Below are positions 1 to 64,000 of a stretch of 64,000 nucleotides of DNA, one piece after another (position 1 is the first letter of the stretch; every line of letters begins with the position of its first letter). Under the pieces are notes generated by a model. The model was not told the DNA's origin. It saw only the letters and a program-made list of their open reading frames with translations, and made no database searches. Source of the stretch: Lineus longissimus (taxonomy: Eukaryota > Nemertea > Pilidiophora > Heteronemertea > Lineidae); contig NC_088323.1 in assembly GCF_910592395.1 (NCBI RefSeq), forward strand, positions 5,704,001 to 5,768,000, read 5' to 3'. Both the position numbers and the translations under genes were made by a program.

Positions 1-230
1 TATCCCCACACCTAGGGGGCGCTTTGTAGACAAAGTTTGAGCTCGACTGTGCCAAAGACAATGGCACAATCAGATATTGAGATAACTATTCCAATCTAAA
101 ATTTATATTAAGTACATATTAACAAATTTTCAAATTCAATGACAAATTTCAAATGTTCAATGAACAGCGTAGGTCTTTAAGACTTCTTGAAAAGAACAAC
201 AACAAAAATTTTCAGTTGTTTTAGCCTTTT

Positions 231-472
231 TTTATTTCTGTTAAAAAATGTACAACGTACAAAAAATATATGACTGGGTGCTTACCCCAGTTCAGAGAAG
301 TGTCTTTTGAAAATAGACTAAGCCTACTCAGGTAAAAGCTTCCAATATATCACAGACAAGTTTTATATCAAATCTCCCATCATAAATTTCTATAATTGTC
401 CTCTTATAACTTCTCAATCAATGAGTCTATAACGGGCCAAGCGCCCCAACTATCAAAAGAGGTAACGTTTCT
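231..472 (-). other. ABCB 3' UTR with poly(A) signal
   Basis: On the minus strand the stop codon is at 475-473. The first clear AATAAA downstream is at 236-231 (TTTATT on the plus strand), giving a 3' UTR of about 250 nt. The remaining bases 1-230 show no coding signal. Confidence 0.5.
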
Positions 473-3400
473 TCAATTCTGTGGCACAGTAGTGTTCCGT
501 CGTCTAGCCTGTGCCATTTGTAAATTATAGTAGGCCCCCTTTTCTTGCATTAGTTGACTATGCGTTCCGATTTCCTTCACCTTCCCATTATGGATTACAG
601 CAATCTTGTCTGCGTTTTGTATCGTGGAGAGACGGTGAGCGATACATATGCATGTTCGTCCTTCTTGGGCCTTGTCGAGGGCCTCTTGGACGACCTGCAG
701 GTGAAATAAATCAATTAATCAGGGTTTTTTTTCAAGGTAGTTAAAAATGAACTCTAGCATTATTAAAGATCGACGTTAGTGTGACACCACATCTGGTGGC
801 GAATGGTCCTTCTTTGGCCTTGTCAAGGGTCTCTTGGACGACCTGCAGGTGAAATAAATCAAATAATCAGGGTTTTTTTCAAGGTAGTTAAAAATTAACT
901 CTAGCATTATTAAAGATCGACGTTAGTGTGACACCACATCTGGTGGCGAATGGTCCTTCTTTGGCCTTGTCAAGGGCCTCTTGGACGACCTGCAGGTGAA
1001 ATAAATCAATTAATCAGGGTTTTTTTTCAAGGTAGTTAAAAATGAACTCTAGCATTATTAAAGATCGACGTTAGTGTGACACCACATCTGGCAGCGAATG
1101 GTGGCAAAGTGGCACATTATACTTCTGGTGACCGTTAATCCCAGTCAGTATATCAGAGGTAGGTACATCACCTTTTCACTTTCCATATCTAGAGCTGATG
1201 TCGCCTCGTCTAACAATAGGATCTTCGGCTTTCGTATCAGAGCACGAGCGATTGCTACTCGCTGTTTCTGACCGCCGCTCAGCTGTGTTCCTTTGTCGCC
1301 AACATTTGTTTCGTAACCCTGAAAAGACGAACCGCAATATAAATCGGCCAAGAGGACAAGGAAGATCATGATACTCCAGGCAATGGACAATTTAGACAGA
1401 GACAAACCAGAACCAAAACAAAACAAATATGCACAAAGACAGAATGCCTAAGCCAACTTCGGATAATGCCATAAGCCACTATGACCCTTTGTTTTAAGTG
1501 AAATGCATGACAGGATAATGCCAAAAGCCACTATGACCCTTTGTTTTAAGTGAAATGCATGACCGGATAATGCCGTAAGCCACTATGACCCTTTGTTTTA
1601 AGTGAAATGCATGACCGGATAATGCCGTAAGCCACTATGACCCTTTGTTTTAAATGAAATGCATGACCGGATAATGCCGTAAGCCACTATGAACCTTTGT
1701 TTTAAGTGAAATGCATGACCGGATAATGCCGTAAGCCACTATGACCCTTTGTTTTAAGTGAAACGCACAACTGGTCAGTGCCTTAGCAGACTTCATTGAA
1801 ATTGTCTTTGAGGAAGAACACATACTTATAAGTATTATTGAGAGCAGACCGTTCGTTCAGTGGTCATGAAGTTGGACCCGTGACTTAAACTCGTCCATCT
1901 TCTACAGCCTTTGCTCTCTGTATCTTTGTTTTGGTTTCGGTAAATGCAAATTCTGACCCTTCCTGTTCTTCATGACATTGCCTATAGAATGAGACTGCTT
2001 GCCCAAGCATTTTTGTCAGCCAACACCACAATGAATGTCCTTCCCTGGGAGCAGCAACTGAAGTTAAGTCTATTGTCCAAGGTCGCAGTAATATGTCCTT
2101 AAGAGACCAATAACTTTGGTTGTAAACTTACATCAGGCAAATTCTGAATGAACGAATGAATGTTTGCCTTCCTCGCTGCTTCGATGATCTCATCCATGTG
2201 GATTTTGCGTGTGTTGTCGCCGTATGCAATGTTCTGGGCGATGCTCGCGTCGAAGAGCACTGGCTCCTGGGCGACGATTCCCAACTTGCTTCTGTACCAC
2301 TGGAGGTTCAAACTCCGAATCTCCTTACCGTCCACAGTCTGGAAATGGTGAAGATGATCATTGAAGATCAAATTTTGGGACACGAAATTAGAAAATAAGT
2401 GACCCCTTTGAAATTGGTGCCTTTTCAATGTCTATGGAAGTTCCATGGAAGTAGTGAAATTAACTGGTGGCTTAGAAATTAGGTCCTGTACAGATTCATG
2501 TGTGGAGAGCTCTACGGATATACAGTACTTTGCGGACACCTCCTCGAGCGAAACACCTTCCCTATTAGGGACACGGTTTTGCCCGAAATGTGTACCAAAT
2601 CTTTCGCTTACCACACTTCCACCAAACGGGTCATAAAACCGCTCAGCAAGCTGCACTGTCGTACTCTTCCCACAGCCACTAGTACCGACCAAGCCCAGAG
2701 TCTGACCAGGACTGATCGACACTGTAAGACCTCGCAGAATCTGTGTACCAGGTCGAGTCGGATAGGTGAACTCCACCTCGCCAAAGGAGACTTCACCCTT
2801 GAAATCTGAATCGGACTGGAAGAGAAGACATCGAGTAAGGAGGTTGAATAACTCCAAGGGTAACCAAAGGGAGGGGAGTAATGCAGTAAACAAAGTCCAG
2901 TTGAGTTTGAATGACAAAGATATATCGGACAACAGTTAGGCTAACAATAATTTTCAAAGCACAGTTGAGTGACTTGAATAGTAGTAGTCGAACAGCATGC
3001 AACACAATGTCAAATTTTTCGGTTGATTTTAGAAAAGAATGGTTCGCCAGACTCACCACTGTTTCACCATTAGTACTGTATGCATCAATAACGGGCTCTC
3101 TGTCAAGAAGTTGGAAGATCTTGGCAGCTGAGATCTTGGCCTTGGTATAATCGGGTGCCATGGAACTAGCTCGTCCAAAAGCCATACCACCAAACGTAAT
3201 GGCCGAGAAAATTCTGGAAAAAAGAACAACAACTCTGAATTCTAATTGAAAAAAAAGAAACTTCGATAGATTTCAAAAGGTGCATTTCAACTTTTTATCT
3301 TTTTTTTTTCCGATTGTAAAGTATTGCAATCTATTTGTAACGTACTCCAATCCAAATGTAATGTATTCCAATCCAATTGAAATGTATTCCACTGTGATGT

Positions 3401-6400
3401 ATTCTGATCCAATTGTAATGTATTCAAACCCAATTGTAGTGTATGCAATCCAATGTAATTGTAATGTATGGGTATTCCAATCCATTTCTTCACTGAATAA
3501 AGCATACTGACACCACTCATTTTATATTGTGGTGTCCTTAATATGGTGACATGCTTTAGAAAGATCTATCCTGCAATCTCTGAACTATAATACTAACTGA
3601 GAAATTCATGCTGAGAACTTGGGACAAATGCTAAACTTACTTGAAAATATCTATGAAGTTCATTTCACCTTCGTCAATTAGGAATGCACCGAAAGCAAAA
3701 GCGGCTGCGTAGGCAAAGTAGATGATGCTCTGTGTGAAGGCGTAGGCTATGCCGTAGACGTGCGCCCGCTTGGTACCAGCTCTGAAAGCAGTAGGTGCAG
3801 CTATAGAACGGAGGTTCTAAAAAGTACACAGAGTGGCAAAGAAAATGGCCCTTCTGCTTGAGAGTATTGGATTGAATATCGGATACACAAAGAACTGCGC
3901 CTGCTATGGTACCAGCCCTGAAAGCAGTAGGTGCAGCTATAGAACGGAGGTTCTAAAAAGTACACAGAGTGGCAAAGAAAATGGCCCTTCTACATGAGAG
4001 TATTGGCTATATATTGAATATCGGATACACAAAGAAGTGCAAGCAAAGTAAAGTTTCATGACGAGTGCAAGGGGCCTCATAGCCTCATGATTAGCGCTGC
4101 TGGCTACCTTGAAATAGGGCCGAGGGAGAACTCGGCATTGTGTTTCTGGATCAGCTGGTGTGGCTTTCAAGGAAGTAAAATTCCTAGTCCTTTGAATGAG
4201 ACATGAAACCGAGGTTCCTTGTAATTGGTGTAAAGGCCAGGGCAAGCTAAAGACTCCACCAAGTGAGAAACATGAGTAGCTTGCGTGGACTCTATATCTG
4301 GCCAAAGACAAGGTCACAAGGCCAATAAACCTGATTTGTGCCTAACCACATTGGCACGCATAGAACAGTACCTCCAAGTGCTGAGGGAACGTTGTAGAAG
4401 AAGAATGCATGACTGGTGCAAAAGCGACCAAAAAGAAGTCAAAAAAAGATTTTCTTCGCCTCATACTCACAAGAATACAGCCTCTGAATGATTGTTGTAT
4501 ATTTCCTCAAATTTCACCTCCTGAACAAGAGTGGCAACTGTCCGCACATTTTCTATGGCTTCAGTTGCAATCTGTAACAGAATAGTTGGATCCCCGTCAG
4601 GTGTGCAAGTAAAACAGTCACAAAGACTGACCTAGAGTAATGTTGATTTCTATCTAATTGAGTCACAATTAAATACATTGAATACTAACGGCGCAGGCCT
4701 TTAACAATGTCGGGACATACCGTACCTTTCCACCTTCTTCCATTTTTTTCTTGTCGCCCTTGGCGTAGCCATGTAACAATCGAACTTGGAGGAAACCTCC
4801 GACGGCCAGGAGAGGCATAAAACACAGCACGACAAGGGTCAACTTCCAGCCAAACACGAATGCTATGACGACACCAGTTCCTAGGTTGGCTATCGACTGG
4901 ATGATAGTGCCAACTCTATTACCAGTTGCCTGAAGAAAGCGAGCATTTTGTATAAGTACATTGTAAGTAAGTAAATCTTAACCCTTTCGATCCTCATCCA
5001 CCGCCAGGCAGTTAATACGTTCAGGAGTCGACTCTAGTGTCAATTTTTGAACATGACTCGCTTAATATCGCTCGTATGAACTCGGGACCAAGTGCATTTG
5101 ATAGAGACATTAGACTACCATCATAGGCATAGCTAGCGGGTGTATTCCACCCAGAAGTCACAAAAAAATGTGTTTCTGACATCCGTGGAAATTTTGTTTC
5201 GTTGCCTCACCCCTTTGACTAATGATGTGTCTGATGCCAGTCTTACACACAGCGCCCCAACTTGATTCTCGTGAAGATCAAACCACCCGACCTCCTGAAA
5301 AAGACAGACAATAGTTTGTTAACCTTATTGCGACGTGAACTTTACTTTCTGTAAAAGTACCCTTTTTTCATTTTCTCTTTGATTCTACACCCTAGTCTGA
5401 ACTCAAAATGCCCCCGTTTCAATAGAAAACTGATATGGTATGAGGCTTCTAAGCTATTTGACTGGTGGGCGGGGGGGGGGGGGCGTGACCAGAATCGTGA
5501 GATTATCACATGCCTACCTGGCGCAACATAGCTTTAAACGTCAAGTGGCGCAGCCGCTCTGTCAGTTGCTCACCGGACAACGTAAAGAAATAGCTCTGCA
5601 GGAAATGACAGATGGCCACGGTCGCGCCAATGGAGACCAGGATAATAGCGAACAGCTGGGATTGCTGGGCTTGCAAATCCATGTCAACAATGGCAAAGAC
5701 CTGGAGTAAAAAGAGAAAAAAACTTACAGGCATTTGAGGGAAAAGTCTGGCTATTTGAAGAAGATGGAAACACTGAAACTGTGCATTTTCACCCTCAAAT
5801 TTCCTCTTTACAGGACTTCCGCCTATATATTGATGACAGCCAACAATCACTCGAACAACTCATCCTGATTCATCAAAACTCCTACAAATTGCAAGTTTTT
5901 AGGCAGGGAGGAGTTGCCTCTCATTGTGACACATGATTATATGTAAGGTAAGGTGGTTCAATAGCCCCCAGAACAATTATAGCCTTTGTGTGCATTATGT
6001 GTACTGCCAGCCGATTCCTACACTGAGGGTTGCTATAATTGTACTGTGGCTATAATTGTACAACCTTACCTTACATATTTTTACAGTTCTTCGATCAGAT
6101 GACTTACCCCAAGAATTTCACTGAAGACAACCGCAAAAGCGGGTTGGACACCTCCGGTGAATATTGCCGAGATACAACCAATCATAATGAAGAGCCACTC
6201 GGAGGCGTTCATCGCCCAAACTCGTTTTATCGACACCTCTGGCACGTCTTCTTCCTGAACTTCTTTAGCGTCAGCCTGAAACGGAGCAGTTTTATCACAG
6301 GGATGTGAAAATGAGAGTTCAATAGCCCTGCAATTGACATGCAAAAACTGCCTGACAACACACATGGAATGATTATTTTATGTGTTTTGTCAGTAAGACT

Positions 6401-9400
6401 GTGTTTGTCAGTCATTTTGTACTCTCAAAGTCATATTATGATGAAATGGCCTAGTCTAGGTTATGCAGAGGCAATGGTGGTCAATTCAAGCAGAGACGGA
6501 ACAATGTCATTGATAAATAGAGTTCCGGTCATGCGCATGGAGGATGTTTCGAAGCATGAAATGACCCAGGAGAACATTCTTTACACCAAGGTGATTCACA
6601 GGGAATTAGAGGATCTTAATAAATATGTACATGAAGATTTGTAAATGTACCATTTTCCGCCAGAGTATTCACCAAGAAGACCTCCCAATTCATCCTAGAG
6701 GTAATAAAATTATTAAGTTAGAGAATAAGAAATGCTGTTAGTTACACTAAAACAAACCGCTATCTACCAAAACTGCTAATTATCAGTAATAACTACATGT
6801 ACTTCATAACATGTTAGGATTTTATTATGTTACTTCCTGGCCAGCACATGTCAATACCATCATTGTTAGATAACTCAATGAGTAAACCTATCATAGTTTA
6901 GTTAAGATAAGATTTTAGGAGCTGGGGCAATTTTACCCCAGGGCCACATTCACCCCACTTTACGATTATGTTAAAGGTACACACCTCCTCCTCATCTCCT
7001 GATTCTGATACAGCGCTGTTCAACCGACGTAAGCTGCCTCGCTGACCAAATTTATTCGAAGATCCTTGCCTCTTAAAATGACTGCTTTGTCTGGATAAAC
7101 CACGTTTCAGTTGGATGGAATCCTCGTCATCAAAGTCATCAGCTGAAACATCGAAAAGAATATACGATACTCGAAAGCCCAACAGTGTGTTTTCAATTCA
7201 AATTTTATTGGTGTAGGACCAACAAAGCTAGCAACAAAACAAACATCTGCCTGGAGACGAGACTGAAGTGAGACGTTCCTTCGCCATCGGGTTTTCCACA
7301 CAACCTTACCTGCTTCTGCGTCTTTGCTTTCTTCCCGTATCTGGCTGGTGACGAGATTGAAGTACAACCCTTCCTTCACCATCAGCGCATCATGGTTCCC
7401 CTGTTCCACCACCTGGCCATCTTTTATACCGAATATCACATCGGCATCACGTACCGTGGATAGGCGATGGGCTATCACAATGGTGGTACGTCCTCTGCTT
7501 GCCTGGAATGAACAAAGCAAGATAAAGAAAAGCCGTGGAATTACGGCATTGTGCATAACTGCATTTCTATTTTCCTGGACCACCAGTTTTAAAAACAGCG
7601 TACTGGTACGACCCAAAATCTTTCCTGAACTGTCTTACCTTTTCCAATGCCTCCTGCACAGCACTTTCACTGGCTGTATCCAAAGCAGACGTCGCTTCAT
7701 CTAGGAGCAGGATTTTAGGATTTCTGACCAACGCTCTCGCAATGGCTATCCTTTGTTTTTGGCCACCGCTCAGCTGGGCACCGCGCTCACCGACAAGAGT
7801 TTCAAACCCCTGGAGAGAAAATGGAAAATCATGGCATGTGTGGTCTGTTGTAGATATTCTCTGTAATCAGAATCTGATATAAAGTCTAAAGTCTTCGACT
7901 TACATCAGGAAGATCCTTAATGAAATTATAAGCATTCGCCTCTCTCGTTGCCTGCTCTATCTCAGCCTGGGTGACATCGTTCCGTCCATATCGAATATTC
8001 TCGACAATCGTCGTCGCGAAGAGGATCGGTTCCTGACTAACGATCCCGATGTGTCGACGTAACCATTTCACGTTCATGTCACGGATGTCATGGCCATCAA
8101 TTCTAACCACACCGTCCTCGGGGTCGTAGAACCTCTGTAGCAGTTGCATTGTGGTACTTTTACCACATCCGCTTGGTCCGACGAACGCCACAGTCTGCCC
8201 GACGGACACCGAAACACCAAACCCATGCATAATCTGAAGTCAAAACATGCAAACTACAGAATTCATCTGGTGAGAAGAAAAACTCACATGTGGTTTTGTG
8301 CCACAGTCTGTGTGCCTCAGTTACCAACTTAGACTCTGTAACTTAGAGATTTGTCAACTAATTACATTTTAGGCTTCAAAACCACAGGTTGAGGGTCACT
8401 GTCTCACTGCGCCACTCAAAAAACAAAAAGTGACCTTGAAATAATCTACAGCTGATGAGGTGGAGCCTTACGTTAGAGTTTTAAGCTGTACTGAGGTGGG
8501 TCACTTTACTAACTTTTTGATCCGGCCTTGCAGGATACCGAAAGTGGATGTCATCAAACTCCACATTTCCGACAATCTCTGGCTTTTCGCCCTCGTCTGA
8601 ACTGCTGTCAATAGATGGCACTTGGTCGATGATCTCGTAGATTGATGCTGCGGCGGCTCGTGCGTTAGTGAATCCCTCTAAGTGAGGCAGGGCATTGCCG
8701 ATGGCCATGGCACCAATGAGGACACCGAAGAACACCTGCAAGAAATTTATGAATAGCGATGAAAACCTTATTAAAGGGGGGGAACGACTTTACAATCCCC
8801 GATGATGTGAAAACTCAGAAAAAACTGATGTCAAGTGCGATCGGGGTAACCCGCGATTATTACATCACAACTGCGGAGCACTACTGAATCACAGGCCCTT
8901 GAGTACATGTCTTTATAATAGGGGTAGAAGGCGTAAAATAGGCGTAAAATAGGGGTATAAGCCCAGGAACTAGGCTAGCATAGGCTAGCATAGAGAATTT
9001 CTCTATGCTAGTCTAGTTCCTGGGCTTATACCCCTACCCCTATTTTACGCCTATTTTAGGCATAAAATAGGGGTATAAGCCCAGGAACTAGGCTAGCATA
9101 GAGAAGCCTAGTTCCTGGGCTTATACCCCTATTTTACGCCTATTTTACGCCTTCTACCCCTATTATAAAGACATGTACTCAAGGGCCTGTGACTGAATGT
9201 TTCCATCAAACCTACCTGTAAAATTACGCCAGCAGTGGTCCTCGCCTCCCTAATCATCTTGGCACCGTACCAGAAGGCCAGGGCGAAGGAACTGAAAATG
9301 ACAAACCAGATCACGCCTTGGCCCAAGCCAACACTTATGCCCTTCTTGATGCCCATCTTCTTGGCTTCGGTCAGATTTTCATTGTACCTGTAAGCAAGTA

Positions 9401-12400
9401 TAGATAGAGACAGCTTTGGGATGTATAGGTGGAGTTATGGCGGGAAAAGATGTCATGTCATAAACAGAGCTTGGTACGAGATGTGGGAGGGGGGAAATCA
9501 ATGACGTCAGACAAGGGAGAAAACATGTCAACAGTAGCCACTGTGGTCTTATCTCATGGTGATCAGATGAGTCCCTTTGGTGTCCCTCCTAACTTGCACC
9601 TATCGCAAACTGTGTTTTAGTCATTAATTTAGGCCACACCAATCTGATCGGCTGAGTGGGGCCGCTACACTTCCCAACCCCCCAGACCAATCTGCACTAA
9701 TGGGGTCTGACATTGAAACAGTGAAACAATGCCAAGAAAACCTCTTCTTTTTCTTTCAATGACTCTGAAAAACGCATGAAGACATATTTGATATTTCCTG
9801 TGTAGTCCTCCATGGGACGTGAACCAAAACTCAAAATTGGTGTGGCCTTACCTGTCACTCTCCTTCTTCTCGCCACCGAAGGCCACCACCGTCCTGATCG
9901 CACCGAGCACCTCTTCTGCTACAGCTCCTGCCTTGGCATATGCTTTCAATTCCTTCTGAGTGAATCCTTGAAGAAGCTGAAGAAGGAACAACATATAACA
10001 GTGTGAAAGAGAGGGGGAGGTTGTTAAAGTCTGCTGGGCTGTTGCCCAAGTTCCCCCACATCCCATCAGGCCTGATTTTCTCACGGTTTTTGTAGCATTG
10101 GCAACTCAGGAGTAGGTCTATCATTTCCCTGAGAAACCTCTAGGCAAGCCGGGTACCAACTCACACTCTTTAGTCGAGAGAAGCAATGTAGCACAGGTAA
10201 GGAAGGAAGACCAGATAATCAGGCTGTAAACTGAATGGTTTTCGCACCATGTCAGAGTCTCGTAACGTCGAAATCTGGCGTGATATAACCAATGGTCACC
10301 ACCTGCTTGTGGTCTAAAGCAAACAGCCCCCAGTATGCTACAGAGGAATGGTATAAGATCTTACTCGAGTCATGACAAAAGCAGTGATTCCTACGAAGGG
10401 TACCAGCGAGAGCATGATGAGAGCTAACTCCCAGTTCTTTGCAAAGCCGAGGACGAATGCCGCAATGAAGGTGGTGATGCCTTGAAGAAACTGGGCGACT
10501 TTGTCTCCAATGCCGTCATGGATGGTGTTTAGATCACTGGAAAAAACATTATGATGTGCGCAAATGAAATTGGTTGAAATCTTGAGAGCAGACGTTGCCA
10601 AAGGTGCTGTATTCCATCCCATCACCCACCACTTTTCTATTAGGAGGAGCCAGTTCCAGTGGGGGTATATTTTGATTGAAAAACTCAGTTGAAAAACTCC
10701 CAAGAAAATTTTAAAAGAGGTTATTTTTTTCAGAATAACTCTTCGGACTCATCAAAATGTACATTTTTGAGAATAATGATTAACATTCATTACACTGTGA
10801 GGTTTGAACTAGCGGCTGCTTGACCATCAGCCATTAGTCAGAGCCACTAGGCCACCATAACTCCGAGGTATTCTAGTAGAACCTCTACAGTAATGTACTT
10901 ACTCAGCAAGTCTGGAGTTCAGCTCGCCAATCTGATGTGTGTCGAACCAACTAATCTCCTGCTTCAGGATAGAATGGAAGAAGAGTCTGCGGATGGTCTT
11001 GGTCTGTCGCTCCGCAGTCCACATCCAGAATGCAATCGACAAGTATGACATGACGAGAGTGCCGATACCAACGTACACGAAATAGACACAGAATGGCGAG
11101 ATCAAACTGTACATGTTGACTGTGTAATTTTGCCTGGAAAAAAAATCATTAGATTTACAAAAGTCGCAACAATTTTGATGGACTATAGCACTGGACTTGG
11201 GAGCATATATTGTTATTTCATATTCGAAATATTTTCCTGAACGTGTAACACTTTGCACTGCATGAGGAACGAGCTAATGTAGTATGTCAGTAACGTGTGC
11301 AAGGGGAGGAGCATACGACTGACTCTAGTATTCGAGGATAGATCTGTACTTATAAAGTTCTCTCATTGTTTTTATCATCTGATCGCTGACAAAGAAGTTG
11401 GGAACTTGGTGGTAGGGGGAAAGTCACAACAAGGAATGTTAATTATGACCAGGACTGTAGTTGGCAACTTGGTGGTAGCGGGAAAGTCACAACAAGGAAT
11501 GTTAATTATGACCAAGACTGTAGTTGGCAACTTGGTGGAAGCGGGAAAGTCACAACAAGGAATGTTAATTGTGACCAGGACTGTAGTTGGCAATTTGGTG
11601 GTAGCGGGAAAGTCACAACAAGGAATGTTAATTATGACCAGGACTGTACTTACGCAGTTGTCGCATTGTTTTTCATCATCTGATCGCCGACGAAGAAGTC
11701 GGCCACTTGGCCATAGATGAGAAGGTTCAAGGGAAAGGCGGCACCCTGGCCCACAGACCCCAGAGCCCCAAGGAACATCAGTAGGATGTCTAGTTTGTCG
11801 TGAAATCGAAACTGAAAATGAACCAAAAGTGGAAAAAGTTATGACTTAAAGGGGTACACCGTGTGTATTTACTGGTGGTTAAAAAAATAGAGATGCAGTA
11901 AGATAGAACGCCGTAGGGCAGGCAGTTCCTTTTGATAGCGAATTTTGCACCAGCAATACAAAGCACCTCCATTTTCCACATCTCAGTGGGTATCGATGCA
12001 ACTGATGCATCAAGTCATTACTATGGAATTCCCATACACAAGTTCCCGTATGGAACCCTATTGCCCACATGTTTAGCAGGCCAAACTAGCAACTGATCTC
12101 CCCCCCCCCCGAGTTTCAGGATATGAGAAGGTACATTTTTGTGGTCAGTGACAATGAATTAAAAGTACAATAATAATACTTACCAACTCAAGCACTCCCA
12201 CTTTTTTTATTTCAACTTTTTCCCTAAAAAGAAAAATTGCAACTTTTTGCTTAGCGAGTCAAGATGAACACTGCAGTTAATCTCAAAATACTTATAAAAA
12301 ATACTAGGAGTTTAAGATTTAAATGGGCATTATCAATCTGATATATTTGCTTTATGCGTGAGCACTTGGAACCAAGTTATATTTCAGTCGTCTAGGAATA

Positions 12401-12864
12401 TATAAAAGGTAATTTTTTCAAATAACTTACTTTTCATCCTTTTTACTCCCACTGTCATCTCCATCATCACCGCCGTCATCTTTTTTGGCACTGTCAACAT
12501 CCGGATCAAAGTCAACCTTCCCGTTAACACTTAGGTTAACATCAACATCGCCGTTAACCGTTCCATTAACCTTCAAGTCTCCATTAACTTTTCCGTTAGC
12601 AGTGTCATCACTGTTAACTGAAGTATTATCCGTTATGTACCTGTCACCAGGGGTGTACGGAGGTAAATCCTCTGACAAATCGTCTGTTAAATTATTCGGC
12701 ATTGATATAATCAAATTTCCTTCTCCAACTCCGTCTATTTCAGCATTATCATCCATCAGCAAAGTATCTGATATGTCCTCTAAATTGATTTCGTCTCCAT
12801 GGTAATTCTGACCCGAGGACAATACATTCTCTAATGGAGGTGGTTCAGTTATTGTGTCACCCAT
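473..12864 (-). CDS. ABCB1-like: ABCB1-like full ABC transporter (P-glycoprotein / multidrug-resistance type), 23 coding exons, about 1407 aa
   Basis: Coding exons, 5' to 3': 12864-12431, 12223-12184, 11811-11654, 11133-10903, 10536-10365, 9976-9852, 9387-9216, 8735-8514, 8233-7904, 7809-7639, 7502-7310, 7142-6985, 6275-6108, 5700-5518, 5294-5211, 4929-4726, 4571-4471, 3781-3641, 3213-3057, 2815-2612, 2338-2132, 1318-1172, 694-473. All junctions keep phase and give an open frame. The architecture is TMD1-NBD1-linker-TMD2-NBD2. NBD1 has Walker [10 protein letters not shown] (about 537-545), signature LSGGQ (641-645) and Walker B ILLLDE (661-666). NBD2 has GTSGCGKST (1192-1200), LSGGQ (1298-1302) and ILLLDE. 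Both catalytic glutamates are present, so both ATP sites look competent. The linker (about 750-802) carries RRLNS and other R-x-x-S kinase-type sites. Loop 1 has two N-glycosylation sequons (NAT, NYT). The family exports hydrophobic compounds across the plasma membrane. Exon 15 uses a GTGAGG donor; stopping at the earlier GTAAGA would delete a conserved 12-residue stretch. The N-terminus is about 120 residues longer than in human P-glycoprotein. Confidence 0.95.
658..1105. repeat. 147-148 bp tandem repeat copying the 5' edge of ABCB exon 23
   Basis: Three units begin at 658, 806 and 953. Each holds the first 36 or so nt of the last ABCB exon, its CTGCAG acceptor, the pyrimidine tract and about 110 nt of intron. 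The unit at 658 is part of the true exon; the other two are intronic copies that keep an intact acceptor. A partial fourth unit decays near 1100. Confidence 0.9.
1460..1770. repeat. 52-bp minisatellite, about 6 copies
   Basis: The unit begins GGATAATGCCGTAAGCCACT and is repeated about every 52 bp in ABCB intron 22 (starts near 1462, 1514, 1565, 1617, 1669, 1721). Copies differ by only one to three bases, so expansion is recent. There is no spacer structure and no coding frame. Confidence 0.9.
3340..3490. repeat. Degenerate short tandem repeat in ABCB intron 18
   Basis: Imperfect units of about 15-16 bp, of the type AATGTATTCCAATCCAATTG, run through this stretch. It lies between exons 18 and 19 and has no other visible feature. 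Confidence 0.7.
3771..4040. repeat. Tandem duplication (period 136 bp) of the 5' edge of ABCB exon 18
   Basis: The first copy (3771-3906) contains the start of exon 18, its acceptor and the intron upstream. The second copy (3907 to about 4040) repeats it with about 90 percent identity and still carries an acceptor-like CAG. An insertion follows the second copy. Confidence 0.85.
4070..4325 (+). mobile_element. tRNA-derived SINE, older copy (family also at 40.14 kb)
   Basis: This matches the element at 40140-40470 through its tRNA-like head (GCCT.ATGATTAGCGCTGCTGGC), the box region GGGCCGAGGGAGAACTC, the body motif GGCTTTCAAGGAAGTAAAAT and the downstream GCCAGGGCAAG. The B box has decayed. It lies in ABCB intron 17, opposite to the gene. 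Confidence 0.75.
5939..6078. mobile_element. Small palindromic MITE-like element in ABCB intron 13
   Basis: The ends are inverted copies of ATATGTAAGGTAAGGT, and the inner arms (CAATTATAGCC and GGCTATAATTG) also pair. The total length is about 140 bp and there are no coding signals. It ends about 30 bp from the donor of exon 13. Confidence 0.65.
8889..9192. mobile_element. 304-bp nested palindromic transposon-like element with CTGAA target duplication
   Basis: The terminal inverted repeat starts TCACAGGCCCTTGAGTACAT and continues for about 90 bp at both ends with near identity. A second palindrome (around CTAGCATAG) sits in the middle, with inner inverted copies of the arm. The direct repeat CTGAA flanks it at 8884-8888 and 9193-9197. 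It lies in ABCB intron 7, 23 bp downstream of the exon 7 donor boundary. There is no open frame, so it is non-autonomous. Confidence 0.85.
10797..10862 (-). mobile_element. tRNA-like SINE fragment
   Basis: On the minus strand it reads TGGCCTAGTGGCTCTGAC (A-box-like) followed about 30 bp later by AGTTCAAACCTC (B-box-like). It is a short remnant in ABCB intron 4, not a functional tRNA. Confidence 0.45.
11348..11397 (-). pseudogene. Decayed partial copy of ABCB exon 3 (donor side)
   Basis: This 50-bp stretch matches the 3' end of exon 3 (11648-11700) at most positions, including the residues V-G-D-x-M and the donor region, which has mutated from ACTTAC to ACTTAT on the plus strand. It lies 300 bp downstream of the real exon, inside intron 3, at the edge of the 63-bp repeat array. 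Confidence 0.75.
11398..11649. repeat. 63-bp minisatellite, four copies, open in one frame
   Basis: Four 63-bp units sit between the real exon 3 and its decayed copy. The period is a multiple of three, so one plus-strand frame is open through all units (a 21-residue repeat, [20 protein letters not shown]). It lies opposite to, and inside an intron of, the ABCB gene, and I see no evidence that it is translated. Confidence 0.85.
12431..12864 (-). CDS. ABCB first coding exon: acidic N-terminal extension with VNG repeats
   Basis: This exon encodes the first 144 residues of the ABCB protein, before homology to the transporter fold begins in exon 2 (the basic strand [13 protein letters not shown]) and exon 3. 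It starts [14 protein letters not shown], is rich in D, N and S, and contains a degenerate repeat of V-N-G-(x)2-4 between residues about 95 and 125. It ends in an acidic/basic stretch ([17 protein letters not shown]). No membrane segment is visible, so it should be cytosolic. The ATG at 12864 is the first in frame after a spliced 5' UTR acceptor at about 12934. Confidence 0.85.
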
Positions 12865-13145
12865 TTTTAGTGTCCAGTTAAAATTCTTTTAAATTCTCAC
12901 TCTATTTGAGTTGGTCTTGTTACTTTTTTACATCTGGAAAGGAGAAACAATTTTCAAAATCAAAGCAATCAACGCCAAAATATATGTTTGAATATACGTT
13001 TAAATTCAAGAAGTCACAGCAGTCCGGCATAAGGACCATTTTATGTTAAATTAGAAAGGTATAGTCAATATGGGCGAGTTTCAGAAAGCGAATTTCAAAC
13101 TCCGAATCAAAATGTTCCATGCAAACCAGAAATGAGACACCTACC
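12865..13145 (-). promoter_or_regulatory. ABCB 5' UTR with a probable leader intron
   Basis: On the minus strand a pyrimidine tract and CAG lie just above 12933, so the first coding exon probably starts at 12933 with 69 nt of 5' UTR. A good donor (AAG|GTAGGTGTC) lies at 13145/13144, which would end an upstream non-coding exon. This is inferred from splice consensus only. Confidence 0.4.
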
Positions 13146-13436
13146 TTGGACAAGAACATTTTCCAACCGAAGTGATATACATATATATATAGGGCCTACA
13201 TATAGGATAATCAAAACCCTTAGCACTTGGAAGATGGGCTTCGTGTGGCACACAAGCCTATGGCCTGATGAAAGAAAACGAACTTATACAATATATTTAT
13301 ATACCAAGTGCATAATGGTAAAAGTTGTGTCCCACATTTTGACTCTTTGAGTCATTAACTGGGTCAATGTTATCCAGTTATCCATAATGATAGGTCAGTG
13401 GGAACGATAAGGTTATAAACGGGGACTTTTCATATA

Positions 13437-13615
13437 CAGTGGAACCTCCCTTAGCGGACACCTCTCTATTAGGGACTACCTCTCTATTAAGGACACTAGT
13501 TCTAGACCCAAATTGGTTGTTTCCATTCAATTTGACCTCTCTACCTCTCTATTAAGGACAACATCTGTCAGTCCCAAGGGTGTCCTTAATAGAGATGTTC
13601 TACTTGGTACTACTG
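13437..13615. mobile_element. Pogo/Tigger-like MITE (CAGTGGAACCTC family), copy 1
   Basis: It starts CAGTGGAACCTCCCTTAGCG and ends in a degenerate inverted copy (...TACTG), with TA on both sides. Repeated inner motifs are CTCTCTATTAAGGACA. At least six further copies occur in the window. Confidence 0.75.
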
Positions 13616-13624
13616 TACATGTAA

Positions 13625-13852
13625 AGTAGAACCTCTCTTAGCAGTTACCTCTCTAATACAGACACCCTCTCTATTAAGGACACTAGTTTCGGTCCGTAGT
13701 TAGCTGTTGCCATTCAACTTGACCTCTCTAATCAGGAAAACTTTCTATTAACTAGTTGTTGCCATTCAACTTGACCTCTCTAATCAGGAAACCTTTCTGT
13801 TAAGGACAGTTCTTGTCGGTCCGGAGGGTGTCCTTATTGGAGAGGTCTTACT
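13625..13852. mobile_element. Pogo/Tigger-like MITE, copy 2 (internally duplicated)
   Basis: Same family as copy 1 and directly next to it, starting AGTAGAACCTCTCTTAGC. The inner segment AACTAGTTGTTGCCATTCAA is present twice (near 13700 and 13750), making this copy longer than the usual 178 bp. Confidence 0.7.
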
Positions 13853-14351
13853 ATAAAGATGAAACCCAGCGAAGAAGAATATATCAAGGGGGACTGTACT
13901 TATTTTGTAATTATATTGCCAAATTTCACCTTCAGTGAAAACTGGAACAAAACAGAAACAAATCACTACTGGCAACAAAAAAGGGTCTCATAGGTGTGGA
14001 CATGTGACACAGAAGCACCAAAAGTAAAACCAGCTAAACAACAGCTACACACTAGCCCTATAATTGGGTCTGTGAAGTTGGCTCCCAGTTCCTTATTCGC
14101 GCCCATTTTGAAAGTTGTTATTTTGCCTTCCAATACTTCCAGTACGGGCACGAATAAGGAACTGGGAGTTAGGCTAAGCATTGCCAAGTTCCCAATTCAA
14201 ATTTCTTTCAAATATTAACCCTCCAAAGTCCGGTAATTCCATCGATTGGTTTTAACCCATTGTTATTCCTGCTCCCGATTCAAACGCAAAATGCCTTTCA
14301 CGAATGGTCTCTACAGGGAGACATTCAAGACATGTGCCTTCCCGTAGAAGA

Positions 14352-14386
14352 CTAGCGCGCACCGAGCGCGCGCCGAGCGCGCAGTC
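14352..14386. promoter_or_regulatory. GC-rich GAGCGCGC cluster upstream of SLC38A11
   Basis: Three overlapping copies of GCGCGC spaced by CCGA form the most CpG-dense spot in an otherwise AT-rich intergenic region. The position suits a promoter element. No specific factor site is claimed. Confidence 0.3.
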
Positions 14387-14732
14387 GTTCTCTACCCGCT
14401 GTGCAATATTCCTAGGAAGTATCTTTTAGTTGTGAATGAGAGCAAGACGCGACTGACCCATCGTTAACTCCTGTTTCCTGTTCATGACTTTCCCGCTCAA
14501 TGTCGCACCTGTTCGTACAAGTTGTACGGCCAATTTTATGTGTGTTGTGACGTCCCACATGATATTCTAATCGGCCTACTTGGCGTTGCGCCTATGTATG
14601 TGCAATTGTCTCGAGTTTGAAATGGCATTCTAGTGCGAAACAAGTCTTCAATCATGTACTAAATCAGTATAGGCCTATATGAGACTTTGACAAATTGGTC
14701 ACAAGATTAACAAGGACTTTCGGAAACGGAAT

Positions 14733-17700
14733 ATGTTTGGAAGGAAGAAGGAGACGGACTTGGCTCTGTCTGAGGACAAATCGTTGATAGCAGATACACC
14801 CGGGAAATATTACTCTAAGGAAAATGAAACGGTAGGTTATGCATCATCTTGATCCTCAATGTACTGACATTGCTCAGCTTCCGGACAACGCGGCGCAGGC
14901 TACGGAGGCAATACCGCTGGCAGTTCAGTATGGTCGTCGTCCAGATAGTCGCCAGTCTTGAACGTCTTCGAAGGATGTGCTTCGCAGTCATGAGCTGGTC
15001 ACGGGGCCAGTGCAGAAGTAGAAAATGTCCCTCTGGAGAAAGTGCCAGGCCCTCACATGTATTCTGACAGATTATTATAATCATACATTGCTCTATAGAG
15101 GCCATGTCCCTCATAAGCGAGAGGTGAATCCTTTGTTCCCCGGACATGTTATCCCAAAATCCAAGCATTCAGGCGAAAATTCTTCGAATATTTTCGTTTC
15201 GGAGTGTTTCCCTCGACCTCGGTGTTTGGAAAGGTTCAAATACAGATCGACATATAGTTCTCTGTTTCTCCCAATTAAAAAGTCGTGGTCTCTCTTGCCG
15301 TCTATTGCATGGAGAAACTGAAACGTGGGGAACAACCAATATAAGACTGGCTAGGTTGGTGTTTCGGGCTTTCTGAGTAGACGAACAGTAAAGTTACTGA
15401 ATGCGATGCAAAAATTATAGTCCTCAAAAGTAAAGGTCAGCGGTTCCTCTTCAGAAGGACAGATTCTTGTTGAAATCATTCGACAATGGACTTTGATTAC
15501 ACTCCGGACGAAGTGCATTTGTCTTGTCCCTCTCCTTCCATGTGAAGACCATATATCTAGGATGACGCCTGGACTACACTGGGCTTCTTATCTATTTGAA
15601 ACGTTAGCAAATATTTAAACAAACGATTCGGATATGTTTTATATGTCAGGAGTTCGAAATGACATCCGACAGATTTCATTATTCCGTACAATTGACAACT
15701 AGAAAGACCATTTCACAGACAAAAACGCGTCTATCTGTCTTTCAACGTTCTCAGTGAGGGAAAACACAGAGAGAGAGAAACGCTTAAAGAGTTACGTCGG
15801 CGTTATCTCGAGATACTTCGAACTCTTCGTTATCTCGAGATACTTCGAACTCTTCGTTTATATTCGTTACTGTATGGACATCTGATAGCATGTATCTTCG
15901 TCTTCACAACGGCAGTCATGTTGAAATTTACACTGCAATGTGAAATTTTTCAAATTCAAAGTCAGATTTTTAATTTTGAGAACACACGTGCTCGTTTAAG
16001 GCACAGGTGTCTTTTTGTCCTGATATGAATATGATATTGATAATTGAATATTGTCTCTCCTAAACAAGTATATAAATTATATACATGTACACCCCCGTGG
16101 CTGTTACAGGCATGGTTAAATTCCTTGCAACAGCCGTTTGTTGGCCTACATAATATTGCAATAAACTCATGAGGCAGTCCATTCGTCATTCTATCCATAT
16201 CCACTGTGGCCGGAGTGTAATAATGCAATAACACCTCCAGACAGATAACAGAAAAAATGTCATGAAAATTCATTTGCATAATATTTTGAATATTTCCTCG
16301 GGTGATTTGCATTTTTATAGTACATTTCCATGCAACTAAATGTGGAACCTCCCTTAACGGACACCTCTCTGTTAAGGACACCCTCTGTATTAAGGACACT
16401 CTTTAGTTTTGGTCCTATTGGTTGTTCCATTCAATTTGACCTCTCTAAACAGGACACCTCTCTATTAAAGACAGCACTTGTCAGTCCCGAGGGTGCATGA
16501 CTGTATCCAATAATATGTGCATGAGGAAATTCCCGTGAGCTATCGTTAACAATCGTGTCCACGTTGCACATTACAGGGTGTTTCTAAAAACCTTATTAGT
16601 TAAAATTCTAACGTCTAGCTCATCTTATCTGCTGATACATGTGAAAGTACGAAACTAATACATTGAAGCAAAGGTACACTGTGTCATAGAGAAACAGATG
16701 GATGTGTGAATCATATAGAAATTGGAATATTTTCAAATGCATGGAATAAATTGATGCACTAATTACACACATTATCATGTATAACATATCTGTAGATCGG
16801 GATATGCATGACATGACGCAAACTATGTTGTTTTCTCATATTATGAGCTGGCAGTTGAAAGAGATAATAGATACATAAGTAGACATTATCTTCCTGATTG
16901 CAAAATTACGGTTAACCGTATGATGATAACTTAGTTATACGGGCATGGCAGAGGTGTTTTCAAAAATAATTTGTCCTTAAGGACATTTTGATAGATGTAT
17001 ATGAATAGAACCTGGCCGAGCGAAACAGTTTTATAGAATTTTCGCAAATCCCCCGAAACATCCACGTGAGCGCCTGTCCCATTATTCGACGTCGTGATCA
17101 GGAGCTTGATCAATGGGATAGGCGTTCACGTTGGCGTCTCGGGATTTGCGGAAAAAATCACCCGGATTTTTTGCCGGATTCCCTGCGCTCGGATCCCCGC
17201 GTACAATCCCTCCTCCTCGAGTTACTTTCTAACCAGTGCACCGTCACCCAATGTCTCAGGAACAGAGGATTCAAAATGCGCCAATCCATCAGAATAAAAT
17301 ATGACAAGACACGTTTTCCAGGAGGGACATTATTGACCGTTACACCTGATTCAAACCCTGGCCAGATGATATTTCGATGACATAAGTAAACCAGCATCGG
17401 GAGCATAGCTTCAGACTTTACAATTCCCTTTTAGACAGTTGATGGCAGCGACTCGGGAAATTATCAGACCAAACTGGTTGATGAAAAAGATGAGACGGTT
17501 TTGTATGATTCGACACAAAACGAAAACAAGGCGAAAAGTGGCACATTCGCCGCCTGTTTCAACACAGCTAACTCCATCATTGGGTCGGGAATGATAGGTA
17601 GGAAAACACTGACCATTTTCTATTTTCCGTGCTGTCGGAGTGCATGGTGCAGTGGAAACATCAGCGTCTGTCCTCTCTGAGGTCACGCGTTCGATTCCCG

Positions 17701-20700
17701 TTACAGATATCTGACAGAGAGAGAGCGACTCTCTTCGACAGATTTTTGTCGCCGATGAAAACAATGGAGCACTATTCTGAAGGGTTAAAGGGGGAACATT
17801 GTCAGGGGTAGGAATCTAGGAGTTAGAGTCGCCTCGCCTGCAACCTATAACCGGTCATTTATATTTCAGGGACACCTTATGCGATCCTAAAATGTGGTGT
17901 AGGATTAGGTGCAATATTACTGTTCGGAGTCGGAATATTAACAGGTTAGTTCTAATTTTGGCAGTGACTATTTGGCAAGCCCGGCTTCCCAAACAGTGAC
18001 TTTTTTGGCCAAAGATGGAGAGCCGAACTCATTCGTACTTAGCCTTTCAGGAGAACAGTATCATTCATGGCAATGCGGTCAACAACACTACTGGAGTTAC
18101 AACAAAGGACCTAGCAATGTACCTAATGAATTTATCACGACTATCTCTAACCCTCTCTTTACAGGCTGTCCCTCACCGACTCTTAACCTCCCTAATGGCT
18201 TTTTCAGATTATTCTTTAAAGATCCTAATCCGGTCAGGCATTTACAGCGATGAAGTGACATACCAGGGTGTCATGAGAAAAGCCTTTGGTCTCGTGGGTT
18301 ACATCGTCATAACATTTATGCAGTTTATGTACCCTTTTTTAGGTAGGTAGCAAAGAAAAAACAACAATAACAGGCCAGAGTAATTTTTGGATGATAATCT
18401 TTTTTGGGGGCCCCGTAACCGAAATGAGCTTGTTGCCATTAACTGGGGATCTTTTTTGCGAAATGAGTAAATGGAAGGGAACGTGTATGGAAGAGAAATG
18501 AATGGTATTTTCCGATCAACGGCGCCAAAAAATACAGGTCCCACAATCTTTGCCTTTTTCTCACTTTTTGTTTTCTTTTATCTTCTCAGCGATGGTAAGC
18601 TACAACATCATCATTGGTGACAACATCACTAAAGTCATAAGTCGATTCGGAGGAGGTATGTACGATTATTTCTAATCAGCCTTTTCAACCCAAAACGATT
18701 TGGAAACATATTGTTAGACTCCGTGCGATCTTAAACTGTTTGGTCAGTTAAATCAATACGTGTATATTATCTGCCCTGGCTGCATGGGTTAAGCCCGCAG
18801 CACACTAGCCGCCAACTTCGGCGTTCATTGGCGTTTTTTGCCGCAAGAGTCCTGAACGCCTGAAAAATCCCTAGTCTGCTACGAACGGCGTCGGCGAACG
18901 CGACTTGCCGCCACATGCCGCAACTAAACGCCAAATATCTAACATGCCTGATTTTTGACGCGTGCCGCTGCGTTTGAACGCAAGAAGAAGCCAGGTGTGC
19001 TACGGATGGCCGCCTGACTTGGCGTCGGCGGCGAGGCTATGGCCAACCAGCTTGCGTCTTGATGTGACATGATTTCAAAATGGCAGCCTAAAGCGGCGGA
19101 AAAGACGCTACTGGACGCCGATTCTGGGCAGGTGTGCTCTGACCGAGATCCACTGGCCGCCAACTTTGGCGTCGAGAGGCGTCAGCTGAACGCTTCTTGT
19201 CGTCAAAGTTGGCGGCTAGTGTGCTGCGGGCTTTAGGACTATCGACGCCCATGAAATCTGCTTCAAGGGGTCGATGTTATAAAGACATACGGAGGTGATG
19301 TGCCTTAAAGCTCACTTTCTTCTTTTTCCTTCCTCTAGAAGCAGTAATTGGTTCTGTGATCGCAGACCGGCGGTTCGTGATATTCCTTGCCAACGTCGTT
19401 ATCACCGTCCCATTGTCAATGTATAAAAATGTGGCCAAGTTTGCAAAGGTAAGTGCCTGTTATTGGGCATCTCGACCAGCAAGGTTTTTGCATCTTATCG
19501 CGTCAGTATGAGCGGAGGTTTCGGAGGCAATACAGCTGGAAGTTCAGTACGGCGTATCGGGGCCTTTGCGAAAACTGTCGTGAGACGACGAGTTTTGTGA
19601 ACGGCACTTACCCGGGATTGCACTTTGTGATATCTTTATACTGCCGCACGATGTTTGTGGTGTTGTCAGTCTTGGTTTATGTCTCATCTTATTGCGTATT
19701 TCTTACCCAAAGTTTTCATCCAGTTTGCAGGGTTGTCTATCGTTATGATCATGTTTGTAGTCTTCGTCGTCATCTTCCGCATGGTTGACTTCACTTTGGA
19801 AAATAAAATGTAAGTGATCGTGATTCACTTCCTCAAACCAAAGGACGTATCTTTTTGCCTTACTGTTGCAGTCTCCTAAGATTGGTCTCGCCACTTACCA
19901 AAATGAGACATATCTTTTGTCCGCCGAGGTGTAAAAAATATGAGCTCAGCGCGTGATGGGGTCGAAAAAGGCTGGAAAAAACTCCTTTCATTCTCGTTCC
20001 CATTAGCTAAACAACGCAAAGATGATAAACGATCATAATGCATTGAGATTTTTGAATTAGAGCCAGAGCACGCAATTTAAAGGTATCAGTGTAAAGCAGA
20101 CAGTTCAGCTTTAATGATTCATTTAAAGGGACCGTATGACCTAACATTCTTTTAAAGGGGATATATCATTCTTGTTCCAGTCCATCAACCCCAAATGATT
20201 GGATGTTTGCAAACAAAGACTTTGTAAGAGGAGTAAGCATTATGGCTTTTGGTAGGTTAATTAGGAAAAGATTTTGCCCAGTAGTTTTTGCACAGCGGCC
20301 TAAAATGACGTGGACATTTTACTTTTGAAAAAGTCTATAGAATAGGTTTGGTTTGATACAGTGATTCCTCTATTTTCCCGATGTACATTTACATGTATGA
20401 CCAAATAATAAACTTCCTAATAGAAATAAACATTGCCACTGTAAAGTACCCAGACGTGTTGAAATTCATAATTATATATGTGTGTTTACATGACTGAAAA
20501 ATCTCAAATTCAATTCAGATTTTGAAAGGACCCCTCTGAAATAAATTTCTCTATAAGTCCTTTTCTCTTTCCAGCATACTTGTGTCATCACAATTCCTTC
20601 CTTATCTACGATTCCCTGAAGGACAAATCGGAAAGAGGTTGGGGGAAGGTGGTCCACACCAGCGTCTCGTTTGTCGTCGTGGTGATGATGGTATTTTCTC

Positions 20701-22256
20701 TTTGCGGTTACGCAGCATTTAAGAGTTTTACACAGGGTAAGGGCTCGTTTGTCGTCGTGGTGATGGTAGTATTCGCTCTCTCTCTGCGGTTACGCAGCAT
20801 TTAAGAGTTTTACACAGGGTAAGGGCTCATTTGTCGTCATGGTGATGATGGTATTCGCTCTCTGCGGTTACGCAGCATTTAAGGGCTTTACACAGGGTAA
20901 GGACTGTCACTTACTCATAAAGGTTAATCACTGTGTACTACTATACCGGCCCGAAATTTTGTTCTTACCTTCTACCATTTGCGTCTTCAGGTGACATCCT
21001 AGAGAATTTCTGCAGCAAAGACGACTTGGCAAATGCAGCAAGGATTATATATTCCATTAACATAATGCTGACATATCCAATAGAGTGCTTTGTGGTTAGA
21101 GACGTAAGATATATTTATCAGTTCCTCAGCTTACCTCACCATTTTCTTTTAAATGAGCAGTAGGCCGAGCCTTATTGGCTTGATTGCAGAATCCCCGACA
21201 AATGTCATGCTTCTTTGTTCTACTACTAGGTGTTAAAAAAATCCCTTTCAATTGAATAAAACCAGAAGAAATGAAATAAATCTTGTATTTCAAGGTCCTT
21301 TTTATTACGTGTAAGCTATACCCGTGGCATTCGAAAAGCTCTAATCCATCAAAAAAAGTACAACTGTACATTTTTTTATTGTAGGTGATTGAAAACTCTG
21401 TTTTTATCAACAGACAGCCGCAACCGCTTTGGCGGCATATCATTGTAACACTAGTCATATGTGTTACCACCCTGGCTATATCACTTATCACTGACTGTGT
21501 TAGCATTGTATTGGAAATTACGGTAAGTGGTAAAAAAACGGGGGGGAATGGCCGTCAGTATAATTCAGCTTCTGCATTAATAATGGCAACAGCCAACAGG
21601 TTTCCAAAGTTTTTGACCCCCCTCAGTGCGTATTAGGGGAATACAAAATTCAATACGGATGCTAAACGAACAGTCAACGAGACCTGACCTTCAGGGTCTT
21701 CATCGTTATAGAAAAGTCACATCGTCGTCCAAATGTATTGAATTTGAAACCCGTTCCATTTATAGGCCACTGAATCAAGTGTCAGTAAGGGGTCAAAACA
21801 TTGTAAAAGGGTTCAGAGAGAAGAGGGAGCAAGAAATCCAAAGCAGTCTCTGTTGATTCCTTCTCCTTCTTCTACATTAACCCTTCATGGACATTTTTCA
21901 TCTTTGACCTCTTACAGATTCTTGATTCAATGGTCTGTGTTCGATTTTTTTAGGGTGCGACGATGGCGTCTCCCATGATCTTCATCTTTCCCGCGCTGTG
22001 TCTGATGAAACTCCGCCCAGCATCCGAAAAAACGTGGCAGTCGATGATTATCCCCATCTTCATGGTCGTACTTGGGATTTGCTTCGTGTTCATCGGTCTC
22101 GCCCAGGTCATTATGCAAATTATTGAAGGAATCAAATGTAGCCACGGGAAGGACTTGGCATATTGTTTCGAACCTATCGCAAATAAGACGAATATAACTT
22201 GGTATTTTTACCCTAATCAAACAAACTATATGTATAATAAAACAGCTGCATCATAG
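14733..22256 (+). CDS. SLC38A11-like: Sodium-coupled neutral amino acid transporter 11-like (SLC38A11 type), 12 coding exons, 506 aa
   Basis: Exons: 14733-14831, 17435-17597, 17870-17944, 18208-18342, 18590-18655, 19339-19448, 19724-19809, 20181-20251, 20575-20736, 20991-21103, 21385-21522, 21954-22256. Together they give 1521 nt with every junction in phase. The first membrane segment carries FNTANSIIGSGMIGTPYA, the SLC38 unwound-helix motif with its sodium-site Asn. Later landmarks are LTDYSLKILIRSG, PFLAMVSYNIIIGD, DWMFANKDF and AYLCHHNSFLIYDSL, the order found in SLC38A11. About 11 membrane helices are predicted by eye; the first 70 residues are hydrophilic and cytosolic. The C-terminal tail has four N-glycosylation sequons at residues 483, 486, 494 and 501, so it should face outside. 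The family takes up neutral amino acids with sodium; substrate here is unproven. For exon 7 the acceptor after TTTTCATCCAG is used, because the next AG would shift the frame onto a stop. Confidence 0.93.
16340..16503. mobile_element. Pogo/Tigger-like MITE, copy 3, truncated
   Basis: The left end TGGAACCTCCCTTAACGGACA and the inner motifs match the family. The right end is lost after GAGGGTGC. It lies in SLC38A11 intron 1. Confidence 0.65.
17635..17750 (+). mobile_element. tRNA-derived SINE (GTGCAGTGGAAACATC family), copy 1
   Basis: The A-box-like TGGTGCAGTGGAAACATC is followed by the B-box-like GCGTTCGATTCCCG at tRNA spacing. The same head and body appear at 59.28 kb. It lies in SLC38A11 intron 2. 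Confidence 0.65.
18792..19232. mobile_element. GC-rich Harbinger-type MITE, 441 bp, TTA target duplication
   Basis: The ends are a near-perfect 27-bp inverted repeat, AGCCCGCAGCACACTAGCCG at the left and its complement at the right. TTA flanks both sides (18789-18791 and 19233-19235), the 3-bp target duplication typical of PIF/Harbinger elements. The interior is rich in GGCG/CGCC words that form further inverted pairs. It sits in SLC38A11 intron 5 and has no transposase frame. Confidence 0.8.
20665..20905. repeat. Tandem triplication (about 80 bp) of the 3' edge of SLC38A11 exon 9
   Basis: The real exon end (20665-20736) and donor are followed by two copies (about 20744-20823 and 20826-20902). 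Each repeats the coding segment for S-F-V-V-V-V-M through F-T-Q and keeps the same CAGGGTAAGG donor. Read through from the real exon, the first extra copy shifts frame and reaches a stop, so use of the downstream donors would truncate the protein. Confidence 0.9.
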
Positions 22257-22280
22257 CGGAACAATTGTTTCAGGAAAAAT

Positions 22281-22286
22281 AATAAA
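22281..22286 (+). terminator. Poly(A) signal of SLC38A11-like gene
   Basis: AATAAA lies 25 bp after the TAG stop codon at 22254-22256, which implies a very short 3' UTR. A second AATAAA follows at about 22595. Confidence 0.5.
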
Positions 22287-22804
22287 TATCATAGGCGCTT
22301 GCTAGAGGTACGACGGGACCCGTATCCCTAGGTCAGAATGCGGGATACGGGAGTTCTTTTGCGCATAGGCCCGACATAAAGGGATCCTTCCGGCTCAGTT
22401 ACATCATGTTCTATAAAACTATGCTACACTTATTTTTAAATGCACAATATAAATTTGCAGACAAGTCCTGTCCCCGGGGTTCTGTCAATGTGGTGGTCAT
22501 TTTCCTTCAGTTTGCAAATTGTTCAGGTATACACAGTATATACAATGTTCAGTGCAAGTTTATTTATTTTCGTCTATTATATAGTCAAGAAAGAATAAAT
22601 CTGATTCATTAAAACGTTTCAAGAATTTTTTTAATTCCCAGTAATTTCGCCTACTTCACGGATATGAGTTAGTCTGCTGGGGTATTTTTTGAGCCAGAAC
22701 TTATTAGACTATCTTGGCACCCCATCCTAATTTGGTCTCCTAGGGTGAGGAACGAAGCCGGTCCACTGCGTCCGGAGTGTAGAGCTGAGATTAGATCATG
22801 GCAC

Positions 22805-22862
22805 GCGGCCATAGCATTCAAGATGGCCGCGGCCATAGCATTCAAGATGGCCGCGGCCGCGG
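22805..22862. repeat. Two 24-bp repeats with CAAGATGGCCGCGGCC
   Basis: CATAGCATTCAAGATGGCCG occurs twice in tandem, followed by GCGGCCGCGG. The core CAAGATGGCCGC is one base from the YY1 consensus CAAGATGGCGGC. It lies between genes, 550 bp after SLC38A11. Confidence 0.5.
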
Positions 22863-22988
22863 CGAACCTATGCATTTTAATGGGCTGAAGGTCCTTGTCA
22901 CCCTGTGAACCAGCCAACCTTACGTTTTTCAATTGGTCAGCTGGACAAGAACCATCCTAATCACCATGCCTAGCCCATTAGGATTTAT

Positions 22989-23479
22989 CCTGAACCTTTC
23001 GGGCGGTACAGTGTACATTTGTACACAGGTTCTCAGCCAATCAGAATCCGATAAATCTAAAGGAAGACCATACTGGAGGAAGACCATTCACATGAGACAA
23101 GTCTCATTGTATATTCTACTCAATATGATATCTGAAGGACTAGCCCTTGGATCTTGGAGATGGGCTATTGTTATTGTCCTTTCTGTAGGTAGGCCTATGT
23201 TGCAGGCAGCATAACTCAAATATCTAAAACCTAAATAACAAGGGAAGAGAAACGCATTATAAAAATAAAATATAAAGTAAAAAAGAAAAAGAAAAATGTT
23301 GTCCACAACCGGATTCGAACTCGCGACCTTTGGATCGAACATCGTATTCTGCCATTTCTGACGAGCGCTCTACCAACTGCTCTAATGTTTCTAAGACGTC
23401 TGACGTCATGTATTTGTCGAAATCTGTTTGGCTGAAAGTCCCTGTATAAATGTACAATGTACTGCCCGAAAGGTTCAGG
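22989..23479. mobile_element. 491-bp inverted-repeat element with internal tRNA-like segment, copy 1
   Basis: Terminal inverted repeats CCTGAACCTTTCGGGC and GCCCGAAAGGTTCAGG extend imperfectly into the TGTACATTTGTACA blocks and the CCAATCAGAATC region. The interior contains a minus-strand tRNA-like segment (23299-23390) with A-box-like TTGGTAGAGCGCTCG and B-box GAGTTCGAATCC. It also shares a stretch with the decayed zinc-finger-like sequence of copy 2. Confidence 0.75.
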
Positions 23480-25560
23480 AAAAAAATTTGCTAGCGGCTT
23501 GTGTCATTCCTCTGGTGGGGACATACAGAACTTGTTGGCTGTGGTAAACGAGAAGTCTCCGGTCTTTCACAGCCAGCGGCTGGTGTGAGCATCTTGACTC
23601 TCAAGCCTTGGAGCCACTCCGCCGACCCGGACTCCGTTACACCAACGGACCGATTAACTCTGATGGTTCAGAATGGGTGTGAGGGGCGAAACAGTCTTCC
23701 GTCTTGTATGACTTGGGCCCATACCACATACCACATACCCACATACCCACATGCCAATTTTTTCCAGGTGGGGCAATCCAATGACGGCTGAAGCTTTTAT
23801 GATAAGCCTGGCAAGATTGGATCACTCATTTTTAGTTCGTCTTACCCAGGAGACAGGAGTGTTTAATGGACAACCAATTAAGTGACCCGACCGAATCAAG
23901 TTTGATATCATGCTATCAAAGTTGGCAATTGTATTCTGTTTCGAATGATTGCAGGTTTCGAAACTGAGCGCCCTACGAACGACGAACTACAAAGAACGAA
24001 TGTCTGTCGAGTCATCAAGTCCTCTATCTGCTAATTGATTTACACGACACTGAACCATATTTTAAACTTGGTTGTAGAAGGAATTGGGGAAATGATTTTT
24101 TTAAAATCGTCGATAAAACGCATTTACATCGTCTTTTGGCTTACGGAACCTGCCTAATGCATTTCCACAGCTCGGCAAGTGTACATGTACAAGTATGTAT
24201 GCTAAAGCCAATCCCACATTTTGACAATGCCTGTCCCATTGATCATTGACAGAACAAAGGTCTCTCTTGAGCAGATTACTGCCAGCGGCCTGGTTTAAGG
24301 AGGTGCCCGGATGCCGTGACGACAAATGTATTGTCTTTGGTCATGATCGGTCGCGGTTGATTTGAACGCCAGTCGGTTGGTGTGTGAGATGTGGAGAACA
24401 TCGCGAGATGCCATCACTGCTGTTCTATCCTGTGATGTGGAAATCTCCACTGAATTCATGAAGGTTTGTTCAATCATATGTAAATTGACGTAAATAGTTA
24501 ACAGTTTTAAATTCAACAACCATTCATTTGGCGGCCACTGTCCCGACTGTGGTGCAGCACCCGACTGTAACTGGCATGAAAAGGGGATACGCTGGTTATG
24601 GATGTCAGATCGTGGTTCCCTGACCTTTGCAAACAATTTCACTGGACGTAATCCACGCGGCGACACCAAGGACCGCTGGCTGATCTATTGATATGTTCGT
24701 AGTAGGGTGTCAAAGTCGGAGAGAAGAAGAGCCACTCTTCTCTTGGAAGTGTTTGCATTTGTTAGCCTATAAACACAAGATTTTAATCCTTCAGTCTTGG
24801 GTTTGGCGGAGAGAACTAATCTTACATAAGTCCCAGAACAATATCATATGTCTTTATGGCAATATTTATTACTGGGACCCAGTACAGTGCCGTTCTATCC
24901 AATATTCCTGGGGCTGTTGGAGAGGCTTCTTGTCTAAACAGTGCCATTCTGCCCCCTCTAAGGCATACATTGGTAACTTAACAATTGACTGTGAAATGAA
25001 CGCAGTTGAACACAATATGAATAATTCAGTCTCAGTTTCGCCGAAAAGAAGGCGATATGCTATTATTTGATAATGTATATGATCATGATAATAAGGAGAC
25101 CCTGTGTGGGTGTTTGATCCAACATACTTTGATGTGATTGGAGATGGAAGTTTGCCAAAGTGCCTTTAAAGGTATGATAAATACAGCATTAGTATGCTAC
25201 CTGGTGCTATTCTGATGGACCATATTGCCAGGAAAACTAAAGTGGCAGGTCTATAGTCTTAATTCACGTTGCGACTGTCCAAGTCAAAGGCAAGTCTTGC
25301 TGAAAATTAATTGGAAGGAAATCTTGATCTTTACATGTGTTCCTAAATTTGACCTTTAACTTGATCTGTCTCATGATTTCAGAGGTGACTGACCCTCGGC
25401 CCATGAGGTGTGAAAGCGAGAATGATGAGTGCCAGTCTTCAGAATGACGAGGTGGCAGTGCCCAGTCACATCACAATCACATCAACATTATCAGGATGAT
25501 CAGGTCACAGATCGCCGATACTTCAGGGGAGTCGGAGGAAAGACTCTGGTGTAAAAGCAG

Positions 25561-26380
25561 AATATTCCGGGCAGTACAGTGTACATTTGTACACAGGTTC
25601 TCAGCCAATCAGAATCCGATAAATCTGTGTCGTCATCGGGGCGTCATCATGAAACCGCTTAGCAGAACTTGCCATTATATCAATAGATATTTCTGTGAAA
25701 TGATGCTTCAAATAACGCTGTTCTCAGATCTCCAGCTGTTCTTTCTTGTGACATGCCTGATGCTATTCCTGGTGATGAAATATATGTATTAGTAATGTAG
25801 TATATTTCTGGTGTGTTCACTGTTGCAATAAATCATACAAATCCTGAAAATCTTTGCTTGTATTGTTTTGTGCTTGTTAATCAAATTAGAAGCATACAGT
25901 ATCAAAATACACTAGAGGAAGACCATACACATATGAGGCAGTATCGAAAGACAAGTCTCATTGCAGAGAAACATATTCATACTGGAGGAAGACCATTCAC
26001 ATGAGACAAGTCTCATTGTATATTCATACTCAATATGATTTCTGAAGGACTATCCCTTGGATCTTGGAGATGAGCTATTGTTATTGTCCTTTCTGTAGGT
26101 AAACCTATGTTGCAGGCAGCATAACTCAAAATCTAAATAACAAGGGAAAAGAAACGCATTATAAAAATAAAATATAAAGTAAAAAGAAAAAGAAAAATGT
26201 TGTCCACAACCGGATTCGAACTCGCGACCTTTGTATCGAACATCGTATTCTGCCATTTCTGACGAGCGCTCTACCAACTGCTCTAATGTTTCTAAGACGT
26301 CTGACGTCATGTATTTGTCGAAATCTGATTGGCTGAAAGTCCCTGTACAAATGTACGATGTACTGCCCGAAAGGTTCAGG
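25561..26380. mobile_element. Inverted-repeat element with tRNA-like segment, copy 2 (about 820 bp)
   Basis: The same right end (GCCCGAAAGGTTCAGG), the same tRNA-like segment (26206-26290) and the same AAGTAAAAAGAAAAAGAAAAATG block are present as in copy 1. The left end starts in the shared GGGCAGTACAGTGTACATTT. About 300 bp are extra relative to copy 1, including the zinc-finger-like remnant. Confidence 0.7.
25905..26015 (+). pseudogene. Decayed C2H2 zinc-finger-like fragment
   Basis: The translation contains KHIHTGGRPFT, which resembles the conserved inter-finger linker of C2H2 proteins (HTGEKPF/Y). A similar HMRQ...GRPFT unit lies just upstream. The cysteines are lost and stops interrupt all frames. 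It is inside the copy 2 element and partly repeated in copy 1 (23060-23110), so it was probably captured by the element. Confidence 0.35.
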
Positions 26381-27249
26381 AGAAAAATATCCGCCGCCTG
26401 GAGACCCCCATCGGATCATCCTCCACCAAAGCTGAAATCAACTGCCGAGACAATCTTCGCCTCATGGAGTTCATGATTCAGTGGGCCATGGTCATTGATT
26501 TCAAAGAGCAGGCCCCGCCATAATAAAATCTATAATGGAATTCCAATTATAGAATCTATCATCATGGGCCAGCATATAGAATCTATGCAGGAGCCCACCC
26601 ACATTGGAAATACGTAGATCTTTTTTGGATTCTAAGAAAAAGTTACGTCCATAAAACTTCGACTCCAGGGGTTGTCCATTGCGTCATCCTAATTGGATCT
26701 CCTTAGCTCCTTACCTCCTGCTTATAGCGACAGGACGGGACAGCGACAGGACCAGACAGGTTCAATGCGTCCGTAGTGTATAAAACTATCTCTGAACGGG
26801 CATAGAAGAGAGCAACAAAACAGGACCTGTATGGAAAAGGAATTGTGCCGTCTCAAAACCTAGGCACTGAAGATGGTTTCCTGTTGGCCCTTTTAGGCTG
26901 CGTTTCCACAGGCGGTTCTCTTATGGGTTGTGGACTTGGGCTGTTGTTTCCATCATCTCCATTGCACATTCCCTGGTAAAACCAAAGTTTCATCTTGTGT
27001 GAGGTGAATTACCAAGTCACCAACAAACACCACGAAACAAGGAAAAACTGCACAAACAAATAGTCTGAGAAGCACGGACTTTATTCTACAACTAGGTATT
27101 ACCAAAACAACAGAAGAAGGGACGTCAACTCTGTGTTTCATGGCCCTTTTTAGTATATCCTTTGCAATCTAACAGCACTATTAATTCGCCACAAAAATTA
27201 TACGAAAAATTACAATTTATGTACATGTCACTTTTAAATACAATATAAC

Positions 27250-27495
27250 TATAATAATATAATAATAATAATGAGTCTTTTATACTGCGCAATTCCGTAA
27301 CACTATACTATAGTTCTCGCTCAAAGCGCTTTGGGATATCATATTATTACCCCGGTCTCCACAGAAATCAATCAGGGGTTTCAAGGAGCAACCACAAGGC
27401 GCTAGGGGAACTAAACAGTGACTCGGCCGGGAGTGGAACCCATGACCTCCTGATCATGAGGCAGACTCTCTTCCACTGCGCTAATGCTGCCCCGG
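27250..27495 (-). mobile_element. tRNA-derived SINE (GCGCAGTGGAAGAGAG family), copy 1
   Basis: Read on the minus strand, the head GCATTAGCGCAGTGGAAGAG and B-box-like GGTCATGGGTTCCACTCCC are followed by a body with CCAAAGCGCTTTGAGCGAGA and a tail of repeated ATT. The copy at 32.06 kb is nearly identical, so the family was active recently. Confidence 0.85.
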
Positions 27496-27734
27496 TAACT
27501 ACCATACATGTAGTTGTTCTATTTCAGATGACTGAAATCTCTGTGTTTATCAACAAATAGAAATTTATTGTACCACCAAATGGACAGACGCATCTCTTTG
27601 ACAAATTCACACAACAGGCACATTAAAAAAAATGTTACTCTGCTTCATTTTTAATTCAGTCATTTTCCAAGCATTCTTCAGTGTTTGATGAATTTACAAC
27701 ATATCAGCTAATCAGAGATCAATCAATCAATATT

Positions 27735-28145
27735 GGCATTTGTAAAGTCCTCCAATTACTCAGGTGGGTATTCTAGGGTGCTTTCTTTTACGAAGGCAGC
27801 TGCAAATAGGTAGGAATGACTTAAAAGTCTGGAGGGAATCAAAGTTTCGAAGGCTCCACAATTGTGGAGAAGCTGCTGCGCAGGAACAACCACAAAGAGT
27901 TTGGCACTTGACCCGTGGTACCTCAAGGAACATCACAGATCCAGACCGGAGGCCTTGGTGATAGATCTTTCTCAGTTGAATCATGGGTCTGAGATATGCC
28001 GAAGCCTCCCCAGTCAAGCACTTGAACACAAAGAGCACAATCTTGTAATGGATCCTGCACTTGACTGGAAGCCAGTGCAGGCTGGCATTGTAAGGGTTAA
28101 CTGATAAGCGTCTCGAATACATAGGATATACATCCAGAAGCCGGG
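27735..28145 (-). pseudogene. 3' end of a non-LTR retrotransposon (LINE) reverse transcriptase
   Basis: The minus-strand frame contains LHWLPVKCRIHYKIVLFVFK followed by CLTGEASAYL, then a spaced R-S-G motif and the terminal W-S-L-R-N-F-D-S-L-Q-T-F-K-S-F-L. This is the standard ending of CR1/L2/Rex-type ORF2 proteins. The element ends in a (ATTG)n tail near 27715-27735 after GACTTTACAAATGCCAATAT. The 5' part is missing, as usual for dead LINE copies. Confidence 0.85.
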
Positions 28146-29647
28146 CTTGCCAAATAATCACTTTCTTCCATTTATTTACATGATCTGAATACAAAAACAC
28201 ATATATACATGGAAACATCGACACAATACAACAATTGACATAATCTGTTAACATATCAAACATGTTAATGGAACAACTTTGGCATGGGCTTCAGGTGACA
28301 AGGAGGATAATAGGGAGTTTCAGCAGGGGACAATGACCGCGTCATGAATTACATCACATTTTTTTGTAAATTAATGCAAATGCATCATACAGGATGGTAG
28401 CTAGCAGCTATGGGGCTACTTGTGTTTATAAGCAAATTTGACGATTTTACCCTTCAGAAAATAGAATCAGTTTTTGTTGTCATTTTAACCCGAACTTATT
28501 TGGGCACCTCCTAATTTTGGTACATCCTGTAAAGGAGTGTCTATCTGGTGTAAAATTAAAAGCCTGTCTCATTGTTTGTCTCTAGAATCAAAGTTGTCCG
28601 ACCCAACTCGTCAATCTTTCCGACCCAACTCGTCAATCTTTCTGACCCAATATCGTATCCTTTTGGAGGAGTAGGCTTGGCTTAAAACTGCCTGATATTT
28701 CTCATTACCATAATTTGGAGTAACTGAGGATAACTGTAGTGTTGTAGTGTTGTTTTTTATATCAATCTTGATTTCATGGTACAACCTACACGCATCCTAA
28801 AGCAGGATCCGTTGTCTCTGATACAGAACCAAGACCTTCTTCTATGGACTCCCGCCAGAAAGCCACATTAAAACGGGTTAGGAACAACAGGAATTCATAC
28901 TTTTCCACACAGGACACAGACACAGTAGACATAAGGAAACGCAAGGACACCAAATCAGACACTTTGAAAAAGGAATCAAAATATCCGAAACGTCGTCTAT
29001 TTCATACAACGTTGTAGTGTTGTTTTTTATATCAATCTTAACTGAGGATAACCTGACCACCAGGTTAAGCCTCTCACCACATGTGATTGTCTGAAAAATA
29101 TAAAAAATGTAAGATATAGTACTAGGTACATGTATATGAAGTAAAATTTTGATTTAGGGGCGGCTCGCTACAGAAAGCAACAGATTTTAGACAATAGTCA
29201 TCTGCTCATACCTGCAGACCTGCTTTGAGCAACACTGTCCGCCTGATCAGACATTCAACAGTCTGACCTCTCGAAAAGGACTGAAAAGTAGTATTTATAA
29301 ACTCCACTCGCTGCTGACAACCTCATGTACACCGGAAGTGGCATCTACGTATTCTGGGCCTTCCCATATTCAGGTAGATTTAGGTATTATCTGGCAATAA
29401 GCTTTTGGCTCGTAATTGCATGCAGATGAATTCTCTAATGCATTACTCTTTAAAGTATTCTGCAAGAAGTCTTTTTGAGCAGGGTTAAGATTTACGAAGG
29501 TTGCAATGGATCAAGGTAGCGTGGACCAAGAGTGTTTCAGTATGCCTTCCATAAATTACATCACAGTATGACATGGCAGGTTCTAGTTTTGGCTTAATGC
29601 CCCTTCTACAAAGATACAACTATGAGTAGAAATCGTACTTAGCACTG

Positions 29648-32600
29648 TTATTCTTTTTCATCCTCGGCTGGCTCATAGTCTGATCTAAGACAGGGGAAGC
29701 AATGTTTAAACCTTTTGTGCAAAGAATTAGGCCTTCTTCCACTGTTTTGGTGGTCGACTCTTTCCCTGAAAAAACCCAAATTGAAACAATTTCAAATGAT
29801 TACACGTATAATAAATATAGATGACAAGAAGTGTCAGGTTTGCATTCACTTTATGATCTTTGCTGTTCCGTTACCATGTACTTTGAGACAGTATTTCTGC
29901 AGACTGCGACACAACAGCCAAACGTCTAGTAGACTGTTGAAATGATGAATCTAAACTTACTCTTCAACTAGAGGCGCAGTTGCACTGACATCTGCTCCTG
30001 CCTCACCACTAGCACTGCCATCTGCATCAGGGAGTGCTGGAGCTGGTTCTGGTTCTGGAGTTGGTTCTGGAGCTGGTGCTGGAGCTGGTTCTGGAGCTGG
30101 TGCCGGAGCTGGTTCCGGAGCTGGTGCTGGTGCCGGAGCTGGTGTTGGTGCTGGTGCTGCGGCTGGTGCTGGAGCTGCTGCTGGTTTCTTCTCAAAATCT
30201 CTGATTTCGACGGAAGAGCCATTCTCGATGGCTTTTGGCAGCACCTTCTGCTCTCGTGCGATCTCATACTGAACATGGCGGAAAAGTAATTCCGAAAGAT
30301 CACCATCCTTCAAGTTTTTATCTGAAATTGGGAAAATACATTTTTGAATATCGATAGTTTTTGACTGTTACAATTATGAATGAAATAGTTACAACAACAG
30401 GCCCAAGGGCCTGGCACTCAGCTGAAATATTGTCTACATATTTTATAGATATGCTACCAGTATGATGGCAAGATGTAAAAATTAGACGTTTCATTCCCCC
30501 ACGCATTTAGCTTGCAAGACTAACCCACCTTCATATCGGATGAAAACTATCCGGTTCTTGATGTCCATTGGCTCATCCTTGTGGTTGATCAGCATGTACA
30601 ACTTGCAGATGAAACGATTCCACTCTGTTTGCAGGATATCCTCGTTGGTGAGGAATCCCTCTTGCATCATCCGGTACATGGTATCAGCCTGTGTGTTGAA
30701 CTCAACAAAGGCATAGTACTGAAACAACGAGGTCCACCGAAATTAAGGAAAGTCTCTACGGAGCGCATCGATACAAGGTAGGGTCAGCTGGGGATGACAA
30801 GCAGTGGTTGTTCAATGAAGATAGCTTGGCTGCATGGCTCCGGACGACTTCCTTTCCTTGTAACCAATGGATCTGCAATGCTGCGGTGGCAGGTTTGAAC
30901 ACAGCCAATCATATCACCAACAGACGACAGACAAGTTTACAAAAGAAGATGGTTGAAGTATTCTGAGGTAATTACAACGCAAACTACTTGTTACAATATA
31001 TCAATTACACATCACTGAAAACCAGGTTGCAGTCTACGCTGTACTTCGAATTGAAATAGCTGAAAAAAACCTCACCTCCTTCCCATCTCTGTCATTGATG
31101 CAGTAGGCTTTAGGCGTGTAGTCCCTTCCTGCTTTCATGATGTGCGGCATGTTGATTTCCTTGTCATCCACAAGTTTGATTTGTGAGTCAACGTCTGAAA
31201 CCTTTCCTGGGCAATGGCACGAATGGGGGTGCAAGATGAAGACCTTGTGCGACATTTTCTCATTCACAAACTTTTCCTTAAGGGCAGGGCACTGATCTAT
31301 GACATCTCTCACCTCTGAAATTGACAGGGTTTACCTTTTTCACAGGTGATTGATAATATACATCAACTAGCATTAGTGTACATGTAGCGATTTGATGCAT
31401 TTGGTAGTTAGTACATATGAACAACTGGATCTACTCCATATTTTTTATTGAACTGACATTAATTTCAGTTGAATTACATTTTAAACTTAACTTATATCAG
31501 GCTATTATGGCTGCTAGGATCACTATAGACTACAGCCTGTGCCTGATCACTGAATTTCTTTTGATGCGATAATGACGGTCACAAATTAAAGTCAATGAAG
31601 AGTAAGAAGAAAATGAAAAAGTGACTTACTTGGAATTCTAATCTTCAGGAACCTGTAGTACCAACTCATAGCAAGTCCTGTGCCAACGTTGTTGAACTGC
31701 AGGTCATATGCCATATCCTGGACATCACCTGGAGAAATTGACAATGTTGATAGTGCAAGAATAGATATGAACAACTGTGTGAAATGTACAGGCTAAATCT
31801 ACACCAATTTTGACAGGTTTTGTGAAATAAATTTGTTTGCATCAGCCAAAACATAAGTTTGTGTACTAGATTTCACTGACCGTGGGCATGTGATAGAGTA
31901 AATTCAGTTACCTTCCAGCTCTCTGGTGACTTTGGCCTGCCAGTCTGAGCTCTTGTAACTGACATTGGTGAACAGAAGCTGTAGTTCCAGCACTTTTGGG
32001 TGGTCGGCATTTTCACTCAGGCAGTTCAGACACACCAGAAACCTGAAAGAGAATTTAGAAGTCAATAATAATAATAATAATAATGAGTCTTTTATAAAGC
32101 GCAATTCCGTGACACTATAGTTCTCGCTCAAAGCGCTTTGGGATATCATATTATTACCCCGGTCTCCACAGAAATCAATCAGGGGTTTCAAGGAGCAACC
32201 ACAAGGCGCTCACTTGAACTCGACCAGTAGGGGAACTAAGCAGTGACTCGGCCGGGAGTCGAACCCACGACCTCCTGATCATGAGGCCGACTCTCTTCCA
32301 CTGCGCTACCGATTCCAGTGCCGCAGCCAATTTCGATAAGGCCATGTTTAAGGTAGTGCAACTTTGGAGTAGAGTTGAAGGCCATTTTTAACGTATTTAC
32401 CACTAGATGACATTGATCTACATTTTCTAAATCATCCTCTGACCACCCGGAATGTAGATGCTCAAAGTTATTTCGCATCGCTCAGTAACGGGTGCAACAG
32501 GAGGGACATGTGAATCAACTTGAAACCTCACCTTCGGTTTTTAATGCGGTAACCCTTATCCAAAATTTTGTAGAACCATTTCGCAAAGGCATCTGTTTTC

Positions 32601-35600
32601 ACAAATTCATCAGTCAAGACCATGAAGATCCTATTCGACTCCTCTATGAGTGCATCTCCAAACTTACTCCGATCGACAGTGAGAGGACAGTCGGATATCT
32701 GCTTTTTATCAGGAAGATTGTCCACAAATTCCTTGATATCTCCATCTCCGCTGCAGACATAGATTACACCTGTTTGGTTGGTGTCTATTGTTCCAGCTTC
32801 TTGAACAGAACTTTTTATCTCCGATGAGCATGTCTCCTTCATGCGATTGAAGAGGTCGTCAGCGAGGTCGTTTTCATCTGCATTTTCTGTTATCAAGAGA
32901 AGCAATATTTTACATTTTATTGCGGTGCGAGTTGACATTGTATTCTAATCAACTGCTTGTGCTTGGCAAAGTTGGTTAAATTATGTAAGATTTTATGGAG
33001 TCGTCAAGTCGGGGAAAATTAAAACAGGATTAACTGAAAGAGATGATTTGAAGCAAGGTGAGTTTTTGCCCATGAACATTTCTAATCAGCTCAAAACAGG
33101 AATAAATATTCACCTTCGTAATTTAAAAGGGTTAAATTTCAGCAGACTAGATGAAGAAATTTACCTGCTTCTGTGTCAAACTCGATGAAGTCAAATTTTG
33201 ACTCATCGATTTCAATCTTTTCATTATAGGTATACTTCATGAACAGCTTCATTTTCTCAAAGCAGTATTTGCCCTGTATTCGCATGTCGTGTTCACTGAA
33301 ATTGACAAAGTCTTTGTTTTCGTCGTCTCTCATTTCTGACAGGCCTTGCACGATATTGAGGAAGTAGACAACACCGTAGTAGGACTGGAAACGAAAGTGA
33401 CAAGTTTGTAAATGTATTTGATAGAAGGTCATTTCCCTGTGGACTAAATGTGAAAGAAGTAACTGGTAGTCTGACTGATGCGATGGTATTATATCATGCA
33501 CGCAACAACAAAGACTTCAAGTTTACTTGAGATATGGATGACTGGCACGATGTCATGGCAGAAAACTCAAGAGAGCCATGTCTCTTGTGACGACGAGCAA
33601 CAGGGTTCTTATCCATTTCCTGACGGCGTCCACCATTGGGTCATGCAAGCCATCATTTACTCGAGGGTGGGGTGTTGCGTTGACTTCACTGTATGATGAA
33701 AATACAGTGGAATCTCCCTGAGGGGATACCTCTCTATTAAGGACAACCTCTCTCTTAAGGACACTAGTTTTGGTCCCAAACAGGTTGTTTCCATTCAATT
33801 TGACCTCTCTAATCAGGACGCCTCTCTGTTAAGGACAGCATTTGTCAGTCCCGAGGGTGTCCTTAATAGAGAGGTTCTACTGTACTACTCTACAGGTTCT
33901 ACTCTACAGAATAATTGCACTACACTAACCTCACTTCCATCCCTCGACTTCACTTCTCGGATGTCAAAATCGTAATTACGCCGTAGACCAGCTCGGTCTA
34001 TTGGAAGTTTGTTTATGTTGAATATGATTCGCTCACTGTTCATTATCTCGGGCTCTCTGCAGTTCGTTGTGAAAATAATGAACATCTTTTTTGAAATTCT
34101 GTTTTCTGGGATTTCTGGGTTATTTTTTCGCCAGGTGGAGGTCAGAATATTATTTTCAAAATCTGAAGATAAATGTAATAAAAGAATCTATTAGAAATAA
34201 AGGAAATTTTTCTGAAAGATTTTCAAACCACCATATGCGTCTAAGAATTGAGACCTACATGTATGCCGACAAGAAAAAACCACACCTTTATAGATTCATG
34301 CACTTGAAAAAATGGGTCCAAATATTTTGATTAAAAATGATTTGACTAACTCACCTGGCAAAATATACACAAGATATCCAAAGTAATATGACCACGCCAA
34401 ACCAGTGCCTGAGTTCATGAAGGCAAAGTCCACCGTTTTTGGTTCATCTGTGATGAGAAAAATATGAGGACCAAAGGCATTAATGCGGACAGAACTGAAA
34501 CAGCACTTGATCTCTTCCATTGAAACAAAAGGGAACATTTGAAACACCAGGATACTGTGGGTTCATTAGGTAAGTATTTAGCCAACACAATAATACAGAT
34601 ATCGCCAGGGAGCGGGACACAGCCAAGGTCAGCAGTTAGATCGCGAACGACCGTCCAACTCCCTTCCGAACAACTACTGGAAAAAGTTGTAGATCGTACC
34701 TTGGAGAAATGGTCGTAAATCATTCATGATCGATTCCATTTCCTTCATCTGGCGGCCGACCAGAACCCATCTGAGTTGGAATTCAGATAGCTCTGGTGGA
34801 AGAGTTAGGAACTGGTCAATGTGAATAATGACAGCCACGAAACCCTGTTCACTTCGTTTCATTATCTAAAAGAAGAAACAATAATTATTTTTTTATTAAT
34901 TATTTTTTTATTACACAATTTGTCACCGTTTTCACGAACGGTCCAATCAAATTTTTTTTGATTTTGTGTACTCAGCATATTTAAGTTATTACATTTTTGT
35001 TGATTCGCCAAACTTAAAGTGATACTATGATGTGATTTACAACTTTGCCGAAATACGTAAAGCTCAAATTTTCCACTTTTGATTAGATTTACATGTATTA
35101 TAAAATCGCTGTTTTAATCGATTGTAAACCACCGCGACAATGTTCATGTTGTGACGTCATCAACGAAAACGTCGTCGGCGTAGCGCAATTTCAACGGCAT
35201 CGAAGCGAGCCGTCCGGGCGGGATTAAAACCATCAATTTCTAGAATATGTGCATTTCGATTCGAAAACCTTACTGATTTATGAGAAAGTGACGTAGTCAT
35301 TTGTCAAAAACAGCTAAAACATTATATGGTGAAATTTGACACGAGTACCCTTTAATTGGTTGTAAGATCTAAACGCCTTCATGTAAAAGTCTACAAATTA
35401 GAGAGAAGAACCATTGACCTATATGATTAGGTTTGGTGGCAAAACCGAAAAAAGTTAAATTTGTTGACGGGTCACTTCGTGAAAATAGCGACGAATTATT
35501 GTGACATGCTCACTTGTGATTACAGTGTTGAGTCGAGCAACTCTAACCAACCACCTGTAACTCTTTAGTAAATTATGAAATAGGCCAAAACCTTGGTACC

Positions 35601-36376
35601 TACCTTAGTGACTGTTTCAACAAGCTGTTCTTTGCAGAACTTGGCATCGGGAAAAGCCAGGACCACTCTTTTATATTTCAGGACTTGGGATGTTTCCTCC
35701 AATATCTCAACAACATTTTTTCCACCAGTTCGCTTCACTTCTCGGATTTCAAGGGGAAGGTCGTTTCTTATAAGTTCTTCATTGAGAGCTACCAGGAAGC
35801 CCTTCTCATCTTGATAGGTTTCAGATGTTTCATCACACTGATGGATAAGAAGATTTTTCTGGACTAACACTTCCTGAAAAAGTATCATTAAGAATATATA
35901 AGACAAACACACACCATTTGGATGTATCCTGGAGCGGTCCACAGCCGTAGGCATGACATTTTCACAGAAGAATAAATGATACATAAACTATATGACTGGC
36001 AAAAAAAACCTATGTCTTAATATCTAAATTTATGTACATTTCAAGCATTGTAGGTCCCTGTGAGCGTACCTGGGAATTGAAAAAACATGACCAGTGTACA
36101 AACACCACTTTATCTTTTTGGGCCGCTCTGTCAACTATTGGGCCGTTTTTTTATTGGAACGCTGATTTTTGGACACTCCATATAACCTGGATAACTGTGC
36201 AGTATTTGGAAAAAGAAACTAGAACTACAGTGATAACTCTTAAATGAAATAAGTTATGAGCATCATGTTAAAAGTAGTTTTTAGTATGTCACGATTACAA
36301 TGCAAGTTATGCTGCAATGTCTAAAGAGTTAAAATATTCTTACCTCAGTGCCAGATTCAGCAGGTTGCTTCGACAT
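29648..36376 (-). CDS. TIR-STING-TIR-STING tandem fusion protein, 13 coding exons, 835 aa
   Basis: Exons, 5' to 3': 36376-36344, 35873-35604, 34865-34700, 34447-34355, 34162-33930, 33384-33165, 32886-32532, 32042-31912, 31728-31630, 31314-31076, 30718-30529, 30321-29961, 29765-29648; total 2508 nt, all in phase. TIR-1 is about 12-150, STING-1 157-366, TIR-2 376-498, STING-2 501-700, and an Ala/Pro-rich tail follows. STING-1 has GTGLAWSYYFGYLVYILP (170-187), almost identical to the vertebrate STING dimer/ligand helix, then DRAGLRRNY. STING-2 has GTGLAMSWYYRFL (516-528). The two STING units share intron phases (1, 1, 0, 1), so one arose by duplication. No transmembrane segment is present, unlike vertebrate STING. 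STING binds cyclic dinucleotides; TIR domains signal by assembly or cleave NAD. Single-unit TIR-STING fusions are known from oysters and bacteria. TIR calls rest on strand/helix pattern and position, and are less sure than STING. Confidence 0.87.
29961..30321 (-). CDS. TIR-STING exon 12: STING-2 C-terminal helix and Ala/Pro-rich repeat
   Basis: The exon starts with the last STING helix (DKNLKDGDLSELLFRHVQ), the counterpart of the human segment before the C-terminal tail. It then encodes about 60 residues of A-P, E-P and T-P repeats from 6-bp and 18-bp DNA repeats, likely length-variable between individuals. The following exon ends the protein with a basic, cysteine-bearing tail (HKRFKHCFPCLRSDYEPAED). 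Confidence 0.85.
32063..32309 (-). mobile_element. tRNA-derived SINE (GCGCAGTGGAAGAGAG family), copy 2
   Basis: Nearly identical to the copy at 27.25 kb, with the (ATT)n tail at 32063-32085 and the tRNA-like head ending at 32309. It includes an extra CACTTGAACTCGACCAG missing from copy 1. It lies in the intron between TIR-STING exons 7 and 8, in the same sense as the gene, with its tail 20 bp from the acceptor side of exon 8. Confidence 0.85.
33705..33882. mobile_element. Pogo/Tigger-like MITE, copy 4 (complete)
   Basis: 178 bp, CAGTGGAATCTCCCTGAGGG to GAGAGGTTCTACTG, with TA at both sides. It lies between STING-1 exons 5 and 6, only 48 bp from the exon 5 donor. Confidence 0.85.
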
Positions 36377-37086
36377 ACTTGAGCATGTAGAAATTGCCAA
36401 ATTACTAAGATGGGTACCTAAAATGATAAATGAAAAGAGCTGTTTTCATTATTGAATTAGAATAATGGAAACATTCCTTGGAGTTGAAACTTAAATTAAA
36501 AAAATTGACAACTCTTTAAATTGCATTTTTTCGCAAAAGCACTGCAAACAGAATTTTTGAATACAGATGAGCTGGTGACCACCATGAAAATAATCTGAAA
36601 AGGTAGGTAAGGTACGGAGAAGCTTTTTGACAGGCAGACCCATACCATTTCGTCTGATTTTCGAGACTTTGAAATTCCTCCCTGTGCCTCAGAGTCAGAG
36701 GATCGTCACAATTTGCTTTTTGAAGCGCGGAAACTCAGAAACGCCCGGAGAAATGTAATTAAAACACGTCATTGAACTGAACAACAGACGGACGCTACGA
36801 TAAATCAATGACACTTAGAATCCAGTTCTGAAACTAAATGTGAGTGTAAACATATTTTAGATCAGTTCTAGATTCAGATGTCCAACGCACTAAAAGTTCT
36901 TATATATATGGATATCAGCCAAAGAGTTGGTGTTTGATCACAGGCACTTGAAAATAAGAGTCCTCTTCATGTATTGATTGTTTAATCCTTTTGTTTCCAA
37001 AAAATTTCAGAAGTTGGATGTCCCTATTTCCTAAAACGTGAAAGCCCTGATATTGTAGCAAAAACTGTCTTAAAGCCGTCTTGTAA

Positions 37087-38228
37087 GGGTAGTTGTAAAA
37101 CAAGAAACACAGAAACGAAACAGAAACACAGAAACGCAGAAACGAAACGCAGAAACGAAAATCAAACGGGTTTTCATAAAAGTTGGAATCAAGCGGCACG
37201 CCGATACTTTCCTTGCCCAATCCGTTGTTATTGTCGTTTAAAAGTAAAATCTTAGGTTGGTGGGTTGCGGCCAGCCGGAATGCAATAGAGTTGTTGAGGG
37301 GATACATGGAGCAACTTGGGGGGGGGGGGAGGGGGCGGCACGATATGGGTGAAGTCTTTTGAGGTGGTGGTGTAGTACTTTGGTAGGTTCGATTCGATTC
37401 CTACAGCATGTTATTTTAAATGAAGGTGCAGTGCAACATCTTGCCTTGTAGTGTTCAATTTACATGAAGTACCAGGATCATCCTACAAATCCCGTCTGAT
37501 TCAGCACTTAATGCAAGGTACGGTACCAGTACATGGGTGAATCATTTCGACGTTATGTGAGACGTGGGAGACCAATTTTGGCAACTAGAATCGAGTAAAG
37601 TGGGGGGCGGGCGGGCGGGCACTAGACTTGGACTTGGAGTAACTCAATCTTGCCTGCCCAGCTGCTGCCTTTAAATAGTCCCTTTAAATATCTGTTTATG
37701 TTAATGAGGTTGCAGTAGGGAAGTTCAGCCTAGTGTCGTGCACAGGCCATGGAATGTACAAAAGAACAGGACTCGCTATTCGAAGGACTATTTTCTATTT
37801 ACGCCGTGTAGTACATACATGTAGTGTATTGGGGAGGTCAGTGTAAATAGAAAATAGTCCTTCGAATAGAGAGTCATGTTCTATTGTACATTCCTAGCAG
37901 GCCTATGGTCGTGTTCTGGTCATTGGTCATGCCGACTTACTGGCGGCTCATATCGATCATAAAGTCCTCATGCCCTACAGATGGTGGATCGGCATGGTCA
38001 GGGGCACGATCAAAATCTGCGCACACGTTGATGAGGCTAAAAGGGGTATTGGGAAATGAGCATTCCTCCTTCCATTCCGACTGAATACCAGTTTTAGTTA
38101 CACCCGCGTTCGCGGCCACAACCATGGCAACAAGATGGAGTCTGCAGACCAGAATTCGCCACAAGACTGGTTTCTGCGTTTCGTTTCTGTGTTTCTGTGT
38201 TTCTTGTTTTACAACTACCCGTCTTGTA
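37087..38228. repeat. Inverted pair of GAAAC-rich repeats 1 kb apart
   Basis: GGGTAGTTGTAAAACAAGAA plus a run of ACACAGAAACG units at 37087-37145 reappears inverted at 38171-38220. The interval contains the 144-bp palindrome. It could be the ends of a larger element, but no target duplication is visible. Confidence 0.5.
37751..37894. mobile_element. 144-bp palindromic MITE-like element
   Basis: The left arm (GGAATGTACAAAAGAACAGG through ATTTTCTATTTAC) is complementary to the right arm (GTAAATAGAAAATAGTCCTT through TTGTACATTCC), with a loop of about 40 bp. Arms of about 55 bp could form a long hairpin. Confidence 0.75.
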
Positions 38229-39378
38229 ATAACACTCCTCACCCCACCGAATTGGGTGTGGAAGCTCCCCACTCTGGCACATCGATCCCGATGCCCATGG
38301 TCATCGCTCTCTGCCTGCTGCGCATGCTGGGATCCCAGCTAACGTTGCGCGACATCGTACCGCCAAGTCGTGAGAAGATTGTGCAAAACACCGCCACATG
38401 GCGTAAATGGCGATATGATATTACGCCGAAGTGGCAAGTGGCAATACGTGATTAAGCAACGTTGCAAATGAACACATATCCACGTCCAACGGCGGGCATT
38501 CTTCTCGGCAAGAAACAGGGTGGGACCGCTCTGAAAAGCTACATCAGACATCAACATCAATAACATGGGCAATCATCTACTCATCCTTGCAGCCACAGAG
38601 CCAGCTAGCTGGCAAGAATGGAACAAAGACAATGTTATGCTTACCTGGTATAGCTTTCAAGATCAAAACTTCGAATATTTATAGGCGTTAAAAGTGATAA
38701 AAACGAAAAATCTGAGCTTGTCCAACCTGCTACCTGGTCGCCATTTCTCGAAAAGAGACTTTCAGGCTTACATTTAGGTTCATCATCGAATTCGAATTCA
38801 GTTTCGGAACTAGGACCGGTCTCACTAATGTGGGGAAATCCCCATCAGTTTATTTACCCGTTTATTCAAATGCCCGACCACGTGACCATCAATTAGGGAT
38901 CAATTATGGCGACTCAGTAGCATAAGACTTCCCCCTATTTCCCCCTATTTTGTCATAAATAGACGTGCAGAAGCGCTAAGACTTTACAGCTATCTAGGTA
39001 ACATATCAAATATAACAGATATATGTCCGAAATGAATTTATGTAGTTATTTTCTCATATGAAAAGGGAAGAAGGTGAGACGTGTAAAATCGACGAGTTCA
39101 AGTGGTACTGGTAGGCATAATGGAGATGGCCTGTCAAAATTTAAAGGGACTATAGGCAGGAGCAGTGGGGTTAGATTGACCATATTCGGGTAACTAATAT
39201 GCAAGGTAATGGCACTGGGTCATGTTTGATTTGGTACTAGATATATTCTTCGTACATGAGTGAATTGTTTTGTGTATTATGGGATTTGAGAGACCCCTAT
39301 TGGCAACTTTGTGTAACTTTTAACTTGCCTACCTAGCTTGTGCCTATAGTGTCTTTTGTTGAAATTTCCCCAGAGAGT

Positions 39379-39785
39379 CATCCTGAGGAAATCATGCAGG
39401 GTTAAAGCGAACTGGAACCGCCGAGCGATTTATTCAACTTTTCGACTTTCACCGCCCGAGAAAGTCGAGTTCAGATTTGTAGCTCCGCCCCCAGTGCCCG
39501 AGCATGCGCAGTTCAATTTGTTATTATTGAGAATCATGTGAGAATCACGTGAGTCATGCGATCTTTCATTCATGAATTTTCGTAGTAAATTCCATAGTAG
39601 TGACGTCACTGAATGATTGACAGCTAGGCGCCATGTTTCATTCATGCCTCATTCTGATCACCCGATACGCGGGAAATGAAAACGAGGTCATACGAACTGG
39701 CTTGGCGGTTCCAGTTCGCTTTAATGTTCGCCTCTGTGTGCAGGGCCCGGAGAAGTGGACATTAACCCCTGATGTCCTCATGATG
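39379..39785. mobile_element. Inverted-repeat element (CATCCTGAGGAAATCA family), copy 1
   Basis: The left end CATCCTGAGGAAATCATGCA pairs with the right end (CCCCTGATGTCCTCATGATG). Inner arms TTAAAGCGAACTGGAACCGC pair with GCGGTTCCAGTTCGCTTTAA. The family recurs at 40.73 and 50.27 kb. Confidence 0.7.
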
Positions 39786-39956
39786 CGGAGAGTGGGATGG
39801 GCCGGCTCCTTTGTGCAAGCACGCATGACTAAAGTGGATGCAATGTTGTACTGCATCATGTGAATGGGGAATACCTTTCCTTGAACATTTGTGTGTGAAT
39901 ATGATATGTGTATGGACTATAGAGCTATATTGGAGACCTATGTGATTGTCCATATA

Positions 39957-40132
39957 CAGTAGAACCTCGCTCTTAAGGACACCCTTAGCACTGACTAGTG
40001 CTGTCCTTAATAGAGGTGTCCTAATTAGAGAGGTCAAATTGAATTTAAACAACCAATTTGGGACCAAAACTAGTGTCCTTAATAGAGAGGTTGTCCTTAA
40101 TAGAGAGGTGACCGCTAAGGGAGGTTCTTCTG
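39957..40132. mobile_element. Pogo/Tigger-like MITE, copy 5 (complete, opposite orientation)
   Basis: 176 bp from CAGTAGAACCTCGCTCTTAA to GGGAGGTTCTTCTG with TA at both sides. The inner order is reversed relative to copies 1-4. A SINE starts 8 bp after it. Confidence 0.85.
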
Positions 40133-40139
40133 TACTTAC

Positions 40140-40475
40140 CCTCATAGCCTAGTGGTTAACACTGCTGGCTACCACGCAATAGGGCCCGGGTTCGATCCCG
40201 GGGAGAACCGAGGATTGAATTTCTGGATGAACCGGCGTGGCTTTCAAGGAACTAAAATTCCTGGCTCTTCACAACACGTACATTAACGTATGAAATAGTC
40301 GAGGGTCTGTCGGATGAGACTAAAAGCCGTGGTCCCTTGTACCTGAGTGTCTATGCCAGGGCAAGTAAAAGATCCCACATAGGTGGACAGTAGCCTATAG
40401 TGGACTCCATACCTCCGGCAAAAATCCAATAGGGTTACGACGCCGGTAATGATGATAAAAATGATGATACCCTAT
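40140..40475 (+). mobile_element. tRNA-derived SINE with intact A and B boxes (family also at 4.07 kb)
   Basis: The head CATAGCCTAGTGGTTAACAC and box GGGTTCGATCCCGG fit RNA polymerase III promoter boxes at the proper spacing. The body contains TGGCTTTCAAGGAACTAAAA and TGCCAGGGCAAGTAAAAGAT, and the tail is (GATGATA)n at about 40448-40472. Confidence 0.85.
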
Positions 40476-40724
40476 GGGTGGTCGGATGGCCCACCCTCCT
40501 CCCCACTGTTGTGCTGGGCGCTACAGGGGTGGCACTGATAGGGTGTACATATTGTAAGGGGGTTCCAATGGGAAAACAAAATTGACCTATAATTTCTGCA
40601 CGAAAAATTTGTATTTTGACTGCATTATGTGAAGCTCAAAAAAATATTGTCCTCACAAAAATAAAGGGGTTTACGTTTTATCTCTAGTCCTGGCTGGAGA
40701 CAATGACCAGTTGGTCGTCCTAAG

Positions 40725-40812
40725 GAAATCAGGGGTTAATGTTTGCTTGTCGGGCCGGCCTGCACACAATACCCGAGACATGTCCCCTCATTAACCCCCT
40801 CAGGATCAGTTA
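40725..40812. mobile_element. Short member of the CCTGAGGAAATCAGGGG family
   Basis: AAGGAAATCAGGGGTTAATG at the left and CATTAACCCCCTCAGGATCA at the right are complementary ends about 85 bp apart. The middle shares TTTGCTTGTCGGGCCGGCCTGC with the 50.27 kb copy. Confidence 0.6.
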
Positions 40813-43763
40813 TGCTTCTTACTAAATTGACAATAAAATGAAAAATAGAAAACGTGCCTACCTTCCTGAAGAGTTATCCGTTTGGATAAGGAAGCTAAGT
40901 GTCGCCCATTTATACCAAGTTAGCCCCTTCCCCATTAGAAATCAAAGTTTATCTTGTATGTTGGATTTGGTTTTTGTACCAGTTCCATTTTCGACTCTAT
41001 GACGCACAAATTTGTTTACTCTGACAATTTTGTGTCTATATTTACTCTTTGACTGTAAATCAGCTGCGATGCTTCCTCACGACCTTGTTTCGGGTGCCAT
41101 GATGGGCCGTGATTAGCTAAATTAGACCCTCCTGTGACCTTGTTGCAATAGTTCCGATGAGGTTGGGCAAAATTGTCTTTTAATGTCGAAAAGAAACCAC
41201 TATTTATCTGTTTTATTGCTAGGAGAACTCTGCTACAATGTTGCCAGACATCCTGAATGCAGTATCAGTTTCAGGACCATAATCGACAGAAACAGAAAGC
41301 GAGTATCATTCGGTCATGGTGCTGGTATCGATGCCCCGAAGCACTTCATTTGCTGGGTGTGACACTGTGTCACAATGGGTAAACTTGAATGTACAAGCCA
41401 TAGTTGGTGGAAAATCAATTGATTAGTTCAGCGGCAATTGGCCCTTGCACAATTTTGACCTGATGACTTTGACCTTATGAAACTATGCCAGGAATCCTTG
41501 GTGTTCAGAGTTATTATGCTAAATGCTTGCTGTCGCCCAGGTGAAGTGACGAGGATTTTAAGGACAGTTATGGTTGGGGTTAGCATCGCCCTTTATTGCC
41601 AATGATACATATATTGTAACTGTATTTAGCCTTAACTAATGAATTGGTGACTTCGCGTTAACATTGGCAACACTAAGGAAGAAGTTATTTACTTGAGAAT
41701 AAGGAATCAGTAATAAGGAAGAAGAAATAAGATGGGCTGATAAAAACAGCAGCTCAGTTCAGTTCTATACTTTGTTACAAGATGGCAGCACCATTCTCTC
41801 GGAGCCGAGTCCAATGCTGGGTCATGGGATCAGTAATCATGTTATAATCAGTGGTACGACAGCATTGAAAAAAGGCTTTCTGATGGAAATCTCACTGTAT
41901 CTGGGAGGATCTGAGGGGGGGTCGTGTCGTTTGCCCCCTCCCCCGGGCATCTTTTGACCCCCTCCTGAGACCAAAAAGGGAAGCTATGGCCGTGGGTAAC
42001 AACACATGGGGTGTTTTTATCCCTCCAACCCCCACCCCCGAAGACTCCAATGCCTGTGCTGTATAGAAACGAGCCAATATTGGGAGAAAAAATTTAACTT
42101 TTTTCAAAAGTCTTAACATTTTTTCAAGTCAATGCAACTAGTGATATAAACAGGAAAATGTTTGCGGCTAATATAGTTTAATGGAATTACAGAAGACAGA
42201 TCTCAAAAATGCCAATCCGGTCAATAGGTATTGTATCACATCTTATCTGGTCTGATTTCCGTGAGTCCATTGGAGTCTAAAATAGCACACTAATAAATGT
42301 ATAAAACTAGAATCATTCACAAGTGGGTTGTCTATGTCATTTTTGACCTAGTCCCATTTCAGTTCTCACTTGTACTACGTTTCATGCTCGGCACAAGTTT
42401 AAGGTGACCAGGAGTCAAAGACGTGCACTTAGAAGAATTGTCAATTTGCTATATTTTATGCCTCTCTGCAGGAAGAGGAAGTAACTTTAAATTCTAGACA
42501 TGAGGCTTAGCTTTCCAAACAGACATGAGATATTGAGCCAACCATTTGGGCAGGTATGACGTGATATTTCATTGCTTGTGCACTTCAATTCAAATTCTAT
42601 TTTCATTTTGTGTGGCAGTAAGTAAGTAACACTTTCATGTATTGGTCTCCTAAGGATATTTTTCAAGTTTTGTACTTGAAGTAAAGTCGCAGAATGGTTG
42701 TGACATATTTTGCAGGCAGGGCAGTTGATTTGCTGAAATATTCAGTCGCCATTTATTCAAGGGTCGCATGATGCATGTCTCACATCAACTCCTTGATCGA
42801 CAATATTGCTGTTTTCTGACTGGTCTTCCAAGGGGCCGTGTCACTGCGTTATGTGGGGCCAGGCCTCAGGCTTGGCCAAGGCAACTAAGGCAATGCCCTG
42901 GTTGCCTTTAATATTGCCTTATTGCCTTTTGAATCATGGCCTCCCTGCCCTTCTAGATTGCTTTTATGTCCTCTAATATTTCTATGACTACAAGGCAATC
43001 ACTTATGTCTAAATTATCTTTTAGTTTTACTTCAGATAGCTTTGATTTTATTGTATCTCGCACATTGAGAATATCTCGACTGACATCATTTCAGCCTTGG
43101 TGCCAATGTTATTCGGCACTTCGAGAGACAAAGAAGTTCAGTGTTGGCCAGATTTCTGTGATTACAGTCCAAATCACAATTAACATCCATTAATTCGCAT
43201 CATTGGCACGCCATTGATGCTCTACCCAGTGCCTAGGTTGCGTGTAATACACATGAAACACTGGGAGATTAGCGTGTCTCTAGTGCGTCATTGGGGCGCA
43301 ACTCGTACTTACTTTGTGGGTAACTGACGCGAAGCAGGAAGGATGTCAATTGTGACTTGGGCTGTATTACCACTTTTGTAACGCCCAGGCTTTTCATGGT
43401 TTCCTTGTGATAAAAGATCGGTCTATAAATCTTTGCCGTTACATACATAGTCTGATATGTGATAGTCCAAATCATGCTTGGGCTGTAATGGGTTGCATTC
43501 ACTTCCTGGTTTTGTCATGTCCTAGAGTTCTTGCTTAAAGCCAAAAATCAATTCCGAATTAGAAATTTTTACGTGACTTTGAGTTTTTTTCATTTCTACA
43601 AATACATGTATGCGAAAATGAAAGATGCAGGTGTACATTGACATAAAAACATTATACATGCCAGGTTTCATGACAGTGAACATGTAATTACTGTTCAACT
43701 ACTACATGTACAGCCATGTACTTTTCTAATTGATCATTTTGACCATCCTCTCCCCTTTTGCAG

Positions 43764-43838
43764 TCTCTTCTGAACCAGAGTGTTGGAAGCGATCGTGGAC
43801 CATCCCCATCCAACTCTGTCGAGAACTCGCAAGACCAG
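43764..43838 (+). CDS. Isolated coding exon (25 residues, Ser/Asn-rich)
   Basis: A pyrimidine tract plus CAG (CTCCCCTTTTGCAG) precedes an open phase 0-0 segment of 75 nt encoding SLLNQSVGSDRGPSPSNSVE and NSQDQ, followed by GTGAGAAG. Composition (S, N, P, Q) fits a disordered region. Its phase would let it join the exon at 49953. I do not recognise the protein; the parent gene's other exons are not identified. Confidence 0.55.
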
Positions 43839-44159
43839 GTGAGAAGATTGAATTGTTGCGATAACTTGGAATTTAAGCAGAGCCAATCAGAAAACTCTAT
43901 TACGGTTTTTTTTTTTTGTTCGGTCAATTTTACTTTTTAAAGGGGTGAATGGTTTAGTTCTTCAACTTTTGTATAGATGGCAACCATGTTACGAAATGAT
44001 ACCAGTACTCTTAGCTTCTGTCGTCTTATTCACGAAAACTGCGAAGCTATCTCTTTTGTTACATGGCTACTCATTGCTAGATTCCATATACAATTGTCTG
44101 CTCCGTCCAATCCTAGAATTAACTATGCATATGATCAACGTACTTTATTTGCCAATTAT

Positions 44160-44600
44160 TTTTTATGAGGTCAATTTTGTTTTCCTTTCTTTCATTAGGT
44201 CTTTAGTCATAATAATTAACCCGTAACCTGATAATGGCATACACTGATTAACGCGTACTCTGATGATGGGGTACACTGATAAAGTTATACACTGAAGTGA
44301 TTTCAACGATTTTTTCTGATAAAAGATAGCAACATTCTGACTAAAGATCACTAATTGTTCAATTTTATATCCCATTGTCTTTGCAATCTTATTATAGAAA
44401 ATACTTTGGCTAAGTACTGCCAGTTAAATCAATTTCGTTTCACTTTCTTTTATCAGTTCTGTAGTCAGAAGGATTAACCCGTTCACTGATTAACATGTAC
44501 ACAGAATAGGGCGAACACTGATTACGAAAAACAATGATTACGAAGTACACTGATTAAGTAATGCACTGATTGAAGACATTATCACAACAAATGGTAAAAA
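44160..44600. repeat. Diverged direct repeat with TACACTGATTA words
   Basis: The segments around 44170-44330 and 44445-44590 share CTTTCTTT.ATTAGGTCTTTAGTCA, GATTAACCCG and several copies of ACACTGATTAAG. It looks like an old tandem duplication of intergenic or intron DNA. Confidence 0.4.
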
Positions 44601-45169
44601 AAGGCATGGACTTGATTAAAATGTTTGTTTTGCTAAAGGGACGTCATTGATGAGGCATCTTCTTTTTCTGTACTGCTAAACAGATAGTAAACAGTTGAGA
44701 TGTTGTCCATCATCTCAAATCAAATGGTCCTCCATGTTGCAATTCGTACAATACTATACATAGTTCATGGCAAATTAGGCCAATTACCTCAATTGATATA
44801 TATACACATTTTTTTCTGAGACCGGAAGCCTGACAATAAAATGATACAAGATATGAATTCGTAGAAAAAGTGTGGTTTTTCATTCATGTGATTTAATGTA
44901 TGCAGCAACTGTCGTCCTTGGCATTCCGAGTATTGATTTTATCACGGAGGATTTCATTCACTGTACCAATGCATTGCCGACTCAACTCGCAATATAATAG
45001 CCTGCCTGGGTGAGGCTATTTTTAGCACACCGGTTCTTATCGCTGATACACCTCTAGGAAAAATCACGTAAATTAATATGATTTCTCATCTAATGCAGTA
45101 ATGGAGGATAGGAAATAATAATTTGTTGCAGTTTTTCCCCAATTTTGACAAGGTTATAAGTGACATATG

Positions 45170-45413
45170 TTACAGTGACGTACGCCGGGTTCGTAGCTGC
45201 TGATTGGCTCGGTTCCAGTCGTTTCAGTGTGGGTTTAGGATCTCTGTGTTTCTTCGGACCTTTTGGCCCTTTCTTTGCCAGTTGTGGCACATCAGGGCAG
45301 CACGTCATGCCGCGTAGATCCAGCTAGGTCGTGTCCTCCGTCGGAGCGAAATCTAGCGCGAGGCTAGCAGGGATAACGGGCTCCTTAGCTGTTGGATACA
45401 AAGTGAAACCACC
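45170..45413 (+). promoter_or_regulatory. Probable promoter and 5' UTR of the 45.4 kb first exon
   Basis: CpG dinucleotides cluster here (TCGTGTCCTCCGTCGGAGCG, TCTAGCGCGAGG) in an AT-rich neighbourhood, and the exon with an ideal start codon follows. No TATA box is visible. Confidence 0.4.
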
Positions 45414-45452
45414 ATGGACGATCCCTACAGCTACACTACAGAACCACAAATG
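45414..45452 (+). CDS. Candidate first coding exon: MDDPYSYTTEPQM
   Basis: The ATG has an ideal start context (ACCACCATGG). The 39-nt frame ends at a GTAAAAAT donor in phase 0, so it can join the exon at 49953 directly. The 150 bp upstream are CpG-richer than the surroundings, as expected of a promoter. The product is unidentified. Confidence 0.55.
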
Positions 45453-48400
45453 GTAAAAATAGTGCATTTTCAATATCGTGTCATTGTAAAAGCAAAATGA
45501 TTCTGTTCATAGCACTGTTTAGCTGTAGCAGTTCGTCCTTATTGTATCAGGTAGTCATTGTATTGTTGTAACGTTGATCGAAACGAGGAAAATTGTCAGC
45601 ATATTGCCCTGGAAATCCACAGGTGGCTTATTAAGTGGATTGAAATGTACACACTTGTGTGTGTACATTGTATGTATGTTGGTGGATACTTGCATATAGC
45701 ATAGCAGGCAGCTGCTGTCTTATAGATATCAAAAAATTATGCGGAAATGTTTAATCCACCCCTGCCCTACCCCTAAAACTGACCTCGATGACCCCACGCA
45801 TCCTGCCTTGGTACCCCAGGCCAGAGTGATCTAAATCGCTTGTTTGGATATCTGATATGTTCACTTTAAGGGGGTACGCTGTTCATAATAACTGCATGGT
45901 GTTCCAGGAAAATAGAAATGCAGTTGTACACAATGCCACAGTACATTTATTATGCATAGGAATGTTCTAAAACTCTGTTCTTATAGTATTTCCATATCTG
46001 TCTACTGTCTATTACGGCGTTTTCGAAGTTTGTATCAAGTGCATATTTAGAGAATTTGAAATTTTCAAATTCAATTACAAATTTCAAATATCTAACGAAC
46101 GGCGTAGGCCTTTAACCTGTTTGTCATTATGCATCAACGGGGACGTCTCTACCCCTTCAGCTCCTGATAAGACAAAGTAGATGGTTCTGCTTTAGTTCGA
46201 AGTTGATGTCACTAATCCATGTTGTTGTCTTGGCAGCTTTGGTCGTCATGGTAATAGGGTCGTCATGGTAACAGGGTGATGTGCAGAAACATGGGTGAAA
46301 CTGGTTTGTTTCCAAGACAGCTATTGTTTGAGCAGCCACCATAAAGAGTAATCACGGCTTATTGTCGAAAGAATACTTGCATCATCATTGCTGATGAATC
46401 ATTCAACGCTGCATGTGTTGGCCTTTATAATGCGCTAGGGGTAGGCCTAAAAATGGGATGTTCTTGGCTCCAATGCTGCTGATGCTCTGAGCAGACTAGT
46501 ATGTCAACAAGGATGTCAGTGTTGTCAGGAATAAACGGTTCAAAAGTTGCTACGCCTACATTACAACTTGTAGCGTGGGTGTATTTAACCAGTCTAGGGA
46601 GTTTTATCGGTTATTTCCTTTGTCGTTTGTGGTTGGTGTGATCACAGCCCCATCACCAAAGTTGAGCCACACTGAAAGTGGTTAATAGCCAATGGGTGGC
46701 TGATCAGGAATCCTCAAATGTCTGGCCGTCTGACCAAGGTTGCGGGTCGTTTGATGCCAAACAGGACTGCGATCTCGGTTTCTCCATAAATCAGTGGCCT
46801 CGAAAATTGCGTATTTTCCAGCATTGCAGTTTTCTGGGACCATGCCTTGGGACGGAAAAGAACTAGAGGTACATGACGTAGCCAGTCCCTCGTACAGTCC
46901 CCACCTGATTAGCCGCATGCACTGGTAGGGGTGGAGACTAGGCGTATCCACTGCCTCTAGAGTGTATAGCTACATCTCTAGCTGTGGCTAACAGTTAAGG
47001 CTCAAGATTTACAGTACTTGGTTCATTCATCATCATGATTTTGGCTAAACATTCGTCTAAAAATAAGTAATCAAGATTTATTTTTATACATATCTTACAG
47101 GTGGTAGGATGTTTTATGGCAGGGCTCTCACTTCACCTGATCTTATGCGCTCCATGTTACTAACCTTGTAGAGCTACCTGTTGTACTCTTAGGACATGCA
47201 ACTTTTTTTCCTGCAAGAGCTCTCAAGGCCAAACCTAAAACATCTTCTGAGTCTCAAGCTAACAGTAGGGAGTACCATGAACCTTGTGACTGCTAGTCTT
47301 GAGACCCTGAAGCCACTACACCACCGCGGCTTCCAATGGCAATGAAATGTCTTTTTTGGACCACAGCTTACTGACAGGGAAGGGAACCAGTGGTACCTGA
47401 CTTAGTTACACAGGCATGATATTGCTTTAGCCAGCACAGTTCTTTGATTGTAAATTCTACTCCTGGCCCAAGAACATTTCATATGAATTGCGTGAGGAAC
47501 GAACATGGCACCAAAAATAACGTCAGCTCGAGAATGAAAATGCTGTGGTTAAACCCACTTAATTACTTTGCACTCAAATAAATCTCTAATAATTGGCTTC
47601 GCAGGAAATATTGCCATTCATAGGTAAAAAATCCCTTGTATGCCTTATTAGTTAATTGCCAACTCGTTATTTTGTTAATCAGATATTCTTAAAGGGATCG
47701 CAGCTCCCTCTAGTTCCGCACTGCGTGGCGATTCAGCGTCTCCTGTCACCTCAGACTCTTCCGACATCCAATGTAAGGCTTGGGAAGTTCTAGCCAGAGT
47801 GGTGCCACCTTTCAACCCTTTGAAAGTACCTGTTGCATTGATTTTGAAGTCCATTCTTCTCAGGTTGTTCAAATGCGCCCCAGTGCATCCCTTGCGAATG
47901 GACAAAATTGACGGTTCGACACCTCGGGGGTATTCTTGGTGAAAAGACACGAAATAATGTTAGCGTCTTGTGTTTCTGATTGTTCAGACTGGTTGGGTCT
48001 TTTTACAAGGTCATCTCAACATTCCTGTTGAATCCTTAATGCCAACATAGGCCTGGGGATAGATCAGAGCATTCTAAAGACCAAGTCGATTATGGCGTGT
48101 TTTCAAATTATAGGTTCGTGGCCTCAAAGTGATATGATGTCGTATTCATGGCACAGTTTGTGCCGTGAACTGGTCTGTGCAATAAATATCTGATGATGCA
48201 ACCAGTGCCAGTGGGGATGCGCAACTATCGCTCAGTGCCCCGTCTCACGCCAGGCTGAAGTGAATGGCCCTGAGACAACAGCTTGGTTGGAGCTGTCAAT
48301 ATGCCCTTACCGCCTCAGTTTAGGCCCATACTGTAGCTCCACCCTTGCGGTGTTTGATGAGACAATCACTACCTCCAATTTGGTATCAAATCCTTAAATC

Positions 48401-49952
48401 AAACTCTCAAAGTTGGAAGAAAATTGTGTCAAATTTGCAGTAGGCATCCATGCAGAGTCAGTGGCACTTGACTTGAATCCCGGACAAACTAAAAAATCAC
48501 TTCAGGCACTTTTAAAAAAGAGTTTAGAACGTTAAAGGAAGTAGGCCTAGTTTTAGAAGCCTAAAAATCATTGGGGTGTTTTTAATTGGCCTAGAGGACA
48601 TTTCTGTTAGGATTTAACTGATGTCCAGATGACTATCGGTGAAGGATGAATCCAATATTTCATAACATGGTAAGATTTCGTGAATAATTTTAGTCATGTT
48701 TCCTCACATGGACTCATTTCCTTGACCTGGTTGTGCCATTTCCTGTCATGCCTGTTGTTTTCTGGTTTAGGCCGCCTGTTAACTCATGCCTGTTGACTTG
48801 AGAAAATTGTTGAGAACTGGGACATATTTCGAAATCCTACTCGACGTAGCTAGTCCAAAATCTCTTCGTGTTCCTTCAGCACCTAAAGATGGAGCCGTTA
48901 TTCCTCTGGACACCTGACGCTAGGTTCCATTTGGCGTGTTCTGTGTGCTTGCAAGAGTAAGCACCACAACGTTCTTTTTGGCGCAAGCACCTCATCTCTT
49001 AAAGGGACAGTATATGCAGCAGCTAGGCAGGCAAGATGAAATTACAAGAAGTCGTCAATAGGGGTCTCTCACATCTCACAGTGCGTCGAAATGATTCACG
49101 CTTGTACGAGGAATATATTTAGTGCTGAATCTTACATGACCCAGAGCCCTTAATACTAATATTAGTCACCTGAAGATGGCCAATTGAACCCCTCTGCTCC
49201 TGCCTATAGTCCCTCTTTAAGGCAGTGGAATGGTGGTCTCAGAAATTGAACCCATGACCCCTTTGATATTGATACTGTAGTGTAAAAATGGTCTACATGT
49301 AATTCAACTGTCGACAATGTGTCAAGTCTATTTTGAAGAATGCTATATCACGACTTTAAATCAATTCATCTAAAGATTATCGAATCAAGACACACCCACA
49401 ACTGCGACCTTGGTTACCATAGCAACAATTATTGTGCTCTCACCGAGGATAACAGTTGTTAGTGTTATCATCTTCCGACATCAAATTGTTGCATCTTAGA
49501 GAAAATGCCAGAGATTTTCTCAGTTCTTGTCGTCTTAATGTTAGCCTGTAGCATCTCACGTTGATTTATCACAGGAAACCATGACAACGCCCACAATGAC
49601 GCTGATGTCACTAGGGTCTCTGATGTTGAATAAACGTCGGCAAATGATGCATCGATTTTTTGAGAGAAGACGGTGATCTCTCTACTGGCAGAGCTTACAT
49701 AATTTTTGGCACACCCTGTGTCTTTGGGCTTTTTGCCTATGCTGCTTGTCCAAGGTTTGAGTTTGGGCATTGACGTGGAATGGTCTTGCACAGAAAAAGT
49801 GTGGATCTATAGTACTGAAACAAAGTAAGAATAAGCATGCTGCCTGCACCAACTTGAAACACACCTGACCCTTGCTCCTTCACTTCAACTGTCTGAACGC
49901 GTTCTAAAAAGAAGCCTTTTGATTTCAAATGTTTGTTTTCCTCTCTTTCCAG
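45453..49952. other. Presumed intron between the exons at 45.4 and 49.95 kb
   Basis: No further convincing exon is seen. A weak tRNA-like segment on the minus strand (about 47275-47335, GGTGTAGTGGCTTCAGG) may be an old SINE. The rest is AT-rich single-copy-looking sequence. Confidence 0.35.
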
Positions 49953-50150
49953 CAGGCCCAGCCAAGACCTTACTACAACACAGTAAAACGAAGCATGTCG
50001 CCCAGCGCCACCCCGAACACTCCTGGCCCTGCCCCAGCTCCAGCCGCTGCCCAGTATCCACCTCCAGCAACTTGGTTAAACTACTATCGTGGGACGAGGT
50101 ACCAGCCACCCAATCCAGCAGCATATGGTAGCTACGCCCAGCCACCACAG
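49953..50150 (+). CDS. Internal exon, Pro/Ala/Gln/Tyr-rich (66 residues)
   Basis: A strong acceptor (TTTTCCTCTCTTTCCAG) and donor (CAG|GTAGGTTG) bound an open phase 0-0 exon of 198 nt. It encodes QAQPRPYYNTVKRSMSPSAT, then a PNTPGPAPAPAAAQYPPPAT stretch and a YRGTRYQPPNPAAYGSYAQP ending. The composition is that of a disordered region in a transcription or RNA-binding factor, but there is no domain to name it. It follows naturally from the 13-residue exon at 45414. Confidence 0.7.
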
Positions 50151-50272
50151 GTAGGTTGAAGTGTAAAAATAATATAACACACAGATAGAATACCAAATCT
50201 CAAAATTGTATTTCTAACTTCTGCCGATCATGGCGCTGATCAGTGTACCAATGCCCTCTACCCTTCTGAGTC

Positions 50273-50779
50273 ACCCTGAGGAAATCAGGGGTTAATGTTT
50301 GCTTCTCCCGACCTGCACACAAACCCCTGAGACCTTCGGCCTCATTTGGTGAAATACAGGCATACATCACCTTTAAATCAGCACCGAGATTAAACTATCA
50401 ACCTCGGTTCTGGTACCGAACTTCTATGATTTATATGAATGAAAACCGCACTCAGAGCTCCAAGAATCGAGGTTGCAGTGCGCACCTCGAAGGAGACACT
50501 GCTCTCTCGTTGTCGGCATGATCAAATGCGATTCATTCTCCAAAGCAGCCATGACATTCAAGCATAGTGTAGGATTACTATCACTACTATCCACTGCACC
50601 GGAGAATGAGTGCGAGTTTGTATATCGCTTTTTGAAATTCCCAGACTCAAATGTAAGCAACGCTCTGATTGGGCGTACTCACTTCTGCCCTGGCTACGTC
50701 ACCAAATGAGGGCGAATGTCTCTGGGGTTTGTGTGCAGGGCCGGAGAAGCAAACATTAACCCCTGATTTCCTCAGGATG
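50273..50779. mobile_element. Inverted-repeat element (CCTGAGGAAATCAGGGG family), copy with 80-bp arms
   Basis: ACCCTGAGGAAATCAGGGGT through CTGCACACAAACCCC at the left is complementary to GGGGTTTGTGTGCAGGGCCG through CCCCTGATTTCCTCAGG at the right. The two arms are about 80 bp and the element about 507 bp. It lies in the presumed intron after the exon at 49953. Confidence 0.8.
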
Positions 50780-53700
50780 CTACGGAGTTCATGGAGAACT
50801 AAAACTTGATTGAATTTCAGTTCTGTGTCAAGAAGCCAGGTGGCAGCACGAGCGTCCAGAAAAAGTTTAACCTGGTCTTGACAGATATAATTATTCTGTT
50901 TGAAATCTTCATTCTAATTTGGGGCGTCGTAAATCTAATTTCATTACTTCCCAATTGTGCTAATTTGATTTGCACGGTCAGGCCTATGGGCTGATTACGG
51001 CAGTGTGGCAGTGTGGCCGATCACATGATCGTATTGAATATGACCTCCCAAGATATTTGAAGAATATCAAACTCAACGATTTCCAGTTATTCCCGTAAAC
51101 GGAGATCTATTTATCGCATAGAGTAGCGATTATAATTGCTGGTAGCTGCGATTAAAATTGCTTGTTTGTTTGGCGCTCATGATCACTAGCTGCATTAACT
51201 GAGACTCAACTACATTTACTCAGCTGATAGGGGCCTACAGCTTGAAAATCTTCCATGATAGGGGGTCTAAAATATCAGGCATAATACCGAAGTAGGTGTG
51301 ATCGTAACATCTAGGTACAAGCAAAGGGCTCATACCCTTTTGATTTTGACTAGGGTTCAAACCCAGCTGCAGCAGCAAAGCCCTTATTAACCCCTTCATA
51401 AAATCCAGTCTGGCATGCTAATTACAACATAATTGATTAGCAAATCATATGCAGCATTGTATGTTATTGACTGCTTATAATCCCTACCATCTGTGTACCC
51501 AGACCGCCAAATCACCGGCTTTCATACCCAACACCCCCAGTGTTGGCCAAATCAGGCATAATGGTATAATCCAATTGTTTAGATTGCCTAGTCTGGTCAC
51601 ATCTATCTTATTTATGTGGGTAGGGTCGTTTTATAGTATTCAGGGTAGAGGAGATAGTTCGGTAGTGATGCAAAGCAATTCGTTTAACACCAGAAGAGAA
51701 CCGAGGATGCCTGTCAGAATTCAAGTGAGTAGATCTTTGAGAAGCGCTTTTGATGAAAAAGTATCCAAAGTTCGATGTTATTTAGTTTCATGGCTGTGAT
51801 TTGAGGCCGGCTTTAGTCGCAGCTGTGACAATTTGGACTATGTCCAAGTATACTTAATACTGCTAGGCCTATGTATGAATGCGTATACAACACACGGGCC
51901 GGGTATGGGTCAATGGCCAAAAGTTAAGGTCTGTTTTTGCTAGAGTTTTTGTTATTCATCAACATCCCTCTTACCAAGAATAAATAAAGACTCTACTTTA
52001 TTAATTCTTGATACCCAATAATTGGGGCATCATTTGCACATAAAAAACTACCATTTCCTCAGGTAGCCTACCCCTTCAGTGTTATTATCAGTAAGTAGGC
52101 TTTTGCGAGTGTTTGGGTAGGAAAAGCTGAATGAAAATTATTTGTTTTACGGTTTTACAATTGTCGGAGATGTTTTTAGAGTTATGCTTTGAAAGGACCT
52201 GGTTGCTTAAAAAACAAATTAAGTCACTAATACTGGCATTACTTGGCGTATCTCCTTCTGTTGAGCCCTTATTTAAAGGACTTTGTAGGGCTATGATGCA
52301 AAGGGGTACACCCCCAGGTGGGGCAAATTGACTTCTGTATAAATGCTATCGGCAAGAATGGCATGACAAATAGTGTCATGTGCCTCTTGCTATCGGGCGT
52401 ACGAATGTTGAATTGTAAATTTGAAAAAAGAAAGTATGATTCAGTTGAATCTTGACCTGCTGAAATACTTTCTGTATTGTCATAATGTACACATACAAGT
52501 CCACTGTGTCGTCTTCCTATCAATTATCTGTTAGTCAGACTAAAGAGTCTACATAATTTCCCTAATCAGTGCAATTTGGATGCCACAAGGTTCAACTCTC
52601 TGAAGATAATGGCTAAAATGCTTAATGACCCCTATACAATGGAGTTATTAACCAGTAATTAGTATACCAACTGTCCCATGGAAAATTATGGAGGTTAACC
52701 CCAATCACTGGAACCTTAAGGCAGTGTGACTGTAGACATTGTGCCATGTTGAAGACAGCTGGGTATGAGGTTTAGATACCTGTATCTTGTCGGTGGAGCT
52801 GCTGTGTACGCGTATAAGCCAGTGAGTTCAGGTCTCTGTTAAACGAATGTATGGATGTCTTCCCTCAAAGGTCATGTCGGCTCCTGACCTGTTTTACAGT
52901 AGATCAAATCTAACCGAACTTCAGATGAATAACGGCCTAATAATATTCAAGTGCAATGAAAAAGTGAACGAATGAACAACTTGCAACGGAATTGTCAGAG
53001 ATAACCTAAATTCCTGGCGAGTCAAATGTAATGATGTTTGGATATGCCCAGCAAAGTTGTATACAATTTGATTATTTTTGTCCGGTGATAAGCTTTTGAG
53101 TGAAATGAAAGTATGTTGCGATTTGATTTCGCTGCAAGAACCAATATACGGCCAGTCCATATCGCATAAAACATATCGCTGGCCGTACTTGACCTATATT
53201 TCACTTTGCTATTAGTGCATACTGTTGCACCTGATTTCAAACCCACCCCGGAGAATCAAAATCCTGAACTCCGGACAATACTTGCCTAGTCCAGGTTCCG
53301 AGTCATCTGGTGTTCCTGCTGGACCACCAGTTATTACGAACTGCATACGCCTTTAACTACATATGTTACATATTTGTCTATACCTGTCATGATGCTGGGC
53401 TTAAGTGTCAGATTAATCAAATTCAGGTCAAAGATGGAAGATAGGCTTGACTACATGTTTTACATACTTGTGTCTAGACATGTCATGATGCTGGGCCTAT
53501 GTAACTAGGAATATAGATGTATGGATTAGATCTAGCTAGATGTATGGACTCGATGTAGGGCTGATTTATATCAGTGCACATTCAAACATGTGTGCCCCAG
53601 CTTTGACCACAGCTGTCTGTAGAACAATCCTTCCATGAAATACGGTTGTGTGGCACATGCGCTGTCACAGCAGAGCCTAAAAAAAGTGATAAATGTCCTG

Positions 53701-54783
53701 GTGATCAATCGGTATTAAAGGGACAATTTGGGCTTGGGATTTCTCTGGCCAGGAGGATAATACCTCCGCTTGCCACCCTGCGCCGCTATATGTAGTGTTA
53801 CACAAATCACGCTCTAAAAATCATTTCTGCCTCAAATACAATGTTGAAAGAGACTAAAAAATCAAGCAGTGGTGTAAAATAATCATTCAAGCAATGGCCA
53901 GTGGTATGTTAATTCTCGGAATATTCATAGTTTGATTGTATATTTCAATTTTTTACGTGCCTTGTCTGAAATCGCTTTTGTAGTTTGCAGCTGGGTCTAG
54001 ACTTTCAACACAGCTGGGGTTTTTCAAGCGGGCTCCACTCTGCCAATACATTTCCAGTGCAGTTAAATACACTGCCTTAGCGCAATTATCATGCATACAT
54101 CTTTGATGAAACTTGGTATGTATAGTATTTGTATATCTGTCCACGCAATGGCAATGTTGAAATTCATATTCAGTATGTTAAAAATTAAAGGAAATTTCTA
54201 ATTCAAATTCAATTACAAATTTGTGATGAAGGACGTAGGCTATCCTAGAGGGCTTTCATATTCATGACAAACATGATCCAGCTGAACAATAATAGACATG
54301 ATTCAGCTGCTTGGTCCTTTAACCCTCTGACCTTTCTCTAGCGTCATGCAGCAAACTATGGATGATGGTTAAACTTAAAGGAGTAGTGGCCTTATCAACC
54401 CTCACTGCAATGCTGGTTAGAACTTAAAGGGGAAATGACCTCAACTTCAACTGAAAGACAATGACCTTATGAAACTTTACTGGAACAACATGCCGAGGGT
54501 TAACAATGTTAAAGGGGAAATGGCCTTATCAACCATTTCTGGAACAATGGCCCCTTAATTGATGCTGGTATTAGTGATTTCGGACTTTAGGATGTGATAA
54601 TGCCATATTGTCACTCCCATCATGCAACATCCTGGCTGGCATCGGCTGATAAGAAACTGTGCAGGAAGGATGTTGTGGAACAAGGTAAGGTCAAGGCCAT
54701 CATGAACTTGATCGGCATCTCATGGAAGGCCTACAAGGCCAACATGAACTTAATCGACATCCCATTGAAGGCCCAGAGTCATC

Positions 54784-55222
54784 AGTCGTACTTCCACCTA
54801 TCAAATCCCCGTGTCTTTTGCGCTTACACCTGTGAATTGCCGTGTCTAAATAGACCCGTGTGTCAAATCCCCGTGTCTATTAGCCCCATCGAGCTCGATG
54901 GGGCTAATCGGGGGCTAATTTAGACCCGTGTTGAACACGGGTTTTTTGATAGGTGGAATCTGAATAGCCCCGGCAATTGCAAGTTCGAAGACCCGGCGAC
55001 AGATGACACGGTGTGGTTGCCTCGGTATTGCGCACGCAAAATTCCCCTCCAACGGGAAAGAAACACAGGAGAGCTCCCTACCTACAGCGCACCTGTCGCC
55101 GGGGCTGTTAACCATTATCTAACACCACTGATAGGTGTAAGTGCGCCCCGGGTTTTTTGACACACGGCGAAGACACGGGTCTTGAAAAAACACGGGGTTT
55201 TATGATAGGTGGAACTACGACT
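54784..55222. mobile_element. 439-bp nested inverted-repeat element
   Basis: The outer arms AGTCGTACTTCCACCTATCA and TGATAGGTGGAACTACGACT are complementary. Inside are a perfect palindrome around GCCCCATCGAGCTCGATGGGGC (about 54882-54904) and several copies of CCCGTGTCTA-type words in both orientations. No frame for a transposase is present. Confidence 0.75.
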
Positions 55223-56123
55223 ATCGTTATACGCTGCATTTTGGTTTAGTATAAAGTTATGAACAAACCAAGGTCAACATTAGCCTGTCAAACCACATTT
55301 TGTGTCTAGTACTCTATTTTGGCAAATGCTTGAAATACCCTATAGCGTCTTGTGAATTTTAAAGGGCTATGTTGTTTATTAGAATTCTGAAATTTCTAAT
55401 TAAGATAATTCCCAACTATGTAAATATGTACTGAATATTGATTTCAACATTGCTGTTGTTTAGACAGGAATACAAATACTATAGCTACCAAGTTTCGGCA
55501 AATTTGCATGCATGATAACTGCACTATCTTCTGTTGATGCGAGCAGTACACCCCTTTGAGAAAGTTGCACAGATTGCTCTACCCGTTAGTGACCCCCTGT
55601 CTGGAAAAGGACGCCTGATCAAGATAAAACAAGTCCTCGTCAAATTAAGAGGAACTGGTGCTCATTCTTAACAAGATAACTACAGATATCGAGCCATCTC
55701 AAGAAAGGATTATGTAACACTTCCTCTGTAGGGTTGCTTAATCGTGATTATGTCACCATGGCAGTAATTTGCGTTGTCGGTTGAGGATGTCTGATTTGTG
55801 TGAAGTGGGGTGGACCAGTTGGGTTTGTCCCAAGTTGGTGATTATTCTTGAAAGTGTTATGTAATGGTAAGATGTCTTGAACTTGTAGTGTCATCTTCCC
55901 CTTATTCATCTGGTGAATTTGATAAATTGATCAAAATCTGTATACTCTTGTCTCATCCTGTTTCGACAGGAAAGGGTTCTGAAATTTACTTTTGAGTGAC
56001 CAGTTTATTCTTTTTCTGCCATGTTCAGCCGGCCTGTACAATATCAATATCCTCAGTCCTCTGAAGTGGATTGTCTGATTTAGGACTTGTGATGTCATCT
56101 TCTTCTATTTTGTATCTTTTCAG

Positions 56124-56159
56124 GCCAACCATCACGATCCACATTTGGAACACCATCAG
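56124..56159 (+). CDS. Candidate 36-nt microexon
   Basis: TTTTGTATCTTTTCAG precedes and GTAATTTC follows. In phase 0 it reads ANHHDPHLEHHQ and would extend the exon at 49953 in frame. In phase 1 it reads QPSRSTFGTPS, which looks equally natural. Neither reading is recognised. Confidence 0.4.
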
Positions 56160-57249
56160 GTAATTTCTTAAAATTGGTTCGTGAAAATGAGAAAGGAACC
56201 TTAACCTGGAGAATCAGTTCCCCAACTGTCCGAGAATCATCATCTTAATGCTGTGTATTCAAGGCAGGCTTTCCAACTTAACGAGTAGCCTGTCCTCGAT
56301 AGTGCCCGAGTGGGAAAATGTGTGCACCATAAGAAGAACAGCCAAAATATGCGCTTAATGCCCAAGTTACTAAATAAGTTACTAAATCAAGCCAGCTCAG
56401 CAAGTTGGAATACCAGTTTGATTCTCGCCAAGCTGGGAAATGGATTCTCAATGGTGAACCTGTTTTCTTGGAGTGTGCCTTTGCAAGAATTTGCCTGTCC
56501 TGTAATATTTCATGAGATTTGAACATGTTGGGTCTTGTTTATCAATCAATAGTGGTCCTCTAAAACTGCATGATAACACCACAAGGACTAGGTATATCAC
56601 CACCACACTGTTAATTGGACTCAGATTCTCAATTAGGTGGTATAAATATCATGGTTTGTTGTGAAGAGGTAGTTGTTAGACCAAAAACGTGTGGAGTTTG
56701 TGTAATGAATAGAAAACTTACAAAACACTAGGGTCACCTGACCAGTCCTTGCACGCAACACCGCCCCAGGAAATCGACCCTTCTGGCCACACAATTTTTT
56801 TGTACCTGTCCAAACACACCTCTTTGTCCTGTCATCACCGGCCACTGGCCAACACAATAGCAAGCATAATATTTCTTCACTGGTTGGCTGACCAAGTATT
56901 TGTTCAATTACAAATAAATTACTCTATCACAATACTCTGAAACTGCCCGAGGGAACTCGTCAAGAATCTTGAATTAATCATGAGATTTCTTAAGAGATTT
57001 GCTTAGAAACAAAGCCGATTCTTGATTTTATCCAATGTGAAAATTGACATATGGCTTTCGACTTAGTATCGGAATTTGGATTGTGGTGACTTCATGACGG
57101 TGAGTTTTTTCTGCTGAAATTTTGCCAAGTGTTACCTCTATTTACGTTACGTTGAAGAAAGAAATTACTGTACAATTAAAAACAAACCCCAGGTGATCAT
57201 CTGGTCTTGTCTTGTCTTTGATACTGACAGTTGCTGGATATTTTTTTAG

Positions 57250-57291
57250 GTGTTAGGCGCAAGCCTATTCTATAATCATAGCACAAACAAG
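57250..57291 (+). CDS. Candidate 42-nt microexon
   Basis: A TTTTTTTAG acceptor and AAG|GTAAGG donor bound a segment open only in phase 0 (VLGASLFYNHSTNK). The other two phases hit stops. Phase agrees with the other plus-strand exons in this region. Confidence 0.4.
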
Positions 57292-59278
57292 GTAAGGCTG
57301 ATTGATTGAGAAAATCAGGGATGGCTTTAGTAAAGGTGGGAGCACACCGAATGACTCATGGCAAAATCATGTCACAGAGATCTCTAAAATACTATTTTGA
57401 AAAACGATCGTTGTGTTTTGTTCGCAGCATTTCGTCATCTTAGTCTTCGATGACACAATGCCACAAATAAAAACATCCGATTACTTGACGTAAAAAAAGA
57501 TTTCGAAAACCTCTGCGACATAATCTTCCAGTCATTTATACCTCTGTGTGCTCCTGGCTTTTAGAGGGATCGGTTAGGTGTGGATTCTTTCAATTGAAGG
57601 GTTTTTAGTGCCGGTCAGAAGTTACATTTCTCGTCCAATGCAACAGTACAGTATTTCACTAGAGCATGTTTACATGAAATTCATAATGTGAGGTGTCCTT
57701 GAAAGTTAAATGAAACATGCAAGGTGTGCCAGAAGAATGAGGCAGAGTGTGAAGATGGTGTTACGGAGATGTTGGGCGCAACAAGGAATTTACTTCTGAC
57801 CAGTACGATGTTTGGTTTCGGACTTTGGATTTCTTGTTGTTTTAGTGCGTGAAGGCTGCATGCTAGGGCATATCATGTTGAGAAATCTAGCCATGGCATG
57901 TTTGTCGGGATTTGTCGATAGAAGTCGCGTCTGATATCTCTTCTTATTGGGATTCTCCATGGCGCTGTACCAAGTTACAGCAGCAGGTGGCGCCGCTGGG
58001 AACTTATTTGAAGTTTTGCTGTGGGGTTTGTTCTTGCACTGTCTGTTTTATTGTGTTCCTTCTGGGGGTCTATTGTTTTTGTTTGGGCCTTCTCGTAAAA
58101 TGGGTCTGGTTTCCCGGGTTGGTGGTGCGTTTTCTCTCTAAATACTAATAACGTGTGTGGTATACAATGTACATGTGTACTGTAAGCTTGCCCTTCTATG
58201 GTTGAAAACAAAAAAATGATAATGATGGCCAGAGTCCTCTATTAAAACTTGTGTACATTACATGTACATTGTTGTGCATATGTTTTGGTAAAAAAAGTAC
58301 ACCTTGGACCAATCAATCTGCACAAAATTTTGAAGAACCCTTTGCCAATAGCATAATAAAGTTTTAAAAAATTCCAATACCGATTGCCTGAGAAAAAAAT
58401 ATTTCCGTACACCATATCCATCAAAACGTCACTGCCGCATTGATATGGCCCTGTCAAAGTACAAGTTCTAAACTGACCAGTGAGACCACATTTTCTTAAA
58501 TATATTATCAAAAAGCATATTTCTGTGATGGCCTGACTCTGTAGATTAAGAATCAACCACAGATTGAGAATTAATTCCACTTTGGTCCATCCCAGCCATG
58601 TATTTACCACAACTTCACATTTTGATAAGCTCTATGTGACTGTGCCACACTTCCGGTCGCGGATGAATACAGGTCTCTGCCCTGATGCACCGGGTTATGT
58701 GTGTGATGATGGTGATCATGAATTTGTTGGAAAGATACTGGTGCATTATACTGTTGCAATCTAATGATATGTGTGACCCATCACAGCAAAACGAGGTGCA
58801 TGTCGCACAGAAGATGAGCCTAAATGACAACAGGAGATAATGGAAGAAATTGATGTGCTCAGATTTCACAGAGGCAGATAACAGTTGTCTGCATATCACC
58901 AAACCAAAAAATGTGAAATAAACTTCGAAAAATCTTTAAATGAAAGCCCCCACATTCATACATGTATGTTATTTGACGTATCTTCGCTGATCAAAGCACC
59001 TCCGACTTTGGCAAGCAAACACGTCACAGAGGAGAAACGATTACACTTGTACAAGAAAAACCTGATCTGAAGGACAGAGGACAATGGAAAAGTTTGACAC
59101 TCGAAAGTGAAATTAACCTTTCAATATGAGACTCAAATATTTGCAGAAAAATTCTAAGTGGCTTTCTACAAACAGACTTGGATGTAGCATACACTTGTGA
59201 TGTATACGAATTACTTGAATATTTGGTCGAAATATCCATGTCAATAGGTACCATGCCATCAGTGCCCGGGACAGTGCC

Positions 59279-59400
59279 TGGGCTGTCGGTGTGGCACAGT
59301 GGAAACATCAGGGCCTGTCACCTCTGAGGTCCCGGGTTCAATTCCCGGTCAGTCTAGGTACACTCATGTGATAGAGAAGGCACTTCTCTTCACCAGTGTA
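59279..59400 (+). mobile_element. tRNA-derived SINE (GTGCAGTGGAAACATC family), copy 2
   Basis: GTGTGGCACAGTGGAAACAT and the B box GGGTTCAATTCCCGG are intact at tRNA spacing. The body (GATAGAGAAGGCACTTCTCT) matches the copy at 17.64 kb in part. Confidence 0.7.
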
Positions 59401-59429
59401 TGGTTTCCACCAGGGGTCTCTGGTCTCCT

Positions 59430-59587
59430 CCTATCTATTAAGGACACCCTTCTGACTGACAGGTGTTGTCCTTATTAGAGAGGTGTCCTGATTAGAGGAG
59501 GTCAATTTGAGTGAAAACGACCAATATGGGACAGAAACTAGTGTCCTTGATGCAGAGGGTGCCTTAAAAGAGAGGAGAGGTTCCACT
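59430..59587. mobile_element. Pogo/Tigger-like MITE, copy 6
   Basis: TCTATTAAGGACACCCTTCT at the left and GAGAGGTTCCACTATA at the right match the family in the same orientation as copy 5. The outer left TIR is lost. Confidence 0.65.
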
Positions 59588-61488
59588 ATAATGGATGTCC
59601 TATATTAGTTGTCTTAACAAACTGCCGTGCATCTGGTGTAAAACACGATAACTGAAGTTTCAATTTGTAAATCTCAGTACAAACTCGCCCGCCTGTGAAG
59701 TTGACACAAAGTAGGCCCTAGATCAAAGCAAAGCGAGGCCTTTAGAAATGCGCACTTAGTTCATTGTGTAAGACTAGGCTCGTTTACATAGAGTTTAGAG
59801 AAGAGTAATGACATGACAAACCCATTATCGAGAAGAATGTCCTCGGACAAAGCGTTTGTTCAAGTGTCAAATACTCCCGAGCCTCTGCTCGAGTGGGAAA
59901 GGTATTCATTCATAAATACCATGTGATTTGTCAAGCGATAGTCAGCTAAAGCATTTATAGACCTGGCCGGTTTTTTTTGGCACAGGTTGGTATGTTGCCC
60001 AACCCCTTCCTGGCATGTTTTCGGACAAAAATCCGATTGACACATGATAAGGGAAGATGCGTCGCCATGAATGAAGTCTACAATGTATGGCTATAAAAGG
60101 AGAAGCAGAGTTAGAAACTTTAAAAAAAATTTCAATCAGTGACTAATGAGACTCTTTGACAGCGGTGTGTTTATAGCTCTGCAGTTTGTCGAAATCAAAC
60201 CTGTTGTAAATAATCTAGCATGAAAAATATCCAGTTCTTCAACTTGACACAAGATGCCTCTAGTAGTCGCAATATATCCAGTCTCAATAATCCTTTGATT
60301 ACAAAGCGATTTAGAAATATAATCTGCTTTAACTGTTGACATTGGCATTCCTATTAGTTGTCACCTATATAAGAAAGGCTTATTTTATATTTAAGCCATT
60401 CAGGGCTTAATTTGGGCCTTTCATCTCAGGCCAATTTCATTCAGTTTTTAAAACGATAATAAAAATTAAGTGACAGATATTGCAGTGCGGGCTTTATAAA
60501 CCTGAAAGAATACACACCTCTGCTGCATAGTATTTTGAAAGATTTCATTTTTCTTGTCAGAATTTTTCTGTTGGTTGGTTTCCTGCTCAAGGTTCTACTC
60601 ATAATATTGAAACCTTGTTTGAGTGTCAAGCAGTACATAAGATCATTACAGACTATGACTATTTTCAAATACAAGTTGAACCTGCATGTCACCAGGTGAA
60701 GACGCAACATCCTAAATCAACCAACACAAGTCCGCGTTTCCTTCCACAAAATATTTCTTTTCCGTTGACCTCCTTTTTGTCAAAATGGTGAGTCTGGCAG
60801 TAAAAGTGGTGATATGTGTGGTCCAATGACTGCTGCATAGATTGTGAGGAAACTACTGTCATGGTCAGAAGTAACAACATGTTGCACGTGATAAAGGCGG
60901 GGTTTCTGACCAGTACTGTACACATGATGGAATAAGCCTACCATGTTTGTAATCACATCTGTATGTGGGGATTCATCAGGTCAACATCAAGTTTGAAACT
61001 GCTGTCTTTGTTTCCAATTTCTACTGTGTTTTGATTGCGATCCCTTTCAACAGGAGCAATTCATACAAAGCGTATTCATGCAACACGTTGTTTGTATTGC
61101 GTTTGTCTGATGTGCCAGATGTCAGATGGCAGTTGGGTGACTTGCTCAAGGTATCATGTTCATACGACAAGTGACTTGCTCAAGGACACATTGTAATCTA
61201 CTTCAAATTAGTCACTTATTCCTGGTACTGATGCCGCAGAAGGTTTTCATGACCTTCACTTACATTGTTCCTGGCCATTACTATTGTTCAGCTGATCAAT
61301 TGAATTAGTCAGCTGTCATGTGATATTAAAATGGAGTCTTTCAGTATTCACCCTCGGACATGCACCTTGGCGTGATTGATATTGCCTGAGCTAATGGCCT
61401 GTACATTTCCTTTCAAGCTCAACTCGTTTGGGTCTATCACGTGTCCAAGCTGCATGCTTCAGTGCTCAGGGCGAGCATTCACATTTCG

Positions 61489-61660
61489 TCATCTATGCCA
61501 GCCAGTTACCCATTTGCTCCTTGGTTGAGAGAAGCAGGTAGGGCTAAGTGTCTTGCTGAAGCACACATAGACGAAACAGTGTTGATCTTTGGAGAGTCGA
61601 ACTCACAGCCTTCTGATTATGAGCCCAGCACTCAAACCACTGGTGACTAAGCCACTGATT
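61489..61660 (-). mobile_element. tRNA-like SINE remnant
   Basis: On the minus strand AGTGGCTTAGTCACCAGTGG (A-box-like) is followed by CTGTGAGTTCGACTCTCC (B-box-like) at tRNA spacing. The body contains CTTGCTGAAGC-type sequence seen in metazoan tRNA-SINEs. Not a functional tRNA. Confidence 0.5.
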
Positions 61661-62998
61661 TTTATTTCGGCAAACTCAAAAACTTCTTCTGTTTCTTTCA
61701 ATCAAAAACAATTTTATATTTGCAAATTGATATCTTTATAATCATATTCTCAAACACTGCAAAAATAAATGCCGGTAAAAATGAGTCAGTTTACAGATGT
61801 GACTTGTTCCTGCCGAGAATATGGAAACACATCGCATCTCCTGCTAGGTTTGCACACAAGAAGCCTCTGTGGTGAGGTTTATATTGAATCTATTTATAGC
61901 CACATCTCGGCTTTGATCTTCAGTCATTAACCCGACCAGGTGTAAACTATAACTCAGACCTGACTGGCTAGCTTTTAATAGCGTTAGCATATGACCCCAG
62001 AGCTATGGCAGGCAGGGGATGTTTAGAGGATGAACAATGCCGTATCATGATTTCTTTGCTTGAACCTGACCAGCAGCAAGTCAAGGCGTTTGGTAGAGGG
62101 GAGTATGTAAAAAGTATCAGAAATTTGAGGATTTGAAGAATTACACCTTCCCTCTAATAAGAGAAGCTTTTTCAAGCTTTAGTATTTTCAATTGTAGAAA
62201 ATCCCCAGCCTCTTTTATAAGATGTTAGCATGCTGAGCTGTTAGCATCTGGGAATAAATGGTTACCCAAGCTAACACCAGGTGTGTTTGCAAGTAACACC
62301 AAAGTCGATCGGGCTGAAGCATCCAAGCTGAGTATTGTCTTGGACAAGTGTCTTTTTTGACAGTAAGCTGAAATAATTGAAGACAACACAAGAAAGGAAT
62401 TGACAAAAGTAAATTAGGACAGGCAAAACTCTTTATTGTCCTCTACTGTAAGTCTGAAAATCTGGCAAAATGTACCTGAAGAATACTGTTTTAGTGACCC
62501 TCGGGAGGCATTTGCCCCCTGCCCTAGGCCCTATACCTACGGCGCTCCTTATTTCAAATTTATGAATAAATTGAACCGGTTATAATGACGAAAAATGATG
62601 AACTGTTCAAAGGGACATTCGGGTGAGGCCATGCATGCCACCCCCAAAAAATTCCTCCTGGGTGTCCAAATTCATTGTCCCGCCACCCACAGGAGGGCAG
62701 AGCGCCAGGCAGGAGGGACCCTAATTTAGACACATTTGATGGCTCCCCATGCAGTGATGGGTCCGATGCATGCGTTGAGCCAACTGAATGGGTATGAGAG
62801 TGAATGCACAGCATGTTGTAGTGGAGCCTCAGTTTGGATTCACTAAGCTGGTTGGCTGACCGAGTACCATTGTCTGCGTGTGTATTGCAATACTCTATGC
62901 TGTACACACGACATTGTACATAGACGCACAGGGGTGGAAGGAGCTGCTTTATAGTGGAAATATTAGGGGCATGAAAAGGACTTTTTAAGGGCTTTCCT

Positions 62999-63100
62999 AT
63001 GATGGCTTTAATAAACGGAGGACCCCAGATCACCAGATATCAACAGAGGCCTGATATCATAAATTTCAACGGAAATCAGTATGCAGGAAACCAATATAGG
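62999..63100 (+). CDS. Candidate alternative first exon (34 residues)
   Basis: ATGATGGCTTTA opens a 102-nt frame (MMALINGGPQITRYQQRPDI then INFNGNQYAGNQYR) ending at a strong GTAAGTTTTT donor in phase 0. An in-frame stop lies nine codons upstream and I see no good acceptor, so this is likely a first exon with its own promoter. N/Q/Y-rich composition resembles the exons at 45.4 and 49.95 kb, so it may be another 5' end of the same gene. Unrecognised. Confidence 0.5.
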
Positions 63101-63584
63101 GTAAGTTTTTTGTCGGGCTGTCAGGGCCCAAGCCCGAACCCGGATATTCATTCTATACTCTGCTGTCAATGCTTTCTCTTTGTGAGTGAAGAGCCATTCC
63201 CTTTGAACAGTGATCTCGGTTATTTTGACTTTGCATATATTTTACCGTGTTTGTATGCATAGTTTATCTATCTTTTATTGACGTTGTATACTTTTCACAT
63301 AGAGTTGTATGGCCTTGAGAGCTACAGTATGTTTTCAGTGTATTTGTAGTGTACTAAAGTAATCAATGGTTGGCTCTCCGTAATGAACAGCCGTACAGTG
63401 TGTACAATGTATGTGTACATAGGACGGGTTTGATAGGGTACGCAAAGTTATCAGATATTGTGGTCATAAAAATTGACTCATAAAAAGGCTTGTCCTTCTT
63501 GGTAGACTATCTGAAAGAAAATGAATAAGGATCTTCCTGCTTGATGTTGACATCAAATTGTGGGGGAGGGGGGGGGTTCCAAAT

Positions 63585-63690
63585 GACAGAGGTGTCCTGT
63601 TAGGAGAGGTCAAATTGAACGGAAACAACCAATTTGGGACCGGAAAGAGTGTCCTTAATAGAGAGGTGTCCGCTAAGGGAGGTTCGACTG
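63585..63690. mobile_element. Pogo/Tigger-like MITE, copy 7, truncated
   Basis: Contains AGGTGTCCGCTAAGGGAGGT and ends TCGACTG next to TG; the left part is lost in a G-rich run at 63561-63576. Confidence 0.65.
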
Positions 63691-64000
63691 TGTAACAATT
63701 TAAAGTCAGATAGTTTTGTTGTGTATGATTGTTCACATCATATGGATTTATGTTCAGAAATACTTCATAAACCTATCAGATGTAATTTAGAATTTATGGC
63801 ATTTCCCAGGCCTTTAGGCTAATCCTGTTGTACTGTTGAATACAATGCTAGCATGCACCTGGGGTAAGCCTATAACTTGGCAACACCCATTGCTAATGGT
63901 AGTGCATGGCTAAGGGTTTGATGTCATTACTGCTGATAAGCATTTGCTATGCAGCTGAGCCAACTCTTTTATCTTTACAGGAATGTGTGGGGGGGGGGGT

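What the first reader, a model, noticed from the sequence alone, without database searches (positions are those of the whole stretch)
29648..36376. A single gene encodes TIR-STING-TIR-STING
Thirteen in-phase exons give one 835-residue chain with two STING ligand-binding domains, each preceded by a TIR-like domain. Single TIR-STING fusions are known in oysters and bacteria; a covalent tandem could place both halves of the STING dimer and both TIRs in one molecule. It would be a self-contained cyclic-dinucleotide sensor with built-in signalling domains. The STING calls are strong (GTGLAWSYYFGYL). The TIR calls rest on alternating strand/helix pattern and position.
Basis: partly seen in the sequence, partly recalled or inferred. 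Interest (0 to 1): 0.95.

Follow-up and report, generated by a model that had tools for sequence, protein, structure and literature searches.

The report
Tandem two-STING immune receptor gene
A ribbon worm carries a small family of genes in which two copies of the immune sensor STING, each preceded by a probable TIR signalling domain, are joined into one protein, and the two copies have diverged in complementary ways, so one molecule may form both unequal halves of a receptor that is normally built from two identical ones.

Summary
Thirteen GT-AG exons on the minus strand give an 835-residue chain with two STING ligand-binding domains (Pfam 3.4e-40). The genome is Lineus longissimus: an annotated protein of that ribbon worm is encoded exactly (730 of 747 residues) on another contig. 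A genome search found at least four loci with this layout (window, C9, two head to head on C11), both halves in order on one strand. A two-gene split is unlikely: the first STING's last helix lies in the exon that opens the second half, and one paralog has only 156 nt between the halves. The TIR calls are plausible, not proven: Pfam TIR_2 matches the C9 paralog (4e-5, below cut-off) but not the window's own domains; profile comparison favours TIR2, TIR1 marginally; AlphaFold2 was inconclusive. In all four copies the two STING halves lack opposite pocket residues: the first keeps R232 but lacks E260 and T263; the second the reverse; R238 and Y240 are in all eight. I infer a natural single-chain, asymmetric STING pseudo-dimer with probably non-enzymatic TIRs. 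My (capped) literature searches found no tandem STING. Expression, ligand and fold are untested.

The parts
36344..36376 (-). Exon 1: start codon and 11 residues
   Evidence: Model; short N-terminus also in paralog P0001; no homology support of its own
35604..35873 (-). Exon 2: most of TIR-like domain 1
   Evidence: aligns with P0001 residues about 18-102; the paralog's region matches TIR_2 weakly
34700..34865 (-). Exon 3: end of TIR-like domain 1
   Evidence: matching exons in both C11 paralogs
34355..34447 (-). Exon 4: STING-1 first helix (NSGTGLAWSYYFGYL)
33930..34162 (-). Exon 5: STING-1 ligand-binding domain, carries R232, R238, Y240 equivalents
33165..33384 (-). Exon 6: STING-1 ligand-binding domain, E260 and T263 positions replaced by Y and N
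32887..33164 (-). Intron 6 between the two halves, 278 nt (156 nt in C11 copy A, 4365 nt in copy B)
32828..32886 (-). Start of exon 7: last helix of STING-1 (ENADENDLADDLFNRMKETC)
   Evidence: 3 of 5000 shuffles; alignment
32532..32827 (-). Rest of exon 7: linker and most of TIR-like domain 2
31912..32042 (-). Exon 8: end of TIR-like domain 2
31630..31728 (-). Exon 9: STING-2 first helix (NVGTGLAMSWYYRFL)
31076..31314 (-). Exon 10: STING-2 ligand-binding domain, R238 and Y240 kept, no R232
30529..30718 (-). Exon 11: STING-2 ligand-binding domain, E260 and T263 kept
29961..30321 (-). Exon 12: last helix of STING-2, then Pro/Ala/Glu-rich tail coded by a 6-nt repeat (30034-30185)
   Evidence: tail absent from P0001
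29648..29765 (-). Exon 13: C-terminal tail and stop
   Evidence: open frame and splice site only, no homology

Best explanation
The gene encodes a TIR-STING-TIR-STING receptor (soluble by my reading; no transmembrane predictor was run), one of at least four such genes in Lineus longissimus. An ancestral TIR-STING unit was duplicated in tandem inside one gene before the four genes separated. The two STING domains of one chain most likely pair as an intramolecular heterodimer and close over one cyclic dinucleotide; one half supplies R232, the other E260 and T263, and both supply R238 and Y240, so the pocket is built asymmetric. Closure would bring the two TIRs together and seed TIR assembly on downstream adaptors rather than NAD+ cleavage, because in neither TIR is a glutamate near the catalytic place kept in all four copies. 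Shown here: open 13-exon structure, two STING domains, four loci, common exon order, complementary pocket residues. Inferred: TIR fold, pairing in cis, ligand, signalling. My odds: single gene 0.95, TIR folds 0.75, heterodimeric ligand pocket (cis or trans) 0.6, cis pairing 0.5, non-enzymatic TIRs 0.6 (lowered from 0.7 on checking, since some copies have a glutamate one to three residues from the expected place).
For: 13-exon frame; two STING_LBD stretches; annotated L. longissimus paralog, same layout, same genome; two more copies on C11, exons 2-11 in order; STING-1's last helix lies in exon 7; tree: four second STINGs together at 100, four first STINGs split from the rest at 99; R232 4/4 against 0/4, E260 0/4 against 4/4, T263 0/4 against 4/4; R238, Y240, S162 8/8; dN/dS 0.25-0.55 in the four domains of the C11 pair; oyster TIR-STING 6wt6 first by profile, 6wt7 eighth by fold; weak TIR signals.
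Against: No transcript, protein or ligand data; one species only. The window's TIR regions match no TIR family; in the four-copy sets TIR_2 matched 1 of 4 members each and consensus sequences gave none; the profile comparisons with known TIRs had low probabilities, 8.7% and 1.4%. AlphaFold2 of the C9 paralog had mean pLDDT 48 and modelled the second TIR-like region as low-confidence helices. Two of the four copies are 85% identical, so they count nearly as one. The R232 call in the second STING depends on a loop alignment. Linker and cis pairing were not modelled.
Confidence: 0.58

Rival explanations
1. The chain pairs in trans: each STING domain dimerises with the same domain (or the opposite one) of another chain, giving cross-linked higher oligomers; the tandem serves avidity or filament building rather than one self-contained pocket.
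For: STINGs are described as homodimers that form filaments (PMC12424679 and PMC9402430, passages). Nothing here fixes the pairing.
Against: Homodimers of the first STING would lack E260 and T263 on both sides, homodimers of the second would lack R232 on both sides; the complementary pattern fits a mixed pair better, though a mixed pair could also form in trans.
Confidence: 0.27
2. Only one half is a working receptor; the other is a decaying or regulatory pseudo-receptor, and residue losses reflect relaxed constraint.
For: The first STING lacks two pocket contacts; the second has arginine in place of G166 in two of four copies.
Against: R238, Y240 and S162 are kept in 8 of 8 domains; dN/dS is 0.41 for the first and 0.55 for the second STING of the C11 pair; losses are complementary and position-specific.
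Confidence: 0.2
3. Two neighbouring TIR-STING genes read as one by mistake.
For: An in-frame ATG lies in intron 6 (about 32938) and read-through of exon 6 meets a stop about 33139.
Against: Exon 7 opens with the last helix of the first STING; intron 6 is 278 nt here and 156 nt in C11 copy A; the annotated C9 protein joins both halves; both halves lie in order at each of the four loci found.
Confidence: 0.04
4. The regions before the STING domains are not TIRs but another alpha/beta domain.
For: No TIR family match in the window's own domains; the two regions show no similarity to each other (probability 0.3%); low profile probabilities.
Against: TIR_2 matches the C9 paralog at 4.1e-5 with two stretches, the best over profile 10-109 of 122; the second-region profile aligns with MyD88/TLR2/SARM1 from box 2 to box 3 and 0 of 150 column shuffles reach its score; TIR is the known animal fusion partner of STING in this place (PMC10732462, passages).
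Confidence: 0.22

Closest known systems
Metazoan TIR-STING of the oyster Crassostrea gigas (PDB 6wt6, 6wt7)
   Same: TIR before a STING ligand-binding domain; first among solved sequences for the two-copy profile (E 1.3e-16, over the second STING), third for the window chain alone (4.3e-12), eighth by fold.
   Different: One unit per chain, homodimer; here two diverged units in one chain with complementary pocket residues, and TIR-like domains that the TIR families do not recognise in the window gene.
Bacterial TIR-STING (Sphingobacterium faecium SfSTING)
   Same: Same domain order within a unit; filament-forming, ligand-gated TIR (PMC9402430, passages).
   Different: Homodimer with catalytic glutamate E84 cleaving NAD+; here no glutamate near that place is kept in all four copies (alignment weak), and the STING domains are of the animal type.
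Animal transmembrane STING (human STING, Nematostella STING)
   Same: Ligand-binding domain, GLAWSYY-type first helix in the first STING, R238 and Y240.
   Different: Two unlike ligand-binding domains per chain and no transmembrane stretch by eye. A search of this genome with the Nematostella protein found only two of the tandem loci, at weak E-values.

Membership tests
STING (Pfam PF15009) | STING ligand-binding domain | tested here: met
   3.4e-40, two stretches; for paralog P0001, 1.1e-35, two stretches
STING (Pfam PF15009) | Universal pocket residues (stacking tyrosine Y167, lid arginine R238, Y240) | tested here: met
   R238 and Y240 8 of 8; Y167 7 of 8 (F in the window's second STING)
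STING (Pfam PF15009) | R232, E260 and T263 together in one domain | tested here: not met
   split between the two domains in 4 of 4 copies; 5 of 6 other STINGs compared have all three
STING (Pfam PF15009) | Homodimer binding a cyclic dinucleotide | not testable with these tools
   Needs protein
Metazoan TIR-STING | TIR domain before the STING domain | tested here: inconclusive
   weak support, below Pfam cut-off, none in the window's own domains
Metazoan TIR-STING | One TIR and one STING per chain | tested here: not met
   two units at each of the four loci found
Bacterial TIR-STING (NADase) | Catalytic glutamate of the TIR | tested here: inconclusive
   By reading alignments: no glutamate at or near the expected place is kept in all four copies; in TIR1 two of four, in TIR2 three of four copies have one 1-3 residues away; register uncertain
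TIR domain (PF13676, PF01582) | Score above the family cut-off | tested here: not met
   best 24.5 bits for TIR_2 in the paralog, cut-off 28; PF01582 13.4 bits, cut-off 21.3

The most novel reading that the evidence does not exclude
A natural single-chain STING: two non-equivalent ligand-binding domains fold onto each other, one contributing R232 and the other E260 and T263, giving a receptor whose pocket is asymmetric by construction and matched to an asymmetric cyclic dinucleotide, with both TIRs activated inside one molecule. It would be a break with the homodimeric plan described for STINGs.
Probability: 0.42. Interest if true: 0.88.

Novelty: new variant of a known kind. Interest (0 to 1): 0.72.

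Why it matters
STING is described as a homodimer across the tree of life (PMC12424679, passage), so each half of the pocket must do both jobs. A gene family with two specialised halves in one chain would separate those jobs by evolution and show which residues read which part of the ligand. It would also give a ready-made single-chain STING for structural and mutational work, and a clear question about what this ribbon worm senses with it.

Tried and rejected
Two-gene split: rejected. My first reading of P0001 as an ortholog from a second nemertean was wrong: the gene is in the same genome, so the support comes from paralogs, not from a second species. No second species with the layout was found: three protein searches gave P0001 and 13 other STING proteins. 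No protein identical to the window's chain was listed in any of the three.

Genome searches go exon by exon and are insensitive: the STING family search itself found one exon only, at C11. So four loci is a lower bound, and other STINGs may be missed.

TIR tests that failed: Pfam on the window's own regions, Pfam on members of the four-copy alignments (TIR_2 in 1 of 4 each), Pfam on typed consensus sequences, solved-structure profile searches, NCBIfam on P0001 and PADLOC on P0001 and one region, TIR1 against TIR2. TIR1 against reference TIRs was, by my reading, in the wrong register and 1 of 150 shuffles reached its score.

AlphaFold2: alignment A9 of the C9 paralog, window exons 2 and 7 and five STINGs; mean pLDDT 48.4, only the second STING domain is confident; not usable for the TIR or pairing question. 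The second job was not used. Alignments A4 and A5 with more exon pieces were dropped because MAFFT misplaced them.

Literature: nine search listings (eight on STING, on the genome; lists were capped, 25 of 540 papers, 40 of 48). I saw passages of nine papers (PMC9980059, PMC10732462, PMC8204762, PMC13142454 with outline, PMC8218723, PMC9402430, PMC12424679, PMC5869526, PMC8195603) and of the genome note PMC8593623; none was read whole. The two papers with 'two STING domains' (PMC12421889, PMC8748872) concern bacterial STING by title, the two with 'STING heterodimer' (PMC10458946, PMC9620234) tumour splicing and agonist chemistry; I saw only their listings.

Full report
Pfam finds two STING ligand-binding domains (3.4e-40). 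Four introns of each half fall at matching places and phases (before the first STING helix, phase 1; after it, phase 1; in the middle of the domain, phase 0; before its last helix, phase 1; read), as expected from duplication of one TIR-STING unit. The intron inside the TIR-like region does not match between halves (phase 0 and phase 2).

Which genome, and how many copies. The window is G000:C16:5704001-5768000, in an assembly of 391,118,348 bases. The only close protein found is LOC135493862 isoform X2 of Lineus longissimus (P0001, 747 aa). A genome search with P0001 (44 matches) puts it on C9:12257648-12270567, and 730 of its 747 residues are encoded there exactly (residues 1-17 were not in the stretches fetched). 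Size and contigs agree with the published L. longissimus assembly (391 Mb; C11 19,188,348 and C16 16,534,156 bases against 19.19 and 16.53 Mb in Table 2 of PMC8593623, passages; C9 is 20,542,500 bases against 20.55 Mb, and P0001's contig 20,549,149, a small difference I cannot explain). The other matches below E 0.9 fall in the window gene and in two loci on C11, on opposite strands; the five matches elsewhere have E 0.9 or more and I take them as noise. So there are at least four loci, each with both halves in order on one strand. For both C11 copies exons 2-11 were found without stops (copy A 658, copy B 672 residues). The exon search demanded the window's phases, so equal phase is partly by construction; exon lengths 93, 233, 131 and 99 nt recur exactly, with one GC donor in copy A and two exon ends set by hand. 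P0001's own breaks lie at, or within about five residues of, the window's ten (my comparison). Identities: window to C9 47% (327 of 699), to the C11 copies 42-43%, C11 copies to each other 85%. The C11 copies are mosaic: exons 4-11 differ little (dS 0.04-0.06), exons 2-3 a lot (dS 1.55), which suggests gene conversion.

One gene or two. An in-frame ATG in intron 6 and a stop after exon 6 read-through allow a split on paper. Against it: the first 20 residues of exon 7 match the last helix of other STINGs (3 of 5,000 shuffles; the 15 best of 816 windows of the chain lie here or at the second STING's own end; the C9 paralog's segment alone is not significant, 395 of 5,000); intron 6 is 278 nt here, 156 nt in C11 copy A and 4365 nt in copy B; NCBI's C9 protein runs through the junction.

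Are the other domains TIRs. The C9 paralog matches TIR_2 at 4.1e-5 over two stretches (24.5 bits, cut-off 28), and its two regions alone at 0.029 and 0.015. Its first region has a Pro-Gly turn (KPTPGEPE) where TIRs have their BB loop (my reading). The window's regions match no TIR family. A four-copy profile of the second region aligns with MyD88/TLR2/SARM1 in the box 2 to box 3 register (score 24.0; best of 150 column shuffles 18.0; reversed 13.3), but hhalign gives it a probability of only 8.7%; the first region scores 18.2 (1.4%), in a wrong register by my reading, with 1 of 150 shuffles higher. AlphaFold2 on the C9 paralog gave mean pLDDT 48.4; its N-terminal 120 residues show strand-helix-strand-helix-strand-helix at block means of 39-66, the second region came out helical at under 50; only the second STING is confident, with STING structures as fold matches (oyster 6wt7 at rank 8). 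I hold TIR as likely (0.75), not shown. No glutamate near the NADase place is kept in all four copies of either region, but two of four (TIR1) and three of four (TIR2) have one within one to three residues, and the alignments are weak there.

The pocket. On one alignment (human numbering recalled, not from a call, anchored on the fish STING P0002), S162, R238 and Y240 are in 8 of 8 domains of the four copies. R232 is in 4 of 4 first STINGs and 0 of 4 second ones (H, K, D, D; loop alignment uncertain). E260 is in 0 of 4 first (Y, Y, D, D) and 4 of 4 second. T263 is in 0 of 4 first (N, N, N, K) and 4 of 4 second. Six other STINGs, of the 13 returned, have R232 6 of 6, E260 6 of 6, T263 5 of 6. 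The second STING of the window and of C9 has R in place of G166. The tree has the four second STINGs together (100) and the four first STINGs split from all else (99), so the two halves diverged before the genes did. The C11 copies are near-identical there, so this is about three independent observations. dN/dS in the C11 pair is 0.25-0.55 in the four domains.

How it most likely works. Each half lacks what the other keeps, which fits a mixed pair better than two like pairs. [quoted passage not shown] Ligand, pairing and output are inferred.

What is known. Single TIR-STINGs are known from oyster and bacteria, called rare in eukaryotes and independently evolved (PMC10732462, passages). PMC12424679 (passages) calls the V-shaped homodimer conserved in all STING proteins. 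Eight full-text searches on STING, including exact phrases for tandem, double and heterodimeric STING, listed no such animal protein; two lists were capped, and most papers of subscription journals are not held. The C9 gene is already a predicted, unnamed protein in NCBI. So this is a new variant of a known kind: a tandem, asymmetric TIR-STING family, found in one species so far.

Noticed in passing
window 2102-12888, minus strand: ABC transporter exons (ABC_tran 3.8e-19 at 7889-8239, ABC_membrane 4.5e-13 at 10341-10748) lie on the same strand as the STING gene, in the low-coordinate part of the window; the outer limits are from open frames read by eye.
   Followed up: partly
window 27307-27483 and 32114-32308: Two nearly identical copies (100% over 97 nt, 95% over 81 nt) of a dispersed repeat, one inside intron 7 of the STING gene; looks tRNA-like by eye, perhaps a SINE.
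   Followed up: partly
window 30034-30185: A 6-nt tandem repeat codes the Pro/Ala/Glu-rich tail in exon 12; the C9 paralog lacks the tail.
   Followed up: partly
C11 loci L002-L006: The two C11 copies stand on opposite strands, start to start, and are mosaic: exons 4-11 and introns 5, 7, 8 and 9 (94-99%) alike, exons 2-3 and intron 2 (43%) diverged, as after gene conversion.
   Followed up: partly
C11 copy A, exon 9: The splice donor after exon 9 reads GC instead of GT.
   Followed up: no
G000, whole genome: A search with Nematostella transmembrane STING found only two matches, both in tandem loci (best E 0.18); the worm may lack an ordinary STING, though exon-by-exon search is insensitive.
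   Followed up: partly
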